64,000 nucleotides of DNA from Candidatus Bathyarchaeota archaeon (lineage in GTDB: Archaea; Thermoproteota; Bathyarchaeia; TCS64). The translations under genes and the position numbers were made by a program. The DNA lies in assembly GCA_026014875.1 (NCBI GenBank), contig JAOZHO010000005.1:1-64000 (forward strand), written 5' to 3'. A model generated the notes under the pieces. That model was not told where the DNA came from, ran no database searches, and saw only the letters and a program-made list of their open reading frames with translations. Below, piece after piece: positions 1 to 64,000 of this stretch; the stretch's first letter is position 1; each line of letters begins with the position of its first letter.

Positions 1-331
1 CGTAGGCGGAGATGAGCATCCCCGGGGTGCAGAATCCGCACTGGACCGCGCCCCCCTCCATGAAGGTCTTCCTGAGGGCGACCATTATGGGTTCGTCCTT
101 CAGCCCCTCGATGGTGGTGACAGATCGCTCCTCGACCCGCGCGGCGAGGATCATGCAAGAGTTCATGGGGCGCCCGTCCAAGAGCACCGTGCAGGCGCCG
201 CACTCCCCCTGCTCGCAGCCCCTCTTGACGCTCAGCATTCCCAGCTCGCCCCTGAGGAGGTCGAGGAGAAGGATGTTGGCGGGGGCGTCGCAGCTCACCG
301 CCATCCCGTTGAGCACAAAGTCCACCATCAT
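1..331 (-). CDS. Molybdenum hydroxylase [2Fe-2S] subunit (CoxS/XdhC-like), 3' end cut off
   Basis: Small iron-sulfur subunit of a xanthine dehydrogenase/CO dehydrogenase-type molybdenum hydroxylase; it carries electrons from the molybdopterin subunit to the FAD subunit. The reverse strand from ATG at 331 reads a plant-type ferredoxin domain with CEQGECGACTVLLDG (first cluster, residues about 39-53) and a later QCGFCTPGM, which begins the second four-Cys helical domain. The reading frame leaves the window at base 1, so roughly the last third of a usual 150-170-residue protein is missing. Its start overlaps the stop of the FAD-subunit gene by 4 nt (ATGA), so the three subunits form one translationally coupled operon. 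The substrate cannot be told from this subunit. Confidence 0.93.
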   Translation of the reverse strand, partial: MMVDFVLNGMAVSCDAPANILLLDLLRGELGMLSVKRGCEQGECGACTVLLDGRPMNSCMILAARVEERSVTTIEGLKDEPIMVALRKTFMEGGAVQCGFCTPGMLISAY

Positions 332-1203
332 CGGCCGCCTCCAGCACGTGCATGGGCCTTTACAATCGCCCTCTTCACGAGGACGCAGGCCATCTCCCTC
401 CTGTACTCTGCGGAGGCCCTCACGTCGTCGACGGGGTTCACCAAGGCGTAGCAGGCCCGGGAGGACTCCTCGATGGCCTCCGGGGTGAGCTCCTTACCCT
501 TGCAGGTGGCCTTGACCTCGGGGAGCCTGATGGGCGTGGCCGCGATGGCCCCCAGGGCGATCCGGGCATCCACGCACTTTTTCCCGTCCATTGCGATGTA
601 CGCCGCGGCGTTCACCACGGCGAGGGTGATCCCCCTCCTCCTCCCCAGCTTCTCGAACGCGGCCCCCGATCCGGAGGGGAGTTCTGGAATAAGTATCTCG
701 GTGACGAGCTCGTCCTTCCCGAGGCTGTTCATCTTGGGCCCCGCGAAGAGCTCCTGCACGGGGACCTTCCAGCTCCCTCTTGCGGAGGAGACTCTGGCTT
801 GGGCTCCGAGGACTATCAGCGCTGGGGCGGAGTCCGCGGCGGGGCTAGCGTTGCAGAGGTTTCCTGCGAGGGTCCCCTGGTTCCGGGTCTGGACGCTCCC
901 GATGTGGCCCACAGCTTCCCTGAGGGCCGGGGCTATTTCGGCGACGAGGGGGGATTCCAGTACCTCGGTGAGGGTGGTGAGGGCGCCTATTCGCAGGGCC
1001 CCGTCTTCGACTGTGATCCCTTTGAGCTCGTGGAGTTCCTGAATGTCCACGATATCCTCGACGGCTATTGCCCTGTCCCGCATCAGGGGGAGGAGGTCGG
1101 TGCCCCCTGCGATGGGCTTCACGCTCTCGAGGGCCCCCATGAGCTCCAGGGCCTCGCTGAGTCTGGTGGGTCTGTGTAATTTGAACTCTGGGAGGGGCCT
1201 CAT
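328..1203 (-). CDS. Molybdenum hydroxylase FAD-binding subunit (CoxM-like)
   Basis: Medium, FAD-binding subunit of a molybdenum hydroxylase, passing electrons from the [2Fe-2S] clusters to an external acceptor. The 291-residue product shows the family FAD motifs: PIAGGTDLLP near residue 32 and a second flavin segment around residues 95-115 reading IGSVQTRNQGTLAGNLCNASPAAD in the genome, followed by the CO_deh_flav_C region. Length is normal for the family. The start ATG at 1203 overlaps the stop of the large-subunit gene by 4 nt. The frame stays open further upstream, but that sequence is antisense to the large-subunit gene and has no family similarity, so ATG 1203 is chosen. FAD binding is inferred from family motifs; the electron acceptor is unknown. 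Confidence 0.93.
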   Translation of the reverse strand: MRPLPEFKLHRPTRLSEALELMGALESVKPIAGGTDLLPLMRDRAIAVEDIVDIQELHELKGITVEDGALRIGALTTLTEVLESPLVAEIAPALREAVGHIGSVQTRNQGTLAGNLCNASPAADSAPALIVLGAQARVSSARGSWKVPVQELFAGPKMNSLGKDELVTEILIPELPSGSGAAFEKLGRRRGITLAVVNAAAYIAMDGKKCVDARIALGAIAATPIRLPEVKATCKGKELTPEAIEESSRACYALVNPVDDVRASAEYRREMACVLVKRAIVKAHARAGGGR

Positions 1204-3509
1204 CGGGCGCCCCCCCTCATGGCCGCGTGGAGCATCTCGGCCGTCGCTGGGAGCTTGTTCAGCCTGACCCCGATGGCGTCGTAGATGGCGTTGGTGATCG
1301 CCGGGACGATGCTGATTATCGCGGGCTCCCCGACCCCTTTGGCCCCGAAAGCCGAGTGCTGGTAAGGCTCCTCCACGATTATGGTGGGGGCGTACTCGGG
1401 GGTGTCCAGGGCGCTGGGGACCACGTAGTCCTTGAACCCGGGGGTGAGGACCACCCCGTCCCGGAGCTTCAGGTGCTCCATGATGGTGAAACCGATGCCC
1501 TGGGAGACGGCGCCGTGGATCTGCCCCTCGATGACCAGGGGGTCGATGGCCTTCCCCACGTCCATCGCCGGCCAGACCTTCACCACCTCGCATAGCCCGG
1601 TCTCGGTGTCCACCTCCACCTCCACAACGCTCGCCGCGAAGGTGTAAACCGAGTAGTTGACCCCGAGCCCCGTCTCCGGGTCGAAGTAGCGCTTCGGGGC
1701 GGCGTAGAAACCGTAGGAGGCTGGGGAGACGCCCCGGTGGTAGAGCTCCTCGGCGAGCTCGGGGAATCTGATGGTCTCGCCGGGTTCCCCTTTCCTGGAT
1801 GCTTTTCCGTCCCTCAAGTCCACCTCGCCCTCGGGGCAGCCCAGCATATCCGCGGCCACATTGACCATCCTCTCCCTGAGCTTGATCGCGGCGTCCGCCG
1901 CTGCGGTCCCCCCGAGCATGAGCCCCCTGCTCCCGTGGGTGGGCTTCGCGTTGGGGGTGGAGTCTGTGTCCGGGACCTCGATGCGGATCGACTCCATTGG
2001 GGCCCCGGTGATCTCGGCGACGATCTTGGCGTGGCCTATGGGGGCGCCCTGGCCCAGTTCGCAGATTCCGGTGCGGTAGGTCATGGAGCCGTCCTGGTTG
2101 AGGATGAGGGAGGCGGCGCTCCAGTCGGGAGTGCTCCTGCTGGTGCTGATGCCGTGGTATGCGCAGCTCACTCCGAAACCTGTGACTTTGCTCCCGTTGC
2201 GCTTCCTCTTCCGGCTGCTCCACCGGGAGGCCTCGGCGACCTTGGTGAGGCACTCCTCGATGCCCACGCTGTGGTCCAGGAGCTGGTCGCACGTCGTCCG
2301 GCTCCCCGGCTTCAGTATGTTCCTGAGCCTGAGCTCCACGGGGTCCATCCCCAGCTCCCCGGCGAGCCTGTCCACCTGGGACTCCGCTGCGAAATGGAGG
2401 GCGACGTTCCCGAATCCCCTGAAGCTCCCCCCGAAGACCTTGTTGGTGTAGACGGCCCTCCCGTCGATGCTCGCGTTGTGGACCTCGTAGGGCCCCGCGG
2501 CGTGGGCGGTCTGCCTCCAGAGCCAGAAGGGGGCACGATTCGCGAAGGCCCCGCACTCCAGTGTGATGTCGACGTCAATCGCGGTGATCCTCCCCTCTTT
2601 ATCGGCGCCTGATTTGTACCTGATGCGGGCGGGGAACCTCTTGTTGCTGTAGGCCACCGACTCTTCCCTATCGAAAATCAGCGATGCAGGTTTCCCGGTC
2701 TTGACCGCGGCGAGAGCGGCCTTGGCACATACGAGGGGCCCCATGTCATCCTTGCCCCCGAATGCCCCCCCGGTGAGGGCCTGGATGATCCGGACCTGGT
2801 TCAGGTTCCAGCCTAGGATGTGGGCCACTTTCTCCCGGACCAGGAAGGGGCTCTGCATCCCCCCGATGACGGTGACCTTCCCTGAGCCCTCGGGGATCGC
2901 GTAGGCGGCCTCGGGCTCCATGTACATGTGGTCCTGGTAGGGGGTGTCGTAGAGGTCCTCTACGACCGCCTCAGCTTCTGAGAAGCCTTTTTCGATGTCC
3001 CCTTTCCTGATCTTGGTGGTGAGAGCGACGTTCCCCCCCTCGTGCACCAGCGGTGCGCCGTCCCGCAACGCATCAACCGTATCGAGGACGGAGGGGAGGG
3101 GGGAATACTTGACCCGAACGGCGTCCGCCCCCTCGACGGCCGATCCCTCATCGGCGGCCACGACCAGGGCGACGGGGTCTCCGACGAAGCGGGTCTTCAC
3201 ATCGTTGAGGAAGGGCTGGTCGGGGAGGGCGTATCCGATCTGGTTCTCTCCGGGGATGTCTGCCGCGATGAGGACCATCTGGACCCCGGGGAGCTCTAAA
3301 GCGGGCTCAATATCGATGCCCTCAATGAGCGCATGGGGGTGGGGACTCCTCACAACCTTGACCACGGCGGTGTCACGGGGGACATAGTCCGCGGTGAACT
3401 TGGCCCTCCCGAGGACCTTATCTAGGGCGTCCGTCCTCACGACGCTCCGCCCCACAACCAGGAAATCATCCCTGTTCAGGAGATCCTCGAGGATCCTGTC
3501 GTACCTCAC
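1200..3509 (-). CDS. Molybdenum hydroxylase catalytic (molybdopterin) subunit
   Basis: Catalytic subunit of a xanthine dehydrogenase-family enzyme that hydroxylates an aldehyde, purine or aromatic substrate with water oxygen at a Mo centre. The 769-residue protein has the N-terminal a/b hammerhead domain (residues about 20-125), then the Mo-binding domains with GGAFGGKDD (about 250), GSFRGFGN (about 361, cofactor contact) and, near the C terminus, GAKGVGEP, whose Glu is the catalytic base in this family. The CoxL-specific active-site loop AYRCSFR is absent, so true CO dehydrogenase activity is unlikely. Gene order L-M-S follows an upstream NTPase and phosphodiesterase on the same strand, 51 nt away. 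A 4-hydroxybenzoyl-CoA reductase, aldehyde or purine hydroxylase are all possible. Confidence 0.92.
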   Translation of the reverse strand: MRYDRILEDLLNRDDFLVVGRSVVRTDALDKVLGRAKFTADYVPRDTAVVKVVRSPHPHALIEGIDIEPALELPGVQMVLIAADIPGENQIGYALPDQPFLNDVKTRFVGDPVALVVAADEGSAVEGADAVRVKYSPLPSVLDTVDALRDGAPLVHEGGNVALTTKIRKGDIEKGFSEAEAVVEDLYDTPYQDHMYMEPEAAYAIPEGSGKVTVIGGMQSPFLVREKVAHILGWNLNQVRIIQALTGGAFGGKDDMGPLVCAKAALAAVKTGKPASLIFDREESVAYSNKRFPARIRYKSGADKEGRITAIDVDITLECGAFANRAPFWLWRQTAHAAGPYEVHNASIDGRAVYTNKVFGGSFRGFGNVALHFAAESQVDRLAGELGMDPVELRLRNILKPGSRTTCDQLLDHSVGIEECLTKVAEASRWSSRKRKRNGSKVTGFGVSCAYHGISTSRSTPDWSAASLILNQDGSMTYRTGICELGQGAPIGHAKIVAEITGAPMESIRIEVPDTDSTPNAKPTHGSRGLMLGGTAAADAAIKLRERMVNVAADMLGCPEGEVDLRDGKASRKGEPGETIRFPELAEELYHRGVSPASYGFYAAPKRYFDPETGLGVNYSVYTFAASVVEVEVDTETGLCEVVKVWPAMDVGKAIDPLVIEGQIHGAVSQGIGFTIMEHLKLRDGVVLTPGFKDYVVPSALDTPEYAPTIIVEEPYQHSAFGAKGVGEPAIISIVPAITNAIYDAIGVRLNKLPATAEMLHAAMRGGAR

Positions 3510-3560
3510 ATTGGCGTCCTCCGCTCTGAAAATTAGACCAGCTACGACTATATCAAAGCT

Positions 3561-4115
3561 TCAGCCCAGAGTCGCTCGGACGATCTCCCAAGCGGAGCCA
3601 GCTTCGCCGGCATCCAAAACCACCGCATCGGAAGCCCCCCTCCCAAGGAGATCACAGACGGACTCTACGAGATCGGATCTGCAAGTGAGGACAGCGACCC
3701 CTTCTGTGAGCTTCGAGGCGACCGCCGAGACTCCACTATGTAATCCCCGCCCCTTGTCCTCCAGCCTTCCGAACTCATCGACGAAAATGAGCGTCGAGGG
3801 AGTCATCTCTATTGATGCTCGCATGAGGATGTTGTTCGCCCGTTCGAAGCCCCCAGTCGAGAAAGCGTACATCATCCCGCCGAAATGGAACCAGTCCAAC
3901 CCCACCGCATACTCCTTGAGCCTCACCAGCGGGAAAGCCTCCCCTGACGAGACCTGCCGGCAGTCATATCCAATGAGGCTCTCCCCCTCGAAGACCCTGG
4001 GGCTGATGACGCCCTCCACCCGGATCCCCCAATCTTTGGCTTTATGCACGAGCTCGAGGCAGGTCTTCGTCTTTCCCGCGCCGATTGCCCCGTGGATGAT
4101 TATCGCCTTCGACAT
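3561..4115 (-). CDS. THEP1-like P-loop nucleoside-triphosphatase
   Basis: Small P-loop NTPase of the THEP1 (nucleoside-triphosphatase, COG1618-like) type, 184 residues. Visible motifs are Walker A GAIGAGKT at residues 9-16 and a hydrophobic strand ending in LIFVDEFGRLE near 108-118, the Walker B/NTPase signature of the family. Family members hydrolyse NTPs in vitro and their cell role is unclear. It sits 12 nt after the phosphodiesterase gene and 51 nt before the molybdenum-hydroxylase large subunit, so it is probably co-transcribed with both. That context suggests a job in cofactor handling or enzyme maturation, comparable in fold to MobB, but this is inference. The second half is less conserved and carries only two Cys residues. 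Confidence 0.85.
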   Translation of the reverse strand: MSKAIIIHGAIGAGKTKTCLELVHKAKDWGIRVEGVISPRVFEGESLIGYDCRQVSSGEAFPLVRLKEYAVGLDWFHFGGMMYAFSTGGFERANNILMRASIEMTPSTLIFVDEFGRLEDKGRGLHSGVSAVASKLTEGVAVLTCRSDLVESVCDLLGRGASDAVVLDAGEAGSAWEIVRATLG

Positions 4116-4127
4116 CTTCGACTCTTC

Positions 4128-4946
4128 TCATGAAATTCCCAGGGAGCGCCCGATCTCGTCCGGGTTCGCCCACACGAAAGGGACGTAGACGTCCTCGTCC
4201 ATGGATGTTCCGTGGGTCCCCCCCTCGCGGCCCCCCTCCCTGACGACGGTGTGCTGCCCGTGATCCGCTAACACGATTAAACCGTAGCCGTTCCTACGGG
4301 CCTCGACGGCGATCTCTCTGAGATTCCCGTCGGCCCTGTGGACCGCTTCTACCCCCTGGGAGCTGAGGGGGCCATGAGCGTGGCCGGCATCGTCGACGTC
4401 GAGGAGCTGGACCCAGAGGAGGTCGACCCCCCTCCCCAGCATCTCCAAGGCTATATCCTTGACCTCGTCATCGGTGTTGGACTCGGCTATCCCCGGCTCG
4501 TCCGCATGGGGGCTGATGAGGATGCCGAGGCTGCTTTTCGCCCGGGCAGCGGTCGCCGAGGTGCCCCCCTTCTCCCTGAGGACGTCGAATATGGTCTCGA
4601 GGCCCAGGGGCTCGGTCCTGTCCCTGATGGTGTGGATGCCGGGGCTCGCCCCGGTGAGCATCGTCGCGAAGTTGACCGGGGTGACTGTGGGCATCACCGA
4701 TCTGAGGCGGAGGAGACGCCGGTTGGCGAGGGCATTGAGGAAGGGGGTCTCGGCCCTCGCGTTGGTCCACGTGGAGACCCCGAGGGCGTCGATGACCACC
4801 ACGGCGAGGCGGCCCGAGGGCCCCATGGATTCCACGACCTCGAGGAGGGGCTCCGCCTCGCTGAACCGGGGCGGCCTCAACCCGAGGATAGCGCAGACCG
4901 TGGGGGCCACGGACATCATGTCATTTCCGAGGGACATCGATCTCAT
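4128..4946 (-). CDS. Alkaline phosphatase-superfamily phosphodiesterase/phosphohydrolase
   Basis: Metal-dependent hydrolase of the AlkP/nucleotide pyrophosphatase superfamily, about 272 residues and apparently cytosolic, since no signal peptide is seen. The metal and nucleophile positions are recognisable in order: VVVIDALG (first Asp), PTVTPVNFATMLTG (the nucleophile Thr region), LDVDDAGHAHG (Asp/His pair), VLADHGQH (Asp/His) and GGTHGTS (last His). Start choice: the longest reading begins with TTG at 4952, but a TATA-like stretch near 4965-4975 would place transcription start at about 4945, favouring a nearly leaderless message from ATG 4946. First gene of the molybdenum-hydroxylase operon. 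The substrate is unknown; a nucleotide- or cofactor-derived phosphoester is one guess. Confidence 0.82.
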   Translation of the reverse strand: MRSMSLGNDMMSVAPTVCAILGLRPPRFSEAEPLLEVVESMGPSGRLAVVVIDALGVSTWTNARAETPFLNALANRRLLRLRSVMPTVTPVNFATMLTGASPGIHTIRDRTEPLGLETIFDVLREKGGTSATAARAKSSLGILISPHADEPGIAESNTDDEVKDIALEMLGRGVDLLWVQLLDVDDAGHAHGPLSSQGVEAVHRADGNLREIAVEARRNGYGLIVLADHGQHTVVREGGREGGTHGTSMDEDVYVPFVWANPDEIGRSLGIS

Positions 4947-5079
4947 ACCCAACGGGCGCTCAATGGGATAAGAAATCTCCTGTAGGCGGAAAGCTCACGT
5001 CCCCCGGTGAGATTAGGGAGCCCCAGGGTACCAACTCTTATCAAAAGATTGGACCCTCCCTATCCAGGAGATCACTGTC

Positions 5080-6402
5080 ATGAGTGAAGACTACTCTAAG
5101 GTCACCCGGGAGTACCTTTTCGGCACCTGGAAGTACCAGAAAACATGGAACCCCAAGGTCATCGTGAAAGCCGAGGGCTCCCGATTCACCGACTCCACCG
5201 GTAAGAGCTACCTCGACTTCTCGAGCCAGCTCGTCTGCTCCAACCTGGGCCACAGCAACGAGGCCGTCAAGAAGGCGGTCGCCGACCAGGGGGCGGAGCT
5301 ATCCTATATCGCCCCCGGGTTCACGACCCCCGCCGCCGCAAAGCTCGCAAGGAAGCTCGCCGAGGTCGCCCCCGGGGACATCTGCAAGAGCTACTTCTCA
5401 GTGGGGGGCGCCGAGGCCAACGAGGCGGCGATGAAGATCGCCCGATTCTATACGAAAGCTCCGAAGCTCATCGCCCGGTTCAGATCCTACCACGGCGCCA
5501 CGAGCGGGGCCATCAGCCTCACCGGGGACCCCCGCCGCCTCTACGCCCCCGTCCCCCCCGGGACGGTCCACGCCCCCGACGTTTACTGCTACCGGTGCCC
5601 CTTCGGCTTGGAGCACCCGGGATGCGGGGTCCGGTGCGCCGAGTACATCGGGGAGATCATCGAGATGGAGGGAGCAGGGAACGTCGCCGCGCTCTTCGTG
5701 GAGCCCATCGTGGGTTCCAACGGGATCCTGGTGCCCCCCGACGACTACATGCCCAGGCTCCGGGAGATCTGCACCGAGACGGGGACGCTGCTGGTCGCCG
5801 ACGAGGTGATGACCGCCTTCGGCCGCACCGGGGAATGGTTCTGCGTCAACCACTGGGACGTCGTCCCGGACATCATCACCCTGGCCAAAGGGATCACCTC
5901 GGCCTACGTCCCCTTCAGCGCCACCATGGTCAGGAAACCCATAGCCGACTACTTCGAGGACGACAACCTCTTCTGCCACGGCCAGACATACGCCAACCAC
6001 CCCATCGGGTGCGCCGCCGGGCTCGCCGCCGTCGAAGAATACCAGCGCCTCGGCCTAGTCGCCCGGGCCAAGAAGATGGGGGAGTACCTCGGGAAGCGCC
6101 TCAACGAGCTCCAAGATTCGCATCCTTCCGTGGGGGAGGTCAGGGGGAAGGGGCTGTTCTGGGGCATCGAGCCCGTCAAGAACAGGGAGACCAAGGAGCC
6201 CTTCGCCACCCGGAGGCAGCGCTTCGAGCCCACGATGCTCGGGACTATGGCCGGAGAGGCCCTCAAGAAAGGGGTCTACTTCATGACGGTGCTCAACACA
6301 ATGATCTTCGCCCCGCCCCTCATCGTCACCAAGGAGGAGATCGACGAGGGGATAGCCGTCGTGGACGAGGTCCTCAAACTCGCAGACGCCGAGTGCACCT
6401 AG
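5080..6402 (+). CDS. Class III PLP-dependent aminotransferase
   Basis: Aminotransferase of subgroup III (omega-amino acid:pyruvate, 4-aminobutyrate, taurine type), 440 residues, the normal length. PLP-site features visible are SVGGAEANEAA (phosphate cup, about 107-117), a YHGAT segment (about 138), LLVADEVMTAFGRTG (the PLP-ring Asp, about 231-245) and TLAKGITSAY with the Schiff-base Lys near residue 270. A short Cys-rich segment, CYRCPFGLEHPGCGVRC, is typical of a subset near taurine and beta-alanine transaminases. Start ATG 5080 follows a GGAG ribosome site 8-10 nt upstream and a TATA-like stretch at about 5034-5046. Monocistronic; its stop overlaps the convergent tgtA stop. The exact amino donor is not deducible. 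Confidence 0.92.
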   Translation: MSEDYSKVTREYLFGTWKYQKTWNPKVIVKAEGSRFTDSTGKSYLDFSSQLVCSNLGHSNEAVKKAVADQGAELSYIAPGFTTPAAAKLARKLAEVAPGDICKSYFSVGGAEANEAAMKIARFYTKAPKLIARFRSYHGATSGAISLTGDPRRLYAPVPPGTVHAPDVYCYRCPFGLEHPGCGVRCAEYIGEIIEMEGAGNVAALFVEPIVGSNGILVPPDDYMPRLREICTETGTLLVADEVMTAFGRTGEWFCVNHWDVVPDIITLAKGITSAYVPFSATMVRKPIADYFEDDNLFCHGQTYANHPIGCAAGLAAVEEYQRLGLVARAKKMGEYLGKRLNELQDSHPSVGEVRGKGLFWGIEPVKNRETKEPFATRRQRFEPTMLGTMAGEALKKGVYFMTVLNTMIFAPPLIVTKEEIDEGIAVVDEVLKLADAECT

Positions 6403-8021
6403 ACCTCTAGGACCCTCTTCAAGGCGGCGACGATCCTCCCCCGGGTCTCCTTCTTCCAGGGGCCCTCCGCCGAGAGTATGTGGATCCCTTTCTCCGTTTC
6501 CTCACCGAACTCCTCGAACCTTTCACGGACCGTGATGTCGAGGTCCCCCTCCCCCACCAGGAGGAGCACCTCCGGGAAGCCGCTCTCCTCGACATAGGAG
6601 ACGGTGAGCTCCGCGGTGAGCTCTCTGGTCTCCCTGTCCAGGGGTTTAGCAATCTCGGTCTGGCTGAGGGGGTACGTCTCCGCGAGCTCCAAGGGGACGA
6701 CACCGTAGGGGGCTGCGAAGAAGGATATCTGGAGCCTGTCCATGGCCTCCCCGAGGCTCTCGTCGAGGGCTTTTTTGAGCTCCTGGAACTCGTTGGACTT
6801 GGAGAAGGGCCTCCAGCTCGGGGCCCTGGCGAGGAGGAGGGTTTTCCCGGATTCCGAGGGGCTGTGGCTTCCTCTCAGCCTCCATATGTGGCGGGTCACC
6901 TCGGGCCGGGCGGTGCTGTCGTGGCTGAAGATGAATACCCCCCGCCCCTTGTATCCGGGGCTGCGCTCCTCTATCTCCTTCCTGTATGACTGGAGCCTCT
7001 TCAGGGCGGAGGCCATAGCGGGGTGGGCGCGGCTCCTTGCCTCCACGAGGTCCCAGAGGGTCCCCTCCCTGATCGCCTGCTTCACCCTCCTCATCTCCGC
7101 CATGGTGACCCAAAGGTTGTGCTCCGCGAGGAGCCTCTCCCTCTCCCCCTTGATCGACTCCTTAAGCTCCTGGGCGCTGATCCCGCTGCAGACCGGGCAG
7201 CCACATGGGAGGTGGCCCAGGTCCTTGAGTTTCAACGTGCCTAGAGGTGTCATATACCGCCCCGCCTTGGCGTAGAGGGCGTAGGCGGCGGAGTCGAACA
7301 GGTCGCAGCCCAGGGCGATGGCGAGGCTGAACATCATGGGGTGGCCGGCCCCGAAGAGGTGGAGGGGCCTGTCGGGGGGGAGGTTGAGCTTTGCCGCCAT
7401 GATCATGTCCACGAGCACCGAGAATTGGTAGTTCTCCATCACCTCGGTGGGGCTCCCCAAGGCGTAAACCTGGAAGGGCATCGCCCCGATCTCCCGGGCG
7501 GAGCGCTCCACGAGGTCGAGGTGGGCGCCCCCCTGCACGGGCCCCACCCAGAGGGTGTCGTCACCCTCGATGAGGGGCAGCGCCTCCCGGGCCCTGCGGA
7601 GGGTCTCCTGGACTGTGTACTCGACCCGTTCCCGGGGCTCGTCCCAGCCCGTGGGGATGTCGAGGATGACCGCGATGTCGCTGCCGATCCCCTGCTGGAA
7701 TCTGATGATCTCCTCGGGGTTGGTCTCCACCTCCCCGTAGACGAGGAGCTGGTAGGCCCCGGAGTCAGTCATGACCACGCCGTCGTATTCAATGAGGCGG
7801 TGGACGTCGAGCCCGGGCTCGTTCCCGAAGTTCTTCATGATGATGTAGGAGTTGGTGATGACTATCTCGCAGCCGAACTCCTCTAGCATCCTCCGGGGCG
7901 GGATCGACTGCTTCACGGGGTTCACCACCGGCATGAACGCCGGGGTCTCTACAACCCCCCTCCTCGTCTTGAGCCTCCCGATGCGCCCCATCAGGTCCCG
8001 GTCGCGCAGCTCGAAGGACAT
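6399..8021 (-). CDS. tgtA: Archaeosine tRNA-guanine transglycosylase, catalytic part without PUA domain
   Basis: Exchanges guanine-15 of archaeal tRNA D-loops for preQ0, the first step to archaeosine. The 540-residue protein starts with the TIM-barrel catalytic domain: TPAFMPVVNPVKQ (about 26), MTDSGAYQLL with the catalytic Asp near 87-95, and LDIPTGWDEP (about 140). The zinc site HLPCGCPVCSG lies at about 271, followed by family helices (AEHNLWVTM) and a C1-like domain. It ends at LKRVLEV with no recognisable PUA domain, which full-length archaeal enzymes carry at the C terminus. A stand-alone PUA protein encoded 2 kb away (10092-10562) probably supplies it. The stop shares bases with the convergent aminotransferase stop. 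Confidence 0.95.
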   Translation of the reverse strand: MSFELRDRDLMGRIGRLKTRRGVVETPAFMPVVNPVKQSIPPRRMLEEFGCEIVITNSYIIMKNFGNEPGLDVHRLIEYDGVVMTDSGAYQLLVYGEVETNPEEIIRFQQGIGSDIAVILDIPTGWDEPRERVEYTVQETLRRAREALPLIEGDDTLWVGPVQGGAHLDLVERSAREIGAMPFQVYALGSPTEVMENYQFSVLVDMIMAAKLNLPPDRPLHLFGAGHPMMFSLAIALGCDLFDSAAYALYAKAGRYMTPLGTLKLKDLGHLPCGCPVCSGISAQELKESIKGERERLLAEHNLWVTMAEMRRVKQAIREGTLWDLVEARSRAHPAMASALKRLQSYRKEIEERSPGYKGRGVFIFSHDSTARPEVTRHIWRLRGSHSPSESGKTLLLARAPSWRPFSKSNEFQELKKALDESLGEAMDRLQISFFAAPYGVVPLELAETYPLSQTEIAKPLDRETRELTAELTVSYVEESGFPEVLLLVGEGDLDITVRERFEEFGEETEKGIHILSAEGPWKKETRGRIVAALKRVLEV

Positions 8022-8140
8022 GGCATCCAGAGATTAAACAGGGGTCCTGTATTTCACCTTGGCGCTCGGGCCCAAGCCCCCGTGGAGGGCTCATAGCCCC
8101 GGCTGGCGGGGCTCGATAAAAATAAAGTGGGTGGACTCCG

Positions 8141-8563
8141 CTAGGAGGCCTCGTTGACGAACCTCTGGTGGATGTCGCGGACCCGGTCCGCGGCGGGACC
8201 GCTTCCCTCGATCACACCGGACTCGTTGACCCTGATCTTGTCCATGACGACGATGACCCCGGCGTCATAGAAGGTGCGGGTCATGTTGGGGAAGACCCTC
8301 TCGATCCTCGCCGCGAGCCCGTCTAGGTTGAACGGGCGGTCCGAGGCGGAGATCTTCTTGACGGTGGAACCGTAGATGAATACCCTGTGGATCTTGGTCC
8401 CCTGCTCCCCGGTCACGTCTCCTAGGACGACGCTCAGTGATCCCCCGTCGTACCCCAGGAGGACCCCTTCGTAGGTGTTGCCGTCGTTGCTCTCGACCCT
8501 GACGGACTTTTCGACTAGGAGCCCGAGCTCGTCGAAGAATTTCCTGCTGGCTACAGCGGCCAT
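8141..8563 (-). CDS. Lsm/Sm-like archaeal protein (SmAP3-like)
   Basis: Sm-fold RNA-binding protein expected to form a ring. The first 75 or so residues carry the Sm domain: Sm1-like strands VEKSVRVESNDGNTYEGVLLGYD with the conserved G-D pattern, then a poorly conserved Sm2 strand ending HRVFIYGSTVKKI. A further domain of about 60 residues (RPFNLDGLAARIERVF onward) makes the 140-residue length match SmAP3 rather than the 75-80-residue SmAP1/2. Start ATG 8563 follows GAGGT, and a TATA-like box at 8599-8610 gives a leader of about 16 nt. It precedes tgtA on the same strand across a gap of about 120 nt that holds its own TATA-like stretch (8117-8128). Confidence 0.85.
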   Translation of the reverse strand: MAAVASRKFFDELGLLVEKSVRVESNDGNTYEGVLLGYDGGSLSVVLGDVTGEQGTKIHRVFIYGSTVKKISASDRPFNLDGLAARIERVFPNMTRTFYDAGVIVVMDKIRVNESGVIEGSGPAADRVRDIHQRFVNEAS

Positions 8564-8598
8564 TTTCTAAACCTCTAGAGGACTGAATACTACGTCGT

Positions 8599-8610
8599 CC
8601 TATAAAAATG
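8599..8610 (-). promoter_or_regulatory. TATA-like box for the Lsm gene
   Basis: On the minus strand the stretch CATTTTTATAGG stands about 40 nt before the Lsm start codon. With the usual archaeal spacing of about 25 nt, transcription would begin near 8579, leaving a leader that contains the GAGGT ribosome site. Confidence 0.45.
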
Positions 8611-8708
8611 ACAAAGTCCGGGCACCTGTACATGCAAGACGTGAGACGCTCGCCGGAAAATCCTTCGTTTACCTCCTTCAGAATGGTTTAAGGTAAATCG
8701 GAGATCGC

Positions 8709-8903
8709 CTAAGACTCCTCTGCGTCCCTCTTCTTGAGCTCCTGGATCATCGCCACGGCATCCTGGGAGGACTCCGTCCTCGCCAGCACCTTCCGGCCCC
8801 GGAGCACCATCCTGAGGCCGCAGTGGGGGCACGCCCGGGTCCTGTGCCTCGTGTCCCCCAGAAGAAGGTTGTTGCACCTCTGACAGCTGACCACGACATA
8901 CAT
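8709..8903 (-). CDS. Small zinc-ribbon protein (DUF1922-like)
   Basis: A 64-residue archaeal zinc-ribbon protein. It begins MYVVVSCQRCNNLLL and has a second pair in ACPHCGLRM, giving CxxC-(about 15)-CxxC, then a short basic strand and a C-terminal helix rich in charged residues. This pattern and size match DUF1922, whose one solved structure is a treble-strand zinc ribbon of unknown function. Start ATG 8903 lies one base past the stop of the upstream kinase gene, with GGAGG in that gene's end acting as ribosome site, so it is coupled to it. The neighbours (Lsm, AK6-like kinase, aMBF1) suggest an RNA or ribosome-related role, which is inference. Confidence 0.8.
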   Translation of the reverse strand: MYVVVSCQRCNNLLLGDTRHRTRACPHCGLRMVLRGRKVLARTESSQDAVAMIQELKKRDAEES

Positions 8904-8904
8904 A

Positions 8905-9483
8905 CTATCCGCCCTCCAGAAGCCCCCGGGTCTCGGGGCTCCCCAGCCAGTCCACGAGATTACGCCGACATGGCATGGACCCTTCGACGATACCCAGGAC
9001 CTCGTCCACGGTCTCCTCCGGGGTCCTGCGGGTGGTGTCCGCCTCGCAGACCAAGTCAGGTCCTAGGGCTTCGATGGCCTCGACGAGGGGCACGTCCAGG
9101 AGTTCCGCCTCCACGTTCTCTTGGACCTTCTCATCTGAGTAATCTCTCTCCCGGAGCTCCTCCTTTAGGACCCAGGGAGCCCGCCTCAACACGAGTGCGT
9201 GGGACACGAGGTCGCTGGGGACCACGTCGTATGCGTAGTGTCCCTCGACGATTATGGGGCCCTCCGTTGCAGAGACCGCCTCAGCTATTATCTCCTTCAA
9301 TCTGGGGAGGTCCACGACGTCTGTATCCCTCTCCTCGTCCCTGCCCAACAGGGCGCCCTCCTTCACTGCCAGCTCCGAGACGCCGATGACCGGGCATCCC
9401 AGCCTCTCCGCTACTGCGCTGGCCACCGTGGATTTCCCTACCCCCGGGACACCGGCGATGACTATGACTCTTCGCTCGGTCAT
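8905..9483 (-). CDS. AK6/Fap7-like adenylate kinase family protein
   Basis: Broad-specificity nucleoside-monophosphate kinase/ATPase of the AK6 (Fap7) family, which in archaea and eukaryotes helps small-subunit ribosome maturation through uS11. Of about 192 residues, the N terminus has Walker A GVPGVGKST, then the family segment IIVEGHYAYDVV (compare EGHYAH), the LRRAPWVLKEELRERDYSDEKVQENVEAELLDV region in the genome (NMP/LID part with conserved EN-AE-D), and a C-terminal extension. The open frame begins with TTG at 9492, but AGGT lies directly against that codon and about 8 nt before ATG 9483, so ATG 9483 is preferred. It is followed after one base by the zinc-ribbon gene. Confidence 0.85.
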   Translation of the reverse strand: MTERRVIVIAGVPGVGKSTVASAVAERLGCPVIGVSELAVKEGALLGRDEERDTDVVDLPRLKEIIAEAVSATEGPIIVEGHYAYDVVPSDLVSHALVLRRAPWVLKEELRERDYSDEKVQENVEAELLDVPLVEAIEALGPDLVCEADTTRRTPEETVDEVLGIVEGSMPCRRNLVDWLGSPETRGLLEGG

Positions 9484-9528
9484 CTCAGGCAACCTAAAAT
9501 ATGCGTGTGGGCTCGCGACCTCTCCCCG

Positions 9529-10026
9529 TCAGCCCTCGTCTTCTTTTTCCTCGCTCTGGCTCAGCTTCCAGATGTCCCCCATGGTCCTCCCGCTGGATGC
9601 CCTCCTGGCTACCGGAACCGCGGTGGGGGTCGAGGCCTCAAGGAGCTTGACGTTGAGGGCGTTCTCGAGCTTCCTGATGAGTTTCCGGTCCGGGTTGAGG
9701 TCCTCCTTCTCGAGCTTCTTGACCACGGACTCTTTCTCCTTGATCATCCGCGAAAAGTCCTCGATGTTCAATCTCATCTTCTGCCTCGCCTTCTTGATCG
9801 TCGCCCCATAGTCTTCGATGAGCTCCAATCCCTCGGTGGCCTCCACCTCGCTTCTGGGGCGCCTCGGAGGTGGCGGGCCGCCCCTCCTCATCTGGGTGGG
9901 CCTGTAGGGGGACCATTCGCCTGAGCCGAAGCCGGCGCAGCGGCCGCAGACCGTGAGCCTTCCGCCTTCGATGACTTTCCTGTGGGGTTGCCCCCTGATC
10001 TCGTCTCCGCAGACTTCGCAGCGCAT
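9529..10026 (-). CDS. mbf1: Archaeal multiprotein bridging factor 1 (aMBF1)
   Basis: Zinc-ribbon plus helix-turn-helix protein; archaeal MBF1 associates with the translating ribosome rather than acting as a coactivator. The 165-residue product has an N-terminal zinc ribbon with CEVCGDEI and CGRC (residues 3-8 and about 27-30), a Pro/Arg-rich linker at about 40-58, and a Cro/C1-type HTH at about 68-125 containing the MBF1 signature KKARQKMRLNIEDF and a segment near LEKEDLNPD. Length and domain order match archaeal MBF1. Start ATG 10026 follows GAGGT. It is divergent from the PUA-domain gene across a 65-nt gap. Confidence 0.93.
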   Translation of the reverse strand: MRCEVCGDEIRGQPHRKVIEGGRLTVCGRCAGFGSGEWSPYRPTQMRRGGPPPPRRPRSEVEATEGLELIEDYGATIKKARQKMRLNIEDFSRMIKEKESVVKKLEKEDLNPDRKLIRKLENALNVKLLEASTPTAVPVARRASSGRTMGDIWKLSQSEEKEDEG

Positions 10027-10091
10027 CGTTTAACCTCACTAGATGGGGGGCGAATCCGCTATAAATGCTCAGCGCATACAAGCCTACCGGG

Positions 10092-10562
10092 ATGAACCAG
10101 GACCTCAAGCGCATCAGGGCGATCGCCGACTACCAGTTCGGATTCGGCGTTGGTGGCGCTCTGTTTCCGGAGGATGCCTCCTTCGAGCGTTCCAGGAGGA
10201 CCGGCAAGATCAGGTTCATCTGGATCGGGGAGACTCTCCTCGCCGCCCTGAGGCCCACAGACGGGTTCTTGACATTCACCATCGCGGGTGCGGAGAGGCT
10301 CGTCTCGAGCGTGAACTCCTTGGGGTGCACTGTCATCATTCAGGACGATGTCGCCGAGGTCATCGTCCAGGGAAGGAACGTCATGGCGAAGCACGTGGTG
10401 GAGGCAGGAGGCAGAATCAGGCCTGGGGACGAGGTGATAGTGTTAGACTCAAAAAAGGAGGTCCAGGCCGTGGGGCGGGCCCTCCTCAACGGGGAGGAGA
10501 TGCTCGTCTTCCGGACCGGGGTCGCGGTCAGGACACGGCGGGGCCGGGAAAGGGATCGCTAG
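10092..10562 (+). CDS. Stand-alone PUA-domain protein related to the TGT C-terminal region
   Basis: RNA-binding protein of about 156 residues. Its order matches the C2-PUA tail of archaeosine transglycosylase: IADYQFGFGVGGALFP, then RRTGKIRFIWIGETLLAALR, then the PUA fold with RPGDEVIVLD and GRALLNGEEML near the end. As the tgtA gene in this window stops before such a tail, this is the probable separate tRNA-binding partner; it could also assist another tRNA-modifying enzyme. An earlier in-frame ATG exists at 10065, but a TATA-like CTATAAAT stretch at 10056-10064 would place transcription start after it. The leaderless ATG 10092 is also where similarity begins. Its end is 3 nt from the convergent mtd stop. 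Confidence 0.82.
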   Translation: MNQDLKRIRAIADYQFGFGVGGALFPEDASFERSRRTGKIRFIWIGETLLAALRPTDGFLTFTIAGAERLVSSVNSLGCTVIIQDDVAEVIVQGRNVMAKHVVEAGGRIRPGDEVIVLDSKKEVQAVGRALLNGEEMLVFRTGVAVRTRRGRERDR

Positions 10563-10565
10563 AGG

Positions 10566-11396
10566 TTACTCGAACTTCCCGAGGAGCTTCGTCTTCCTCT
10601 TTAGGGTCCCATCCTTGAAGTGGACCAGCCGTTCCACAGAGTCGTTCGCCTTCTCAATCTCCCTCGCCTCGTCGCAGAGTATCGCAGCAGACCTCATCAG
10701 CTCGTGGGCCGCGGCGACGATGGGGAGGTAGTTGGAAGCCCCCTGGGTCTTGAAGCAGCCCTCGACGTCGAGGTTCGCGACCTTCCTGGCGGCCTCGAAT
10801 GCGGCCATCGCTTTCGCCCGGGCGTAGGGGTTCTTTATCCCGCTGTACTCCAGCGCCCTCTTCTTGTTCACGACGATCATGGGGAGCACGGGTTCCTTGC
10901 CCTGCTCGATCTCCTCGATGACCCGGTCGATCTCGCTGTGGACGAGCCTGAAGACCCCCGTGACTGAGAGGACCCGTATGGCATCGGCGTTAAACAGGGC
11001 CATCTCGACGGGGTCGAGGAACGGCCTCTTCGCGCCGATCATGGGATCCCCATAGATGACGAGGTAGCCGATCCCCTCCTCCTCCCCGAACAGCTTAACC
11101 TTCTTGCGACTGGGCTCATCGGAGACAATTATTATGGGCTTCCCCGTCTCCTTGAGGATCTCCCTGACCTTCGAGGGGCCCGGAAGCCCCGCGTTGGGGG
11201 AGATTATCACGTATAGATCCGTGGGGACCTGGGCGGCGAGGTTCGCCGCGTCCGCCGCCTCGTCCTTGTCCATCTTGCACCCCGAGGAGACGACCCTCAC
11301 GGAGATGTTCGCCCGTGAGGCCCTCTCGTCTAGGAGGGCGTCGATCAGGGTTGTGGTTGCGATGTATCCTGTTTTGACTATGGTGACTTTGACCAT
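10566..11396 (-). CDS. mtd: F420-dependent methylene-H4MPT dehydrogenase
   Basis: Catalyses reversible methylene-/methenyl-tetrahydromethanopterin oxidation with coenzyme F420, a step of the archaeal C1 branch (methanogenesis or methyl branch of the Wood-Ljungdahl pathway). The 276-residue length equals known Mtd. Recognisable segments are the N-terminal KVTIVKTGYIATTTLIDALLDERA in the genome (family GNIGTS-LID), SSGCKMDKDE (about 38), ISPNAGLPGP (about 66) and PMIGAKRPFLDPVEMALFNAD in the middle, as in the hexameric enzyme. In methanogens the early motif reads GNIGTSP; here it is GYIATTT, a modest change. It is divergent from fhs-folD with about 80 nt between starts. Only this H4MPT enzyme of the pathway is in view. 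Confidence 0.95.
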   Translation of the reverse strand: MVKVTIVKTGYIATTTLIDALLDERASRANISVRVVSSGCKMDKDEAADAANLAAQVPTDLYVIISPNAGLPGPSKVREILKETGKPIIIVSDEPSRKKVKLFGEEEGIGYLVIYGDPMIGAKRPFLDPVEMALFNADAIRVLSVTGVFRLVHSEIDRVIEEIEQGKEPVLPMIVVNKKRALEYSGIKNPYARAKAMAAFEAARKVANLDVEGCFKTQGASNYLPIVAAAHELMRSAAILCDEAREIEKANDSVERLVHFKDGTLKRKTKLLGKFE

Positions 11397-11437
11397 TTTC
11401 TCATCACTCTATACGTGACTGAAGGACATGATGAAAC

Positions 11438-11449
11438 TATTAAAATAAT
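11438..11449. promoter_or_regulatory. TATA-like element between mtd and fhs
   Basis: The stretch CTATTAAAATAA lies in the 80-nt gap between divergent mtd and fhs. On the plus strand it predicts transcription start about 9 nt before the fhs ATG. Read on the minus strand the same A/T run could serve mtd with a leader of about 20 nt. The placement is by eye. Confidence 0.45.
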
Positions 11450-11476
11450 CCATCAACCTCTCATCTGTAGATTGGA

Positions 11477-13153
11477 ATGGCAATTCCACCCGATATTGAA
11501 ATCGCACAGAGTGCAAAACTCAAACCCATAATCGAGATCGCGGCCGCCCTCGGGCTCACCGAGGACGACATCGAGCTCTACGGCAAGTATAAGGCGAAGA
11601 TCAACCCGTCTGTCCTGAAGGATAGGAAGGACAAGCCCGACGGGAAGCTCATAGTCGTGACCGCCATCACCCCCACCAAGTCCGGTGAGGGGAAGACGAC
11701 GATGGCGGTGGGCCTCGCCCAGGCCATGGGCCAGATCGGGCAGAAAAACATCGTGGTGCTGAGGCAGCCCTCCCTGGGCCCCGTCTTCGGCATCAAGGGA
11801 GGAGCGGCGGGAGGAGGTTACGCCCAGGTCCTGCCCATGGAGGACATCAACATCCACTTCACCGGCGATCTCCACGCCATAACCTGCGCCCACGACCTTC
11901 TGACGAGCCTCATGGAGAACCATGTTTTCCGCGGCAACAAGTTGGGCATCGACCTAAAGTCGGTCATGTGGAAGCGGGTGCTAGACATCGAATCCCGGGC
12001 TCTTAGGAAGATCGTCGTCGGTCTCGGCGACAAGAACGGCGGGGTCCCCTATGAGACTGGCTTCGAGATCACTACGGCCAGCGAGATAGCGGCCATCCAC
12101 GCCATCAGCAGCGACCTGATGGACTGCAAGCGGAGGATGGGAGAGATCACCGTCGCCTACAACGGCAAGGGCGAAGCGGTGAAGGCTAAGGACATCGGCG
12201 GCGTAGGCGCCATGGCCATCCTCATGAAGGAAGCGGTTAAGCCCAACCTGGTGCAGACCCTCGAGAACACACCCGCCATAATCCACGGCGGACCCTTCGC
12301 CAACATCGCCCACGGCTGCCCCAGCCTGGCCGCCATCAAGACAGCCCTCAAACTTTCTCCCTACATTATCGTGGAGCCCGGCTTCGGAGCCGACCTGGGC
12401 ATGGAGAAGTTCTTAAACATCGCCGCCCGAGTGGGTGAATTAAAGCCGGATCTGGTCGTGATCGTCGCCACAATCAAGGCGCTGAAGAGGCACGCGGGCG
12501 TCAAGTACCGTGACCTCAAGGAGTCTAACCCAGAGAAGGTGAAGGAAGGCCTGCCTATCCTCGCCAACGAGGTGGACAACGCCAAGAAGCACGGCCTGCG
12601 CGTCGTCGTCTGCATGAATCACTTCTACACCGACGACCAGAAGGAGATCGACGTGGTCCTCAACTGGGCGAAGGAGGAGGGCGTCCCCGCTGCTTTCACC
12701 GACACCGTCCTGAAGGGCGGCCCAGGCGGTAAAGAGCTGGCAGAGCTTGTGCTGAAGGAGGTTGAGAAGGGGAGCGACTTCCACCATCTCTATCCTTTGG
12801 ACATGCCGGTCGACGAGAAAATTAGAACCATCGCCACGAACATGTACAAGGTGGCGGATATCGAGTTATCCGCCTCGGCCAGGAGGGATCTGAGGAAGAT
12901 CAAGAAGCTGGGCGCTGAGAATATGCCTATCTGCATGGCCAAGACTCCGCTGAGCCTAACCGACAACGCAAGGATACTAGGTATGCCCCCTGAGGGCTAC
13001 GTGCTTCCCATCGTCAGGCTCAAGCCGAGCACCGGCGTAGGGTTCATCGTGGCCTACTGCGGGGACATCAGCACGATGCCCGCCCACCCGAGCAAGCCAG
13101 CCGCCAACGACATGGACATCGACGAGAACGGCGTCATCAAAGGGCTGAGCTGA
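11477..13153 (+). CDS. fhs: Formate-tetrahydrofolate ligase
   Basis: ATP-dependent condensation of formate with tetrahydrofolate to N10-formyl-THF, first folate step of the bacterial-type methyl branch. The 558-residue protein has the full family length. Visible motifs are ITPTKSGEGKTT (the P-loop-like ATP site near 64-76), LRQPSLGPVFGIKGGAAGGGYAQV in the genome (about 96-119), MEDINIHFTGD (about 122) and the C-terminal GMPPEGYVLPIV and SAR-D-KIK region. The enzyme is rare in archaea. It is followed 1 nt later by folD, so the two form a folate C1 operon, reading away from the H4MPT-linked mtd. Confidence 0.97.
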   Translation: MAIPPDIEIAQSAKLKPIIEIAAALGLTEDDIELYGKYKAKINPSVLKDRKDKPDGKLIVVTAITPTKSGEGKTTMAVGLAQAMGQIGQKNIVVLRQPSLGPVFGIKGGAAGGGYAQVLPMEDINIHFTGDLHAITCAHDLLTSLMENHVFRGNKLGIDLKSVMWKRVLDIESRALRKIVVGLGDKNGGVPYETGFEITTASEIAAIHAISSDLMDCKRRMGEITVAYNGKGEAVKAKDIGGVGAMAILMKEAVKPNLVQTLENTPAIIHGGPFANIAHGCPSLAAIKTALKLSPYIIVEPGFGADLGMEKFLNIAARVGELKPDLVVIVATIKALKRHAGVKYRDLKESNPEKVKEGLPILANEVDNAKKHGLRVVVCMNHFYTDDQKEIDVVLNWAKEEGVPAAFTDTVLKGGPGGKELAELVLKEVEKGSDFHHLYPLDMPVDEKIRTIATNMYKVADIELSASARRDLRKIKKLGAENMPICMAKTPLSLTDNARILGMPPEGYVLPIVRLKPSTGVGFIVAYCGDISTMPAHPSKPAANDMDIDENGVIKGLS

Positions 13154-13154
13154 G

Positions 13155-13997
13155 ATGGCTACGATACTAGACGGTAGAGCGACCTCCACCACCATAATGG
13201 AGGAGCTCCAGGTCAAGGTCGACGAGCTGAAGGCCAAGGGGGTCACCCCCACTCTGGCGGTGGTCCTCACGGGCACGGACAAGTACAGCCGCCGCTACGT
13301 CAGGATGAAGGTGAAGAGGTCGGAGAGCATAGGCATCGAGACCCGCCTCCACCACCTCGAGGAGACCACCACCGAGGAGGTCGTGGAACTTGTAGAGGGG
13401 CTCTGCAACGACCCGGAGATCCACGGTGTCATGGTCCAGCTCCCCGTAACCAAGGGGCTAGAGGAAGGGGACATCGTGGAGGCGGTCACAGCCGAGAAGG
13501 ACGTAGACGGGATCTCCCCCTCGACTCTGGGGAAGATCCTCCTAGGAGAGGAGGCGTTCCTGCCGGCCGGCGTCGACGCGATACTCGAACTCTTCAGGCG
13601 ATACGGCCTCGACCCCGAGGGTAAGCACTGGGTCGTCGCTGGCTCCACCAACTGGCTGGGGAAGCCGCTGATCGCGCACCTCGCCAACATGGGTGTCCAG
13701 GCCACGTTCTTCGGTAAGGACGACCCGAGGATGCCGGAGCTGGTGAAGGAAGCGGATGTACTCTGTACTGAGCTCTCCCAGAAGCACGCAGTTACGGCAG
13801 ACATGGTGAAGCCCGGGGTCATCGTTATCGACAACGGGAACAACTACGAGGGTAAGAAGGTCTACGGGGACGTGGACACAGAGGCCGTCGCCGAGGTGGC
13901 CGAGGCTATCACACCGGTGCCCGGAGGCGTCGGACCCCTCCTCATAACGATGCTCCTCGCGAACACCCTCGAGGCTGCCTCGAGAAGCATCGCTTAA
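13155..13997 (+). CDS. folD: Methylene-THF dehydrogenase/cyclohydrolase
   Basis: Bifunctional enzyme interconverting 10-formyl-, methenyl- and methylene-tetrahydrofolate. The 280-residue length is standard. Seen in order: YVRMK (catalytic Tyr-x-x-x-Lys, about 49-53), VMVQLPV (about 92), AEKDVDGISP (about 116), the Rossmann segment VVAGSTNWLGKP (about 157), and ITPVPGGVGP (about 255). The usual nucleotide loop reads GRS at the first position; here it is GST, with Arg missing, which may alter NADP versus NAD preference. Begins 1 nt after fhs ends. Together the two genes supply folate-bound C1 units for biosynthesis or the acetyl-CoA pathway. Confidence 0.95.
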   Translation: MATILDGRATSTTIMEELQVKVDELKAKGVTPTLAVVLTGTDKYSRRYVRMKVKRSESIGIETRLHHLEETTTEEVVELVEGLCNDPEIHGVMVQLPVTKGLEEGDIVEAVTAEKDVDGISPSTLGKILLGEEAFLPAGVDAILELFRRYGLDPEGKHWVVAGSTNWLGKPLIAHLANMGVQATFFGKDDPRMPELVKEADVLCTELSQKHAVTADMVKPGVIVIDNGNNYEGKKVYGDVDTEAVAEVAEAITPVPGGVGPLLITMLLANTLEAASRSIA

Positions 13998-14030
13998 ATT
14001 CCCTCTTTCCCATTCCTTCGGTGAAAGGCA

Positions 14031-14375
14031 TTGTCCAAGGTCAATTCTAGGCGCGCCCGCCGTATGATGAAGCAGATGGGCATGAAGATGGACGAGCTCG
14101 GTGACATCGAGACCGTCATCCTCAAGGGTCCCAAACGGGAGGTCGTCATCGAGGGGGCCGCAGTCACATCAATCAATATGCAGGGCCAGAAGATGTACCA
14201 GATCACCGGGGGCACCGCAACTGAGACCAAGAAGGAACCGGAACTCGACATCCCCGAGGAAGACGTGCTCCTCGTCGCCCAGCAGGCCAACGTCAGCGTC
14301 GACAGAGCCCGAGTCGCCCTCGAAGACGCGGAGGGGGACCTCGCCCGGGCGATCCTGATGCTATCCACGGGTTGA
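14031..14375 (+). CDS. nac: Nascent polypeptide-associated complex protein
   Basis: Archaeal NAC alpha homologue, a ribosome-associated homodimeric chaperone for nascent chains. The 114-residue product starts with a basic ribosome-binding stretch (RRARRMMKQMGMKMDEL), then the NAC beta-barrel (about 20-65, IETVILKGPKREVVIEG onward), an acidic linker, and a C-terminal UBA domain (about 75-114: EEDVLLVAQQANVSVDRA). Start is TTG 14031, with GGTG-A upstream; an in-frame GTG at 14021 is not in the same reading frame. Located 33 nt after folD on the same strand, so possible read-through from the C1 operon. Confidence 0.93.
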   Translation: MSKVNSRRARRMMKQMGMKMDELGDIETVILKGPKREVVIEGAAVTSINMQGQKMYQITGGTATETKKEPELDIPEEDVLLVAQQANVSVDRARVALEDAEGDLARAILMLSTG

Positions 14376-14512
14376 CCCTTCAAGGCTCCTCTCCTTGGAG
14401 GTGTTGGAGCGTGGTTCCCTGCGGGATAGACATATGGATTAATAATCCCCGTACGGTGTAACTAGAACAATCCTGATTCCGAGTAATCATCCATGAGATT
14501 GAGGTCGGCTGT

Positions 14513-15721
14513 GTGGCGTTAACCGTTAGGCAGAGCAAGGGAGTCTTCGTCGAGTACGGGGAGGACGGGATCGCCCTGGACCCCGGTCGAAAGGTGACAG
14601 ACCTCCCCATCTTCGTCACCCACGCCCACGGAGACCACGCCTCCTCTTTCAAGAACCCCGAGCCCGTAAAGTACGCCACCGAGCCCACCTACAGGCTCCT
14701 CGAGGCCCTCAACTATAAGGGGCTCAACAACTGGAAGCCCGTCACCATCGGGGACAAGGTGAAGATCGGGGAGATCGAGGTCCGGCCCCTCAACGCGGGC
14801 CACGTCCTAGGCAGCGTCCAGTACGAGGTCTCCACACCTGAGGGCACAGTCCTCTACACAGGGGACCTCAGCATGGGGAACAGCTACACCATGGAGCCGG
14901 CGAGGGCCGTCAACTGCGACCTCCTCATAATAGAGACCACATTCGGGGCCCCCCAGTTCAAGTTCCCCCCGAGGAAGGAGGTCGCCCTCGATATGATCCG
15001 GTGGGCCGTGATGGAGGCGATCCCCGCAGGCTACGTCCCGGCGTTCCGCTGCGACGCCATCGGGAACGCCCAGGAGATCATCAGCATCTTCAACAGGATG
15101 ACCAACCTCCCCGTGGTCACCGCGAAGAACGCCACCAAGGTGAGCGACGTCTACAGGCAGTTCGGGCACAAACTCGACTACGTCGACTCCAACACCCCTG
15201 AGGGGCAGGAGCTCCTCGAGAGCGGGCGCTGCGTCGTCATCGCCCCCAAGGGGGCGAAGCTGGGAATCGAGAATCTGGATCCCGCTCTTGCCTCGGGATG
15301 GGCGGCGATCATGAGGAACCGGGCCAAGGCCTTCCCGCTGAGCGATCACGCCGACTTCAGGGAGCTCCTCAGCTTCATCCGACGCTGCCGCCCAAAAAGA
15401 GTTCTCACATTCCATGGCGGAAAAATGACCCGGGGATTCGCCGAATACGTCAAGAAACGGCTCGGCATCGACGCCGGGCCCCTCACGAAACGCCAGGAGA
15501 CCCTCATGGGGCCGGTGAGCAATGGGGAGACGAGGCGGAAGGCTTGCGCCGAGCACATCGTGAGGGCGGTCCGGATCCCCGGATTCGTGTACACCGAGCC
15601 CTGGATGGTGCGAGAGATGGCCCGTAGGGGCTTCTCCAAGGGTGAGACCGAGGCGGCCCTGAGACATCTCGTTGATGTGGGAGTTCTCGAGCCGACCTCC
15701 ACCGGGGTCAGGCTATCCTGA
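14513..15721 (+). CDS. Beta-CASP metallo-beta-lactamase-fold nuclease with C-terminal winged-helix tail
   Basis: Predicted RNA-processing exonuclease of the COG1236 type, 402 residues. Metal ligands are visible as THAHGDHAS (about 36-44), NAGHVLGS (about 97), YTGDLSMG (about 117), a later PLSDHADF (about 280, beta-CASP motif with Asp/His) and FHGGK (about 300). After the nuclease core, residues about 330-402 look like a winged-helix module (WMVREMARRGFSKGETEAALRHL in the genome), which common beta-CASP nucleases do not have. Start GTG 14513 follows GAGGT. It could alternatively act on DNA, as some members near ATP-dependent DNA ligases do; no ligase is present here. Confidence 0.85.
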   Translation: MALTVRQSKGVFVEYGEDGIALDPGRKVTDLPIFVTHAHGDHASSFKNPEPVKYATEPTYRLLEALNYKGLNNWKPVTIGDKVKIGEIEVRPLNAGHVLGSVQYEVSTPEGTVLYTGDLSMGNSYTMEPARAVNCDLLIIETTFGAPQFKFPPRKEVALDMIRWAVMEAIPAGYVPAFRCDAIGNAQEIISIFNRMTNLPVVTAKNATKVSDVYRQFGHKLDYVDSNTPEGQELLESGRCVVIAPKGAKLGIENLDPALASGWAAIMRNRAKAFPLSDHADFRELLSFIRRCRPKRVLTFHGGKMTRGFAEYVKKRLGIDAGPLTKRQETLMGPVSNGETRRKACAEHIVRAVRIPGFVYTEPWMVREMARRGFSKGETEAALRHLVDVGVLEPTSTGVRLS

Positions 15722-15779
15722 AAGCCTCGCTAAACTCACACCGACGACCTAATTTTCCTTGGATCGGCGTTTCGAGACC

Positions 15780-15941
15780 ATTTTATAAGAGGAAACTGTT
15801 AAGTCGGAGAAAAACGTATGCCCCTCTGTCCCCCCAGGGGCCGATGGGCGCCGGGGAAAGGATCGTAGGCCGCCGGTTCCCAATAAGGAACCTTGATAAG
15901 GGAGCCTCGTTTCAAAGACAGGACTACAGGTTAGAATAGTA
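15780..15941 (+). promoter_or_regulatory. TATA-like box and long structured leader before the aCPSF2-type gene
   Basis: A TTTTATAAG stretch at about 15780-15789 would start transcription near 15812, about 130 nt before the ATG at 15942, while most genes here have leaders under 30 nt. The leader contains a perfect 6-bp stem with 6-nt loop (GGTTCC at 15875-15880, GGAACC at 15887-15892) and a CCCCT/AGGGG pairing near 15821-15840. Function is unknown. Confidence 0.4.
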
Positions 15942-17201
15942 ATGGTAAATTTACGTTTCATGGGAGGCACCCACGAGGTCGGCCGCAACGCCATCCTCGT
16001 CGACACCAACGGGTCGAACCTCCTACTAGATTACGGGGTAAAGATCGGCGAGAAACCCAAGTTCCCAGGCCACATAAGGGCAAAGGACGTGGACGGTATC
16101 GTTGTCTCCCACGCCCATCTCGATCACTCGGGTGGGGTCCCCCAGTTTTATCTCAGAGAGGCGAAGCCCTTCTTCGCCACACCCGTGACCACGGAGGTCA
16201 TGCGGATCCTTATTCGGGACATGATCAAGCTCAGTGGCTACTATCTCCCCTTCGAGTACCTCGAGTTCGAGGCGATGCTGAAGCAGAGGCACGACCTCGC
16301 CTACGGGGCGCCGGTGAAGATGAAAAACCTCGAGTTCAAGCTCTTGGACGCCGGGCACATCCCCGGGAGCGCCATGGTGGAACTCACCACGGGGGGGAAG
16401 CGGATCCTATACACCGGTGACTTGAACACAGAGAACACCCGGATCTGCCAGGGGGCCAAGGTACCCCGGAAGAGGTTCGACGCCATCGTCATTGAGAGCA
16501 CCTACGCCAACAAGGACCACGAGGACAGGAAGAAGATCGAGGTCGAGTTCGTGGACGCGATCAAGGCGGTTCTCCACGACGAGGGGAAGGTCCTGGTGCC
16601 CGCCTTCGCGGTGGGGCGAAGCCAGGAGATGCTCAGCGTCATGAACGCCCACAAGCTCAAGGCCAACAAAGTCGTCGACGGTATGGCCCGGGCGGTGAAC
16701 CGGATATACATGGACAATCCCGATTTTATGAGGACCCCTAAGGCCTTCGCGAAGACCATCAACTCGACACGGGAGATGAGGGGCTGGAGGGACAGGAGAA
16801 CCGCGGTCCGTCGAAGCAACGTCATGGTAGCCCCCTCGGGGATGCTCCAGGGGGGCACCGCGATGTTCTACATGGAGAAGCTGGCCCTCCGGGAGGAGAA
16901 CGCAGTCTTCTTGGTGAGCTTCCAGGTCCCCGGCACCGGGGGCGCGAAGCTCATGGAGACCGGGTTCTTCACCATCAAGGAGATGGACGTCGAGGTCAAG
17001 GCCAAGGTCAGGCACTTCGACTTCAGCAGCCACTGCGGCCGGAGCGGCCTCGAGGCCTTCATCAGGGGGATCAAGGGGAAGCCCGACGTCTACGTGGTCC
17101 ACGGGGAGCCCGAGAACTGCGAGTCCCTGGCCCAGTGGGCCCGGGATGAGCTTGACTTGAAAGCCACGGCCCCAGAAGAGGGCGACGAGTTCAAGGTCTA
17201 G
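15942..17201 (+). CDS. aCPSF2-type beta-CASP ribonuclease
   Basis: Archaeal cleavage/polyadenylation specificity factor homologue with metallo-beta-lactamase and beta-CASP domains, acting as an endo/exoribonuclease in RNA maturation and decay. The 419-residue length without N-terminal KH domains fits aCPSF2, not the longer aCPSF1. Motifs: GGTHEVGRNA (8-17), SHAHLDHSGGVP (about 56), DAGHIPGSAM (about 138), YTGDLN (about 158), PAFAVGRSQE (about 220), a beta-CASP FSSHCGRSG with His (about 362) and VVHGEPENC (about 386). Start ATG 15942 follows a long hairpin-bearing leader. A run of seven T directly after the stop probably ends transcription. Confidence 0.93.
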   Translation: MVNLRFMGGTHEVGRNAILVDTNGSNLLLDYGVKIGEKPKFPGHIRAKDVDGIVVSHAHLDHSGGVPQFYLREAKPFFATPVTTEVMRILIRDMIKLSGYYLPFEYLEFEAMLKQRHDLAYGAPVKMKNLEFKLLDAGHIPGSAMVELTTGGKRILYTGDLNTENTRICQGAKVPRKRFDAIVIESTYANKDHEDRKKIEVEFVDAIKAVLHDEGKVLVPAFAVGRSQEMLSVMNAHKLKANKVVDGMARAVNRIYMDNPDFMRTPKAFAKTINSTREMRGWRDRRTAVRRSNVMVAPSGMLQGGTAMFYMEKLALREENAVFLVSFQVPGTGGAKLMETGFFTIKEMDVEVKAKVRHFDFSSHCGRSGLEAFIRGIKGKPDVYVVHGEPENCESLAQWARDELDLKATAPEEGDEFKV

Positions 17202-17202
17202 A

Positions 17203-17219
17203 CCCCTTTTTTTGGGGGG
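17203..17219 (+). terminator. T-rich terminator after the aCPSF2-type gene
   Basis: CCCC, seven T and GGGGGG follow the stop codon at once. Archaeal RNA polymerase stops at U tracts, so the T7 run (17207-17213) is a plausible terminator; the flanking C and G runs could pair. Confidence 0.5.
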
Positions 17220-17223
17220 AATC

Positions 17224-17230
17224 TTTAAAT
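17224..17230 (+). promoter_or_regulatory. TATA-like box for the MFS carrier gene
   Basis: TTTAAAT sits about 35 nt before the TTG start at 17262, predicting a leader of about 10 nt. Confidence 0.4.
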
Positions 17231-17261
17231 CACGGCCCCCTAGCCACGTATCCTGATTTTA

Positions 17262-18548
17262 TTGAATGGTCAGGGAGGGGCGCTGGAGGACGGTTCGATA
17301 CGTTCCCTGATGAAGGGGAACGTCCTCGTTCTCACCGTGAGCCGGGTCATCTGGAGCGTCTCGATGTCTATCGTCTTCCCCTTCCTCTCCCTCTACATCA
17401 TAGAGCTCGGGGGTACCAAGCCCATCATCGGTATGGTGAGTGCCCTCGGCAGCATGTCGAGTATGCTACTCTTCCCCGTCGGGGGCTACCTAGCCGATAA
17501 GGTGGGTCGGGCAAAATTCGTGGGGGTCTCCACATTCCTTTTCGCCTCGAGCTTCCTGCTCTTCATATTCGCCCCGACCTGGCAGTGGCTCGCCGTAGGG
17601 GTCATGTTTCAGGAGATTACACTGTTCTACATGCCCGCCCTCAACGCGATCATGGCCGACTCGATCCCCGTGGGGGCCCGGGGCCGTATCCTGAGCCTCA
17701 CCATCGCGATTCCCGAGGCCGTCAGGATCATCGTCCCCTACGTCGGGGGTTTGCTCATCGCCACGTTCACCCTCCAGCCGGCGATGCGGATGGCGTACAC
17801 TTTCAGCCTCCTCACGGGGGCTTTCGTGGGGTTCCTGCGATACCGTTACCTCGAGGAGACCCTCGAGAACGGCGAGATTGACCGGAATATTCCCCGGATC
17901 TTCAAAGAGTCATACTCCAGCGCCCTCAAGTCCTTTGGCTGGGTCCTCTCGAACATGAGGGGCTACGCCCTCCTGGGGATCACGGTCACCCTGGTCGCGA
18001 GTATTGTCCAGCCCTTCTGGATCATCTACGCCTCGGAGGTGATCGGCCTCTCCCCCTACGAGTGGGGCCTCGTCCTCCTGGGCGGGGGGATCGTCAAGAC
18101 CGTGCTCAGCTTCATGATCGGCGGCCTGGTGGACAGGCTGGGCCCCAAGAGATGTATTCTCATATCCTTAGCGGTCACCATCCCCTCAGCCCTCCTCTTC
18201 ACCCGGTCGACGGGATTCTTCCAGACCGCCGCGATATACCTCGGTATGGTGGTGGGGAACGCCTTCCTCTGGATCGCCTCGTCGGTCCTCCTCGCTGACT
18301 CCATTCCCCGGAACATCCGGGGCCGGATCATGGCCGCCCTCGGCCAAGGGCTGGGAGTCGGCATCGGCGGAGGAGGATATACCCGGGGTTTCATCCTCTT
18401 TATCCCTTCGACTATCGGCGCATTCCTAGGGGGGTACATCTATGAATTCAACCCCGCGATGCCCTGGCTCATCCAGGCTGTGCTCCTCCTGCTAGGGATC
18501 GCTTTCACTGTCTTGTTTGTGAAGGAGCCGGATAAAGCGGAGATTTAA
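17262..18548 (+). CDS. Major facilitator superfamily transporter
   Basis: Membrane carrier with about 12 predicted helices in 428 residues. The MFS loop 2-3 signature appears as GGYLADKVGRAKFVG (about 72-86) and the repeat in the second half as GGLVDRLGPKRC (about 287-298). An amphipathic, charged central loop (about 200-225) separates the two six-helix halves. Start is TTG 17262; an out-of-frame ATG at 17266 is ignored. Met-17 (MKGNVLVLTVSRV) is an alternative start nearer the first helix. The stop overlaps the convergent response-regulator stop within TTTAAA. The substrate is not evident: drug or metabolite efflux is typical for such carriers. Confidence 0.85.
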   Translation: MNGQGGALEDGSIRSLMKGNVLVLTVSRVIWSVSMSIVFPFLSLYIIELGGTKPIIGMVSALGSMSSMLLFPVGGYLADKVGRAKFVGVSTFLFASSFLLFIFAPTWQWLAVGVMFQEITLFYMPALNAIMADSIPVGARGRILSLTIAIPEAVRIIVPYVGGLLIATFTLQPAMRMAYTFSLLTGAFVGFLRYRYLEETLENGEIDRNIPRIFKESYSSALKSFGWVLSNMRGYALLGITVTLVASIVQPFWIIYASEVIGLSPYEWGLVLLGGGIVKTVLSFMIGGLVDRLGPKRCILISLAVTIPSALLFTRSTGFFQTAAIYLGMVVGNAFLWIASSVLLADSIPRNIRGRIMAALGQGLGVGIGGGGYTRGFILFIPSTIGAFLGGYIYEFNPAMPWLIQAVLLLLGIAFTVLFVKEPDKAEI

Positions 18549-19306
18549 AGGTCTCCGCTGGATTGAGGCTTCGTTCCGGGGCTGGGGTTCTCGGGGGATC
18601 GCCATAGCATCTTGAAGAACTTGTTGAGGCTCCGGTATCCCTCGAAGATGATGTCTTCTATCTCCTCCAAGGGCACGTTCATGTCTAGGAGGGTCTCGGA
18701 GATCTCGTCAATCTGGCGCCTGAGGTTGTCGCTGACGTAGTGCCTGAGCTGTAGCCCCCACTGGATCTCCTCGGCCACCTGGTACGCCTTGACCTCGTCG
18801 GGCTCCTCGCTCCAGATCTGCTTCAAACCATCTTCGTATAGGATGATGACGCTCCTCCCCCTGACCTCTGTCTGGGGGTACTCCGGGAGGTTGACTGGCT
18901 CCAATGTGTCGTTCCGCGCTTTTTCGTGCTCCGCGATGGCTCTCCGGATCTCCTTGACCAGCCTGGGGAAGTGCTCGGGGTCGTGGTCCTTCCGCACGTA
19001 TGCGTCCACCCCGGCGTCTATTGCATCCAAGACCGTCTGCTCGCTTCCCCGCCCCGTGTAGAGGACGAAGGGGATGTCCTTGATCTCCTTGATGATTGCT
19101 GCGAGCTCCACGCCGTTGATTTCAGGCATCGCGTAGTCAGCAAGGATGCAGTCGTATGGCTTCTCATTGAGCCTCTGAAGGATATCCCCCGGGTCGGAGA
19201 TGGTGTCGACGACGAGGTCTTTGTCGTGCTCCTCGATGAAGAATTTGGTCAGCTCCAGCTGATCCGGCTCATCGTCCAGTGCCAATATATACAGTGGTTT
19301 GTGCAT
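18545..19306 (-). CDS. Response regulator: receiver domain plus unclassified C-terminal domain
   Basis: Two-component receiver of 253 residues. Residues about 5-125 form a REC domain: acidic pair LDDEP, phosphoacceptor Asp in ILADYAMPEINGVE (about 57), the conserved Thr in VLYTGRGSE and Lys in YVRKDHD. The C-terminal half is neither a DNA-binding nor an enzymatic output domain I know. It reads SVIILYEDGLKQIW, then VAEEIQWGLQLR, then VPLEEIEDIIFEGY, and matches the separate 116-residue protein at 25501-25851 segment by segment. It is divergent from the large histidine kinase, its likely partner, across an AT-rich 178-nt gap. Confidence 0.88.
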   Translation of the reverse strand: MHKPLYILALDDEPDQLELTKFFIEEHDKDLVVDTISDPGDILQRLNEKPYDCILADYAMPEINGVELAAIIKEIKDIPFVLYTGRGSEQTVLDAIDAGVDAYVRKDHDPEHFPRLVKEIRRAIAEHEKARNDTLEPVNLPEYPQTEVRGRSVIILYEDGLKQIWSEEPDEVKAYQVAEEIQWGLQLRHYVSDNLRRQIDEISETLLDMNVPLEEIEDIIFEGYRSLNKFFKMLWRSPENPSPGTKPQSSGDL

Positions 19307-19484
19307 TCTAAACGTCTTCCACCTTCAATTCGATACTTTTCTTTCTATATAATATAAAAGATAATTGGCCCTGTTTTATTTATATTGTTATTTTATAATA
19401 AATATTAATTATATGTCCTCGATCATTTTTTAACTGGATTTTTTTAAAACAATTATTATATTCTATTGACATTTCTGATTTATC
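19307..19484. promoter_or_regulatory. AT-rich divergent promoter region between response regulator and histidine kinase
   Basis: A stretch far richer in A/T than its surroundings, with several TATA-like runs (for example TATATAATATAAAAG near 19347-19361 and AATAAATATTAATTATAT near 19397-19414). It must hold the promoters of both divergent two-component genes. I cannot assign individual boxes with confidence. Confidence 0.45.
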
Positions 19485-22400
19485 ATGGTGGCATCCGGCG
19501 CTCAGCCAGTCAACTCGATGAGGGTTCTGCACATCGATGACAACCCCGATTATATGGCGATCACTAAGATGTATCTTGAATCCTTTGATCCCGAGATGGA
19601 GGTCGTCTCGTCCTGTTCCCCTGTTGATTCTCTGCCTCTGATCGAGAACATGGAGTTTGACTGCGTCCTCTGTGACTATCTGATGCCGGAGATGGATGGC
19701 ATCGAGCTCTGCAGGCGGATCAGGAGGACTAGCGATGTCCCTTTCATCATTCACACGGGCCAGGGCAGCGAGGAGGTGGCATCCATCGCGTTCGACGCTG
19801 GGGTCGACGACTACATACGGAAGGAGCCCAGGCAGAGCCATTACCAGGTGCTGGCGAAGAGGGTCCGGCAGGCGGTGGAGAAGCACTGGGTGGAAGGGCT
19901 CTACAGGAACGTGCTGGAGAACTGCAGAGACGGCGTCGTCATAATCAAGGGAACACGGATCGTCTATGCGAATCAAGCCATGGCCGACTTTGTGGGTGTA
20001 TCTGGTCCTGGAGAACTCCTGGGTACAGATGTATTGGATTTGGTTGTAGCGAGGGATCGAGGACGTCTCCAGTCACTTGCTTTAAGTCGTCAGCGAGGCG
20101 AATCTCAGCCCACTCATTATGAGATTACCTTCCAGCGACCAGACGGAGAACCCCGGGTGTTAGACATCTCCTCCTCCCTTATCAACTATAAGGGGAGGCC
20201 TGCATCTCTCGGAATAGTACGCGATGTCTCGGAAAAAGTCAGAGGTAGGGAAAGGCTCGCAGCCCTTCATAGTTGTACCATAGGGCTGGCGTCGGCTGAA
20301 TCAATAGAGGAGATCGCGATACAGACCCTGGATTCCATGGCGGAGGTCTTTGATTTCCGATGGGGTGACTTCTCCATCCTCGAAGCTGGGCGGCTCCTCC
20401 CGGTTCACTTCAAAGGCGTCACACATGAAGAATTCGAGATTTTAGGTCTCGACGGTCCCGGAGTCATTGCTAGGGCAGCCCGGACCGCCGAGTCCCAGCT
20501 GGTACTCGATACCCGGGTGGACGAAGACTACCTTTCCACCCTCATTGACGGTAATATTACTACACTTTCCGAGCTGGCTGTACCCATCAAGAGTAATGGC
20601 AACGTTATCGGAGTGATCAATCTGGAGAGCCCTGTGTTAGACGGGTTCAGCGGTGATGATCAGAAATTGCTGGAGATTTTCTCTCAATACGTCGCCTCCG
20701 CCGTTGTCAGGATAAGGAATGAAGGATTGCTGAAGGCTTCAGAGGAGAAATGCCGCAATATCCTGGAGTCTTCACTGGATGGCATCACCGTTACCAAGGA
20801 TACGAAGCTCATTTTCGTCAACCCGCGTTTCGCCGAGATGCTCGGGTACGATGATCCGTCGGAGCTCCTAGGTAGATCAAGCTGGGATTTGGTCGCTCCT
20901 GAATATCAGGTCGTCATCCAAGATAGAGGTAACAAACGAAGAGAAGGAGATCGCAGCACATTCCGATACGAATTGAACTTCGTCAGAAAAGACGGCTCCT
21001 CATTTTACGTCGAGGCGCAGACCTCAGCCATCGATTTCGAGGGGAATGCCGCAGTCCTCGGCATCCATCGGGAAATAAATGAGAGAATGCTTCTAAAGGA
21101 GGAGCTGCGGGCGAGCGAGGAGCGATACAAGTCCCTCTTTGCCCTGTCCCCCTTCGCAATCGTCATCTCCGACCTGAAAGGACGCATTACCGATGTAAAC
21201 GACACCGTTATGCGGATGACCGGGTTTACTAGGGACGAGCTCATCGGGAAGCACTTTTCGAGGCTCCCAATGTTAAGCAAACGCGAAATTCCGAGATACT
21301 TGAAGATCTTCAACTCTTTCATGGGCGGAAACCCCATCGGGCCTCTGGAGATTCCGGTCCAGAGTAGGGAGGGCACTACTGGCACACTTGAAATGCACGT
21401 AGGCTTTGTAGAGATGGAAGGCGAAAAGGTTGGCATCCAGGCGATCTTCAAAGACATAACCCTCCAGAAACAGACAGAGGAGGAGCTGCGGGCGAGCGAG
21501 GAGCGCTACAGGAGCCTGATTGAACTTGCCCCGGATGGAATCATGACTCTCAATCTGAAAGGTGAGGTAACATCCATCAACACAGCGTTCATGAGGTTGA
21601 CCGGCTACTCCAAAAACGAGATCGTGGGGCAGCATTTCTCGAAGCTGAAGACAGCAGCATCTCTAAAGGACATGCCAAAATACCTTAAAATGTTCGCCGC
21701 CATGTTGCGAGGAAGAACTCCCTCCCTCGTCGAATTCGATTACATACGAAAGGACGGCACATTTGGCCACGGTGAGGCGTTGAGTCAGATAGTGGAGGTC
21801 GAACCGGGGAAGAAGGAGGCGCTGGCAATTCTAAGAGATATCTCAGACAGAAAGCGCATGGAAGATGAGCTAAGAAATCATTCCGAGCGCCTAGAGGAGC
21901 TGGTATCTGAGAGGACATCGGAGCTAAGGGAGTCCGAGGAACGGTTCCGTAACGTCATCGACAACCTCCCGATGGGGGTCCACATGTACGAGATCGACGC
22001 CAACGGCGACCTCCGCTTCGTGGCAGTCAACCCCACCGCTGACAAGATGGGTACCATACCCAGCAGCTCATACATCGGCAAGACCCTCGATGAAGTATTC
22101 CCGTATGTTGATGAAGAAATTATAGAGATGTTCAAAGAGATCGCCGAGAAAGGAGGCTTCTGGCACGAAGAAGACATACGCTACGAAGACGACCGAATCA
22201 TAGATGCTTCAGATAATTATGTATTCCAGACGGCCCCAGGCGAGATGGCCTCCGTATTCAGGGACGTAACGGAACAGAAGCGGATGGAGGAGGCATTGAA
22301 GGCAAGTGAGGCAAAGTACCGTTCTTTTCTCGAGGAGGGATTGGATGGCGTTGTGGTCACTTGGAAAGGGGAATATCTCTACGTCAATCAGAGATACACC

Positions 22401-23336
22401 GAGATGCTGGGATACTCCGACTCCTCTGAGCTGCTCGGGAGAAACACCCGCGAAGTGATTGACCCAAGAGACGCTGAGCGTTTGAATGCCATAATCGAGC
22501 AGAGACAGAGCGGGGACATGCAACGGCTCACCTATGAGGTGAGGTCCCTGAAGAAGGACGGCTCCTCGATCTGGGTGGGGGGCGCCTCATCGGGCATCGA
22601 GTTCGAAGGAAAACCGGCGGTGATCACCTATGCCCGGGACATCACAGAGCGGAAACAGATGGAGGAGGACCTCCTGTCAGCTGAAAGGCTAGCGACAGCA
22701 GGTAGAGTAGCTGCGATGATGGGCCACGACCTCCACGGCCCCCTCGTAGTGGTCAGGAACGCCGTAAATTTAGCGAGAGGAAACCCTGAGAAGACCGACA
22801 GGATGCTAGACATGATCGAGAGAAACGCCGGACAGGCAATGGATATCCTTGAGGAACTACGGACCAGAACGAAGGACGAACCTGTTTCCCTAAAGCCCGT
22901 GGAGATCGAAAAACTCCTGAGAAAAATTACGGAAGACCTCATCCTACCCACCGGAGTGGGGCTTCGCCTAGAGATCGATGAAGACCTCCAGGAGATCGCC
23001 TTGGACGAAACCAAGACGGTGAGAGCCCTGAAAAACATAATACAGAACGCCATAGACGCGATGCCCGACGGAGGCGTGCTCAAGATTGAAGCGACAAGCA
23101 AGGGCAACCAAGTTGTCATCAGCGTATCCGACACAGGCACCGGGATCCCCGACGAGGCCCGGAGAAACCTGTTCAAACCCTTCTACACGACGAAGCCAAA
23201 AGGAATGGGCTTGGGCCTCGCCTCCACCAAACGAATGGTGGCTGTCCAAGGGGGAACGATCTCCTTCGAAACCAGAGACGGTAAGGGCTCGACCTTCACG
23301 ATAACCCTACCCCTGAAGAAGAACCCGGAGCAATAA
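19485..23336 (+). CDS. Hybrid sensor histidine kinase: REC-PAS-GAF-PAS(x5)-HisKA-HATPase
   Basis: Soluble 1283-residue sensor kinase without membrane segments. Domains by eye: REC 8-125 (HIDDNPD, Asp in CVLCDYLMPEMDG, Lys in YIRKEP); PAS 140-255; GAF 262-412; PAS 420-535, 545-660, 668-790, 820-935 and 945-1055, each followed by PAC-type DIS/DIT plus coiled linkers such as KRMEDELR; then HisKA and ATPase. The H box reads MMGHDLHGPL (about 1078), N box NIIQNAIDAMPDGG, G1 DTGTGIPDE, and a short G2 GMGLGLAS. Two PAS-linker repeats share the nucleotide-level sequence around GAGGAGCTGCGGGCGAGCG. The N-terminal REC and divergent regulator point to a phosphorelay. The ligand is unknown; a redox or oxygen cue is typical of PAS/GAF arrays. 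Confidence 0.92.
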   Translation: MVASGAQPVNSMRVLHIDDNPDYMAITKMYLESFDPEMEVVSSCSPVDSLPLIENMEFDCVLCDYLMPEMDGIELCRRIRRTSDVPFIIHTGQGSEEVASIAFDAGVDDYIRKEPRQSHYQVLAKRVRQAVEKHWVEGLYRNVLENCRDGVVIIKGTRIVYANQAMADFVGVSGPGELLGTDVLDLVVARDRGRLQSLALSRQRGESQPTHYEITFQRPDGEPRVLDISSSLINYKGRPASLGIVRDVSEKVRGRERLAALHSCTIGLASAESIEEIAIQTLDSMAEVFDFRWGDFSILEAGRLLPVHFKGVTHEEFEILGLDGPGVIARAARTAESQLVLDTRVDEDYLSTLIDGNITTLSELAVPIKSNGNVIGVINLESPVLDGFSGDDQKLLEIFSQYVASAVVRIRNEGLLKASEEKCRNILESSLDGITVTKDTKLIFVNPRFAEMLGYDDPSELLGRSSWDLVAPEYQVVIQDRGNKRREGDRSTFRYELNFVRKDGSSFYVEAQTSAIDFEGNAAVLGIHREINERMLLKEELRASEERYKSLFALSPFAIVISDLKGRITDVNDTVMRMTGFTRDELIGKHFSRLPMLSKREIPRYLKIFNSFMGGNPIGPLEIPVQSREGTTGTLEMHVGFVEMEGEKVGIQAIFKDITLQKQTEEELRASEERYRSLIELAPDGIMTLNLKGEVTSINTAFMRLTGYSKNEIVGQHFSKLKTAASLKDMPKYLKMFAAMLRGRTPSLVEFDYIRKDGTFGHGEALSQIVEVEPGKKEALAILRDISDRKRMEDELRNHSERLEELVSERTSELRESEERFRNVIDNLPMGVHMYEIDANGDLRFVAVNPTADKMGTIPSSSYIGKTLDEVFPYVDEEIIEMFKEIAEKGGFWHEEDIRYEDDRIIDASDNYVFQTAPGEMASVFRDVTEQKRMEEALKASEAKYRSFLEEGLDGVVVTWKGEYLYVNQRYTEMLGYSDSSELLGRNTREVIDPRDAERLNAIIEQRQSGDMQRLTYEVRSLKKDGSSIWVGGASSGIEFEGKPAVITYARDITERKQMEEDLLSAERLATAGRVAAMMGHDLHGPLVVVRNAVNLARGNPEKTDRMLDMIERNAGQAMDILEELRTRTKDEPVSLKPVEIEKLLRKITEDLILPTGVGLRLEIDEDLQEIALDETKTVRALKNIIQNAIDAMPDGGVLKIEATSKGNQVVISVSDTGTGIPDEARRNLFKPFYTTKPKGMGLGLASTKRMVAVQGGTISFETRDGKGSTFTITLPLKKNPEQ

Positions 23337-23460
23337 GGGGTCCGCTTTCCTCTACCCGACTCCCCTGTCGATCCCGCTGCTGCCTGAATCAACCCTGACG
23401 TGATCCGAAAAACCTATTATCTGGCCCCCCGTTCAAATGAGAAGACTGGAGACACCCGAG

Positions 23461-23655
23461 ATGCCCAAGGAGATCTACGACGCCGAGGAGTTCATCGCCC
23501 TAGCCGAGGATGCCACCAAGTGCATCGTCAAGAAGAACGACGGCAAGACAAAGCTTAAACTCCGCACCAACCGGTACCTCTACACCATCGTCCTGGATCC
23601 CGATGAGGCCTCCGATGTTCTGGGGAAGATCAAGTGCCCCACCGAAGAGATCTAA
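23461..23655 (+). CDS. rpl38e: Ribosomal protein L38e family
   Basis: Large-subunit ribosomal protein of the eukaryote/archaea L38e family, 64 residues from ATG 23461: MPKEIYDAEEF, a helix with AEDATKCIVKKN, a basic strand KLKLRTNRYLYTIVL and the final IKCPTEEI. This strand-helix arrangement and length match L38e, known from TACK archaea and missing in most Euryarchaeota. The open frame reaches back to 23437, but GGAG at 23448-23451 with 9-nt spacing and family alignment favour 23461. A TATA-like CCTATTATC at 23413-23421 lies upstream. It is a single gene between the kinase and the RDD protein. Confidence 0.9.
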   Translation: MPKEIYDAEEFIALAEDATKCIVKKNDGKTKLKLRTNRYLYTIVLDPDEASDVLGKIKCPTEEI

Positions 23656-23754
23656 GACTGTCTCAGTATTATCATCACCAATATTGTTCTTTCAGCATCC
23701 CACATGAGAAAGGGATAATTGCCCAGCCTCACTTTTACAGGTTAAAGGTGAAAC

Positions 23755-24267
23755 GTGGTGCCATACTGCAAGAACTGTGGAGCAGAGGTCCCGAGCAGGT
23801 CCGCCTACTGCGCTAAATGCGGGTCACGGGTCCAAGCCCAGACCGGGCTGGTCCTCGCGACGTGGGGCGAGAGGCTTGTCGCCTACATCATCGACACCAT
23901 GCTCCTCGGATTCGTCCTAGTCTGGTTCGCCCTCCCAGGGCTCAGGATAATCCCCAGGGTCTGGGGAGGCGACATGATGAACTGGATACCCTTCGTCGAC
24001 TTCGGCTTCAGAAACATCATCTACTTCGTCTACTGGTTCTTCATGGAGCAGACCTACGGCCAGTCCTTGGGGAAGATGGCCATGAGGATCGAGGTCACAG
24101 ACATCGACGGAGGCCGCCTGGATGTGAACCAGACGGCCATTCAGGCCCTGGGGAAGGCGTTCCTGCTCCCCCTGGACATCATCCTGGGCTTGATCATGTA
24201 CCCCTCCATGCAGCAGAGGCTCTTCAACAACCTCTCCAAGACCGTGGTGCTGAAGAAGCAGGGATGA
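23755..24267 (+). CDS. Zinc-ribbon RDD-family membrane protein
   Basis: A 170-residue protein with an N-terminal double-CxxC zinc ribbon (YCKNCGAEV...YCAKCGSRV, residues 4-25), then an RDD domain: GERLVAYIIDTMLLGFVL contains the Arg and Asp that name the family, followed by helices around 45-60, 80-98 and 128-150, and the family QTYGQSLGKMAMRIEV segment between helices 2 and 3. Two to three membrane helices are expected. The function of RDD proteins is mostly unknown; some are linked to transport or ion exchange. Start is the first of two GTG codons (23755). No operon partner. Confidence 0.85.
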   Translation: MVPYCKNCGAEVPSRSAYCAKCGSRVQAQTGLVLATWGERLVAYIIDTMLLGFVLVWFALPGLRIIPRVWGGDMMNWIPFVDFGFRNIIYFVYWFFMEQTYGQSLGKMAMRIEVTDIDGGRLDVNQTAIQALGKAFLLPLDIILGLIMYPSMQQRLFNNLSKTVVLKKQG

Positions 24268-24422
24268 CCCTCCGCCAGAATATGCTGTAGGAATCATCCA
24301 TAATCTCCTTTCTAACCCTCATTTCTAAAAACACTTAATAAATCCCCTTCTGGGTGGGAATCTCTTCTGTACTTATTAACTGCCTTTAGCGTATTCATGA
24401 ATAATAATCAGGAATGATCTAC

Positions 24423-24596
24423 ATGAGCTACTTGGATAAGATGGACATCCTCGATCTCATCATCGAGACCCTCAAGGAGCACGAGAAAGCCCTCGACGAG
24501 ATAGTGTCGAGATTGGATGCGCGCCTCAACGGAGAACCCGGGGAATCGAGAAAGCCCCATTCACCAAAGGGATCTTCCCTGGAGAACTGGCGCTGA
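24423..24596 (+). CDS. Small hypothetical protein
   Basis: I do not recognise this 57-residue protein. Residues 1-40 form a charged amphipathic helix of the coiled-coil type (MDILDLIIETLKEHEKALDEI...RLDARL), followed by a basic, Pro/Ser-rich tail. A start three codons earlier (24414) is also possible. It ends 5 nt before the TTG start of the four-Cys gene, so the two are probably co-expressed. A TATA-like TTATTAAC run near 24376 lies upstream. Similar short helical proteins often serve as dimerising partners, but nothing specific can be claimed. Confidence 0.55.
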   Translation: MSYLDKMDILDLIIETLKEHEKALDEIVSRLDARLNGEPGESRKPHSPKGSSLENWR

Positions 24597-24601
24597 TCAA
24601 G

Positions 24602-24877
24602 TTGAAGGGGCAAGCCTCGACGACCACTCGATCGGAGGCTCTCCAGAGGATATCCAACCGGAAGGATTGCCCGAATCTCCTCGAGTGCGAGTCGGCTGTG
24701 ACCCAAGAATATTTCAAGCGAATCTGCGGCACCCGGGGATACATTAGGTGCCACCACTACGCGAGGAGGATGGGGTATCTAAAATCTCCCATCTCATGGC
24801 TTCAACACCAAGCAATGCACGAGGCGGACAAGAACGCCGAGAATCAGCAGCCTCAGAGCCCCATCGCAGTGAAATGA
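24602..24877 (+). CDS. Small four-cysteine protein
   Basis: A 91-residue soluble protein beginning with TTG 24602, coupled to the preceding small gene. Its core is CPNLLECESAV then YFKRICGTRGYIRCHHYAR, so Cys residues are spaced C-x6-C-x14-C-x8-C, with further His residues. This spacing recurs in small archaeal proteins that I think bind a metal or form disulfides, but I cannot name the family. The C-terminal 30 residues are hydrophilic and probably disordered. Function unknown. Confidence 0.55.
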   Translation: MKGQASTTTRSEALQRISNRKDCPNLLECESAVTQEYFKRICGTRGYIRCHHYARRMGYLKSPISWLQHQAMHEADKNAENQQPQSPIAVK

Positions 24878-25028
24878 TGTTAGAATTGCATATACTTTGA
24901 TATCTGTCTCTCATTCTCTCGGATGATTAACGAGGCATCAAAGGACTGAGCACTGGATTTGTCTTTTAGGTGAAACAATCGTCCTGGCGTGCACGTCGAT
25001 TAAATTTCTTAATATAACTCGTGATTCC

Positions 25029-25418
25029 ATGGCGGGGTTCAAATTCGATCACGAGAAAAAGGGGCTCGGTAAGACCCTCAAGGAGTACGAGGAGGTCGCC
25101 CTCAGTTACGTATGGTCCATGGGCGAGGAAGGCGTGGGCTCGGCGAAGACCTGGGCGAATACAAACGAGAGGCTGAAGCACGGTAAGACCCTCTCCAGAG
25201 CCTCCATGATATTCTTCCTGAACCGGATGGTGGACCAGAGAGTCCTGAGCTACAGGACCGCGACGGGGAAAGGCGGACACCACAGGGTGTACTATTCGAT
25301 GATGGACGAGAAAACCTACAAGAAACATATCCTGAAGACGATTGTCGAGAGCCTCATGAGGGACTTCCCCGACGAGACGAAGAAAGCCCTTGAGGAACTA
25401 CAACTCCAGCCGGCATGA
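25029..25418 (+). CDS. Winged-helix transcriptional regulator (BlaI/CopY-like)
   Basis: Probable DNA-binding protein of 129 residues. The part around residues 20-90 reads as a winged helix: LKEYEEVALSYVWSMGEEGVGSAKTW in the genome, a recognition helix near TLSRASMIFFLNRMVDQRVL, then a basic beta wing SYRTATGKGGHHRVYYSMM. This resembles the BlaI/MecI/CopY group by order and wing sequence. The C-terminal helix (KTYKKHILKTIVESLMRDFP) would dimerise. A TTAAATTTC box at 25000-25008 predicts a leaderless transcript beginning at the ATG. The regulated target is unknown; no binding site repeat was seen at its own promoter. Confidence 0.7.
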   Translation: MAGFKFDHEKKGLGKTLKEYEEVALSYVWSMGEEGVGSAKTWANTNERLKHGKTLSRASMIFFLNRMVDQRVLSYRTATGKGGHHRVYYSMMDEKTYKKHILKTIVESLMRDFPDETKKALEELQLQPA

Positions 25419-25500
25419 CCCTGAGCCGATCCCCTGTGCACTTTCACGAGACCGAATAGAAGAATAAAACCCAAATAACTCCTCCTATTTATCTTTAACT

Positions 25501-25851
25501 ATGAATAACCGTAAAGCCAACTCCGATGAGGTGCCCGACTATTTCAAAGCCTTCGCGGAGGGATGCCTAGTCATTTTTATTGACGAGAAGGGGAAACGGA
25601 ACGTTTGGGGACGAGAAGCCGATCCCCTGACCGCCCAGGAGACCGCAGAAGAGATCGAACAAGGCTTAACGTCTATCCGCCACGCCCAGAGGCGGCTAGT
25701 CGAGGCTCTTGAAACCACGATCCGCGAACTAGGAGATGTGGATGTTCCCGAGGGGCTCCTGGTCGAGTCCATATGCGAGGCATACTGGAGCATCCAGATG
25801 AAGTTGCCTGGCCTAGTGGAACGTCTAGTAGAGGCCGATCGTACTAGATGA
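25501..25851 (+). CDS. Stand-alone copy of the response-regulator C-terminal domain
   Basis: A 116-residue protein of no named family known to me. It parallels the C-terminal half of the response regulator at 18545-19306: CLVIFIDEKGKRNVW matches VIILYEDGLKQIW, TAEEIEQGL matches VAEEIQWGL, and DVDVPEGLLVESICEAYWS matches MNVPLEEIEDIIFEGYRS, with similar spacing. The first third looks like two strands, the rest helical. The start ATG follows the TATA-like AATAAAACCC near 25463 by about 35 nt. As a lone output domain it may compete with or bind the regulator or the same partner. It lies just upstream of tRNA-Gly. Confidence 0.65.
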   Translation: MNNRKANSDEVPDYFKAFAEGCLVIFIDEKGKRNVWGREADPLTAQETAEEIEQGLTSIRHAQRRLVEALETTIRELGDVDVPEGLLVESICEAYWSIQMKLPGLVERLVEADRTR

Positions 25852-25938
25852 GTCCTCGAGCCATGTTATCCTTGCGAATTTCTTAGACTGGGCTCGCTCA
25901 TCGTTCCATAGAAGCGCCAACACCCTCCGGGGTAACAG

Positions 25939-25947
25939 ATTAATATT
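25939..25947 (+). promoter_or_regulatory. TATA-like box for tRNA-Gly
   Basis: ATTAATATT is centred about 30 nt before the tRNA 5' end in an otherwise GC-richer stretch. Confidence 0.4.
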
Positions 25948-25972
25948 CCACATGTTCATATGAGGGATGCTG

Positions 25973-26048
25973 GCGGCCGTAGTCCAGCCTGGCAAGATTT
26001 CTGGTTGCCATCCAGACGACCCGGGTTCGAATCCCGGCGGCCGCACCA
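25973..26048 (+). tRNA. tRNA-Gly (GCC), CCA encoded
   Basis: The cloverleaf folds without an intron. The acceptor GCGGCCG pairs fully with CGGCCGC (26038-26044); the D arm starts GTCC with a GG in the loop; the anticodon stem TCTGG/CCAGA encloses the loop TTGCCAT, anticodon GCC; the T arm is CCGGG-TTCGAAT-CCCGG; the discriminator is A. CCA is genome-encoded at 26046-26048. The antisense frame yields the familiar false protein seen at tRNA genes. Confidence 0.96.
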
Positions 26049-26049
26049 A

Positions 26050-26061
26050 TTTACCGGTAAA
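26050..26061. repeat. 12-bp palindrome just after tRNA-Gly
   Basis: TTTACCGGTAAA is a perfect inverted repeat beginning 1 nt after the encoded CCA. It may be part of a tRNA 3' processing or termination signal, or a remnant of an integration site. No second copy was found nearby. Confidence 0.4.
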
Positions 26062-26146
26062 ACTTGAGATAAAAAGGTGTTTAGTGGATTAACTTGGATG
26101 TTTTTCGGGTTTATTTCGTCTACTCCTCCTCTCTCCTTCTTTCCCC

Positions 26147-26502
26147 TCACATGTTCACCCGCATATTGTAGAGCGATACCTTGGCCACCAGTTCCTTCCA
26201 GATGCAGTCCATACTCCTGGCTAGGCTGCGCTTCCGGAGGCCCTAGTCGCCCTGGGGTAGCTGGGGTATGAGTTTGTGGAGGCTGCGGGTGAATCCTTCT
26301 AGCTGGCGGTAGGGTACGCTGTAGAGTATCTGAAGGCGATGAGGAAATGGATTTAGGTGGGAGTGGGCTTGTAGGGATGACTCTCTTTTCCGTGGTTCAT
26401 GGCGTCGAGTTCTGCTTGGCAGTTCTCTACTAAGCTTAGTTCTAGTATGCGTTCTCCTCTCCTGATGAGGCGTTCGTCCGTATCTCTCCAGTTGATGGCC
26501 AT
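26147..26502 (-). pseudogene. Decayed transposase with internal deletion
   Basis: On the minus strand from ATG 26502 the sequence reads INWRDTDERLIRRGERILEL and KPTPT, then a stop; after a frame change, YRQLEGFTRSLHKLIPQLPQ, a stop, GLRKRSLA, and finally KELVAKVSLYNMRVNM before the natural stop at 26147. These are the N-terminal and extreme C-terminal parts of an archaeal IS5-like DDE transposase, so the catalytic core has been deleted and stops and a frameshift have accumulated. No terminal inverted repeats were identified. The remnant lies between tRNA-Gly and the Hdr operon and explains the 540-nt gap there. Confidence 0.75.
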
Positions 26503-26561
26503 GAGGATACTATTAACATAAACGCGAAATAAACATAAAGATAATCCATAAAGCAGTTAAT

Positions 26562-26571
26562 ACTATAAAAA
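26562..26571 (+). promoter_or_regulatory. TATA-like box before the Hdr-Mvh gene cluster
   Basis: ACTATAAAAA precedes the first hdrC by about 28 nt, predicting transcription start at or next to the start codon. A second A/T run (ATAAACATAAAG, about 26529-26540) would give a leader including the GAGGAG site at 26583-26588. Confidence 0.45.
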
Positions 26572-26594
26572 GAGGTATTCATGAGGAGATGTGT

Positions 26595-27071
26595 ATGGTA
26601 TCCTCCAAAGAGCTGCTTAAGGAACTGCTAACCGACGAGAAGCTAGGATACTGCCAGAGCTGTGGTTCATGTTCGGCTAGCTGTCCAATGACTAGGGTTA
26701 TCCCCGAGAAGTATAACCCGCGCACACTTCTCCAGAAAATCCACCTGGACCCTGACGGGATGTCTGAGAAAGAGGAGCTATGGCTCTGTGCATGGTGTTA
26801 CAGGTGCACCGAGCGATGCCCTCAAGGAATCCAGCCAACGGAGATCTTCCTCCTTACGAGGAACTTCGCCGCTGAGAAAGGCATGATTCCCGCTAACCCC
26901 CGGCGCATCATAAAGGAGATAATGAACTCAGGCAGATCCATGCCTTATGGTGAGTTCATAGACGAGCTCCGCGAAGACTATGGGCTTCCACCGATTGGGG
27001 AGGTACCCGCCAAGGTGTTGGAGGAGCAGAGGAAGATAGTCGGTGAAGAGTTCTTGGAGGTGGTGAAGTGA
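26595..27071 (+). CDS. hdrC: Heterodisulfide reductase subunit C homologue (HdrC-1)
   Basis: Small ferredoxin-like subunit with two [4Fe-4S] clusters that wires electrons from HdrA to HdrB. The 158-residue product shows CQSCGSCSASCP (about 20-31) and CAWCYRCTERCP (about 66-77), the two CxxCxxCxxxCP motifs of HdrC. An ATG two codons earlier (26589) directly abuts the GAGGAG site; ATG 26595 has a workable spacing and is preferred. The C-terminal third is helical and charged. Its GTGA overlap with the next gene couples it to HdrB-1. First gene of the 14-gene cluster. Confidence 0.92.
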   Translation: MVSSKELLKELLTDEKLGYCQSCGSCSASCPMTRVIPEKYNPRTLLQKIHLDPDGMSEKEELWLCAWCYRCTERCPQGIQPTEIFLLTRNFAAEKGMIPANPRRIIKEIMNSGRSMPYGEFIDELREDYGLPPIGEVPAKVLEEQRKIVGEEFLEVVK

Positions 27072-27955
27072 CGTCCTTAGAGTACGCTCTGTTTCCAGGC
27101 TGCGTAGCCTCGGTGAGGGAGTTCGGGTACGAGTTGGCCATCCGGAACGTGTTCAAGGCCCTAGACATCAAACTGAGAAAGGTAGAGGACTTTAGTTGCT
27201 GTCAGCCAGCGTGTCTGGTCCACAGCATCGACTACGTTAAAGGCCTCGCTTTGACGTCAAGGAACCTGGCGGTAGCTGAGGAGACCGGCCTACCCATGCT
27301 GACGCTGTGCTCCAGCTGTTACGGCAACCTCTCTCGCGCCAAGCACCTGCTAGACCATAACAGTGACCTCAAGGACGAGGTTAACGACCTCCTAGCTAAG
27401 GCTGGCCGTACGTATAGGGGCGACGTCAAGATCGAGCACGTGGTCACAGTTCTCCATGACGAGTCCATGCTTCCCATTTTAGAGAAGAAGATCTCGAATC
27501 CACTGAGCAAATTGAAGGCCGCCCCCTTCTACGGGTGCCACATCTTCATGCCAGCGAAGTACTCCAAGTTCGACGATCCAGAGTTCCCCCACAAACTCGA
27601 CGATCTGATAGAGATCACTGGAGCCGAGTCCTTGGACTACAACGAGAAGACGAGCTGCTGCATCGGGTGCGGCTCGTTCTTCGGCGAGGTCTCCGAGGAG
27701 GCTTCGGTGTTGCTTTCAGAGATGATAATTGGCAGCGCGAAGGAGAAGGGGGCCGACTGCATCGTCACTACTTGTCCCTTCTGCATCATGCAGCTGGAGA
27801 TAGGGCAGATCAAACTACGTGAGCAGGGAAAGGATTTTGGGGTTCCGGTGATACACTACGTCGACCTTCTGGGACTTTCCATGGGGTTTAAGCCTGACGA
27901 GCTTGGGTTTGACCTGCGAAGAATAAACATGGAGCCGGTGGTTTCACGACTCTAG
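27068..27955 (+). CDS. hdrB: Heterodisulfide reductase subunit B homologue (HdrB-1), atypical CCG motifs
   Basis: Catalytic-type subunit binding noncubane [4Fe-4S] clusters in methanogen HdrB. The 295-residue protein has both Cys-rich repeats, but altered: the first reads FSCCQPACL with CSSC 37 residues later, and the second SCCIGCGSFF then TTCPFC. The canonical motif is CCG, so Gly is replaced by Gln in the first and Ile in the second. GTG start overlaps the HdrC-1 stop (GTGA). A 49-nt gap follows, containing a TTAAAC stretch at about 27984 that could serve as an internal promoter for the next pair. The acceptor may differ from CoB-S-S-CoM. Confidence 0.9.
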   Translation: MTSLEYALFPGCVASVREFGYELAIRNVFKALDIKLRKVEDFSCCQPACLVHSIDYVKGLALTSRNLAVAEETGLPMLTLCSSCYGNLSRAKHLLDHNSDLKDEVNDLLAKAGRTYRGDVKIEHVVTVLHDESMLPILEKKISNPLSKLKAAPFYGCHIFMPAKYSKFDDPEFPHKLDDLIEITGAESLDYNEKTSCCIGCGSFFGEVSEEASVLLSEMIIGSAKEKGADCIVTTCPFCIMQLEIGQIKLREQGKDFGVPVIHYVDLLGLSMGFKPDELGFDLRRINMEPVVSRL

Positions 27956-28004
27956 AGTATATCTTCAACCCAATCAAAAAGGTCTTAAACATATTGGACA
28001 GCGT

Positions 28005-28535
28005 ATGGTGATACGTTTGAGCTCGGATGTAGATCAGAGACAAGTTGAATTCATCTCCCTCATGCTGCAGAAGTCGGTCGGAGGGATGCACGCTGAGGTA
28101 TGTGATCAGTGTGGCAAGTGTTCCTCTGCCTGCCCTGTGTCTAAGGAGATAGAGGGCTTCAACCCACGCCAGCTGATAGCGAGGGTGGCCTTGGGGAAGA
28201 TAGATGAGCTTCTTGCAGATGAGGCTATCTGGACTTGTACAACCTGCCTGAAGTGCAGGGAGAGGTGCCCCGAGGAGATCTCGCCATACGACGTCATCCT
28301 CGTGCTGAGGAACTTGGCTTACCGCGCCGGCCTCAACTACCCCGGTGTGTACGACGACTTCATCAACGGCATACTGGAGCGTGGCTTCATATCTGAGCCT
28401 CAGGAGGTCAGGGCACGCGGGGGCGGGAGGCTGAGCCGTGAGGCTCTAGGGCTCCCCGGAGTCAACGGCCCCAAGGATATGGCCGTTTTTAGGGGCATCG
28501 TCGAGAAGATAATCGAGGCAGGTAAAGGCAATTGA
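28005..28535 (+). CDS. hdrC: Heterodisulfide reductase subunit C homologue (HdrC-2)
   Basis: Second HdrC in the cluster, 176 residues. Ferredoxin motifs: CDQCGKCSSACP (about 35-46) and CTTCLKCRERCP (about 77-88). The C-terminal region contains an extra Arg/Gly-rich stretch (RARGGGRLSREALGLPG) missing in HdrC-1. ATG 28005 is the first good start; no strong ribosome site is evident, consistent with a leaderless message from the TTAAAC box about 20 nt upstream. The stop overlaps the TTG start of HdrB-2 (TTGA). Confidence 0.92.
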   Translation: MVIRLSSDVDQRQVEFISLMLQKSVGGMHAEVCDQCGKCSSACPVSKEIEGFNPRQLIARVALGKIDELLADEAIWTCTTCLKCRERCPEEISPYDVILVLRNLAYRAGLNYPGVYDDFINGILERGFISEPQEVRARGGGRLSREALGLPGVNGPKDMAVFRGIVEKIIEAGKGN

Positions 28536-29416
28536 AGTACGCGTTATATCTTGGATGCACCATCCAGTCGGACCAGTACGGGTTCGAGGCTTCCGTGAGG
28601 GAGACCCTGCCGAAGCTAGACGTGGAGCTGGTCGACATGGAAGACACAAGCTGCTGCGGCTTCCCGGCGCTAAGCAGCGTCTCCGTGACTGGATGGCACT
28701 ATCTATCAGCCAGGAACTTGGCGATAACCGAGAAGATGGGGCTAGACGTTCTCCCCCTCTGCAACGGCTGCCACCTTTCCTTCATAGAGACTATTCACGC
28801 GTTGGAGGAGGACCCCAGGCTGAAGGAGATAGTAAACAGGAACCTCGAGAAGGAGGGTTTGCGTTACGAGGGAACCGCTAAGGTTGTTCACCTCATCGAG
28901 GTCCTTCATGACGCAGTGGGGAAAGAGGGCATAAGTGAAAAAGTGAAGAAGCGGCTGGAAGGCGTCAAGCTGGCGGCTCACCCCGGCTGCCACGCAATAA
29001 GACCCAGCGACCTGCAGAAGGTGGACGACGCCGAGAACCCGCAGAAGCTGGACACCCTAATCAAGGCCCTCGGCGCCGAAACATTCGATTACCCCGAGAA
29101 GATAGACTGCTGTGGCTCACAGCTAGCCGTCTCGTCGGGCAGGAGCACCCTGAGGATCGCGGGTGAGAAGCTTCAGGCGGTCCAGTCCTACGGCTTCGAA
29201 GGGCTCGTCACCACGTGCCCCTTCTGCTTCAAGATGTACGATAGCAGACAGAGGGCGATAAGGGGGGCCATGAGGGACCGCTCAATTGAGGTTCCTGTCT
29301 TCTACTACACCCAGATCCTTGGGCTCGCATTGGGCTCCTCGCCTGAAAAGCTGGGGCTACAGATGAACCAGAGCCCGGTGGATGACATCGTCAATAAAAT
29401 CCTAGGAGACGATTAG
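28532..29416 (+). CDS. hdrB: Heterodisulfide reductase subunit B homologue (HdrB-2)
   Basis: Second HdrB, 294 residues from TTG 28532. The CCG motifs are canonical: GCT at residue 9, TSCCGFPA at about 45, CNGC at about 80; then GCHA, DCCGSQLA (about 195) and TTCPFC. It therefore can hold the full pair of noncubane clusters, unlike the two other copies, which depart in one or both repeats. Coupled to HdrC-2 by TTGA overlap and 2 nt ahead of the split HdrA gene. This pair with the split HdrA and MvhD-1 forms one self-contained module. Confidence 0.93.
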   Translation: MKYALYLGCTIQSDQYGFEASVRETLPKLDVELVDMEDTSCCGFPALSSVSVTGWHYLSARNLAITEKMGLDVLPLCNGCHLSFIETIHALEEDPRLKEIVNRNLEKEGLRYEGTAKVVHLIEVLHDAVGKEGISEKVKKRLEGVKLAAHPGCHAIRPSDLQKVDDAENPQKLDTLIKALGAETFDYPEKIDCCGSQLAVSSGRSTLRIAGEKLQAVQSYGFEGLVTTCPFCFKMYDSRQRAIRGAMRDRSIEVPVFYYTQILGLALGSSPEKLGLQMNQSPVDDIVNKILGDD

Positions 29417-29418
29417 CA

Positions 29419-30723
29419 TTGAGTAAACCTGTTCTAGTTATAGGCGGAGGCGTCGCTGGCATCCAGGCCGCTCTTGACCTCGCAGACCGTGGGCTCAAGG
29501 TCCACCTCGTCGAGAAGTCGCCTAGCATAGGCGGCGTGATGGCTCAGCTCGACAAGACGTTCCCCACCATGGACTGCAGCATCTGCATCCTCGCCCCGAA
29601 AATGATAGAGTGCTCCAGGCACCCCAACATCACCATTCACACCCTCAGCCAGGTCACCGGTGTGTCAGGGGGACCCGGTGACTTCAAGGTCAAGGTGATT
29701 AAGGAGCCTCGCTCCGTTGACGAGTCCAAGTGCACAGGTTGCGGCATCTGCAGCGAGAAATGCCCCGCCAAGGTAAAGGACGAGTGGCAGGAGGGCCTAA
29801 CGGAGCGGAAGGCTATCTACATAATATTCCCACAGGCGGTTCCCCTCATAGCGTGCATCGACAGGGACAACTGCCTCTACTTCCAGAAGGGCATATGTCA
29901 AATCTGCTCCAAGGTCTGCCCCGCCGGAGCCATCGACTACGAGCAGAAGGCGGAGGAGATCGACCTAGACGTCTCTTCAATAATCGTGGCGACGGGTTTC
30001 CAGGAGTACGATCCCAGCGAGCTGGGCGAGTACGGCTACGGCCGCTTCGAAGACGTCATCACGGCCAAGGAGTTCGAGCGGCTGGTTTGCGCGTCCGGCC
30101 CTACGGGGGGCCACCTGAACAGGCCCAGCGACGGGAAGATTGCCCATAGAGTCGCGTTCGTCCAGTGTGTAGGCTCCAGGAGCCACAAGAAGGGCTACCC
30201 TTACTGTAGCAGCGTTTGCTGCATGTACGCGACGAAGGAGGCCGTGCTCATCAAGGAGCACGAGCCTGCGTCCGACGTCACCATATTCTACATGGACCTC
30301 AAGGTCTTCGGCCAAGGCTTCCAGGAGTTCGTGGACCGCGCCCAGTCTCACTGGGGAGTAAAATACGTCAGGGGTCGGCCCGGCGAGATCAGGAGAAACC
30401 CTGTCACGAAGGACCTCACCATCTGGTACGAGAACACAGAAACGGGGGAGGTGGCCGAGAAGGAGGTTGACCTCGCGGTGCTCTGCACGACAATGATATC
30501 GAGACCGGAGAACAAGGAGCTCGCCGACGTCCTCGGCCTAGAGCTTGACGAGTGGGGCTTCTTCGAGTCGCTGGACCCCCTCATGAACCCAATAGAGACG
30601 AACAGGCCGGGGATATATATCTGCGGCTGCTGCCACGGCCCGAGGGACATCCCTGAGTCGGTGGCGGAGGCCAGCGGCACGGCCGCATGCGCCGCTGAGA
30701 CGGCGAGGAGGTACGGCCAATGA
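29419..30723 (+). CDS. hdrA: HdrA N-terminal-type protein (QmoA-like half of a split HdrA)
   Basis: FAD- and iron-sulfur-containing protein of 434 residues equal to residues 1-430 of the fused HdrA downstream. FAD site VIGGGVAGIQAAL (6-18) and VEKSPSIGGVM (about 31), then the HdrA hallmark TMDCSICILAPKM. Clusters: CTGCGICSEKCP (about 104) and CQICSKVCP (about 159, with an additional Cys in RDNCLYF). The C-terminal part returns to the thioredoxin-reductase fold (RPGIYICGCCHGPRDIPESV). Size and make-up resemble QmoA of sulfate reducers. TTG start, ATGA overlap with the next gene. Confidence 0.92.
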   Translation: MSKPVLVIGGGVAGIQAALDLADRGLKVHLVEKSPSIGGVMAQLDKTFPTMDCSICILAPKMIECSRHPNITIHTLSQVTGVSGGPGDFKVKVIKEPRSVDESKCTGCGICSEKCPAKVKDEWQEGLTERKAIYIIFPQAVPLIACIDRDNCLYFQKGICQICSKVCPAGAIDYEQKAEEIDLDVSSIIVATGFQEYDPSELGEYGYGRFEDVITAKEFERLVCASGPTGGHLNRPSDGKIAHRVAFVQCVGSRSHKKGYPYCSSVCCMYATKEAVLIKEHEPASDVTIFYMDLKVFGQGFQEFVDRAQSHWGVKYVRGRPGEIRRNPVTKDLTIWYENTETGEVAEKEVDLAVLCTTMISRPENKELADVLGLELDEWGFFESLDPLMNPIETNRPGIYICGCCHGPRDIPESVAEASGTAACAAETARRYGQ

Positions 30724-32408
30724 GCGAGGAGCCGCGGATAGGCGTCTTCGTATGCCACTGCGGGATCAACATCGGGGGCTACGTGGACGTCCCGAAGATA
30801 GTCGAGTACTCTATGACGCTGCCAGACGTCGTGTACGCTGAACCCAACCTGTACACCTGTTCATCTGATGGGCTCCAGAAGATCAAGGAAGCCATCGAGA
30901 AGCATAACCTGAACAGGGTCGTCGTGGCGTCGTGCACGCCTAGAACCCATGAGCCGCTTTTCCAGGGCGCCTGCGAGGAAGCCGGGCTCAACAAGTACCT
31001 CTTCGAGATGGCGAACATCCGGGATCAGTGCAGCTGGGTGCACATGCACGAGCCCGAGAAGGCGACCCAGAAGGCCAAAGACCTGGTCAGGATGGCCGTC
31101 GCGAAGGCCAGGCTGCTGACTCCCGGGGATGAGCCGGAGATCGACATCCATCCCACCGGGCTCGTGATAGGCGGCGGGGTCTCAGGGATGACCGCGGCTC
31201 TGTCTCTCATGAACCAGGGATTCAAGGTGCATCTGGTCGAGAAGGCGGATAAATTGGGAGGCGCTCTCAACGAGCTGGGCACTCTGTTCCCCACCAACGT
31301 CAAGGCAGGCGAGTTGTTGAGACCCCTGATCAAGGGCGTTGAGGAGAGCCCCGACATCGTCGTCCACCTCAACTCCGCTTTGAAGGAGGTCAAGGGCTTC
31401 CTCGGTAACTTCGAAGCCGAGATCGAGTCGAAGGAAGGCTCCGAGCGTTTCGAGGTCGGCACCGTGATCGTAGCCACGGGGGCGGACTATCTGGACCCTG
31501 TGGGCCTCTTCGGCTACGGCGAGGTTCACGGCGTCGTCACCCAGCTTGAGCTTGAGCAGAAGATGAAGGAAGGCTCCCTGGGTGACGTAAAGTCCGTCGT
31601 CATGGTTCAATGCGCGGGCTCCAGAATCGAGGAGCGGCCCTACTGCAGCAGGATATGCTGCACGGAGGCCATGAAGAACGCGTCTCTGCTCAAAGAGGAG
31701 GACCCCGACAGAGACATATACATTCTGTACCGGGACCTCCAGACCTACGGCATAGAGTACACCGAGATGGAGTGGGACGCCAAGCGGAAAGGCGTGAAGC
31801 TCGTCAAGTACGACAAGGCACGGCCCCCCGTGGTCACGCGGGGTGAGAGGGGCCCCATGGTCAAGGTCTGGGCTTCTCTCCTCAACGAGGAGCTGACCAT
31901 CGAGCCGGACCTCGTGGTGCTGTCGGCGCCCCTGGTGCCCAACCCGGACAACAAGACGCTGAGCCAGCAGCTCAAGGTGCCTCTCAACTCCGACGGCTTC
32001 TTCATGGAGGCCCATGTCAAACTGAGGCCGCTGGACTTCGCCACTGACGGCATATTCGTCTGCGGAACTGCTCACAGCCCCAAAGAGGTGGCTGAGAGCA
32101 TCAGCCAGGCCAAGGGTGCCGCGTCACGCGCCGGCATACCCATGGCCAAGGGCAGGGTCAGGGCAGCCGCCATCACCGCCGTGGTCGACGAAGACAGGTG
32201 CTGCGGCTGCGGCATCTGCATCGAGCTCTGCCCCTACAACGCCATCACCAAGGACGAGATGGGCATAGCCCGGGTCACGAGCGTCGTCTGCAAGGGATGC
32301 GGCGTCTGCGGGGCCAGCTGCCCCGAGAGGGCGATAACGATGAGACACTTCACAAACGAGCAGTTAGAGGCCCAGGGACTCGCGGCCTTGGGGAGGGTGG
32401 TTGACTGA
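30720..32408 (+). CDS. hdrA: HdrA C-terminal-type protein (QmoB-like half of a split HdrA)
   Basis: A 562-residue HdrA: the N-terminal iron-sulfur domain with VFVCHCGINIGGYVDV (about 9) and ASCTPRTHEP (about 65), the Rossmann FAD domain GLVIGGGVSGMTAAL (about 145), the inserted Cys segment AGSRIEERPYCSRICC (about 300), and two C-terminal ferredoxin motifs, CCGCGICIELCP (about 493) and CKGCGVCGASCP (about 523). HdrA is the flavin-based bifurcating centre that splits H2 electrons between ferredoxin and HdrB. The same sequence is the second half of the fused HdrA at 33181-36183. ATGA overlap with the upstream half, 1-nt overlap with MvhD-1. Confidence 0.94.
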   Translation: MSEEPRIGVFVCHCGINIGGYVDVPKIVEYSMTLPDVVYAEPNLYTCSSDGLQKIKEAIEKHNLNRVVVASCTPRTHEPLFQGACEEAGLNKYLFEMANIRDQCSWVHMHEPEKATQKAKDLVRMAVAKARLLTPGDEPEIDIHPTGLVIGGGVSGMTAALSLMNQGFKVHLVEKADKLGGALNELGTLFPTNVKAGELLRPLIKGVEESPDIVVHLNSALKEVKGFLGNFEAEIESKEGSERFEVGTVIVATGADYLDPVGLFGYGEVHGVVTQLELEQKMKEGSLGDVKSVVMVQCAGSRIEERPYCSRICCTEAMKNASLLKEEDPDRDIYILYRDLQTYGIEYTEMEWDAKRKGVKLVKYDKARPPVVTRGERGPMVKVWASLLNEELTIEPDLVVLSAPLVPNPDNKTLSQQLKVPLNSDGFFMEAHVKLRPLDFATDGIFVCGTAHSPKEVAESISQAKGAASRAGIPMAKGRVRAAAITAVVDEDRCCGCGICIELCPYNAITKDEMGIARVTSVVCKGCGVCGASCPERAITMRHFTNEQLEAQGLAALGRVVD

Positions 32409-33184
32409 TGGCGTTCGAGCCCAACATAGTCGGCTTCCTCTGCAACTGGTGTAGCTACGCGGGGGCGGATCTCGCCGGGGTTAGCAGGATCCAGTACCCG
32501 ACCAACCTCAGGGTCATCAGGGTCATGTGCAGCGGCAGGGTCGAACCCGCAGTCGTACTGAGCATCCTCGCGGAGGGTGCCGACGGAGTGATGATCACAG
32601 GCTGCCACATCGGCGACTGCCACTACATCGACGGAAACCTCCATGCGAAGAGGAAGTACGAGCTCACTAGGAGACTGGTGGAGAAGACCGGCCTCAAGAC
32701 CGGCAGGCTGAGGCTCGAATGGGTCTCCGCGGCAGAGGGGCAGAGATTCGCCGACCTCGTCAACGATTTTACCGAACAGATCAGGGAGCTGGGGCCGTCA
32801 CCCCTGTCTGGAACCACGCCCGACCTGGGCCTACTCCTGAAGGTGCGTGCGGCCAAGGCGGCTGCGGAGGGATTCAGGCTCAGGGCGCTGGTTGGGAAGG
32901 AGGAGAAGACAGTCACAGATGGGAACGTCTACGGCGAGGAAGTCACCCAGGAGGAGTGGGACAAGGTCATGACCGAATCGGTGGAGACAGAGTACTCCAG
33001 GCACAGGATTCACATCGCCCTCACGGAAGCCCCTGGATCTGTCAAGGAGCTCTCGGAGAAGCTCGGGATGGGGTCTCAGGCGGTACTGGAGCACATTGTC
33101 GCCCTGCGCCAGCTTGGCTGGGTGGACGTCCAGGAGATCCGGGGGACCTCTCCCGTCTATGTGACGATGGAGGTGCCCCAATGA
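32408..33184 (+). CDS. mvhD: MvhD-1: hydrogenase/Hdr linker iron-sulfur protein with extra C-terminal winged-helix-like domain
   Basis: The [2Fe-2S] protein that conducts electrons between the MvhAG hydrogenase and HdrA. Residues 1-135 are the MvhD domain: FLCNWCSYAGAD (10-21), VMCSGRVEP, ITGCHIGDCHYIDGN. After a linker, residues about 195-258 resemble a winged helix: IALTEAPGSVKELSEKL in the genome, a recognition-like helix MGSQAVLEHIVALRQLG, and a short wing ending VYVTMEVPQ. Ordinary MvhD, including the second copy here, is about 140 residues and has no such tail. Overlaps the fused HdrA gene by ATGA. Confidence 0.9.
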   Translation: MAFEPNIVGFLCNWCSYAGADLAGVSRIQYPTNLRVIRVMCSGRVEPAVVLSILAEGADGVMITGCHIGDCHYIDGNLHAKRKYELTRRLVEKTGLKTGRLRLEWVSAAEGQRFADLVNDFTEQIRELGPSPLSGTTPDLGLLLKVRAAKAAAEGFRLRALVGKEEKTVTDGNVYGEEVTQEEWDKVMTESVETEYSRHRIHIALTEAPGSVKELSEKLGMGSQAVLEHIVALRQLGWVDVQEIRGTSPVYVTMEVPQ

Positions 33185-36183
33185 GGAAGGTGGGAGCCGT
33201 GATGGTGGTAGGCGGCGGCATAGCCGGGATCCAGGCGAGCCTCGACCTGGCCGACTCCGGTTTCAAGGTCTACCTGGTGGAGAAGGAGCCCAGCATAGGC
33301 GGCGTCATGACCCAGCTGGACAAGACATTCCCCACCAACGACTGCGCCATGTGCATCCTCGCCCCCAAACTCGTCGGCGCCGGCAGGCACCCGAACATCG
33401 AGCTGGTCCCCTACTCCGAGCTGAAGAAGGTGGAGGGAGAGGAGGGCGATTTCAAGGTCACGCTCAACAGGAAGGCGATGCGAGTCGACCCAGAGAAGTG
33501 CACCGGCTGCGGCGACTGCGCCCAGAAATGTCCCGTCTCCGCCATCGACAAGTACAATGAGGGACTCGGCGAGAGGAAGGGCATCTTCATCCTCTACTCC
33601 CAGGCCGTCCCCCTAGTCTTCGCCATAGACAAGGAGAAGTGCCTCGGCTGCGGAATCTGCGCCGAGGTCTGCAAGGCCGAGGCGATACGCTACGACGAGG
33701 AAGACACCGAGGTGGAGGTCGAGGTAGGCTCCATCATCCTTGCCCCGGGATTCGAGGAGTTCGACCCGAGGATCGTCACAGAGTACGGCTACGGGCGCTA
33801 CCCCAACGTGGTGACGAGCATAGAGTTCGAGCGCATCCTCAGCGCCACCGGCCCCTACAGGGGCACGGTGCTCAGGCCCTCCGACGGAGAGCTGCCGAGG
33901 AAGGTCGCCTTCCTCCAGTGCGTGGGCAGCAGGGACGATAGGGTGGGCAACCCCTACTGCAGCGGGGTCTGCTGCATGTACGCGATCAAGGAGGCGGTCA
34001 TCGCCGAGGAGCACAACCCCGGGCTGGAGCCCACGATATTCTTCATGGACATCCGGGCCTTCGGCAAGGAGTTCGACGACTACTACGCCAGGGCCGAGGA
34101 GGAGCGCGGCGTCAGGTTCATCCGGTGCAGGGTCTCCCACACGGACCAGGAACCAGACTCGAAGGACCTCTACGTCACATACGTTGAGGACGGAGAGGTG
34201 AAGAAAGAGAGGTTCGACATGGTGGTCCTCTCCGTGGGGATGAATCCCCCGGCCGACGCCGACAAGCTCGCAGACATAATGGGCTTCGAACTCAACGACT
34301 ACGGCTTCGCCAAGACTGGGCTCTTCACCCCCCTGGAGACGACCCGGCCGGGAGTTTACGTTTGCGGGGCCTTCGCATCCCCCAAGGACATCCCCGACAG
34401 CGTCGCCCAGGCGAGCGGGGCAGCCGCGAAGGCGGGGAGGGCGATAGCGTCTCAGAGGGGCACACTGATCACCAGCGCCGAGTACCCGGCGGAGAGGGAC
34501 ATCTCGGGGGAGGAGCCCCGAGTAGGGGTGTTCGTCTGCCACTGCGGTATCAACATCGGCGGCGTCGTCGACGTCCCCGAGGTCGTGGAGTACGCGAGGG
34601 CCCTCCCGGGCGTCGCCTACGTCGAGAGGAACCTTTACACCTGCTCCCAGGACACCCAGGAGAGCATTAAGGAGAAGATCCTGGAGAACAGCTTGAACCG
34701 GGTGGTAGTGGCCAGCTGCACCCCGAGGACCCACGAGCCCATGTTCCGGGCCACCCTCCAGGAGGCGGGCTTAAACCCCTACCTCTTCGAGATGGCCAAC
34801 ATCCGGGACCAGTGCAGCTGGGTCCACATGCACCAGCCCGAGGCCGCCACGGAGAAGGCGAAGGACCTTGTCAGGATGGCCGTCGCCAAGGCGAGGCTCA
34901 TACAGCCCCTCAAGAAGCCCAGGATCGATGTCACCCCCGCCGCGCTGGTGATCGGCGGAGGGCTTTCGGGCATGACGGCGGCCCTCGAGCTTGCGGATCA
35001 GGGAATAGAGACTCACCTCGTCGAGAAGGAGGACGAGCTTGGCGGGAACCTCAGGAGGATCAAGTTCGTCCTTGGGGGCGAGGACCCGCAGGCGAAGCTG
35101 GGAGAACTCGTAGGAAGGGTCAAAGGACACGAGAACATCCGGGTCCACATCGGCACCCGGGTGGAGGACATCCAAGGGTACATCGGAAACTTCGAGACCA
35201 CCCTCCTCAGCAAAGCCGGTGAAGAGGCGGTGAAACACGGCGTCGTCATCCTCGCCACGGGAGGCGTGGAGTATCAGCCATCAGAGTATCTCTACGGCGA
35301 GGACGACGGGGTCATGACCCAGCTGGAGCTCGAAGAGAAACTGGTCGAGGGCTTCAGCCCCGACACCGTCGTCATGATCCAGTGCGTCGGCTCCAGGTGC
35401 GAGGAGAGACCCTACTGCTCCAGGATCTGCTGCAACGACGCGGTGAAGAACGCCCTCAAGGTGAAGGAAGCCAACCCCTGCTCCGAGGTCTTCGTCCTAT
35501 ACAAGGACATGCGGACCTACGGGTTCAACGAGGACTACTACAGGAAGGCCGCCAAGGAAGGAGTCCTGTTCATCAGGTACGACGACGAGCACAAGCCCGA
35601 GGTCACCAACGACGGCGGCCTCCGTGTCAGGGTGCTCGACCCCGTCCTCAATGAGGATATTGTCATCGAGCCAGACGCCCTGGTCCTCAGCGCAGGCGTG
35701 CTGCCCGCGCTCGACAACCAGAGGCTGGCCGGGCTCCTGAAGGTGCCCCTGAGCAAGGACGGGTTCTTCCTGGAGGCCCACATGAAGCTCCGGCCCCTCG
35801 ACTTCGCCACCGACGGCGTGTTCCTCTGTGGGATGGCCCACGGGCCCAAGGCGATAGACGAGAGCATCAGCCAGGCCTGCGGCGCCGCCGCTCGGGCGAT
35901 GACCATCCTGTCGAAGGAGACCCTGGAGACTGAGGGCGCTATCGCCCGCGTCAACGAGGACCTATGCAGCGGCTGCAGGATGTGCGAGGGAGTCTGCGAG
36001 TTCAACGCCGTGGAGATGGTGGAGCAGGACGGCGAGGTCCACTCCCATATCCTGGAGGAGCTCTGCAAGGGATGCGGGGTCTGCGCCGCCACCTGCCCGT
36101 CCGGGGCGATAACGGCGGGCCACTTCACAGACGGCGAGATACTCGCCCAGGTGAGGGCCGCACTCACGGAGGTGAGCCGATGA
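33181..36183 (+). CDS. hdrA: HdrA, fused 1000-residue form with two flavin modules
   Basis: One protein corresponding to the two split HdrA genes joined end to end. Module 1 (1-430): FAD site VVGGGIAGIQASL, hallmark TNDCAMCILAPKL, clusters CTGCGDCAQKCP (about 105) and CLGCGICAEVC (about 152). A linker near 430-445 leads to module 2: VFVCHCGINIGGVVDV (about 449), FAD site VIGGGLSGMTAAL (about 588), SRCEERPYCSRICC (about 735), then CSGCRMCEGVC (about 926, missing the usual Pro) and CKGCGVCAATCP (about 960). With two flavins and about six clusters it is a full bifurcation core. Start ATG 33181 overlaps the MvhD-1 stop; the frame is open upstream only as antiphase of that gene. Confidence 0.94.
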   Translation: MRKVGAVMVVGGGIAGIQASLDLADSGFKVYLVEKEPSIGGVMTQLDKTFPTNDCAMCILAPKLVGAGRHPNIELVPYSELKKVEGEEGDFKVTLNRKAMRVDPEKCTGCGDCAQKCPVSAIDKYNEGLGERKGIFILYSQAVPLVFAIDKEKCLGCGICAEVCKAEAIRYDEEDTEVEVEVGSIILAPGFEEFDPRIVTEYGYGRYPNVVTSIEFERILSATGPYRGTVLRPSDGELPRKVAFLQCVGSRDDRVGNPYCSGVCCMYAIKEAVIAEEHNPGLEPTIFFMDIRAFGKEFDDYYARAEEERGVRFIRCRVSHTDQEPDSKDLYVTYVEDGEVKKERFDMVVLSVGMNPPADADKLADIMGFELNDYGFAKTGLFTPLETTRPGVYVCGAFASPKDIPDSVAQASGAAAKAGRAIASQRGTLITSAEYPAERDISGEEPRVGVFVCHCGINIGGVVDVPEVVEYARALPGVAYVERNLYTCSQDTQESIKEKILENSLNRVVVASCTPRTHEPMFRATLQEAGLNPYLFEMANIRDQCSWVHMHQPEAATEKAKDLVRMAVAKARLIQPLKKPRIDVTPAALVIGGGLSGMTAALELADQGIETHLVEKEDELGGNLRRIKFVLGGEDPQAKLGELVGRVKGHENIRVHIGTRVEDIQGYIGNFETTLLSKAGEEAVKHGVVILATGGVEYQPSEYLYGEDDGVMTQLELEEKLVEGFSPDTVVMIQCVGSRCEERPYCSRICCNDAVKNALKVKEANPCSEVFVLYKDMRTYGFNEDYYRKAAKEGVLFIRYDDEHKPEVTNDGGLRVRVLDPVLNEDIVIEPDALVLSAGVLPALDNQRLAGLLKVPLSKDGFFLEAHMKLRPLDFATDGVFLCGMAHGPKAIDESISQACGAAARAMTILSKETLETEGAIARVNEDLCSGCRMCEGVCEFNAVEMVEQDGEVHSHILEELCKGCGVCAATCPSGAITAGHFTDGEILAQVRAALTEVSR

Positions 36184-36620
36184 CGGACTTTGAACCAAAG
36201 ATAGTCGGATTCCTGTGCAATTGGTGCAGCTACGCCGGGGCAGACCTGGCCGGCGTCAGCAGGTTCCAGTACCCGCCGAACCTCAGGGTCATCAGGGTCA
36301 TGTGCAGCGGCAGGGTGCACCCCGCCCACATCATGGAGGCCTTCAAGAACGGCGCCGACGGGGTGCTGGTCGCCGGGTGCCACCCGCCCAACGACTGCCA
36401 CTACATCTCGGGCAACCTGAAAGCCCAGAGGCGCGTCGCCCTGCTGAAGATGCTCATGGCCCAGCTTGGATTGGACCCGGAGAGGCTGAGGCTCGAGTGG
36501 ATCTCTGCGGCGGAGGGCGACAAGTTCGCCCGGGTCATACGGGAGATGGTGTCCAACCTCAAGGAACTGGGACCCAGCCCGCTGCACGATTCGGAGGCGG
36601 TGATCGCAGGTGATGATTGA
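36180..36620 (+). CDS. mvhD: MvhD-2: hydrogenase/Hdr linker iron-sulfur protein
   Basis: Standard-length MvhD of 146 residues, no C-terminal extension. Same motifs as MvhD-1: FLCNWCSYAGADLAGVSRFQYP in the genome, VMCSGRVHP, VAGCHPPNDCHYISGN. In MvhD-1 the corresponding last motif reads CHIGDCHY, so the loop is one residue different in length. It sits between the fused HdrA (ATGA overlap) and HdrC-3, the place expected for the connector that joins this HdrA to the MvhAG hydrogenase. Confidence 0.94.
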   Translation: MTDFEPKIVGFLCNWCSYAGADLAGVSRFQYPPNLRVIRVMCSGRVHPAHIMEAFKNGADGVLVAGCHPPNDCHYISGNLKAQRRVALLKMLMAQLGLDPERLRLEWISAAEGDKFARVIREMVSNLKELGPSPLHDSEAVIAGDD

Positions 36621-36621
36621 G

Positions 36622-37131
36622 ATGACCAAAAAGGAGATAAGGATCGCCGAGGCCGACTCGGACTTCAGGCGGAAGGTTCTGGAGACGCCGGGAGCAGAGA
36701 ATCTCATGCTCTGCTACCAGTGCGGGACCTGCACAGCTGACTGTCCGGTGGCCATGCGGATCGAGGAGTTCAGGCCCAGGCAGATAGCGAGGCTAGTGGC
36801 TTACGGCCAGAAGGAGAGGCTGCTGGAGGGCGACACCCTCTGGCTCTGCACGGGCTGCTATACCTGCTACGAACGCTGCCCCGAGCAGGTCAAGGTGTCC
36901 GAGATCATCTCCGCCCTCAGGAAGATCGCGCTCAAGGAGGGCGTACTTCACCCTACTTTCAGGGCGATCATGAAGAGCATCGCCGAGATGGGATACATCT
37001 ACGAGATCGACGACTTCCAGAACGAGATGAGGGAGGACGAGGATCTTCCCCCCGCCCCTGAGCCCGATGTCGACGAGATCGAGGCGATAATGAGGAAGAC
37101 CGGCTTCCTCGACCTGGTGGAGGGGAGCTAA
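36622..37131 (+). CDS. hdrC: Heterodisulfide reductase subunit C homologue (HdrC-3)
   Basis: Third HdrC, about 169 residues, with CYQCGTCTADCP (about 33-44) and CTGCYTCYERCP (about 74-85). Three starts are possible: GTG 36610, ATG 36613 and ATG 36622. AGGTGA at 36608-36613 stands 8 nt before ATG 36622, which also follows the MvhD-2 stop by one base, so 36622 is preferred. The C-terminal tail is acidic (MREDEDLPPAPEPDVDEIE). One base separates it from HdrB-3. Confidence 0.92.
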   Translation: MTKKEIRIAEADSDFRRKVLETPGAENLMLCYQCGTCTADCPVAMRIEEFRPRQIARLVAYGQKERLLEGDTLWLCTGCYTCYERCPEQVKVSEIISALRKIALKEGVLHPTFRAIMKSIAEMGYIYEIDDFQNEMREDEDLPPAPEPDVDEIEAIMRKTGFLDLVEGS

Positions 37132-37132
37132 G

Positions 37133-37993
37133 ATGAGATACGCATTCTTCGTCGGCTGCACTGCCCTGGCTCGCCTCTGGGGATACGAGACATCCACCCG
37201 GAAGACGGCCGAGAAGCTGGGCGTGGAGCTGGTGGACATGCCGGGCTCAAGCTGCTGCGGCACCACCTACCTAGAGACACTGGACGAGGTGACCGCCCTG
37301 GCTATGGCCGCACGGAACATCTGCATAGCCGAGAAGATGGGGCTGGACATCGTCACCATCTGCAACGGTTGCACCGAGGCCCTCACCAAAGCGAACCGAA
37401 CCCTAAAGGAGAACCCTGAGCTCAGGAAGGAGATCAACGAGGTGCTCGCCGAGGTAGGGAGAGAGTTCAAGGGCACCGTCGAGGTCAAGCACTTCGTCAG
37501 GATGCTGAAGGAGGACATCGGCCTCGACAAGATCAAGGCGACGGTGGACCACCCCCTAGAGGGGCTAAAGGTAGGCGCCCACTACGGCTGCCACATGCTC
37601 AAGCCCTCTGACGTGATGCTGTTCGACGACCCCGAGGCGCCCACCACCCTGGACGAGCTCATCGACGCGACCGGCGCCGAGAGCATCGCCTACCCCAACC
37701 GGCTGGAGTGCTGCACTGGGCCCATAATGGGCGTCAGGGAGGACGTGACCTGGAGCGTCGGGCTGGAGAAGGTGGAGACAGTTAAGAAGTATGCCGACAT
37801 CATGGTGACCGCCTGCCCCTTCTGCTACCTCACCTACGAGAGGTGCCAGCTCGTCTCCGATCACTCGCCCGGCGTCCCGGTGGTCCACTACCCCCAGTTG
37901 CTGGGGCTGGCCCTCGGGCTCGACTACGAGGAGTTGGGGTTGCCGAGCAACAAGATCGACGCCTCGTGCGTCCTGGACTACTTGGAGGGTTGA
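37133..37993 (+). CDS. hdrB: Heterodisulfide reductase subunit B homologue (HdrB-3)
   Basis: Third HdrB, 286 residues. The first repeat is canonical: GCTAL at residue 8, SSCCGTTY (about 42), CNGC (about 78). The second reads GCHML, LECCTGPIMG (about 194) and TACPFC, so CCG becomes CCTG, with a Thr inserted before Gly. Cys positions for the cluster are kept. Close spacing (1 nt upstream, 2 nt downstream to MvhG) makes it part of the hydrogenase-linked module with fused HdrA, MvhD-2 and HdrC-3. Confidence 0.93.
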   Translation: MRYAFFVGCTALARLWGYETSTRKTAEKLGVELVDMPGSSCCGTTYLETLDEVTALAMAARNICIAEKMGLDIVTICNGCTEALTKANRTLKENPELRKEINEVLAEVGREFKGTVEVKHFVRMLKEDIGLDKIKATVDHPLEGLKVGAHYGCHMLKPSDVMLFDDPEAPTTLDELIDATGAESIAYPNRLECCTGPIMGVREDVTWSVGLEKVETVKKYADIMVTACPFCYLTYERCQLVSDHSPGVPVVHYPQLLGLALGLDYEELGLPSNKIDASCVLDYLEG

Positions 37994-37995
37994 AG

Positions 37996-38967
37996 ATGGA
38001 AAAGCTAAAGTTCGGATTCTACTGGGCCGCGAGCTGCGGGGGCTGCGAGATAGCGGTCCTCGACCTCGACGAGAAGATACTGGACGTGCTGGAGATAGCA
38101 GAGGTGGTCTTCTGGCCCGTGGCCATGGACATCAAGTACAAGGACGTCGAAGCGATGCCCGACGGCCACATGGATGTCTGCTTCTTCAACGGCGCGGTCC
38201 GCACCGAGGAGCAGGAGTACATGGCCAAGCTGATGAGGCGGAAGGCCAAGACCCTGATCGCCTTCGGCTCATGCGCCCACACAGGCGGCATCCCCGGGCT
38301 GGCCAACGTCGCCGACGCGAAGGAGATCTTTGAGAGAGCCTACCTGAAATCTCCATCTACGGTTAACCCATCAAACGTCGTACCCGAGGTAAAAGTAGAA
38401 ATGAAGGAGGGCACCCTCACACTGCCCGAGTTCTACGACACCGTCAAGGCGCTAGACCAAGTGGTGGACGTAGACTACTATGTGCCGGGCTGCCCGCCCC
38501 CCACGGGTCTGATCAACGAGGCCATCCAAGCCATCGCCGAGGGTAGACTCCCCCCGAAGGGCTCGGTCCTCGCTCCACTCAAATCGGTCTGCGACGAGTG
38601 TCCCAGGGTCCGCGAGGAGAAGAAGATCACGGAGATAAGGCGGATCATCGACTTTGAGCCCGACCCGGAGAAATGCCTCCTCGATCAGGGCATAGTTTGC
38701 ATGGGCCCGGCGACCCGAGGAGGATGCGAAGCACGATGCTTGAATGCCAACATGGCCTGCACGGGCTGCGGAGGCCCCTGCCCCGAGGCCATCGAGCAGG
38801 GATCGGCGATGATCTCGGCTCTTTCGACGGTGCTCGGCCTTGCCGCCGAGAGGGAGGAGGGCTTCGATCCCGACGGGCTGATGCAGCAGCTGAAGGACCC
38901 GATCGGGACGTTCTACAAGTACGGGCTCCCCAAGGCCATTATCAACAGGAGAGTGATAGAGAAGTGA
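37996..38967 (+). CDS. mvhG: F420-non-reducing [NiFe] hydrogenase small subunit
   Basis: Small, electron-transferring subunit of a group 3c [NiFe] hydrogenase, 323 residues. Proximal cluster ligands are seen as SCGGCEIAVLD (about 12-22), FGSCAHTGG (about 92) and VPGCPPPT (about 168). The C-terminal half adds cluster ligands CDECPRV, GCEARC and MACTGCGGPC. No twin-arginine signal, so it is cytoplasmic, as in Mvh enzymes. Start ATG 37996 is the family start; the frame is open upstream inside the HdrB-3 gene without similarity. The stop overlaps the GTG start of the large subunit. Confidence 0.95.
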   Translation: MEKLKFGFYWAASCGGCEIAVLDLDEKILDVLEIAEVVFWPVAMDIKYKDVEAMPDGHMDVCFFNGAVRTEEQEYMAKLMRRKAKTLIAFGSCAHTGGIPGLANVADAKEIFERAYLKSPSTVNPSNVVPEVKVEMKEGTLTLPEFYDTVKALDQVVDVDYYVPGCPPPTGLINEAIQAIAEGRLPPKGSVLAPLKSVCDECPRVREEKKITEIRRIIDFEPDPEKCLLDQGIVCMGPATRGGCEARCLNANMACTGCGGPCPEAIEQGSAMISALSTVLGLAAEREEGFDPDGLMQQLKDPIGTFYKYGLPKAIINRRVIEK

Positions 38968-40427
38968 AGACCATAACCATAGACCCGATCACCAGGCTCG
39001 AGGGCCACGGTAAGATAGTAATATTCCTGAACGACGGGGGCGAGGTGGAGAACGCCTACCTTCAGGTCCCTGAGCTGAGGGGATTCGAAAGGTTCTGCGA
39101 GGGCAGGAGGGCGGAGGACATGCCAATCCTCACCGCCCGCATCTGCGGCGTCTGCCCCGTCGCCCACCACATGGCCTCGACGAAAGCCTTGGATGCAGCC
39201 TACGGCGTCGAGCCAACTCCGACAGCGAAGAAGCTGAGGGAGCTCATGTACTCCGGCTACACGGTCTACGACCACATACTCCACTTCTACTTCCTCGCGG
39301 CGCCCGATTTCGTCGTTGGCCCAGACGCACCCCCTGCCGAGAGGAACATCTTCGGCGTCCTGAAGAAGGTAGGCCTCGACGTGGGCAGGGAGGTCATAAA
39401 ACACAGGGCCTACGGCCAGAAGATCACCGAGATATTGGGAGGCAAGGCGACCCACCCGACCTTCGGCCTCCCCGGCGGCGTCTCAAAGGGCCTGAACGAG
39501 GAGGAGCGACTGGAGATCGAGGAGATGGGCCGATCCTCAGTCGAGTTCGCCCAGTTCACCCTCGACCTGTTCAACAAGGTAGTCCTCGGGAACCAGGACT
39601 ACGTCGACCTCATCCTCAGCGACCCCTACCAGCTCAGAACCTACAACATGGGCCTCGTCGACGATGATAATAGGGTCGACCTCTACGACGGGGACATCCG
39701 GGTCACGGACCAGGGCGGGAAGGAGTTCACCAAGTTCCAGGCGGGGGACTACCTGGATCACATCTCGGAGCACGTCGAGCCTTGGACATACTCCAAGTTC
39801 ACATACCTCAAAAAGATCGGCTGGAAAGGCCTTTCAGACGGCCCCGACAGCGGAGTCTACCGGGTGGGCCCCCTCGGCAGGCTGAACGCGGCGGAGGGCA
39901 TGACCACCCCCCTGGCCGACCAGGAGTACCAGCGCATGTACGAGACCCTGGGGGGCAAGCCCATCAACTCGACCCTGGCGTTCCACTGGGCAAGGCTGGT
40001 GGAGCTGCTCTTCGCAGCGGAGAGGGTCGTGGAGCTGGCTACGGACCCGGGGATAACCGACGGAGACCTCCGGAATCCCGTCGGTGAGCCCGGGGAGGGC
40101 GTCGGCGTCATCGAGGCGGCCCGGGGCACCCTGTTCCACCACTACAAGGTCGACGAGGAGGGCCTCCTTGAGAAGGTGAACCTCATCGTGGCCACCACCA
40201 ACAACTACGCCCCCATCTGCATGTCCATACGGGACGCCGCGAAGGGCCTCATCAAGGGGGACGAGGTTAGCGAGGGGCTCCTCAACATGGTGGAGATGGG
40301 CTTCAGGGCCTACGACCCCTGCTTCGCCTGTGCTACCCACAGCCTCCCGGGCCAGGCCCCGTTGAAGGTGGAGGTCTATGACCACGAGAGGAGGCTGAAG
40401 AGACGGATCGAAAGGAACCTGGGTTGA
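38964..40427 (+). CDS. mvhA: F420-non-reducing [NiFe] hydrogenase large subunit
   Basis: Carries the NiFe active site that splits H2. The 487-residue product, from GTG 38964, has both metal motifs intact: RICGVCPVAHH at about 59-69 (L1) and DPCFACATH at 451-459 (L2), so all four Cys ligands are Cys, not selenocysteine. After His-459, 28 residues remain, to be removed by the endopeptidase encoded next. Conserved DPITRLEGHGK is present at the N terminus. As the only hydrogenase in the window, it must feed whichever of the two HdrA forms it contacts. Confidence 0.96.
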   Translation: MKTITIDPITRLEGHGKIVIFLNDGGEVENAYLQVPELRGFERFCEGRRAEDMPILTARICGVCPVAHHMASTKALDAAYGVEPTPTAKKLRELMYSGYTVYDHILHFYFLAAPDFVVGPDAPPAERNIFGVLKKVGLDVGREVIKHRAYGQKITEILGGKATHPTFGLPGGVSKGLNEEERLEIEEMGRSSVEFAQFTLDLFNKVVLGNQDYVDLILSDPYQLRTYNMGLVDDDNRVDLYDGDIRVTDQGGKEFTKFQAGDYLDHISEHVEPWTYSKFTYLKKIGWKGLSDGPDSGVYRVGPLGRLNAAEGMTTPLADQEYQRMYETLGGKPINSTLAFHWARLVELLFAAERVVELATDPGITDGDLRNPVGEPGEGVGVIEAARGTLFHHYKVDEEGLLEKVNLIVATTNNYAPICMSIRDAAKGLIKGDEVSEGLLNMVEMGFRAYDPCFACATHSLPGQAPLKVEVYDHERRLKRRIERNLG

Positions 40428-40867
40428 TTAATGCGGTAATCGGCATAGGCAACCTCCTCCGAGCGGACGACGGCGTGGGGATACACGTCGTCCAGAGGCT
40501 CGAAGATGAGATCACGGGCTGCGAGGCCGTGGACATGGCCACCGCCGGCATCGATCTCTTGGGGCACATCAGAGGCCGCGAGAAGGTCGTCATCGTCGAC
40601 GCTATCATCACAGGCTCGGAGCCGGGCACCATCCACAGAGTCTCCACCCACGAGATGAGATCACCCATATTCGCGAAGACCCACGGCCTGAACCTCCACG
40701 GGACACTCATGCTGGGTCAGCTGCTTTACCCCGATGAGATGCCCAAAAAACTCGTAATCCTCGGTGTGGAAATTCAGGATATAACTTCCTTCAGCGATAA
40801 ACTAACATCGAATGTACAGCGAGCGATCCCCCGACTTATAGAGGCCATCAAAAAGGAATTTATTTAA
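40424..40867 (+). CDS. [NiFe] hydrogenase maturation endopeptidase
   Basis: HyaD/HycI-type protease that trims the C terminus of the large subunit after Ni insertion. The 147-residue protein has the family signature VIGIGNLLRADDGVGIHVV (GxGN then DDGxG, the Asp/Glu-type Ni sensor) at 5-23, VDMATAGIDL (about 37, second metal residue) and IVDAIITG (about 57). The usual third metal-binding His occurs in THGLNLHG (about 87). TTG start overlaps the mvhA stop. Last gene of the Hdr-Mvh cluster, followed by a T7 run. The matching L2 substrate tail is the mvhA C-terminal 28 residues. Confidence 0.93.
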   Translation: MINAVIGIGNLLRADDGVGIHVVQRLEDEITGCEAVDMATAGIDLLGHIRGREKVVIVDAIITGSEPGTIHRVSTHEMRSPIFAKTHGLNLHGTLMLGQLLYPDEMPKKLVILGVEIQDITSFSDKLTSNVQRAIPRLIEAIKKEFI

Positions 40868-40870
40868 CAG

Positions 40871-40883
40871 ACTTTTTTTATTT
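40871..40883 (+). terminator. T-rich terminator of the Hdr-Mvh cluster
   Basis: Seven consecutive T (40873-40879) plus further T-rich sequence follow the last gene of the cluster within 10 nt, matching archaeal intrinsic termination at U tracts. Confidence 0.5.
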
Positions 40884-41118
40884 CATTTATGAAAACGAAG
40901 TTAATCGGAATCCCCTCATTCATCTACGGGATCTCCCCGTTCTCCTTGAGGATGTCGTCCTCGGCGCCGAGATCCGACCTTATCATGGACGTACGCATCA
41001 ATCATCGGATACCCCTTTCTCCTCCAATGCTATACGTAATGAGTTCGTACCTAAATCCGACACTCTTCTAATCGTTCGCATGTAATTGTATAACCGTTTT
41101 TCCGAAATACTTATCCTC

Positions 41119-41301
41119 ATGTTTGGTGTAGCTTCGATAATAGTTTTGGTGGCGGGTATGGATATAGCATTGGGTGATCTGTGGCTGGGTTTATCTATAT
41201 CCGTTCGATCATATGGAGATCATACCCCTAAATCGGTGGGTGGGGCCATCTTGGTTTTCGCCTACGCCTTACCTAGAGTGGTTAAGAGGGAGATTCAATG
41301 A
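41119..41301 (+). CDS. Small two-helix membrane protein coupled to the P-type ATPase
   Basis: A 60-residue protein with two hydrophobic segments: about 1-22 (MFGVASIIVLVAGMDIALGD) and about 43-54 (GGAILVFAYALP), with a polar middle and a basic end (RVVKREIQ). A TTG start at 41086 would add 11 residues; a TATA-like TTGTATAACC at 41086-41095 favours the leaderless ATG 41119. Its stop overlaps the P-type ATPase start (ATGA), so the two are made together. I know no family for it. An accessory or regulatory subunit of the pump is a reasonable guess. Confidence 0.6.
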   Translation: MFGVASIIVLVAGMDIALGDLWLGLSISVRSYGDHTPKSVGGAILVFAYALPRVVKREIQ

Positions 41302-44024
41302 GTCAATCAGATAAGAAAAACTGGCATTCAATCGACATAGAGTCGGTGTTCGATGATCTTAGCACAGGCAGTCGGGGTCTCGACGAGGAGGAGGCTCAGA
41401 GCCGGCTTGAGATGTACGGTCTCAACGAGCTGCGGGAGGAGGCGAGGGTTACGCCTCTGGAGCTTTTCCTCGATCAGTTCAAAAGCGCCTTGGTCCTCAT
41501 CCTCATAGCCTCAGCAATCATCTCCGCTTACATCTCCATGCGCAATGGAGAGCCCCTTATCGACACATATGTCATCCTTGCCATCGTCGTTATGAACTCT
41601 GTTCTTGGCTTCGTTCAGGAGTACCGCGCGGAGAAGGCCATCGAGGCCCTCAAGAAAATGGTATCGCCCCACGTCATTGTATTCAGGGATGGCCGCGAAA
41701 AATCCATAGATTCCAAGGAGCTGGTGCCAGGCGACGTGATCCTCCTCGAGGCGGGTACCCGGGTCCCCGCAGATGCCCGGTTGCTTGAGGCCGTGAACCT
41801 TCGGGTGGACGAGTCCTCACTCACTGGGGAGTCCACACCCGTAGCCAAGAGGATGGGAGTGCTTCCGTCGGAGCTCGGAATCTCCGACAGGGTGAACACA
41901 ATCTTCACGGGAACCCTGGTAACGGGTGGCCGATCCGTCGCAGTGGTCATTGAGACGGGGATGAATACGGAGTTCGGGAAAATAGCGGGGATGGTCCAGT
42001 CCGTGGACGTTGAGCCTCCTCCCTTAAAGCAAAAAATGGAGAAGCTGGGCCGCATGCTTTGCGTCATAGCCATCGTCCTCTGCATCTTCGTATTCTTCAC
42101 CGGAGTCGTCCGCCAACTCGACCTTGAGGAGATGTTCATGACTTCCGTCAGCCTCGCGGTCTCAGCCATACCTGAGGGGCTTCCCGCCGTCTTAACGATC
42201 ACCCTCGCCCTCGGAGTCACACAGATGACCCGCAAGAACGCCATCGTCCGCAAGCTCGCTTCAGTTGAGACCCTGGGGAGCACCACCATTATCTGCTCCG
42301 ACAAGACGGGGACTCTCACCCGGAACGAGATGACTGTCGTGAGTATCACTTCCGGTGACCGCTTCATCAGTGTAACGGGTGCTGGCTACGATCCTAACGG
42401 AGAGTTCAACCTGGGCGATGACGTTATCGACCCAATTGAAGACAAGGATCTGGAACTGCTCTTGAAGATAGGCTACCTAAACAACGACGCCCACCTCCAA
42501 GATAACGATGGAGCCTGGGGGATCTTCGGAGACCCCACAGAGGGGGCATTGACGGTTCTAGGTGCCAAAGCTGGCTTCAGCGAGGAGCTGAAGGATGAGT
42601 ATCCGCGGAAAGGCGAGTTCCCCTTCGATTCCACCCGGAAGATGATGAGCACGATCCACCTCACTCCCGACGGTTTTAACGTTGCGTATGTGAAGGGCGC
42701 CCCGGAGACCATCCTTAGCCAGAGCGAATATATCCAGGAGAAGGGGGTTGTTAGACCTCTATCCGACGCGGACCGAGAGCGTATCCTCGAGAAGATGCAG
42801 TACATGGCCGGTGACGCCCTCAGGGTGCTGGCGATGTCCTATAAGGAGATGCCCGCCGAATTAGAGAACAATGAGATGGAGGAGGTCGAATCCGGGCTCA
42901 CCTACGTCGGCATGGTTGGGATGATCGACCCGCCCAGGGATGAGGTGCTACCCGCAATCCAGACCTGCAAGAAGGCTGGCATCAAGACGGTGATGGTGAC
43001 CGGCGACCACAGGCTCACTGCCGTGGCCATCGCCAAGCAGATCGGGATGCTCGAGGAGGCGAACCCTGAATCCGTCATGACCGGCGTGGAACTGGAAAAT
43101 ACGAGCGACGATGAACTCGACGAGATCGTGGAGAACATCACCGTCTTCGCCAGAGTATCCCCGGAGCATAAGGTGCGCATCGCCCAATCCCTGAAGAGGA
43201 GGGATCACATCGTCGCGATGACCGGAGACGGGGTCAACGACGCTCCGGCGCTGAAGACCGCTGACATCGGCATCGCCATGGGTATCACGGGCACCGATGT
43301 CGCCAAGGAGGCTTCAGACATGGTGCTGGAGGACGACAACTTCGCCACAATAGTGAGCGCAGTCGAGAGCGGACGCATCATCTACGATAACATCCGCAAG
43401 TTCCTGAGGTACATGATCTCGAGCAACTTTGACGAGATGCTTGTGATATCCACGTTCGTCCTGATGGGTTTCCCTAGCCCATTCCTTCCCACGATGATAC
43501 TGTGGCTGAACCTGGTAACAGACGGGGGCCCCGCGGTCGCGTTGAGCATGGATCCTCCGACAGAGGACCTCATGTCTGTTCCCCCACGCAACCCCAAGCA
43601 TGGAGTCCTCCACGGCATGACCCTCTTCATAGCAGCCTACGTGATCCTACAGTCTGGAACGACCGCAGCAACGTTCTATTTGAAGTACGCCATCCAGGGG
43701 AGTCCGTTGAACGTAGCCAGGACGGCCGCGTTCATGCAGGCGTGTATCTTCGAACTGATGGTCGTCTGGAACTGCCGTTCGGAGAGGCATAACGCGTTCA
43801 AGGTAGGGTTCCTCACAAACAAGTACCTGCTCATATCCTCTCTAGGCGGGATTGTACTGACGATCTCCCTATGTTATGTGCCATTCCTACAAGTGATGTT
43901 CAAGACGGTGCCCCTGGGCATCTATGACTGGCTCTGGATCTTCTCATCATCCCTCCTAGGGTTCCTGGTCTTACCCGAACTCTTTTTTCGCACGCACGAA
44001 CATATCCCGGGGATGGAGGCATAG
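41298..44024 (+). CDS. Cation-transporting P-type ATPase (Ca2+/Mn2+-type, P2A-like)
   Basis: Pump of 908 residues. Order: N-terminal cation-ATPase domain (about 10-75, GLDEEEAQSRL), helices M1-M2, actuator domain with DESSLTGES (about 171-179, dephosphorylation loop TGES), M3-M4 with IPEGLPA (about 292), phosphorylation site SDKTGTLTRNE (Asp near 335), KGAPE in the nucleotide domain, TGDGVNDAPALKTADIGIAMG hinge in the genome, M5-M6 with NLVTDGGPAVAL (about 738), then four C-terminal helices. PEGLP and N..TDG match Ca2+ site II of SERCA/PMR1 pumps and not heavy-metal or K+ pumps. It exports or sequesters Ca2+ or Mn2+. No C-terminal autoinhibitory domain. Confidence 0.93.
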   Translation: MSQSDKKNWHSIDIESVFDDLSTGSRGLDEEEAQSRLEMYGLNELREEARVTPLELFLDQFKSALVLILIASAIISAYISMRNGEPLIDTYVILAIVVMNSVLGFVQEYRAEKAIEALKKMVSPHVIVFRDGREKSIDSKELVPGDVILLEAGTRVPADARLLEAVNLRVDESSLTGESTPVAKRMGVLPSELGISDRVNTIFTGTLVTGGRSVAVVIETGMNTEFGKIAGMVQSVDVEPPPLKQKMEKLGRMLCVIAIVLCIFVFFTGVVRQLDLEEMFMTSVSLAVSAIPEGLPAVLTITLALGVTQMTRKNAIVRKLASVETLGSTTIICSDKTGTLTRNEMTVVSITSGDRFISVTGAGYDPNGEFNLGDDVIDPIEDKDLELLLKIGYLNNDAHLQDNDGAWGIFGDPTEGALTVLGAKAGFSEELKDEYPRKGEFPFDSTRKMMSTIHLTPDGFNVAYVKGAPETILSQSEYIQEKGVVRPLSDADRERILEKMQYMAGDALRVLAMSYKEMPAELENNEMEEVESGLTYVGMVGMIDPPRDEVLPAIQTCKKAGIKTVMVTGDHRLTAVAIAKQIGMLEEANPESVMTGVELENTSDDELDEIVENITVFARVSPEHKVRIAQSLKRRDHIVAMTGDGVNDAPALKTADIGIAMGITGTDVAKEASDMVLEDDNFATIVSAVESGRIIYDNIRKFLRYMISSNFDEMLVISTFVLMGFPSPFLPTMILWLNLVTDGGPAVALSMDPPTEDLMSVPPRNPKHGVLHGMTLFIAAYVILQSGTTAATFYLKYAIQGSPLNVARTAAFMQACIFELMVVWNCRSERHNAFKVGFLTNKYLLISSLGGIVLTISLCYVPFLQVMFKTVPLGIYDWLWIFSSSLLGFLVLPELFFRTHEHIPGMEA

Positions 44025-44196
44025 TGTCTATAACAATCACGGATCTGATGATCAGAAACGTGATAAAAATAGACTCGAATGATACTATGAAACACACCGA
44101 GGGCATCATGAATCGAGGCGGGACAGGATGCACATCGTTTTGGAGAAAGGGAGCGTTGTGGGGCGCGCCCTGATTTCTGTAGTAAAAAAGATTTGA
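44024..44196 (+). pseudogene. Frameshifted, truncated CBS-domain gene
   Basis: GTG 44024 overlaps the ATPase stop by one base. The frame reads ITDLMIRNVIKIDSNDTM, then GIMNRGGTGC: the classic beginning of a CBS domain. After this the frame goes wrong, but shifting it gives HIVLEKGSVVGRALISVVKK and a stop at 44194-44196, which is the rest of the same CBS motif. One frameshift near 44128 therefore breaks it, and only one CBS repeat is left where two are usual. Possibly it once regulated the pump. Confidence 0.72.
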
Positions 44197-44258
44197 TGTT
44201 TTTCTGATTTAAGAAATGGATATGCCCAAGGCTGGAATTAATATAATTTTGTAAGAGG

Positions 44259-44570
44259 TTAGCTCTTGGTCCATTCTTGGGCGAGGGTCTCACCCAGTGT
44301 CTTGGATAGGTTGCAGCCTTGCTTTTTCCACGACGCTAGCACAGTCTCATAGATCCCGGTGCCCTTCCCGTTCCTGAAGCAGTCCATGATCCTCCTCTGA
44401 GTCGCATGCTCCCTCAACGCCCTCTCCGCCTCCCCGAGGAGATGAGCCCAGCACCGTTGTATTCGACCTGTGAATCTCGGATACGCCCTCCAGCCGTCGT
44501 AGACGTTGACCCCGCGCGCTGAACGAATTGCACAAATGTACCCTGTGTTCTCGAAACTCTCTATCTCAAG
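44259..44570 (-). mobile_element. IS66-like transposase remnant
   Basis: Minus-strand open frame of 104 codons with no start codon near its beginning. It reads VYDGWRAYPRF, then GRIQRCWAHLLGEAE, a typical segment of IS66-group transposases from archaea, and, after an apparent deletion following ALREHATQ, FRNGKGTGIYETVL and the end LAQEWTKS. Only the last part of the transposase remains, and the region between the WAHLL helix and the C terminus is shortened. No terminal repeats were seen. Confidence 0.7.
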
Positions 44571-44579
44571 ATGTTATCT

Positions 44580-44912
44580 CTCGAATAAGAACATCCGAGA
44601 ACAGGAATAACAAAGCGTCAGGTGTATTCGTCTTTTATAAAGTATGGGTGAAATTATATTATTTATTTAAATATTTTGATGAATAGATTAATTTTCCACT
44701 TCAATTTGAATCTCAATTATAATTATATTAACAGTGCAGCTTTCGTTCTAACAATTATAATCTCTCCACATTTAGCCAATAATGCTGATAAAATCTTCGT
44801 TTTTTTTGGAAAAGAACTTAGAAACGTGATTCGATGTAACATTGAACCGCAATATTATAGCTTTTTCAGTAAATGAATATGTTTAAATAGTCATGATAAT
44901 AAATCCGTGGTA
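44580..44912. other. AT-rich island without a supportable gene
   Basis: About 330 nt markedly richer in A and T than the surrounding coding DNA (runs such as TATTATTTATTTAAATATTTTGATG). It lies between the IS66-like remnant and the small TTG-initiated gene. Short open frames exist, but none shows protein-like composition. The 3' end (TTTAAATAG near 44882) may be the TATA box of the next gene. Confidence 0.5.
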
Positions 44913-44925
44913 AGGTGATTTATGG

Positions 44926-45177
44926 TTGAGTGAAGTCAAGTTTAAATTGCAGCCAGTAACAAAGAAGCCTTCGAGGAAGTACAGGAAGGGCAGCAAATAT
45001 GATCCGATTCTCGACAGTTTCATGAGTGGTGAACACAACCTCGTGAAGGTTGAGGTCGAGAACAAAGACGCTAACTATCTACGAACTCAGTTGAACAAGA
45101 GAATTGAAGCTAGAGACATCGGCGGAAAAATAAAAGTCTCCGTTGTCAATAATGTCGCCTACCTCGAAAAAATGTGA
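44926..45177 (+). CDS. Small basic hypothetical protein
   Basis: An 83-residue protein, TTG start at 44926 with AGGTGA 7-8 nt upstream. The N terminus is strongly basic (KKPSRKYRKGSKYDPIL), followed by alternating strands and helix: VKVEVENKDANYLRTQLNKRI, then KIKVSVVNNVAYLEKM. The layout, a basic tail plus one small alpha/beta unit, suggests nucleic-acid binding, and I have an impression of homologues in other TACK archaea, but no family name. Its stop codon lies within a perfect 7-bp hairpin that is followed by T-rich DNA. It stands alone in the decayed region. Confidence 0.65.
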   Translation: MSEVKFKLQPVTKKPSRKYRKGSKYDPILDSFMSGEHNLVKVEVENKDANYLRTQLNKRIEARDIGGKIKVSVVNNVAYLEKM

Positions 45178-45210
45178 GAACTTATCTCACATACTCTCTC
45201 TTTTTAATAT
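45173..45210 (+). terminator. Hairpin with T-rich tail
   Basis: TGTGAGA (45173-45179) and TCTCACA (45185-45191) form a perfect 7-bp stem with a 5-nt loop, followed by CTCTCTCTTTTT. The stop codon of the preceding gene is inside the left arm. This is the most bacterial-looking terminator in the window. Confidence 0.6.
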
Positions 45211-45382
45211 TAACGAATTTTAGAATAGACTAGATTACTGTTAAAACGTCTTATCGATAGGTGAGAATAGCCCTTACCTCTTATTGATCATGGTATCTGT
45301 CTTCGCCCGATTAGCGGCTTTCCAACCTTTTTGATGATTAATGTGAGCCATTATCCTGAGATTATGTATCGATGTTGGATGG

Positions 45383-45937
45383 TCAGCCCCTCAACAGAGA
45401 TTCGAGCTTTCTCAACGCTAAGTTCATCTCGCCCTCTCTCAGCCCCACTCCGATAATTGGAGCGTCTAGTCCCTTCTCCCTCATCTCTTGACGTAGGGCT
45501 TCGATGAGATGTCCTTCTCCGGGGCTTTCAGCATGGGAACCCTTGATGGTCCGTGTAGTTCTCTCCACGCCACAGCTAGGGGAGCCCTCGAACCCCAGTG
45601 CCGCGATCAGCTCCGTGCTTTTCTCTATGGTCTGCATGGCTCTCACAGCGATCTCCCTGCATTTCTCTTTGAACTCGGGGGTGTCGTAGTCGTCCCTGCT
45701 CTTCGGGGGCCTCGGGTTTCCGTATAGGGTTTGCTCGGGGCACTCCATCTGGATTATCCCTACACCGTGCTCGAGGAGGGGGGTGACTATTTCCTCGATG
45801 GCCCCCTTGGTCCTAGTGGCGCCACCTCCCTCCCATCTGGCTCTGGTGGCCTGGTTCATGATGCAGTGGGCGAGGATCACGACTCTGTCTCGAGGGCTTT
45901 CAGCGCTTTGCACTGCGTGATGAAAAACGTCGCACAA
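45383..45937 (-). CDS. TudS/DUF523-related iron-sulfur protein
   Basis: A 184-residue relative of TudS/DUF523, whose characterised member is a [4Fe-4S] thiouracil desulfidase. The three family Cys are visible: VILAHCIMNQ (about 30), QMECPEQ (about 72) and GSPSCGVE (about 125). The region between them carries the GIIQMECPEQTLYG pattern of the archaeal branch. Start: the frame remains open far upstream, but that part is antisense to the neighbouring phosphohydrolase. TTG 45937 is preceded by GGGAGGGA at about 8 nt spacing; the GTG at about 45915 lacks such a site. Divergent from the phosphohydrolase. Confidence 0.8.
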   Translation of the reverse strand: MCDVFHHAVQSAESPRDRVVILAHCIMNQATRARWEGGGATRTKGAIEEIVTPLLEHGVGIIQMECPEQTLYGNPRPPKSRDDYDTPEFKEKCREIAVRAMQTIEKSTELIAALGFEGSPSCGVERTTRTIKGSHAESPGEGHLIEALRQEMREKGLDAPIIGVGLREGEMNLALRKLESLLRG

Positions 45938-46009
45938 ATCTGTATCCCTCCCTGTTGTGACGATAATGACCTGAAGACTTAATATTAGATATGTAGACTC
46001 AAATTTAGC

Positions 46010-47668
46010 ATGTCGAAGGCTGAGGCAATCGATGAAGCTGAGACGCCCCGCGGCAGGGTCCTGGTCCTGGGGCTTGATGGGGCCACCTTCGACATAATCC
46101 GCCCCCTCGCAGAGGAAGGGAGGCTCCCGAATCTGGCGAAGCTCATGGATGAGGGGGCCTGGGGGGTCCTCGACTCCACGTTGCCCCCTGTGACGATCCC
46201 CGCCTGGGTGAGCATGATGACAGGGTTGAACCCGGGGAGGCTCGGCTTCTTCGACCTCCTGAGGCGGGAGGGCTACGGTGTGGAGCCCAACGGCTACTGC
46301 TTCGCCAACCACGCCCCCCTCTGGAAGGTCCTGAACAGCTACGGCGTCAGGACGGGGGTGATGAACATCCCCGGGACGTATCCCCCGGAGGAGGTGGACG
46401 GCTTCATGGTGACCGGGATGATGACCCCCTCGAAGGAGAGCGCCTTCAGCTACCCCTCGAAGCTCCAAGCGGACCTCGGGGAATCGGGCCTCGACTACGA
46501 GATCGATCTTCCCAGTTGGCAGTACTTCGACGAGGGAGTCTTTTACAAAGACGCCATCAAGGTCACGGAGAAGCGGGGCAGGGCGGCGAAATACCTGATG
46601 GAGAACATCCCCTGCGACTTCTACATGGTGGTCTTCACGAGCCCTGACAGGGTTCACCACCTCCTCTGGGACAAGAGGGAAACCGTGGAGGCGTACTGGG
46701 AGGAGCTCGACAAGATTCTGGGGGGGGTCATCGAGGCCGTGGGGGAGGAGGCCACTGTATTCGTGGTCTCGGATCACGGCTTCGGGCCCCTCGAGAGGAC
46801 ATTCTTCGTGAACGAGTGGCTCCGCAGGAACGGCTTCCTCAGGGCGAAGAGGAAGATCAACGAGAGGGCCATCGTGAAGCTGGGGCGGATCGCGGAGAGG
46901 CTCTACAGGTTCCTCGGCGAGAGGGAGCTTCTCAAGCCCGTGGCGGGGTTCCTCTTCAAGGTGGTGGGCCTCAAGAGGCTGCAGAGGTACACCTACACCT
47001 ATCTCTCAAACGCCCGGCTCGAGGGCAGGGTGAACTGGAGTAAGACGAAGGCGTTCAGCGCCGTCCACACGCCCCATTTCGGTCAGATCTACATCAACAC
47101 CGAGGGGGAGATGCTGGAGGGATGCGTCCAGGAGGATGAACGGGAGGAGCTCGTGTCAGACTTGATGGAGAAGCTCAGAGGGTTAAAGGACCCCAAAACC
47201 GGCGTATCTGTGCCCGTCGATGTCTACCGCTCCCGAGACGTCTACACGGGCCCCCACCTCGACGAGGCCCCGGAGATCGTCTTCATGCTCGACGGGGGAA
47301 GGTGCGAGATAGATGCCAAAGTTGGGGAGGAGAGGCTCTTCGTCGAGGGTGCCCCCCTCACAGGCTGGAAGGGGACCCACACCAGGGACGGGGTCTTCAT
47401 CGCCCGAGGCCCCAAGGTGAGACCGGGATTCAGGGTGGAGAAGGCATCTATCCTCGATGTCGCCCCGACGTTGCTACACTCCTTCGGCATCCCGATGCAG
47501 GACGAGATGGATGGTAGGGTGCTGGACGAGATTTTCAAGGATGATTCCAGGTTCTCCGAGAGATCGGCGGTCAAACCTATGAAGGAAGGGGAATTGGATG
47601 TCTCCGACTTCGACGCCGAGGAGAAGGCCCTCATAGAGGAGAGGCTCAGGAAGCTGGGATACATCTGA
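46010..47668 (+). CDS. AlkP-superfamily phosphohydrolase/phosphomutase
   Basis: Type I phosphodiesterase/nucleotide pyrophosphatase-like protein of 552 residues, no signal peptide. The metal site is seen as VLGLDGATFD (about 20), TIPAWVSMMTG (about 63, nucleophile Thr region), SPDRVHHLLWD (about 211), VVSDHGFGP (about 250) and GTHTRDGVF (about 457). This order is that of predicted phosphohydrolase/phosphomutase proteins in archaea that lie near surface-polysaccharide genes. There are none here, so the substrate is open. The start ATG 46010 may be followed by an alternative; upstream is a 72-nt divergent gap. Confidence 0.85.
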   Translation: MSKAEAIDEAETPRGRVLVLGLDGATFDIIRPLAEEGRLPNLAKLMDEGAWGVLDSTLPPVTIPAWVSMMTGLNPGRLGFFDLLRREGYGVEPNGYCFANHAPLWKVLNSYGVRTGVMNIPGTYPPEEVDGFMVTGMMTPSKESAFSYPSKLQADLGESGLDYEIDLPSWQYFDEGVFYKDAIKVTEKRGRAAKYLMENIPCDFYMVVFTSPDRVHHLLWDKRETVEAYWEELDKILGGVIEAVGEEATVFVVSDHGFGPLERTFFVNEWLRRNGFLRAKRKINERAIVKLGRIAERLYRFLGERELLKPVAGFLFKVVGLKRLQRYTYTYLSNARLEGRVNWSKTKAFSAVHTPHFGQIYINTEGEMLEGCVQEDEREELVSDLMEKLRGLKDPKTGVSVPVDVYRSRDVYTGPHLDEAPEIVFMLDGGRCEIDAKVGEERLFVEGAPLTGWKGTHTRDGVFIARGPKVRPGFRVEKASILDVAPTLLHSFGIPMQDEMDGRVLDEIFKDDSRFSERSAVKPMKEGELDVSDFDAEEKALIEERLRKLGYI

Positions 47669-47797
47669 ATCCGGGTTAATCTTCAATAAAGATACATGGA
47701 AAGTTGTTTCTTCCGCCACAGAGAACCATTTTTATTTAGGGGAAAATCCTTTTGGGATAGGTATATTTCATAAGGCGCATACAGGATAGGGGAACAG

Positions 47798-48241
47798 ATG
47801 AGCATAGAAGAACAGATCAAGACACTCGTGAAGCAGGAACTTGAGGTATCATTAGTTGAGATCGAGGAAAGTCTAAAAACCTCTTTCAGGCGGGAGAACA
47901 GCAACATGAAGGAGGACCTCGAGGCCCTCGTGGCGCAGATCGGGGGGCTAGATGCGAGCCTGAAGGATGGGATCAAGACACTCTCGGCTCAGACCAAGAA
48001 GGAGAACATCAAGGTCAAGGAGGATATCGTGGCCTTAACGGGGCAGTTGGCCAGCCTCAACGAGACCCTAATGGGTCTCACTGGCACGATGGAGACGCTT
48101 GAGGAGGAGCTGAACAACCGATGGAGCCTCGTGGTCAAGCTCAGGAAGTACACTCTGGACCAGCTTATGTCCGAGTACAAGCGGTTGACCGGGACTACGC
48201 GCCCGGAACAAGAAGTAACGGATGAGCATGCCGAGATATGA
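47798..48241 (+). CDS. Coiled-coil hypothetical protein
   Basis: A 147-residue protein almost entirely helical and charged, with heptad-like repeats from residue 1 to about 115 (for example SLKTSFRRENSNMKEDLEALVAQ in the genome). The end has RWSLVVKLRKYTLDQLMSEY. No transmembrane segment or motif is evident. Its stop overlaps ATG 48238 of a broken ArsB/NhaD-type carrier, so it was once coupled to that transporter. I do not recognise a family; a scaffold or regulatory partner for the carrier is only a guess. Confidence 0.65.
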   Translation: MSIEEQIKTLVKQELEVSLVEIEESLKTSFRRENSNMKEDLEALVAQIGGLDASLKDGIKTLSAQTKKENIKVKEDIVALTGQLASLNETLMGLTGTMETLEEELNNRWSLVVKLRKYTLDQLMSEYKRLTGTTRPEQEVTDEHAEI

Positions 48242-48670
48242 CCGTTTCCTAGGGTCTAGCGGTCCTGGTATTCGTTGTCGTTTTTATCCTGAGTGCGATT
48301 GAGGCGATCCACCGAACCTACGCCTCTCTTCTAGCCGCATTAATCTTCGTTCTTATAGGCGCCGTCAGACCGGATGATATCCTCGCACGAGATTTCATCG
48401 ACATAGAGATCCTAGCTGTGGTCCTGGGGCTTTTCCTCCTTGTACGGGGGGCCGAGAGGTCCGGGTTGTTCCAGTTTCTCGCGGTCAAGATCATGAGAAG
48501 CTCCAAGAGCCCCACCGCCTACGCGGTGATACTGGCTCTCCTTCACGGTTGTCCTCACCCTCTTCGTGAGCAACATCGGGGCGATGATGATAATGGCGAA
48601 CCTCACCATCCTCTATTTCATCAATTCCATGGGGTACATCTATTTGCGGTACGGCGTCCTAGGCAGTTAG
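48238..48670 (+). pseudogene. Broken ArsB/NhaD-type ion transporter gene
   Basis: ATG 48238 overlaps the preceding stop, but the fifth codon is TAG. The same frame continues with membrane sequence: AVLVFVVVFILSAIEAIHRTYASLL in the genome, DFIDIEILAVVLGLFLLVRGAERSGL in the genome and AYAVILALL. A one-base frame change near 48546 leads to TVVLTLFVSNIGAMMIMANLTI in the genome, then soon a stop. This is the start of an ArsB/NhaD/citrate (IT superfamily) carrier, about 140 of 400 or more residues, with a stop, a frameshift and a 3' truncation. Confidence 0.72.
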
Positions 48671-48762
48671 CCGGTCAAAGTTATCCTGACTGCAATTACC
48701 CGTGTGCACACTCCAGACGCTGAACTGAGCTCAGGTGGCATCTCGGATGTTATCGTGGGCCG

Positions 48763-49107
48763 CTAGAACATTGGGGGCGAGAAGACGTCGTAGATGAGAA
48801 GATCCTTTTTCACGTCGTAGGTCCTGTGGCGTCTACCTTTTGGGACGGACACGAAGGTTCCCGGCTCCAGCTTGAACTCTTCCATGCCTTCGATCCACAT
48901 CATCGCTTCCCCCTCCAGAACGTAGATTATGTCGTCCTGCTCGGGGTGTGTGTGGTCCTCGATCTGGGAGCCCCGGGGGCACCGGACGACTATGCAGGTC
49001 GCGTCCGCCTCGTTGTCTCTCTTAGAGAGGAGGGTCTTCATCGTGACGCCTTTCAGGAATGGATGGGGCTCATCGGGTATCTCGTCGACTCGCTTGACGA
49101 TTCCCAT
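48763..49107 (-). CDS. Cupin-domain protein
   Basis: Single-domain cupin of about 114 residues. Motif 1 is visible as EDHTHPEQDDIIYVLEGEA (about 52-70; the usual His-x-His and Glu/Gln ligands) and motif 2 as PGTFVSVPKGRRHR (about 84-97, with the last His). It probably binds a divalent metal. The frame is open to 49131, but GAGGAG lies just before ATG 49107, which is preferred. Enzymatic role unknown: small cupins include isomerases, dioxygenases and sugar-binding proteins. It is divergent from the MFS gene at 49218. Confidence 0.82.
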   Translation of the reverse strand: MGIVKRVDEIPDEPHPFLKGVTMKTLLSKRDNEADATCIVVRCPRGSQIEDHTHPEQDDIIYVLEGEAMMWIEGMEEFKLEPGTFVSVPKGRRHRTYDVKKDLLIYDVFSPPMF

Positions 49108-49217
49108 GGCTCCTCTTCGGCTCTTATCCATTTATGCCTGATCCGTGGATCCGGTGTGATCCTCTTTTATCGGTGGAAATGTGATGAGAGATGTAAGGCT
49201 GTAAAGAAGGTATCAAG

Positions 49218-50438
49218 TTGGTATTCGAGGATCTGAGGGGTTTCTTCTCCAAGCAGGCCAAGAACTTCCAGCTGATCCTCCTCAAGAAGACCGGTTTCTC
49301 TTTCTTCAACATGCTGACTCAGGACTACGTCAACATCTACATCCGCCTCCTGGGGGCGAACTTTGTGCAGCTCGGCCTCGTCGGGTCCATCAGCGGCTTA
49401 GTGAACGCCATCATCGCATATCCTTTCGGCTCCCTGATCGACAGGCACAGCTCGAGGAAGATCCTCTTATTAACGATCGCGGCCCAGGCCTTGGTTCCCC
49501 TGACATATTTCTATGCCAGGGACTGGATGTGGATCGCGGTGGCGACCGCCCTGTACACCCTCGCGATGTTCTGCTCCCGGGGGGTCGAGAACGTGGTGGT
49601 CGCTAACTCCCTGAAAGATGAGGACAGGGCCACAGGATTCTCCATGGTGACCGCCCTCTCATTGATTCCCACCGTGGTTGCGCCCCTTGCAGCCGGAGTG
49701 ATACTGACCCGCCTCGGAGGCCTGACCGCTGGGAACATAAGGATCCTATTCCTCATCGAGCTCGCGGGGGTGGCCCTCATCGGTTTGTACGTGGGGCTGC
49801 GCCTGGAGGAGACTGAGAGCTTGGGGAAGCGAGGCGAGTCCCTTCTCCAAGAGCTCAGGGCGGTGATGTCTGGGGGGCCGTACCTGAAGCGCTGGCTCCT
49901 GATCGACACTATGAGCGCATCGTCATTTTCCGTGATGGTGAGGTTCGTCATGGTCTTTGCTGTGGAGGAGAAGGGGGTCGACCCCCTGACCCTGGGGGCC
50001 ATGAGCATGATATACGCCCTAGTGGGGATCCTCTCGGCGATACCCCTGGGGAAACTCGCTGACCGGATCGGGAGGGTGAGGACCGTCGTACTCATCAGGC
50101 CCCTTTTCCACATCTCGACGCTGATACTGCTATTCACCCCGGATCCTCGGTGGATTATCCTGGGCTGGGCTCTCAGGGGGACATTCCAGCCGAGTCTGAG
50201 CATCCTCGCGGCCTACAGAAACGAGTTGGTGCCCCCCTCGGAGAGGGGGAAGTGGATGGGGATCCGGGAGCTCCTCCGGGGGATCTTCAGGATACCCGCG
50301 CCCATCCTCGGGGGAATACTATACTCCCAGGTCTCGCCGCTGGCCCCGTTCCTGTTTCACATGTTCGTGGACGTTTTCCTCAGGATACCCCTGCTCCTCA
50401 CGATGCCTAGGACCCTTGAGGTCGCCAAGGACGACTAG
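49218..50438 (+). CDS. Major facilitator superfamily transporter
   Basis: Carrier of 406 residues with about 11-12 hydrophobic helices. Loop signature in the first half: YPFGSLIDRHSSRKILL (about 69-85); in the second half: PLGKLADRIGRVRTVV (about 277-292). The N terminus is amphipathic and basic (GFFSKQAKNFQLILLKKTG) before the first helix. TTG start at 49218. No partner gene. The substrate cannot be inferred; it is only distantly similar to the other two MFS carriers in the window. Confidence 0.85.
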   Translation: MVFEDLRGFFSKQAKNFQLILLKKTGFSFFNMLTQDYVNIYIRLLGANFVQLGLVGSISGLVNAIIAYPFGSLIDRHSSRKILLLTIAAQALVPLTYFYARDWMWIAVATALYTLAMFCSRGVENVVVANSLKDEDRATGFSMVTALSLIPTVVAPLAAGVILTRLGGLTAGNIRILFLIELAGVALIGLYVGLRLEETESLGKRGESLLQELRAVMSGGPYLKRWLLIDTMSASSFSVMVRFVMVFAVEEKGVDPLTLGAMSMIYALVGILSAIPLGKLADRIGRVRTVVLIRPLFHISTLILLFTPDPRWIILGWALRGTFQPSLSILAAYRNELVPPSERGKWMGIRELLRGIFRIPAPILGGILYSQVSPLAPFLFHMFVDVFLRIPLLLTMPRTLEVAKDD

Positions 50439-50515
50439 AACTTGGAAAAGCTGCGTGTTGAAGGACCCCTCGTTATCGAAAAGTATTTACTTCTCAACAG
50501 TTGTGTTCTGCTGAT

Positions 50516-50779
50516 ATGATCATTCTCGTCTTCTTCGACTGGAGTGCCACCGGTAAGGAGCTCAAGAGATGGAACAACACGTTCAAAGAGGCCTGCGAGA
50601 AGCACGGTATGACGTACAAGGGCTTGTACGGGCCCATGGGCCAGAAGTTTAACTTTACGTGGATCATTGAGAGCGACAGCGTCGACAAGTTCATCGAGGC
50701 CACGAAGTCTGTCAGTCGGCCTCCCGCTATGACCCACTATATCACCGAGGTTCTGCTACCACAGAAGCTCGACGAATAG
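50516..50779 (+). CDS. Small hypothetical alpha/beta protein
   Basis: An 87-residue protein, ATG 50516; an earlier in-frame ATG at 50501 precedes the probable transcription start set by AAAGTATTTA (about 50479-50488). Sequence MIILVFFDWSATGKELKRW, KGLYGPMGQKFNFTWIIES and SVDKFIEATKSV has the strand-helix-strand pattern of the ferredoxin-like alpha/beta-barrel fold (as in Dabb or GYD proteins). No active-site residues are evident. Function unknown. Confidence 0.6.
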   Translation: MIILVFFDWSATGKELKRWNNTFKEACEKHGMTYKGLYGPMGQKFNFTWIIESDSVDKFIEATKSVSRPPAMTHYITEVLLPQKLDE

Positions 50780-50990
50780 ACAACGAGAAAAAACACCGTT
50801 TCCACTTGGATTTTTTCATGCTATCTTTCTCCTTGTAGTACACCACTTTTGATCTCACGAGCGATGCACAGGAAACCTATCGAGGGATCTTAATGGGATG
50901 CATCAATGGGGATTACAGAGATCGTCGAGACGTCGTTTGAGTGAAAAAAGGAATGTAGAAGCATCCCTGGCAGAAGAGTGTTAGTCTCGG

Positions 50991-51176
50991 CTACATCGTG
51001 TTCCAGTGTCTAGCAATCTCCTTGGCGGTGGCGTTCCAGATGTACTCTCCCTGGCTGAGCCTCCGGGGCATCTCGGCGACCTCGGGGTGGTTCCTCTGGA
51101 AGACCCACTCGGCGTCCAGATCGAAGGTGAGGCAGACGCTGCATTTTGCCCCGTTGGGCCAAATATCGTGTCCCAT
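50991..51176 (-). pseudogene. Fragment of a polysaccharide deacetylase gene
   Basis: From ATG 51176, with GGAG upstream, the first 60 residues read MGHDIWPNGAKCSVCLTFDLDAEW and LSQGEYIWN, the N terminus of an archaeal NodB-type deacetylase (motif 1 is TFDLDAE). The frame then ends at 50991, while a full protein has about 270 residues, and nothing further downstream continues it. The initial start and ribosome site are intact, so a short peptide could still be made. Confidence 0.68.
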
Positions 51177-51375
51177 GGGTTTCTCTCCTTTCATTTTCCG
51201 TTCATGCCGGGATGATACAAAACATTTCCCCTCCCCCGGAGGTTCAAAACGGGGCGAAAAAAACATCTTTTTCGGTCAAGCAACCTTTTTTACCCTGATT
51301 CTTCTAGATGCTAGATACGAATACGATACCACGTCACCGGTATGATCTTTGAATAGGAGGGAATTGTGAGCAAGC

Positions 51376-52617
51376 ATGGTCTCGCAGAGCTTCGTCCAGA
51401 GTTTCCTCCTCCTCATCTCCGCGACCCTCTTCCTGAGCTACATCAGCAACCTCTTCTACACCAAGACCCGGATCCCCGACAGCGTCTGGCTTCTGGGCTT
51501 CGGCTACCTCCTGGGCCCGGTGCTGGGCTTCTTCGAGATCGGGACGTTCATGTCGATCTTTCCCCTGCTGATCCTGGTCACCGTCTCCATATTCAGCTTC
51601 GACACGGGGATCAACGTCGACATCTCGTCGGTGATGAGGACCGCGATAAAGGCCCTCCTTCTCTCCATTACCACGTTCCTCGCGGTCACCTTCATCGTGG
51701 GGTTCTCTGTGAGCTTCCTGTTCCCCGACAAGTTCAAGCTCCTTGAAGGCTTGCTGCTGGGAGCCATGATAGGGGGGCTCGGCGGCATCTCCGTGTCAGG
51801 CATCCTCGACCAGCTCAAGACACTGATCCCCTTCATCGAGGACGAGGGGACCGTCCTGAACCTGGAGTCCACCCTCAGCGACCCCATCAAGGTGGTGGCC
51901 TGCGTGACCCTTATCCGGATGATCATGTCCCCCGGGCTCACGTTGGAGGCCGGATTCAAGGACATCGTGTTCACCTTCACCGTCTCGATCCTCTTAGGCC
52001 TCGCCGTGGGGCTCCTATGGGCAGAGGTCCTCAACTTCCTCTGGGGGAGGCCCTACAACTACATGATGACGGTGGCGGCCCTCTTTCCCATCTACATCGC
52101 CTCGGAGGCGGTCGCGGGCACCGGCGGAGGCCCCATCACGGCCCTCGCCTTCGGGCTCACCATCACCAACTACCGTTACATCTCCAGGAAGCTGGGGTCG
52201 AACCGTAAGGTCCGGATCGACAAGAAGCGGATCCGGGAGTTCAACATGGAGATCACGTTTCTGATCAAGGCCTTCTTCTTCGTCTACCTCGGGCTCACCG
52301 TGGAGCTGAGCCTGGAGTACACCCTCGTGGCCCTGGGGATCGTAGCCTTGATGCTCATCGTCCGTTACATGGTGGCCTCGGGGGTGGGGAGCCTCCTCAA
52401 CTTCACCGTGGGGGAGACGGTGCTGAGCAGGGTGATCTTCCTCCAGGGGACCACCGCCCTGGTCCTCAGCGAGCTCCCGGGGCTCTTGGACCCCGCGGGG
52501 CAGTTCCTGAACCTCGAGATCTACAAGAACTTCGCCTACCCCATCGTCCTGGTGACCATCATCTTCGTCTCCGTGGTGGGGCCCACGCTGGCGAAGAGGC
52601 AGCTCCAGAGAATGTAG
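51376..52617 (+). CDS. Cation:proton antiporter (CPA family)
   Basis: Membrane antiporter of 413 residues with about 11-12 helices. Typical traits: a first-half segment FSFDTGINVDISSV (as in KefB/NhaP types, about 73-86), GGLGGISVSGIL (about 133), an unwound helix SEAVAGTGGGPITALAFGL (about 238-256) and a last-third VRYMVAS (Arg in helix 11). A NhaP-like ND or DD pair is not clear; ESTLSDPIKV (about 160) offers Glu, Ser and Asp at the equivalent place. Likely exchanges Na+ or K+ for H+. It ends 4 nt from the convergent DUF362 stop. Confidence 0.85.
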   Translation: MVSQSFVQSFLLLISATLFLSYISNLFYTKTRIPDSVWLLGFGYLLGPVLGFFEIGTFMSIFPLLILVTVSIFSFDTGINVDISSVMRTAIKALLLSITTFLAVTFIVGFSVSFLFPDKFKLLEGLLLGAMIGGLGGISVSGILDQLKTLIPFIEDEGTVLNLESTLSDPIKVVACVTLIRMIMSPGLTLEAGFKDIVFTFTVSILLGLAVGLLWAEVLNFLWGRPYNYMMTVAALFPIYIASEAVAGTGGGPITALAFGLTITNYRYISRKLGSNRKVRIDKKRIREFNMEITFLIKAFFFVYLGLTVELSLEYTLVALGIVALMLIVRYMVASGVGSLLNFTVGETVLSRVIFLQGTTALVLSELPGLLDPAGQFLNLEIYKNFAYPIVLVTIIFVSVVGPTLAKRQLQRM

Positions 52618-52621
52618 AGGC

Positions 52622-53743
52622 TCAGGCACCCGTGATGTAGACGTTCATCCTGTCCTCGTCGAGAACCACTCTGTGCCCCGCCTCCCTGAGCACCTCCGCG
52701 GAGAGCCTCAGCCACCTGCCGTGGGATTCGGGCTCGTCGTTCTCGGGGTCGAACTTGGAGAGATCCTCGTGGCCCTGGAGCCTCGCGGCCTGCATCAGGA
52801 CGTTCCGGGTGGCCCAGGCGTCGAGGGCGCAAGGATCCGTGCCCGCCATGATGATGTCGAGCCTCGTGGCCTCGTCGTAGTTGCTCCGGGGCCCCTTCCC
52901 AGGGGTGGAGTTAACCCAGATCGCGTCGAGGACGTTGAGGTCGGGTGCCCGGGTCCCGGCGATCTCGGTCCCCATCCCCCCGGTCAGGACGCTCCTGTGG
53001 GCGCCCCTGTCCTGGAGCTTGTCGCTGACCACCCCCATGTAGTGCTTGACGCATCCCGTGACCCCGCAGATGAAGTGAGCCTTGAGCACCGGGACGTTGA
53101 TGAGCTTCAGCTTGTCGGAGTCGTAGGCCGAGGCCTCGGGGTCCCAGACCCCCTCTTTGAAGCTGATCCGGGTGCCGTGGGCCGTCTTGAACTTTGGGTA
53201 GGAGACCCTGATCCCCGTGGCTGGGTCGGCGTCGTCCTCGATGATATAGCCATCGTTGTCATCTCCCTCGGAGTACTCCCCCACTTCGTTCGAGGTGATC
53301 TCGTCCCAGAGATTGGTGGTGACTCTGTACCCGGGGAAGGACTCGGCGACGACCCGGTTCGACTGGGCCCTGTCCTCGGCGTTGTTCGCCTCGTAGTCGA
53401 GGCTCCCCCCGTGGCGTGTGGAGCCGTACTGGGCCTGGCCGTTGTCGGCGATGACCACTTCCCCGGTGAACCCGTCGGGATGGGCGACGATGGCGTCCAC
53501 TATGGCTTTGACGAGGTCCGTGTTGGTGCCCCCTCTCTCGTTCCACTGGGAGTTGACTTTCACGATGACGATGGAGTCTGAGGGCACAAGCCCGTAGAAT
53601 TCGACTCCTTTGCTCCCCATGAGTTCGATGAGTCTCTGGAAACCTCCGTCCCGGCCGTTCGTGTTCTTCACGACGAAGATGTCGGATGCTTCATCGCACG
53701 CAGCCTTCGCCTCGTTGAGTTCCAATTCCAATACGTCGCCCAT
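52622..53743 (-). CDS. DUF362-domain protein
   Basis: Cytosolic protein of about 373 residues containing DUF362, a family of unknown function often encoded beside iron-sulfur proteins. Recognisable pieces: SIVIVKVNSQW (about 76), GFTGEVVIADNGQAQYG (about 107), INVPVLKAHFICGVTGCVKHYMG (residues about 238-260 in the genome, the family core with KxH and two Cys) and ILD-like AGTDPCALDAW (about 323). Start ATG 53743 follows GAGGAAA. The frame is open much further upstream, but that is antiphase of the CcdA gene. It ends the minus-strand redox cluster and is 74 nt after CcdA. Confidence 0.82.
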   Translation of the reverse strand: MGDVLELELNEAKAACDEASDIFVVKNTNGRDGGFQRLIELMGSKGVEFYGLVPSDSIVIVKVNSQWNERGGTNTDLVKAIVDAIVAHPDGFTGEVVIADNGQAQYGSTRHGGSLDYEANNAEDRAQSNRVVAESFPGYRVTTNLWDEITSNEVGEYSEGDDNDGYIIEDDADPATGIRVSYPKFKTAHGTRISFKEGVWDPEASAYDSDKLKLINVPVLKAHFICGVTGCVKHYMGVVSDKLQDRGAHRSVLTGGMGTEIAGTRAPDLNVLDAIWVNSTPGKGPRSNYDEATRLDIIMAGTDPCALDAWATRNVLMQAARLQGHEDLSKFDPENDEPESHGRWLRLSAEVLREAGHRVVLDEDRMNVYITGA

Positions 53744-53817
53744 GTTTGTTTCCTCGATTAATACGAAACTATTGCTCACTGATTCGTTGCAGATGCTAAT
53801 AATCCTTGACTCGGCGC

Positions 53818-54474
53818 TCAGAGGTAGGTGGCGTAGTAATAGTAGATGAGGTAGAGTCCTACGGCGACGAGGATCGCCCCGCTGGCTCTGCGGAGCTTCT
53901 CCGTGGCCATGTTGATTCTCTGGATCATGTAATCCTTGGTCTGGGAGAGGATGAGCGTGGTTACGATGAGGGGTGCCCCCATTCCCAGGGCGTAGGCGAT
54001 GAAGGTGAGGATTCCCTGGGCGAGTCCCTTGGACATGGAGTAGAAGAGGACGCTGATGAATATGGGGGCGGAGCAGCCTACGCCGGCTAGGCCGTAGACT
54101 ATGCCGTATGTGTAGAGGCCTAGGAGTCCCTGTTTCTTGGAGGGCCCGATGTTGAGGGAGATGAAGGGCGTCTTGAGGTCCAGTAGGTTTCCCAGCCCCA
54201 TTGCGATGAGGATGACTCCGGCCGCGATGTCTAGGAGGGGGATGATCTGGGGGACGAGTTCTCCGAGGCTTGAGGCGAGAGCCCCGATTGCGGCGAAGAC
54301 GGTGATGAGCCCTAGGGTGCATGCGAGGCCTCCTGTGAGGGCTTTCACTGCTCCGAATTTGGCTCCGAGGTAGTAGGAGATGTATCCGGGGAGGAGGGCG
54401 TAGCTGCAGGGGGAGAAGAGGGTGAAGACGCCGGCGGAGAAGGCGAAGGCCAGCCCGGAGAGTTGGAGTGTCAT
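53818..54474 (-). CDS. ccdA: CcdA-type thiol-disulfide transporter
   Basis: Polytopic membrane protein of 218 residues with six helices; carries reducing power from cytosolic thioredoxin across the membrane. The paired Cys needed for activity are present: FSPCSYALLPGYIS (helix 1, about 20-33) and GVGCSAPIF (helix 4, about 131-139), each before the conserved Pro. Length and helix number match archaeal and bacterial CcdA. It lies 8 nt after the TlpA gene, whose extracytoplasmic CGPC site is its natural partner. Confidence 0.93.
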   Translation of the reverse strand: MTLQLSGLAFAFSAGVFTLFSPCSYALLPGYISYYLGAKFGAVKALTGGLACTLGLITVFAAIGALASSLGELVPQIIPLLDIAAGVILIAMGLGNLLDLKTPFISLNIGPSKKQGLLGLYTYGIVYGLAGVGCSAPIFISVLFYSMSKGLAQGILTFIAYALGMGAPLIVTTLILSQTKDYMIQRINMATEKLRRASGAILVAVGLYLIYYYYATYL

Positions 54475-54482
54475 CCTCGTGT

Positions 54483-55040
54483 CTACTCGTTGACGAGGGA
54501 TAATATTTCAGTCTTCAGCTTCAGCGCCGAGACGGGACCCACATGCCTGAACCTGATCTCGCCCTCCCGGTCGAGGATGATATAGGTGGGGATGCCGGAG
54601 ACCTCGAACTGCTGGGTCACCGGGGGATCCGCGAGGTCCCTAGCGTGGATCCAGTTCGCGTCGTATTCCTCCACCCAGTCCCTGAGGACCGGCACTGTAT
54701 CGAAGTTCGGGTCAACGGATATGGAGATCAAGACGAACTGGTCCCCGATGTCCTTGTGAGCGGATACGAGGTCACGCATCGCGGCCCGGCATGGGCCGCA
54801 CCAGGTCGCCATGAAGTCCAAGACCACCACCTCCCCGCTGTAATCGCTGAGAGTTACGGTGTCCCCGTTGATGTCGGGGATCGAGAAGTCCAGCTTGTCC
54901 CTCTGGATCTGTATAAGATACCAGCCCCCGACGATAATAGAAACCCCGACGACCGCGAAGATAATTAGTCTCAGATTCTTGCTCTTCGAACCATCTGTTG
55001 ATGTCACGCGAGGTTTCCTCCCGGGCCCATATTCCTCCAC
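54483..55040 (-). CDS. Membrane-anchored thioredoxin-like protein (TlpA/ResA type)
   Basis: Thiol-disulfide oxidoreductase of 185 residues: cytosolic basic N terminus, one signal-anchor helix (about 24-43, LIIFAVVGVSIIVGGWYLI), and an outward-facing thioredoxin fold with ATWCGPCRAAM (Cys pair near 78-81) and the cis-Pro in SGIPTYIILD (about 153). Typical AhpC/TSA-Redoxin features (DFSIPDINGDTVTLSDYSG in the genome) are present. Reduced by CcdA encoded next, it may handle disulfides of exported redox or metal-binding proteins. No cytochrome c maturation genes are visible here. Confidence 0.93.
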   Translation of the reverse strand: MEEYGPGRKPRVTSTDGSKSKNLRLIIFAVVGVSIIVGGWYLIQIQRDKLDFSIPDINGDTVTLSDYSGEVVVLDFMATWCGPCRAAMRDLVSAHKDIGDQFVLISISVDPNFDTVPVLRDWVEEYDANWIHARDLADPPVTQQFEVSGIPTYIILDREGEIRFRHVGPVSALKLKTEILSLVNE

Positions 55041-55146
55041 TCGGCCTCGAATAAAGATTGGTAATCGTTTCAGGAATATTCTTAGACCCTAATGCAAGGA
55101 GACGGCATCAACAATCATGTCTGCTGATGCTATCTTGCTGCACTCG

Positions 55147-55374
55147 CTAATCTTCCCAAAGTGTATCTCTGATCCCGTCGAGTTCCCCGGCGGTTATCTC
55201 TCCCCGGGCGTACCGCTCCTCGGCGATTCTCAGGGCCCTGCTGCGACCTCCCCCGCCGTACAGGGGCATTCCGTAGAAGAGGAAATAGATGCCTGCCGCG
55301 AGGGCTATCCAGAAGAGCCACATGCCCCCGCCCATCCAGCCAAAGCCCATCATGAGGAGGTTCCTCCGATCCAC
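55147..55374 (-). CDS. SHOCT-domain small membrane protein
   Basis: A 75-residue protein with one membrane helix (MMGFGWMGGGMWLFWIALAAGIYFLFY, residues about 8-34) rich in Met and Gly, a short Gly loop, and a C-terminal SHOCT motif: ALRIAEERYARGEITAGELDGIRDTL (about 47-72). The Met/Trp-rich membrane part with SHOCT tail is often found beside copper and other metal-handling genes. It lies between the TRASH-tailed regulator and the TlpA-CcdA pair on the same strand. Confidence 0.82.
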   Translation of the reverse strand: MDRRNLLMMGFGWMGGGMWLFWIALAAGIYFLFYGMPLYGGGGRSRALRIAEERYARGEITAGELDGIRDTLWED

Positions 55375-55592
55375 GCCTCGTTGATGAGGGGTTGTGCAGG
55401 CATGGGGGTTGAGATCAAGGTTAAATTTTCTTTCAGATTCATGGTTCCCTTCACCTTGTCTGAACGGACACTAATAAATATGTCCTCCTATGATATATCA
55501 AGAATATATAATGTTTTATCGATGCTCTCAGATTGGCACAGGTTGATTAATGGGGAAGGAATCACGAAGATACGCAGGGAGGGGTGATAGGC

Positions 55593-56036
55593 CTATTCCT
55601 TCATCTCGCGTATGTAGGGCGCCGCGCAGTGGGAGCAGCAGAAGACCAGCTCCTCCCCCTTGATGACCTCCCTGTGGCCCCCCTCGTAGATCTTGCAGCC
55701 GCAGTGGGCGCAGACGTCTAGGCTAGGCTCGATGGCCACCGAGACGAGGTTGGCGAAGCGCAGGAAGAGCCGGTTGCATAGGGCGGTCCCCTCCTCTGTG
55801 AGGTAGTGGACTTTCCTCTCCTTCTGCCCCACCATCTCGCTGTTCTGGCCGGCCAGCCCTCTCTCCTCTAGCCTCTGGAGGAAAGGGTAGACGAGGCCGG
55901 GGCTGATCTTCTTTCCCACCCTGTTCCGGAACTTGCGGATGATGCCGTAGCCGTGGGTGGGGCCCTCGTAGAGGATGGTGAGTATGTAGAACCTCGAAAA
56001 ATCGGAGATGAGGTCGTCGACGTCGAGCTCTGCCAT
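55593..56036 (-). CDS. PadR-type winged-helix regulator with C-terminal TRASH-like zinc domain
   Basis: Transcription factor of 147 residues. Residues 8-90 form the PadR winged helix: FSRFYILTILYEGPTHGYGI in the genome, ISPGLVYPFLQRLEERGLA, and a wing QKERKVHYLTEEG. Residues about 108-142 hold Cys pairs in a TRASH-like pattern: CAHCGCKIY and FCCSHCAAPYI, which in related regulators senses copper or other metals. No PadR dimerisation helix of usual length is present. The gene heads the SHOCT-TlpA-CcdA-DUF362 row and probably regulates it. A TATATTTATA run lies at about 56059-56068 upstream. Confidence 0.88.
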   Translation of the reverse strand: MAELDVDDLISDFSRFYILTILYEGPTHGYGIIRKFRNRVGKKISPGLVYPFLQRLEERGLAGQNSEMVGQKERKVHYLTEEGTALCNRLFLRFANLVSVAIEPSLDVCAHCGCKIYEGGHREVIKGEELVFCCSHCAAPYIREMKE

Positions 56037-56098
56037 GGTCTGGGATATGTCACGAACTGATATATTTATAGCTTCCCTAGAGGTCGCCCTGCCCGTGA

Positions 56099-56320
56099 CC
56101 CCCTCATTTCACGGGGCCATTAGCGCTACTTGGACGGGTTAGCGATCTGTTCGAGGAACTGTGGCTCGAGACGGTGGACACTCCCATGGGGCTCTCGGAC
56201 AAGCAGAGCGGCAGTTTATTTTTCCCCAAGGTCGAGGGAGACTTCGACTACAAGGTTATCACAGTCACGGATGAACGTTCCCCCCTCTTCGTCAAGGACA
56301 TGTTCGATTATTACTGCTAG
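56099..56320 (+). pseudogene. C-terminal gene remnant without start codon
   Basis: An open frame of 73 codons between an in-frame stop at 56096-56098 and TAG at 56318-56320, with no start codon before codon 26 (ATG in PMGLSDKQ). It reads RVSDLFEELWLETVDTP, LFFPKVEGDFDYKVITVTDE and SPLFVKDMFDYYC, which looks like protein rather than noise and resembles the ends of archaeal winged-helix regulators. I regard it as the tail of a lost gene. The 430-nt gap between the PadR regulator and the MFS gene holds nothing else clear. Confidence 0.5.
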
Positions 56321-56472
56321 AGAGCATCAGCAAGGATGCCCGATCTTCTGCTGGATTCTAAGCCAGAGGAGTGAATCGCAGATACTTGGCCCGAGTGAGG
56401 GCCCTCGCAAGTGGTTATTATTAAATAGGCAACGCTGTGTCTACTCTTGATCTCTAAGAAGGCGAATAACAA

Positions 56473-57669
56473 GTGGGTAAAAAGGCGAAGAAGGCTGTAT
56501 CTTTCATCAACTACGGCCTCATCGTGATGACTGTCACCCATGTCCTCACCCACGTCTTCGGCGGAATCCACCCCGCGATCTTCTCGATACTGAGAGAGGA
56601 GTTCAGCCTCTCCCTCCAGCAGCTGGGTATAATCGCGGCCATACCACCCCTGCTTCAGGCCCTCGTATCGATCCCCACAGGGCTCCTCTCCGACAGGTTC
56701 GGAGCGAAGAGGATGGTTCTCGTGAGCCTCGTCGTGGCTCTCCTAGGCGCTGTGCTTGCCAGCCAGACCACGAATCCCCTGATGTTCATCGTGGCCATCA
56801 GCATCGTCTACCTCAACACCACCATCTACCACCCGGCGTCGTACAGCTACACATCGAACCTCTTCGAGGGCAGGGATAGGCCCAAAGCCCTGGGACTCCA
56901 TGGGGCCGGAGGGACCTTGGGCCACGCTATAGGCCCCCTCTCCGTGAGTATCCTCATCGGCCTCCTGGGTATGGAGTGGAGGCAGGTCTACCTCCTCCTA
57001 GGGGCGCCGCTGCTTCTGGGCATAGTGATGGTTCTCTACCTGAAAGACGGTGACGGGGCGAAAAGCGAGGAGGCTGAGCCGGAGACCGTGAAGGTGGACG
57101 CGCCTTCAGTCAGGTCGATACTGTCCAAGAGCATGGTGATGTTTCTCGCCTACTCGGCCCTGAGGATGATGGGGAGCTCCATGATCTCCAACTTCATCGT
57201 CCTCTACCTCCAGGACGTGAGGCACCTAAACCTCGCCCTGGCGAGCCTCATCGCGAGCGGCACGATGCTCTTCGGCTTCCTTGCCGCCCCCATCGGGGGA
57301 TTCATGGCGGCGAGGTTCGGGGAGAAGAAATGGATTCTGGGCACCTTCTCCTTCGGGTGCATCCTCCTGGCCATCTCCATATTCGTCCCCAGCGCCACGA
57401 TGTTCGCAATCCTCTACATCGGGTACGGCATTTGCAATACTCTGGGCATGGCGGGGCGATCCTCCATCATGGCGATGCTCTCCCCGAAAGGCCAGAGGGG
57501 GCTCGGATACGCCCTCTTCTTCCTCCCCGGTAGCATCATGGGAGCCATAGCCCCGATAATAGCGGGATACATCGCCCAGACCTACGGATTCAACACGATA
57601 TTCTACCTCTCCCTGGCCGTATACGCCCTGGCCCTCGGCGTACTGAGATTCCTGGTAAAAGTCGAATGA
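56473..57669 (+). CDS. Major facilitator superfamily transporter (FsR-like)
   Basis: Carrier of 398 residues with 12 predicted helices. Loop 2-3 signature GLLSDRFGAKRMVLVS (about 75-90), partner loop in the second half GGFMAARFGEKKW (about 276-288). The helix 4-5 region has YHPASYSY and GLHGAGGTLGHAIGP, resembling the fosmidomycin-resistance (FsR) branch, where HPAA and HG are hallmark motifs. GTG start at 56473 with the charged N terminus GKKAKKAVS. The central loop is acidic (SEEAEPETVKVDAP). Substrate unknown. Confidence 0.85.
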   Translation: MGKKAKKAVSFINYGLIVMTVTHVLTHVFGGIHPAIFSILREEFSLSLQQLGIIAAIPPLLQALVSIPTGLLSDRFGAKRMVLVSLVVALLGAVLASQTTNPLMFIVAISIVYLNTTIYHPASYSYTSNLFEGRDRPKALGLHGAGGTLGHAIGPLSVSILIGLLGMEWRQVYLLLGAPLLLGIVMVLYLKDGDGAKSEEAEPETVKVDAPSVRSILSKSMVMFLAYSALRMMGSSMISNFIVLYLQDVRHLNLALASLIASGTMLFGFLAAPIGGFMAARFGEKKWILGTFSFGCILLAISIFVPSATMFAILYIGYGICNTLGMAGRSSIMAMLSPKGQRGLGYALFFLPGSIMGAIAPIIAGYIAQTYGFNTIFYLSLAVYALALGVLRFLVKVE

Positions 57670-57682
57670 GCCAGAGCAGAGA

Positions 57683-58129
57683 TTAGGCGGAGGGTGATCG
57701 TGATGCCCTTTCCCAGATCACGTGGGTGCTCAACTGCATTCCCCCCAGGAGCATCAAGGGTGTGCTCAACGTCAACCGATCCCCTTCGAACTCGTACAGC
57801 CTCTCCTGGCTCACGCCGACCCAGTTGGGGAACAGGCTGACCTCGATATGGTGGACGACCTTATCCCCCCTGACCTCGAATCGACCGCTGTATGAGACGT
57901 AGCCCTCGACGGCGGCAATCTTCTCCTTAACCGTGCCTCCACGGATATCCCCGAAAGCGAAGATCGGGCGGCCCTCCTTCATGAAAGCCACGGACACGTA
58001 CCCTTCCTCGCTGTATAGGAGGTATCCTGTGCGGTGGCCGCGTCGGAACAGATCTCCGTTTTCATCCCTCGTCTCGACGGAGATCAGTTTCCAGGTTCCG
58101 ATGAACTTCTGCTCGTCAGTGACTGCCAT
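57683..58129 (-). CDS. Lipocalin-like domain protein
   Basis: A 148-residue protein of the Lipocalin_5 type: KFIGTWKLISVETRDENGD at the N terminus has the conserved GTW, then alternating strands (RTGYLLYSEEGYVSVAFM, YVSYSGRFEVRGDKVVHHIEVS and RLTLSTP in the genome) that would form an up-and-down barrel. No signal peptide. Function and ligand unknown; these proteins occur singly in many prokaryotes. It is convergent with the MFS gene, 13 nt apart. Confidence 0.85.
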   Translation of the reverse strand: MAVTDEQKFIGTWKLISVETRDENGDLFRRGHRTGYLLYSEEGYVSVAFMKEGRPIFAFGDIRGGTVKEKIAAVEGYVSYSGRFEVRGDKVVHHIEVSLFPNWVGVSQERLYEFEGDRLTLSTPLMLLGGMQLSTHVIWERASRSPSA

Positions 58130-58401
58130 CCATATCGCCGGATAAATGTTGAAACTCCTGAGGATAAGAGTTGGGGGTAAAAAAGGGTGTATTTATCGTG
58201 TGAAACCTGCTCTCGACGGACTTTAATTTGCCCACAAAAAAGGTAGGGGGGGTATTCGATCCGCCTATGAACATCCCTCAAAACACGAAAAGCACCGTGA
58301 AAAACCCTCCGATGGGGTCAGAAATAGCATAAAAAAGTGCTCCTAAGCAAGGATTTCAAGCAAGTAATGCTATCCCTCGATCCGGGTCAAAGGGGGGAGA
58401 A

Positions 58402-58534
58402 TGGTGGGGCCGGAAGGATTTGAACCCTCGACATTTGGGTATCCCGCTCCAAAAACTCGTCATCCCCTCACGGGTCAGCATCCAACTATATGATTTCTGG
58501 AGCCCAACGTCATTCCAGGCTAGACCACGGCCCC
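58402..58534 (-). tRNA. tRNA-Trp (CCA) with a 56-nt intron, 3' CCA encoded
   Basis: Minus strand: acceptor GGGGCCG pairs with CGGCCCC; D arm GTCT...TGAC; anticodon stem TTGGG pairs with CCCAA; T arm GAGGG-TTCAAAT-CCTTC; discriminator A; CCA encoded at 58404-58402. The anticodon loop CTCCAGA gives CCA, but 56 nt separate position 37 from position 38. Intron bases UUUUUGGAG can pair with CUCCAGAAA around the anticodon, as in archaeal pre-tRNAs before cutting by the splicing endonuclease. The exact cut sites are not certain. A TATA-like GATAAATATT lies at 58565-58574. Confidence 0.93.
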
Positions 58535-58560
58535 TAGCCAAACACCGCTACGGCCCACCA

Positions 58561-58574
58561 GATAGATAAATATT
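58561..58574 (-). promoter_or_regulatory. TATA-like box for tRNA-Trp
   Basis: An A/T run (AATATTTATCTATC on the minus strand) centred about 30 nt before the tRNA 5' end. Confidence 0.4.
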
Positions 58575-58658
58575 ACCACACCCGGAAACCCCGCAAACCG
58601 GAACCCCCCCGCCCCCGGGACACAACACTTACCCCATCCCCACCCCAAGACACCCCGG

Positions 58659-58988
58659 ATGACACTCCTATTCAAGAAGACCATGCTCCCCAAGATCCAC
58701 GACGGCACCAAGACCGCCACCCGCCGCCCCAACAAGCCCATGGTCAAACAGGGAGGCAGATACCGCCTCAAAACCGAGCTATTCAAAGCCCATCCCGACT
58801 CGATCCAGGTAGACCGCCTCTACCAGCAACCCTTAGGCGAGATGACCCAAGCAGACGCCCTAAGGGAAGGATACCCTTCACTCCAGGAATTCCAAGAGGT
58901 GTGGGCCTCCCTCTTCAAAACCTACGACCCCGCACAAACCGTCTGGGTCGTCGAATTCCGGTACCTGGGGCCCCTCCAGACCGTATAA
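58659..58988 (+). CDS. ASCH-domain protein
   Basis: A 109-residue protein of the ASCH fold (related to PUA), believed to bind RNA or nucleotides. It starts LLFKKTMLPKIHDGTKTATRR, where the IxxGxKTxTxR pattern is the family signature, and continues KPMVKQGGRYRLK, a strand pair, and the C-terminal WVVEFRYLG strand. The family also includes N4-acetylcytidine amidohydrolase, but the catalytic Lys-Thr-Glu set cannot be assigned with certainty. It lies 41 nt upstream of purB on the same strand. Confidence 0.85.
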   Translation: MTLLFKKTMLPKIHDGTKTATRRPNKPMVKQGGRYRLKTELFKAHPDSIQVDRLYQQPLGEMTQADALREGYPSLQEFQEVWASLFKTYDPAQTVWVVEFRYLGPLQTV

Positions 58989-59029
58989 TTAAATCCAGCG
59001 AAGGCACCTGTGAAATCAAGGTGCAACCC

Positions 59030-60460
59030 ATGGTCAACCCCAACATACTCTCCCAGAGATACGCCACCCAGGAGATGAACGCCATATTCTCAGAGGAGGG
59101 CAAAACAGGATACGAGAGAGACCTCTGGCTCGCAGTCCTGAAGGCCCAGAAAGAGCTGGGCCTCGAGATCCCCCGGGAGGCCATCGAGGCCTACGAGGAG
59201 GCGAAGACCGAGATAGACCTGCCCCTCATCAAGGAGATCGAGATGAGGACCAAGCACGACGTCAAGGCCAAGATCGAGGCCTACAACCTCGCCTCCGGGG
59301 GCCACGAGTACCTCCACATGGGGATGACGAGCCGGGACCTCACCGACAACGTGGAGCAGCTCCAGATCAGGAAGGCGGGACGCCTCATCCTCGGAAAATA
59401 CGTCTCGGTCCTCCGACACCTCCTGGACAAGGCCGACGAGTACAGGCACATCGAGATGGCCGCCCGCACCCACCACCAGGCCGCCCAGCCCACCCTCCTG
59501 GGGCGGCGGTTCGCCATGTGGGCCGAAGAACTTCACACCCACCTCGCCGACTACGAGGAGTACCTGGACTCCTACCCCCTCAGGGGCATCAAAGGCGCCG
59601 TGGGCACCCAGTTCGACATGGCCAACCTCCTAGGCTCACCGGAGAAAGCCAGCCTCCTCGAGGAGAAAGTGGCCCAATCCCTGGGGTTCACGGAAACCCT
59701 GGACGCCCCCGGCCAGATCTACCCCCGGAGCCTCGACTACAAGCTCACATCCCACCTCGCAGCCCTCGCCTCCGCATGCGAGAGCTTCGCCAAGACCATC
59801 CGCCTCATGGCGGGGTACGAGCTCGTCACCGAGGGATTCAAGGAGGGCCAGGTGGGGAGCAGCGTCATGCCCCACAAGATGAACACCCGGAGCACCGAGA
59901 GGATCTGCGCATTCTCCCACCTCCTCAAGATGTACAACGACGGAGCCTCCCGCATCGCGGGAGACCAGTGGGAGGAGGGAGACGTCTCATGCTCCGCACT
60001 CCGCAGGGTCATCATACCAGACGCATACTACGCCAGCGACGGCCTCGTCGAGACCACCCTCACGGTCCTCAACCAGATGGGGGCATACCCCGCCGTCATA
60101 GAGGAGGAGCTCGACAGATACCTCCCATTCCTCGCGACCACCTCCATCCTCGGAGTCGCCCTGAGCCACGGAATCGGCAGAGAGAAAGCCCACACCATCA
60201 TCAAGACTCACGCCATCGCCGAGGCCCTCAGGATGCGGCAGCAAGGCACCCGGGAGAACAACCTCATCCCCCTCCTCGCCCAGGACCCCGACTTCAAGGC
60301 AGCCGGGATAACCGTCGACGAGCTCGGCGAGACCCTCAAAGACAGAGCCCGATTCATCGGAAACTCATACAGCCAGATCGATGCAGTAAAAGCGAAAGCC
60401 CAACCCCTCATCAAGAGACACGCAGCCCAAGCCCGATACGAACCCGGGGACATCCTCTGA
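59030..60460 (+). CDS. purB: Adenylosuccinate lyase
   Basis: Catalyses two purine steps: SAICAR to AICAR plus fumarate, and adenylosuccinate to AMP plus fumarate. The 476-residue product has LHMGMTSRDLTDN (about 88-100; His and TS), ARTHHQAAQPTLLGRR (catalytic His, about 145) and the fumarase-superfamily signature GSSVMPHKMNTRS (about 279-291, with catalytic Ser). Archaeal/short-form length. ATG 59030 is preceded by AGGTG; an in-frame GTG three codons earlier is possible. Single copy, with 5S rRNA 45 nt downstream. Confidence 0.96.
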   Translation: MVNPNILSQRYATQEMNAIFSEEGKTGYERDLWLAVLKAQKELGLEIPREAIEAYEEAKTEIDLPLIKEIEMRTKHDVKAKIEAYNLASGGHEYLHMGMTSRDLTDNVEQLQIRKAGRLILGKYVSVLRHLLDKADEYRHIEMAARTHHQAAQPTLLGRRFAMWAEELHTHLADYEEYLDSYPLRGIKGAVGTQFDMANLLGSPEKASLLEEKVAQSLGFTETLDAPGQIYPRSLDYKLTSHLAALASACESFAKTIRLMAGYELVTEGFKEGQVGSSVMPHKMNTRSTERICAFSHLLKMYNDGASRIAGDQWEEGDVSCSALRRVIIPDAYYASDGLVETTLTVLNQMGAYPAVIEEELDRYLPFLATTSILGVALSHGIGREKAHTIIKTHAIAEALRMRQQGTRENNLIPLLAQDPDFKAAGITVDELGETLKDRARFIGNSYSQIDAVKAKAQPLIKRHAAQARYEPGDIL

Positions 60461-60474
60461 CCCCTCCACCGAAA

Positions 60475-60483
60475 TGTTTAAAG
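60475..60483 (+). promoter_or_regulatory. TATA-like box for 5S rRNA
   Basis: TGTTTAAAG is centred about 27 nt before the predicted 5' end of the 5S gene, the standard archaeal spacing. Confidence 0.5.
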
Positions 60484-60505
60484 AAGCGCCCCAGCGTCAC
60501 ACGTA

Positions 60506-60636
60506 TGGGTAACCGGCCAAAGGGCGTGGGTCCCACCCGAACCCATTCCGAACTCGGAAGTTAAACCACGCTCCGTTTGCGGCGGTAGTGATGTCTTCGG
60601 CCTCGCAAAACCGTGAAAGCTGGTGGCCCACCCATT
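60506..60636 (+). rRNA. rrf: 5S ribosomal RNA
   Basis: About 131 nt. Terminal helix: TGGGTAACCGGCC at the 5' end pairs with GGTGGCCCACCCA at the 3' end. The 5S core CCCACCCGAACCCATTCCGAACTCGGAAG (written here as position 60550-60580) contains the universal GAACTCGGAAGTTAAA loop B/C sequence; loop E/helix IV region GCGGCGGTAGTGATG follows. Not next to 16S or 23S, as in several archaea with unlinked 5S. It has its own TATA-like box and ends before the DUF1512 gene. Ends are estimated to 2-3 nt. Confidence 0.95.
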
Positions 60637-60687
60637 CTAAAAACTTCCAGAGACTCGAATAGGCCCGAAAACTCTCCAAGATGAACC

Positions 60688-60696
60688 TTTATAAAA
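60688..60696 (+). promoter_or_regulatory. TATA-like box for the DUF1512 gene
   Basis: TTTATAAAA is centred 26 nt before GTG 60718, so transcription should begin at or beside the start codon (leaderless). Confidence 0.5.
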
Positions 60697-60717
60697 AAGG
60701 AGGGAGCTTCAAACGCA

Positions 60718-61851
60718 GTGATTAATATGTACCTTCATGTCGGCCAGCTTCTCCAGAATCAAAGCGATATCGGGATGATCCTCCAGACCCTCTTCAGCTT
60801 CAGCTTCATCATCTACCTGTTTTACGCCCAGCGGATCCAGGCCATGACTATGCTTCGGGCCGTCGAGGGAACCCTCCGCAAGGTCAAGGGGATCAGGGAC
60901 AAGGGGCGCAACACCTCCATCGAGGCGGTGAAAGAGGCCGCCGAGGACGACTATGACCCCACCCCCGAGGTGGAGCGGTTCCTAGAACACTTCTTTATCC
61001 CTCCCACGAGCCTGGACCCCGCCGGCATCGTCGGCAAGATGGGGCAGCTCCTCAACGTCAGGGAGAACATATTCGAGGCCGAGGTGAGGGCTATGGCTCC
61101 CAAGGCGTCCGACAGTGAGGTCAACAACTTGGAGAACCTCCTAGAGGCTTCCCTCGCCCTCAACGTCTACTACAAGGTGATCCGCCACTTCTATCTTCTC
61201 GGCAAGAGGACAATGAACATCTACGTCATCATGCAGATCCACATGATCCTCCCCATGATCGTCAGGGAGATCGAGGCCTACAGCCGCGCCCTCCAGGCAT
61301 TCAGGGACGGCACCCCCATCGGGGACAGCGTCGGCCCCCTCGTCGCCGCCCGCCTGATGCACGGCCACGAGTGGAGCGACGTCGCGAAGGATATGGTCGT
61401 CGCAGAGGTTCCCTACAACGGGCGCACCCTCGTCGTCACCAAGGCCAAGGGCCCCGGGGGCTCCGTGGGGAAGCCCGGGGACGCGATCGAGAACATCCTC
61501 AACGGCAGGAAGGGTCGCAAGAAGGTGGACGCCGTCATAATGGTCGACGCCGCCGGGAAGCTCGAGGGGGAGCCCACCGGGGGCATCGCAGAGGGCATCG
61601 GAGCCGCCATCGGGGGCATCGGCGTCGAGAAGCACAAGATCGAGGAAGCCGTCAAGAAGCATGATATCCCCATGTACGCCATCGCCATCAAACAGGACAT
61701 CACCCACGTCGTCGCCCCCATGGTAGAGGAGCTCTACACCGCCTGCGACACCGCCGTCGAGATAGTCAAACGCATGGTCGACCAGAGAACCAAGGAAGGC
61801 GACACCATCCTCGTCGCCGGCATCGGCAACACCGTGGGGGTGGCCCAATGA
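60718..61851 (+). CDS. DUF1512 archaeal membrane-anchored protein
   Basis: A 377-residue protein of the archaea-specific family DUF1512, function unknown. It has one N-terminal helix (about 20-38, ILQTLFSFSFIIYLFYAQ), a helical charged part (60-200) with HMILPMIVREIEAYSRAL in the genome, then an alpha/beta half with the conserved Gly-rich stretch GPGGSVGKPGDAIENIL and GGIAEGIGAAIGG, DAVIMVDAAGKLEGE and VAGIGNTVG at the end. GTG 60718 or ATG 60727 may start it; the TATA box favours a leaderless GTG. The stop overlaps the next gene by ATGA. Confidence 0.88.
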   Translation: MINMYLHVGQLLQNQSDIGMILQTLFSFSFIIYLFYAQRIQAMTMLRAVEGTLRKVKGIRDKGRNTSIEAVKEAAEDDYDPTPEVERFLEHFFIPPTSLDPAGIVGKMGQLLNVRENIFEAEVRAMAPKASDSEVNNLENLLEASLALNVYYKVIRHFYLLGKRTMNIYVIMQIHMILPMIVREIEAYSRALQAFRDGTPIGDSVGPLVAARLMHGHEWSDVAKDMVVAEVPYNGRTLVVTKAKGPGGSVGKPGDAIENILNGRKGRKKVDAVIMVDAAGKLEGEPTGGIAEGIGAAIGGIGVEKHKIEEAVKKHDIPMYAIAIKQDITHVVAPMVEELYTACDTAVEIVKRMVDQRTKEGDTILVAGIGNTVGVAQ

Positions 61852-62267
61852 TCTCCCGCATGACCGACGCAGGACCCCAGGCCCCCATGATGAGCCTCAG
61901 CTGGGTCAACCTCGCAGTCGTCGTCGTCCTCGGCATATTCAGCCTCCTATTCCTCTGGCTCGGATTCCAGTCCTTCGGAGGCGAGAACCCCGACCAAGGA
62001 AACCTCTACATCGTCGTGGGCACAGCGGGCTTGGCCGCGATAGGCTACATGTTCTTCAGGACCAAGGCCATATCGAGCCAGAAGCCCCCCGTCGAGAAGG
62101 CCGAGGTCGTCACGATCCTAGAGTGCCCCAGCTGCGACCTCAAACGGGTCAGAGACTTCCAGCGAGGCGATTATGTCTATAAAAGCGACGAGTCCTGCAC
62201 CAGATGCGAGGGCACCATGACCATCACGGGCATCCACCGGAAAGCCGAACCCAAAAAGAAACGCTAA
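61848..62267 (+). CDS. Membrane protein with C-terminal zinc ribbon
   Basis: A 139-residue protein coupled to the DUF1512 gene by an ATGA overlap. Two membrane helices (about 20-41 and 53-70) precede a cytosolic part with a zinc ribbon: ECPSCDLKRVRDF (about 90) and SCTRCEGTMTITG (about 115), then a basic tail (KAEPKKKR). Because DUF1512 is also membrane-anchored, the two probably act together at the membrane. I know no specific function. Its stop overlaps the convergent map stop. Confidence 0.75.
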   Translation: MISRMTDAGPQAPMMSLSWVNLAVVVVLGIFSLLFLWLGFQSFGGENPDQGNLYIVVGTAGLAAIGYMFFRTKAISSQKPPVEKAEVVTILECPSCDLKRVRDFQRGDYVYKSDESCTRCEGTMTITGIHRKAEPKKKR

Positions 62268-63130
62268 GCCGTCGTCACAGTGCACCCGTCAGACTCCACG
62301 ATCATCGTGTGCTCCGCCTGAGCCACAGGTGCCCCACTCCTCTCAACGAGCTGGGGATACGAGTGGACACACTTTCCCTCCACCAACTCACCGAAAGCTT
62401 CGGCACCTCCCGAGACCCCCCCCACGACCCATCGCGAGGCGAAAGGGAGGGATCTGTGCCGTGCCTGGATCAGCTTCAGCATCTTTTTGGCGGCGTCGCT
62501 CTTCACTTTCCGCTTCTTCAGGAATCTGTAGATGTTGCTGGGGGCCCCGTCTATGACTTGGCCTGCGGCGTCTCTGGGCACCGCGAAGGGTTCGATGGCG
62601 TAGACTTCGCCTTCTTTGAGTCTGTAGCCGTTGGTGCCTCCGATGTTGGGTATGGATTGGCCGGCGTGGACTATGTAGCGGCTCATCCTGTGGCCCGTGA
62701 GGTTGCGGATGGGGGCGAAGCCCCTGGACTTGATGGCGTTCTCGATGGCTGCCCCGATATCGGATGCGGCTACGCCTGCCCTCACCATCTTGATTGCGGC
62801 TTCCAAGCCGGCTTCCGCGGCCTCCACCATGGCGGTGTGCCGGGGTTCGAGGCAGATGGTGACTGCGGTGTCGGCGATGTATCCCTCAACGTGGACTCCT
62901 ATGTCTATTTTTACGAGGGTTCCATCGGTGATAACCGTCGGGTCCCCTAAGGGGGATGTGTAGTGGGCTGCGACCCTGTCGATGTCGACGTTGCAGGGGA
63001 ATGCGGGGGCTCCTCCGAGTTTTTTGATGTTGTCTTCGACGAAGTTGCAGATATCGATGACGGGTCTGCCCACCTCGACGTAGCCCCGGGTCTTCTCGCG
63101 CACCCGGGAGGCGATGTATCCCGCTTTCAT
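62264..63130 (-). CDS. map: Methionine aminopeptidase, type II
   Basis: Dimetal protease removing N-terminal Met from new proteins. The 288-residue product has all metal ligands in order: IDIGVHVEGYIADTAV (two Asp, about 75-90), LTGHRMSRYIVHAG (His, about 144), IEPFAVP (Glu, about 175) and AEHTMIVES (Glu, about 273). The 60-residue helical insert between the His and last Glu marks type II, normal in archaea. The upstream frame continues with protein-like sequence TLETLEAL but offers no usual start codon, so ATG 63130 is used. Confidence 0.93.
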   Translation of the reverse strand: MKAGYIASRVREKTRGYVEVGRPVIDICNFVEDNIKKLGGAPAFPCNVDIDRVAAHYTSPLGDPTVITDGTLVKIDIGVHVEGYIADTAVTICLEPRHTAMVEAAEAGLEAAIKMVRAGVAASDIGAAIENAIKSRGFAPIRNLTGHRMSRYIVHAGQSIPNIGGTNGYRLKEGEVYAIEPFAVPRDAAGQVIDGAPSNIYRFLKKRKVKSDAAKKMLKLIQARHRSLPFASRWVVGGVSGGAEAFGELVEGKCVHSYPQLVERSGAPVAQAEHTMIVESDGCTVTTA

Positions 63131-63211
63131 CAGGGCTTCCAGGGTCTCCAGTGTGGTGGCCTCCGCACCTAAGTTGTGGTCAGATGAAAAAAGGGTTTTC
63201 CCGGACAGGGT

Positions 63212-63673
63212 TCATTTCACGATGAGGATTGGCCTGGTGCAGGAGTCGACGACCTTGCGGCTCGTGCTCCCCAGTATCCAGCCCGTGTACCCCCCTATTC
63301 CTCTGCTCCCCATCACGATGAGGTCGACCCCGTCGTTCTCGGCGTAGTCGGTGATAGTCGCGGAGGGGCGCCCCTCTTTGAGGATCGATTCGACCTCGAG
63401 TTCGGGGTGGTCTTCTTTGATCTTGGCTTGGGCCTCGTCTAGGACGTTCTGGTATACGAGTCTCATCTTGTCCTGGTATTGGGCCATGTCCTTGGCGGCG
63501 GAGAGGGGTACTCCCCCGAATCCCTCGTCGGGGAATATGGGGATCATCACCCTCTGGATGACGGCGAGCATTGTGAGCTTCGCCTTGAACTTGGTGGCGA
63601 TCTTGATGGCCTGTTCCAGTGCGTGGTTGGATGGCTCTGAGCCGTCGATGGCCACGAGGATCTTCTTATACAT
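63212..63673 (-). CDS. Universal stress protein (UspA family)
   Basis: Nucleotide-binding stress protein of about 153 residues. MYKKILVAIDGSEPSNHAL is the family N terminus (Asp contacts ATP), and the ATP loop GSRGIGGYTGWILGSTSRKVV near the end (written in the genome, G-2x-G-9x-G-S/T pattern) shows it is of the ATP-binding type. The frame is open to 63721, but ATG 63673 begins the family match. Single gene. Confidence 0.93.
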   Translation of the reverse strand: MYKKILVAIDGSEPSNHALEQAIKIATKFKAKLTMLAVIQRVMIPIFPDEGFGGVPLSAAKDMAQYQDKMRLVYQNVLDEAQAKIKEDHPELEVESILKEGRPSATITDYAENDGVDLIVMGSRGIGGYTGWILGSTSRKVVDSCTRPILIVK

Positions 63674-63730
63674 ATTTTCTCTATGAGGAGGTTTAGGGGG
63701 GTGGCTTATAAAACCCCCCAAACGGGTTTT

Positions 63731-64000
63731 CTATTCTCTGCCCTTCGTCTGGAGAAGTTTCAGGGGGCCGTATCGCTGGACGATGAGGGCCCACTGTTCC
63801 TCGTCGTAGAATCTGCAGAGCCCCTTACCGTATGCCTTGGCAGATTCGAGGACGAAGCGGGATGCCTCCTCGATGTCGGTGACGTGGCTGGCGCCTGTGG
63901 CGCAGCCGGGGACGGGGGTCTCGGTGGTGATGGCGACGCCGAAGACGGGGGCGTCCGTGGCGGTGCAGGGCTGCATTATGCTGTTGATGTGGTCGATGCC
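63731..64000 (-). CDS. Unrecognised protein, 5' end beyond the window
   Basis: Ninety codons open to the right window edge on the minus strand, ending in TAG at 63731-63733. The visible part reads PCTATDAPVFGVAITTETPVPGCATGASHV, KGLCRFYDEEQWALIVQRYGP in the genome and KLLQTKGRE. It has two Cys close to small residues and no membrane segment. I cannot assign a family from this portion. Composition and codon use look like a real gene. Confidence 0.65.
   Translation of the reverse strand, partial: GIDHINSIMQPCTATDAPVFGVAITTETPVPGCATGASHVTDIEEASRFVLESAKAYGKGLCRFYDEEQWALIVQRYGPLKLLQTKGRE

Follow-up and report, generated by a model that had tools for sequence, protein, structure and literature searches.

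An output domain shared by a response regulator and a stand-alone protein in one Bathyarchaeia family

The locus and its genes

We analyzed a stretch of 64,000 nucleotides (the window) from the genome of a Candidatus Bathyarchaeota archaeon (GCA_026014875.1, contig JAOZHO010000005.1; genome G000 below). Within it, a response regulator gene and a histidine kinase gene are followed at a short distance by a winged-helix (wHTH) gene, a gene for a protein of 116 amino acids (aa) and a tRNA gene:

18545..19306, minus strand: response regulator, 253 aa, receiver plus new output domain (translation; PF00072 E 2.8e-20, aa 7-113)
18965..19288, minus strand: receiver (REC) domain (PF00072), with the acidic pair, phospho-Asp, Thr and Lys present
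18602..18889, minus strand: new domain, receiver-fused copy, aa ~140-235 (predicted three strands, 38-residue helix, second helix)
19485..23336, plus strand: hybrid histidine kinase, REC-PAS-GAF-multiple PAS-HisKA-HATPase by Pfam; presumed phosphodonor, linked to the regulator by position only
25029..25418, plus strand: BlaI/Penicillinase_R-like wHTH protein, candidate partner (PF03965 E 9e-5)
25501..25851, plus strand: stand-alone copy of the new domain, 116 aa (homology; AlphaFold2 pLDDT 80)
25973..26048, plus strand: tRNA-Gly(GCC), bordering the wHTH/lone-domain locus (synteny anchor)

The response regulator passes the test for a receiver fold at the PF00072 score given above, with a complete set of catalytic residues, namely the DD pair, the Asp of LADY, the Thr of LYTG and the Lys of VRKD. 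The regulator and kinase genes diverge across an AT-rich gap of 178 bp, and this arrangement is preserved in the sister genome G011, which carries the closest named contig to the window (G011:C26, JADHWM010000019.1, Candidatus Bathyarchaeota archaeon BS750m-G27). The lone copy adjoins the BlaI-like wHTH gene, not the kinase: a gap of 82 bp separates it from the wHTH stop codon, tRNA-Gly follows it, and, given this gap, it may have its own promoter. The wHTH protein passes the PF03965 gathering test (23.2 bits against a cut-off of 22.6), and its homolog at the same locus in G008 scores 24.9 bits.

Several other features of the window are worth recording. The regulator adjoins an MFS transporter gene (17262-18548, plus strand), of which just an identical 17-residue piece is left in G011, and the kinase is immediately followed by a gene for ribosomal protein L38e (23437-23655, plus strand; 72 aa; PF01781 E 5e-12), a sequence related to which persists in the congener G013. 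A 5S rRNA gene lies at 60509-60628 (plus strand), with no other rRNA detected within the window, and an Rfam tRNA match at 58405-58534 (minus strand; 48 bits, 130-base span), which ARAGORN misses, is perhaps an intron-containing tRNA.

Homology of the fused and stand-alone copies

A sequence-only reading of this DNA had proposed that the regulator and the 116-aa protein share a domain, marked by three motifs. All three were found, in the same order, in the receiver protein and the lone protein, respectively: VIILYEDGLKQIW and VIFIDEKGKRNVW, AEEIQWGL and AEEIEQGL, and VPLEEIEDIIFEGYRS and VPEGLLVESICEAYWS. Over its last ~100 residues, the receiver protein is homologous to the lone protein, and BLASTP of the pair aligns the two over 88 ungapped positions with 26 identities (30%; E = 4e-10). 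The Smith-Waterman score of the pair is 106, against a mean of 28 for shuffled sequences (z = 15.4), and none of 5000 shuffles scored as high. When the lone protein was searched against its whole own genome, only the protein itself and the receiver protein were recovered (E = 2.2e-7), that is, the genome holds two copies. Furthermore, a profile built from five receiver-fused copies recovered seven lone-class copies (E = 3e-9 to 2e-26; this set includes the copy in G009, which retains a receiver remnant), and the reverse profile recovered the fused copies (E = 1e-13 to 3e-28), whereas the best unrelated match among 819 open reading frames of the window had an E value of 0.17. Taken together, the ungapped pair, the shuffle test, the own-genome search and the reciprocal profiles demonstrate real homology, and the proposed shared domain is genuine.

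That reading had also described the domain as unfamiliar, and this description holds, with no convincing match found in Pfam, NCBIfam, PDB sequences or Foldseek. Searches against Pfam, NCBIfam, PHROGs and PDB sequences yielded sub-threshold matches, or matches to coiled coils and de novo designed helical proteins. Foldseek searches with the lone domain returned nothing significant against the PDB (best E 0.31, YbaB) or viral predicted folds (best E 0.09), and a search with the full regulator listed receiver-containing proteins; a scan of a viral collection likewise found no relative of the domain. None of 11 members of the new family matched the Pfam models of HalOD1, HalOD2, MetOD1, MetOD2, NitrOD1, NitrOD2, NitrOD5 or TackOD1 at E 0.5.

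Some common assignments were considered and rejected. A helix-turn-helix (HTH), ribbon-helix-helix (RHH) or similar DNA-binding output domain finds no Pfam profile and no significant PDB fold, and the domain is acidic; the Pfam scan of the domain also gave no zinc-binding signature. An Hpt phosphotransfer domain was discarded for lack of an invariant histidine column, and a PAS domain for lack of a Pfam PAS match and of strands after the helices in the predicted topology. PAS ancestry was considered as well, the nearest relatives of the receiver half being REC-PAS proteins and the P0001-to-kinase alignments extending beyond the receiver into the following region; it was rejected because the domain alone has no match in that region (tblastn against six REC-protein loci). 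A match of 49 residues in Acinetobacter (E 5e-4 among candidates only) was taken as chance.

Structure prediction with AlphaFold2 assigned the same topology to both copies. In the model of the lone protein (pLDDT 80), three strands lead into a helix of 38 residues, a second helix and a short third one; in that of the receiver protein (mean pLDDT 82 over the whole protein), the domain has the same elements in the same order up to the second helix. The underlying alignments, drawn from window sequences and related loci, were shallow (7-8 rows), and the two runs have most of these rows in common, so they are not fully independent. All 12 copies of the domain identified in this work (see below) are acidic (pI 4.1-4.9), with D+E clearly exceeding K+R, and their alignments contain neither an invariant histidine column nor a catalytic-looking residue cluster. 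This combination favors a binding module, and we infer that the domain probably mediates protein-protein contacts.

Distribution and constraint within one family

A profile search of 257 genomes of the class identified 12 copies of the domain in 9 genomes, all belonging to one Bathyarchaeia family of 27 genomes. Among 398 sampled genomes of the phylum, the domain was found in its own genome only, and a scan of ~85,000 species genomes for a sequence pattern produced four Bathyarchaeota loci and one probable chance match. With 12 recognizable copies plus one pseudogene (in G013) in a single family, the domain is more than a two-protein curiosity.

The copies come in several architectures. An intact receiver precedes the domain in G000 and G011, and a degenerate one, which has lost the acidic pair and the phospho-Asp, in G021, G022:C104 and G024; in G009, the domain is preceded only by what appears to be the last receiver helix. 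The lone form is found in G000, G011, G008 (truncated), G012, G022:C34 and G026. In G024, G022 and G021 (loci L036, L038 and L039), the degenerate-receiver gene belongs to a conserved block, in which it follows a gene for a Na+/H+ exchanger and one for a ~177-aa protein with weak similarity to rubrerythrin (E 0.016). The degenerate-receiver fusions imply that phosphorylation is not always the input to the domain.

Fused and lone copies coexist in the sister genomes G000 and G011, which belong to one genus, and, as an independent unlinked pair, in G022, so their co-occurrence amounts to nearly a single observation; G012 and G026 have lone copies without any fused copy. The domain tree is essentially unresolved, and the number and direction of fusions therefore cannot be told from it.

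The order wHTH-domain-tRNA is common to G000, G011 and G008, and the wHTH locus occurs without the domain in G012 and G007. The wHTH family is paralogous, with 1-7 matches per genome in all 27 family genomes and ~7 paralogs in the window genome. In an independent case, the lone copy of G022:C34 is convergent with a neighboring gene that belongs, as a distant member, to this wHTH family (E 2.2e-7). Thus, adjacency to such a gene is seen at 2 of ~7 independent domain loci, which would arise by chance with a probability of ~5e-4 in a comparison made post hoc. The lone copy of G026 overlaps a gene for transcription factor B (TFB), and a weak RHH-like gene lies close by.

G000 and G011 both have an intact lone domain, 87% identical between them and with a dN/dS of 0.28-0.39, near that of its wHTH neighbor; the values for the regulator and a neighboring CPSF-like gene are 0.19 and 0.14, respectively. 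These ratios indicate that the lone copy is constrained by purifying selection rather than drifting between the two genomes. The congener G013, with an estimated completeness of 95%, offers a case of loss. At its syntenic locus, the kinase, regulator and wHTH genes are gone, and what is left between the CPSF-like gene and tRNA-Gly is an RDD remnant together with a fragment of the lone domain that contains a stop; a search of this genome for receiver domains (E 1e-5) found nothing. Of the 27 genomes, the 9 with the domain all encode three or more receivers, and intact copies are absent from all 8 that encode at most two (p = 0.02 with relatedness ignored). This pattern and the loss in G013 tie the domain to two-component signaling in general, and weakly to this particular kinase.

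Possible output mechanism and comparison with known systems

We propose, with a probability of about one half, that the domain is a lineage-specific signaling module, through which the fused copy would contact a partner under the control of phosphorylation, while the lone copy would act in trans. In this scheme, the divergent kinase would most likely phosphorylate the receiver of the response regulator, a pairing that we infer from gene position, and phosphorylation would change how the module is exposed or dimerized and hence how firmly it holds a partner protein. Presenting the same binding surface minus the receiver, the lone copy would either pair with the fused copy via the helical hairpin or compete with it for a common partner. 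The best single candidate for that partner is the wHTH regulator encoded beside the lone copy, although this assignment is speculative. A protein-protein output has precedent in archaeal output domains that occur both fused and alone (PMC5847659). Counting against the mechanism are the wHTH blocks that lack the domain (G012 and G007), the ~7 wHTH paralogs, the 82-bp gap and the fusions to pseudo-receivers.

The sequence-only reading had assigned the lone copy to the route of the divergent kinase, as an adaptor or antagonist. This role is plausible but unproven. The case for a route shared by the fused and lone copies is circumstantial: they co-occur in the two sister genomes and are gone or dead in G013, in which no receiver was detected. 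Set against the kinase-route idea are the wHTH gene as the neighbor of the lone copy, the lone-only genomes G012 and G026 and the unphosphorylatable receivers of G021, G022 and G024.

The same helical hairpin could instead serve dimerization: as a homodimeric four-helix bundle, it would determine the dimer state of the regulator, and the lone copy would poison or tune the regulator by forming a heterodimer with it. The predicted 38-residue helix and second helix would suit this role, as would a lone protein that consists of the module and nothing else, and amphipathic helices are in keeping with the weak matches to designed helical repeats and coiled coils. However, heterodimerization cannot be the general role of the lone copies, since G012 and G026 have them without a fused one, and cross-pairing of the window copies is uncertain at 30% identity, so we regard this explanation as somewhat unlikely. 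Direct binding to DNA or the basal transcription machinery would make the regulator a transcription regulator of the conventional type, with the lone copy serving as a small co-regulator. This reading is suggested by the company that the lone copies keep, that is, the BlaI-like wHTH genes in G000, G011 and G008, the distant wHTH relative in G022:C34 and, in G026, the overlapping TFB gene with the weak RHH-like gene near it. The excess of acidic over basic residues in every copy and the failure of Pfam to detect an HTH, RHH or zinc-binding signature, and of Foldseek to find a DNA-binding fold at a significant E value, make this improbable.

It is also quite unlikely that the lone copy is a roleless, decaying by-product of fusion or duplication. 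Such decay would account for the truncated copy in G008, the stop-containing remnant in G013, the single receiver helix ahead of the domain in G009 and the missing domain at the same locus in G012 and G007, but not for the copies in G000 and G011, which are intact and 87% identical with a dN/dS of about 0.3, near that of the wHTH neighbor, or for the intact lone copies at unrelated loci in G012, G026 and G022. A more specific possibility, to which we assign a low probability, is that the domain is a portable coupler linking active or degenerate receivers to separate transcription regulators, so that the regulator and lone copy would compete for the BlaI-like wHTH protein and the lone copy of G026 would act on TFB. 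If so, a two-component signal would reach archaeal promoters without a DNA-binding response regulator.

The preferred reading, that of a module for protein contacts, bears on archaeal two-component output, which is largely an open question. Most archaeal response regulators have no recognizable effector (PMC5847659, PMC11784639), and Galperin et al. (2018), who described 14 archaeal REC-associated domains under tentative lineage names, several of them also found alone, made the case for protein-protein contact as the main form of archaeal output (PMC5847659). In M. acetivorans, one hybrid kinase feeds several regulators, and MetOD1 is still without a known function (PMC11784639). Although rare, the domain described here is a new, bounded family that comes in fused, pseudo-receiver and lone forms. 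With structures predicted for two copies and a candidate partner named, the protein-contact hypothesis can be tested with three small proteins.

Among known domains, Hpt and DHp also place a helical hairpin within a two-component protein, but the alignment of the new domain has no invariant histidine. HalX (PF08663) is C-terminal to REC, helical, possibly a coiled coil and sometimes alone (PMC5847659); unlike the new domain, in which three strands precede the helices, it is predicted to consist of three helices, and there is no Pfam match. TackOD1 (PF18551) is similarly REC-associated or alone, with Bathyarchaeota among the TACK archaea in which it has been reported (PMC5847659), but spans ~200 aa with 11 conserved cysteines, compared with ~100 aa and no conserved cysteine pattern here. 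HalOD1 (PF18545) is, like the new domain, a small archaeal domain of narrow range and without known function, which occurs in REC fusions as well as in short proteins of its own (PMC5847659). It differs in its abundance (>2,000 copies, in halobacteria and haloviruses, against 12 known copies, in Bathyarchaeia only) and its predicted metal-binding motif, and its Pfam model shows no sequence match. MetOD1 (PF18546) and NitrOD1/NitrOD5 (PF18549, PF11537) each occur stand-alone and REC-fused within one archaeal lineage (PMC5847659, Table 3), but in another lineage and with no Pfam match to the domain. Occurring both fused to REC and alone, and confined to one lineage, the new domain falls within the definition of the lineage-specific archaeal REC-associated output domains, and, as none of its 11 copies searched matches a Pfam model of the named domains of that class, it represents a new family of an already known kind.
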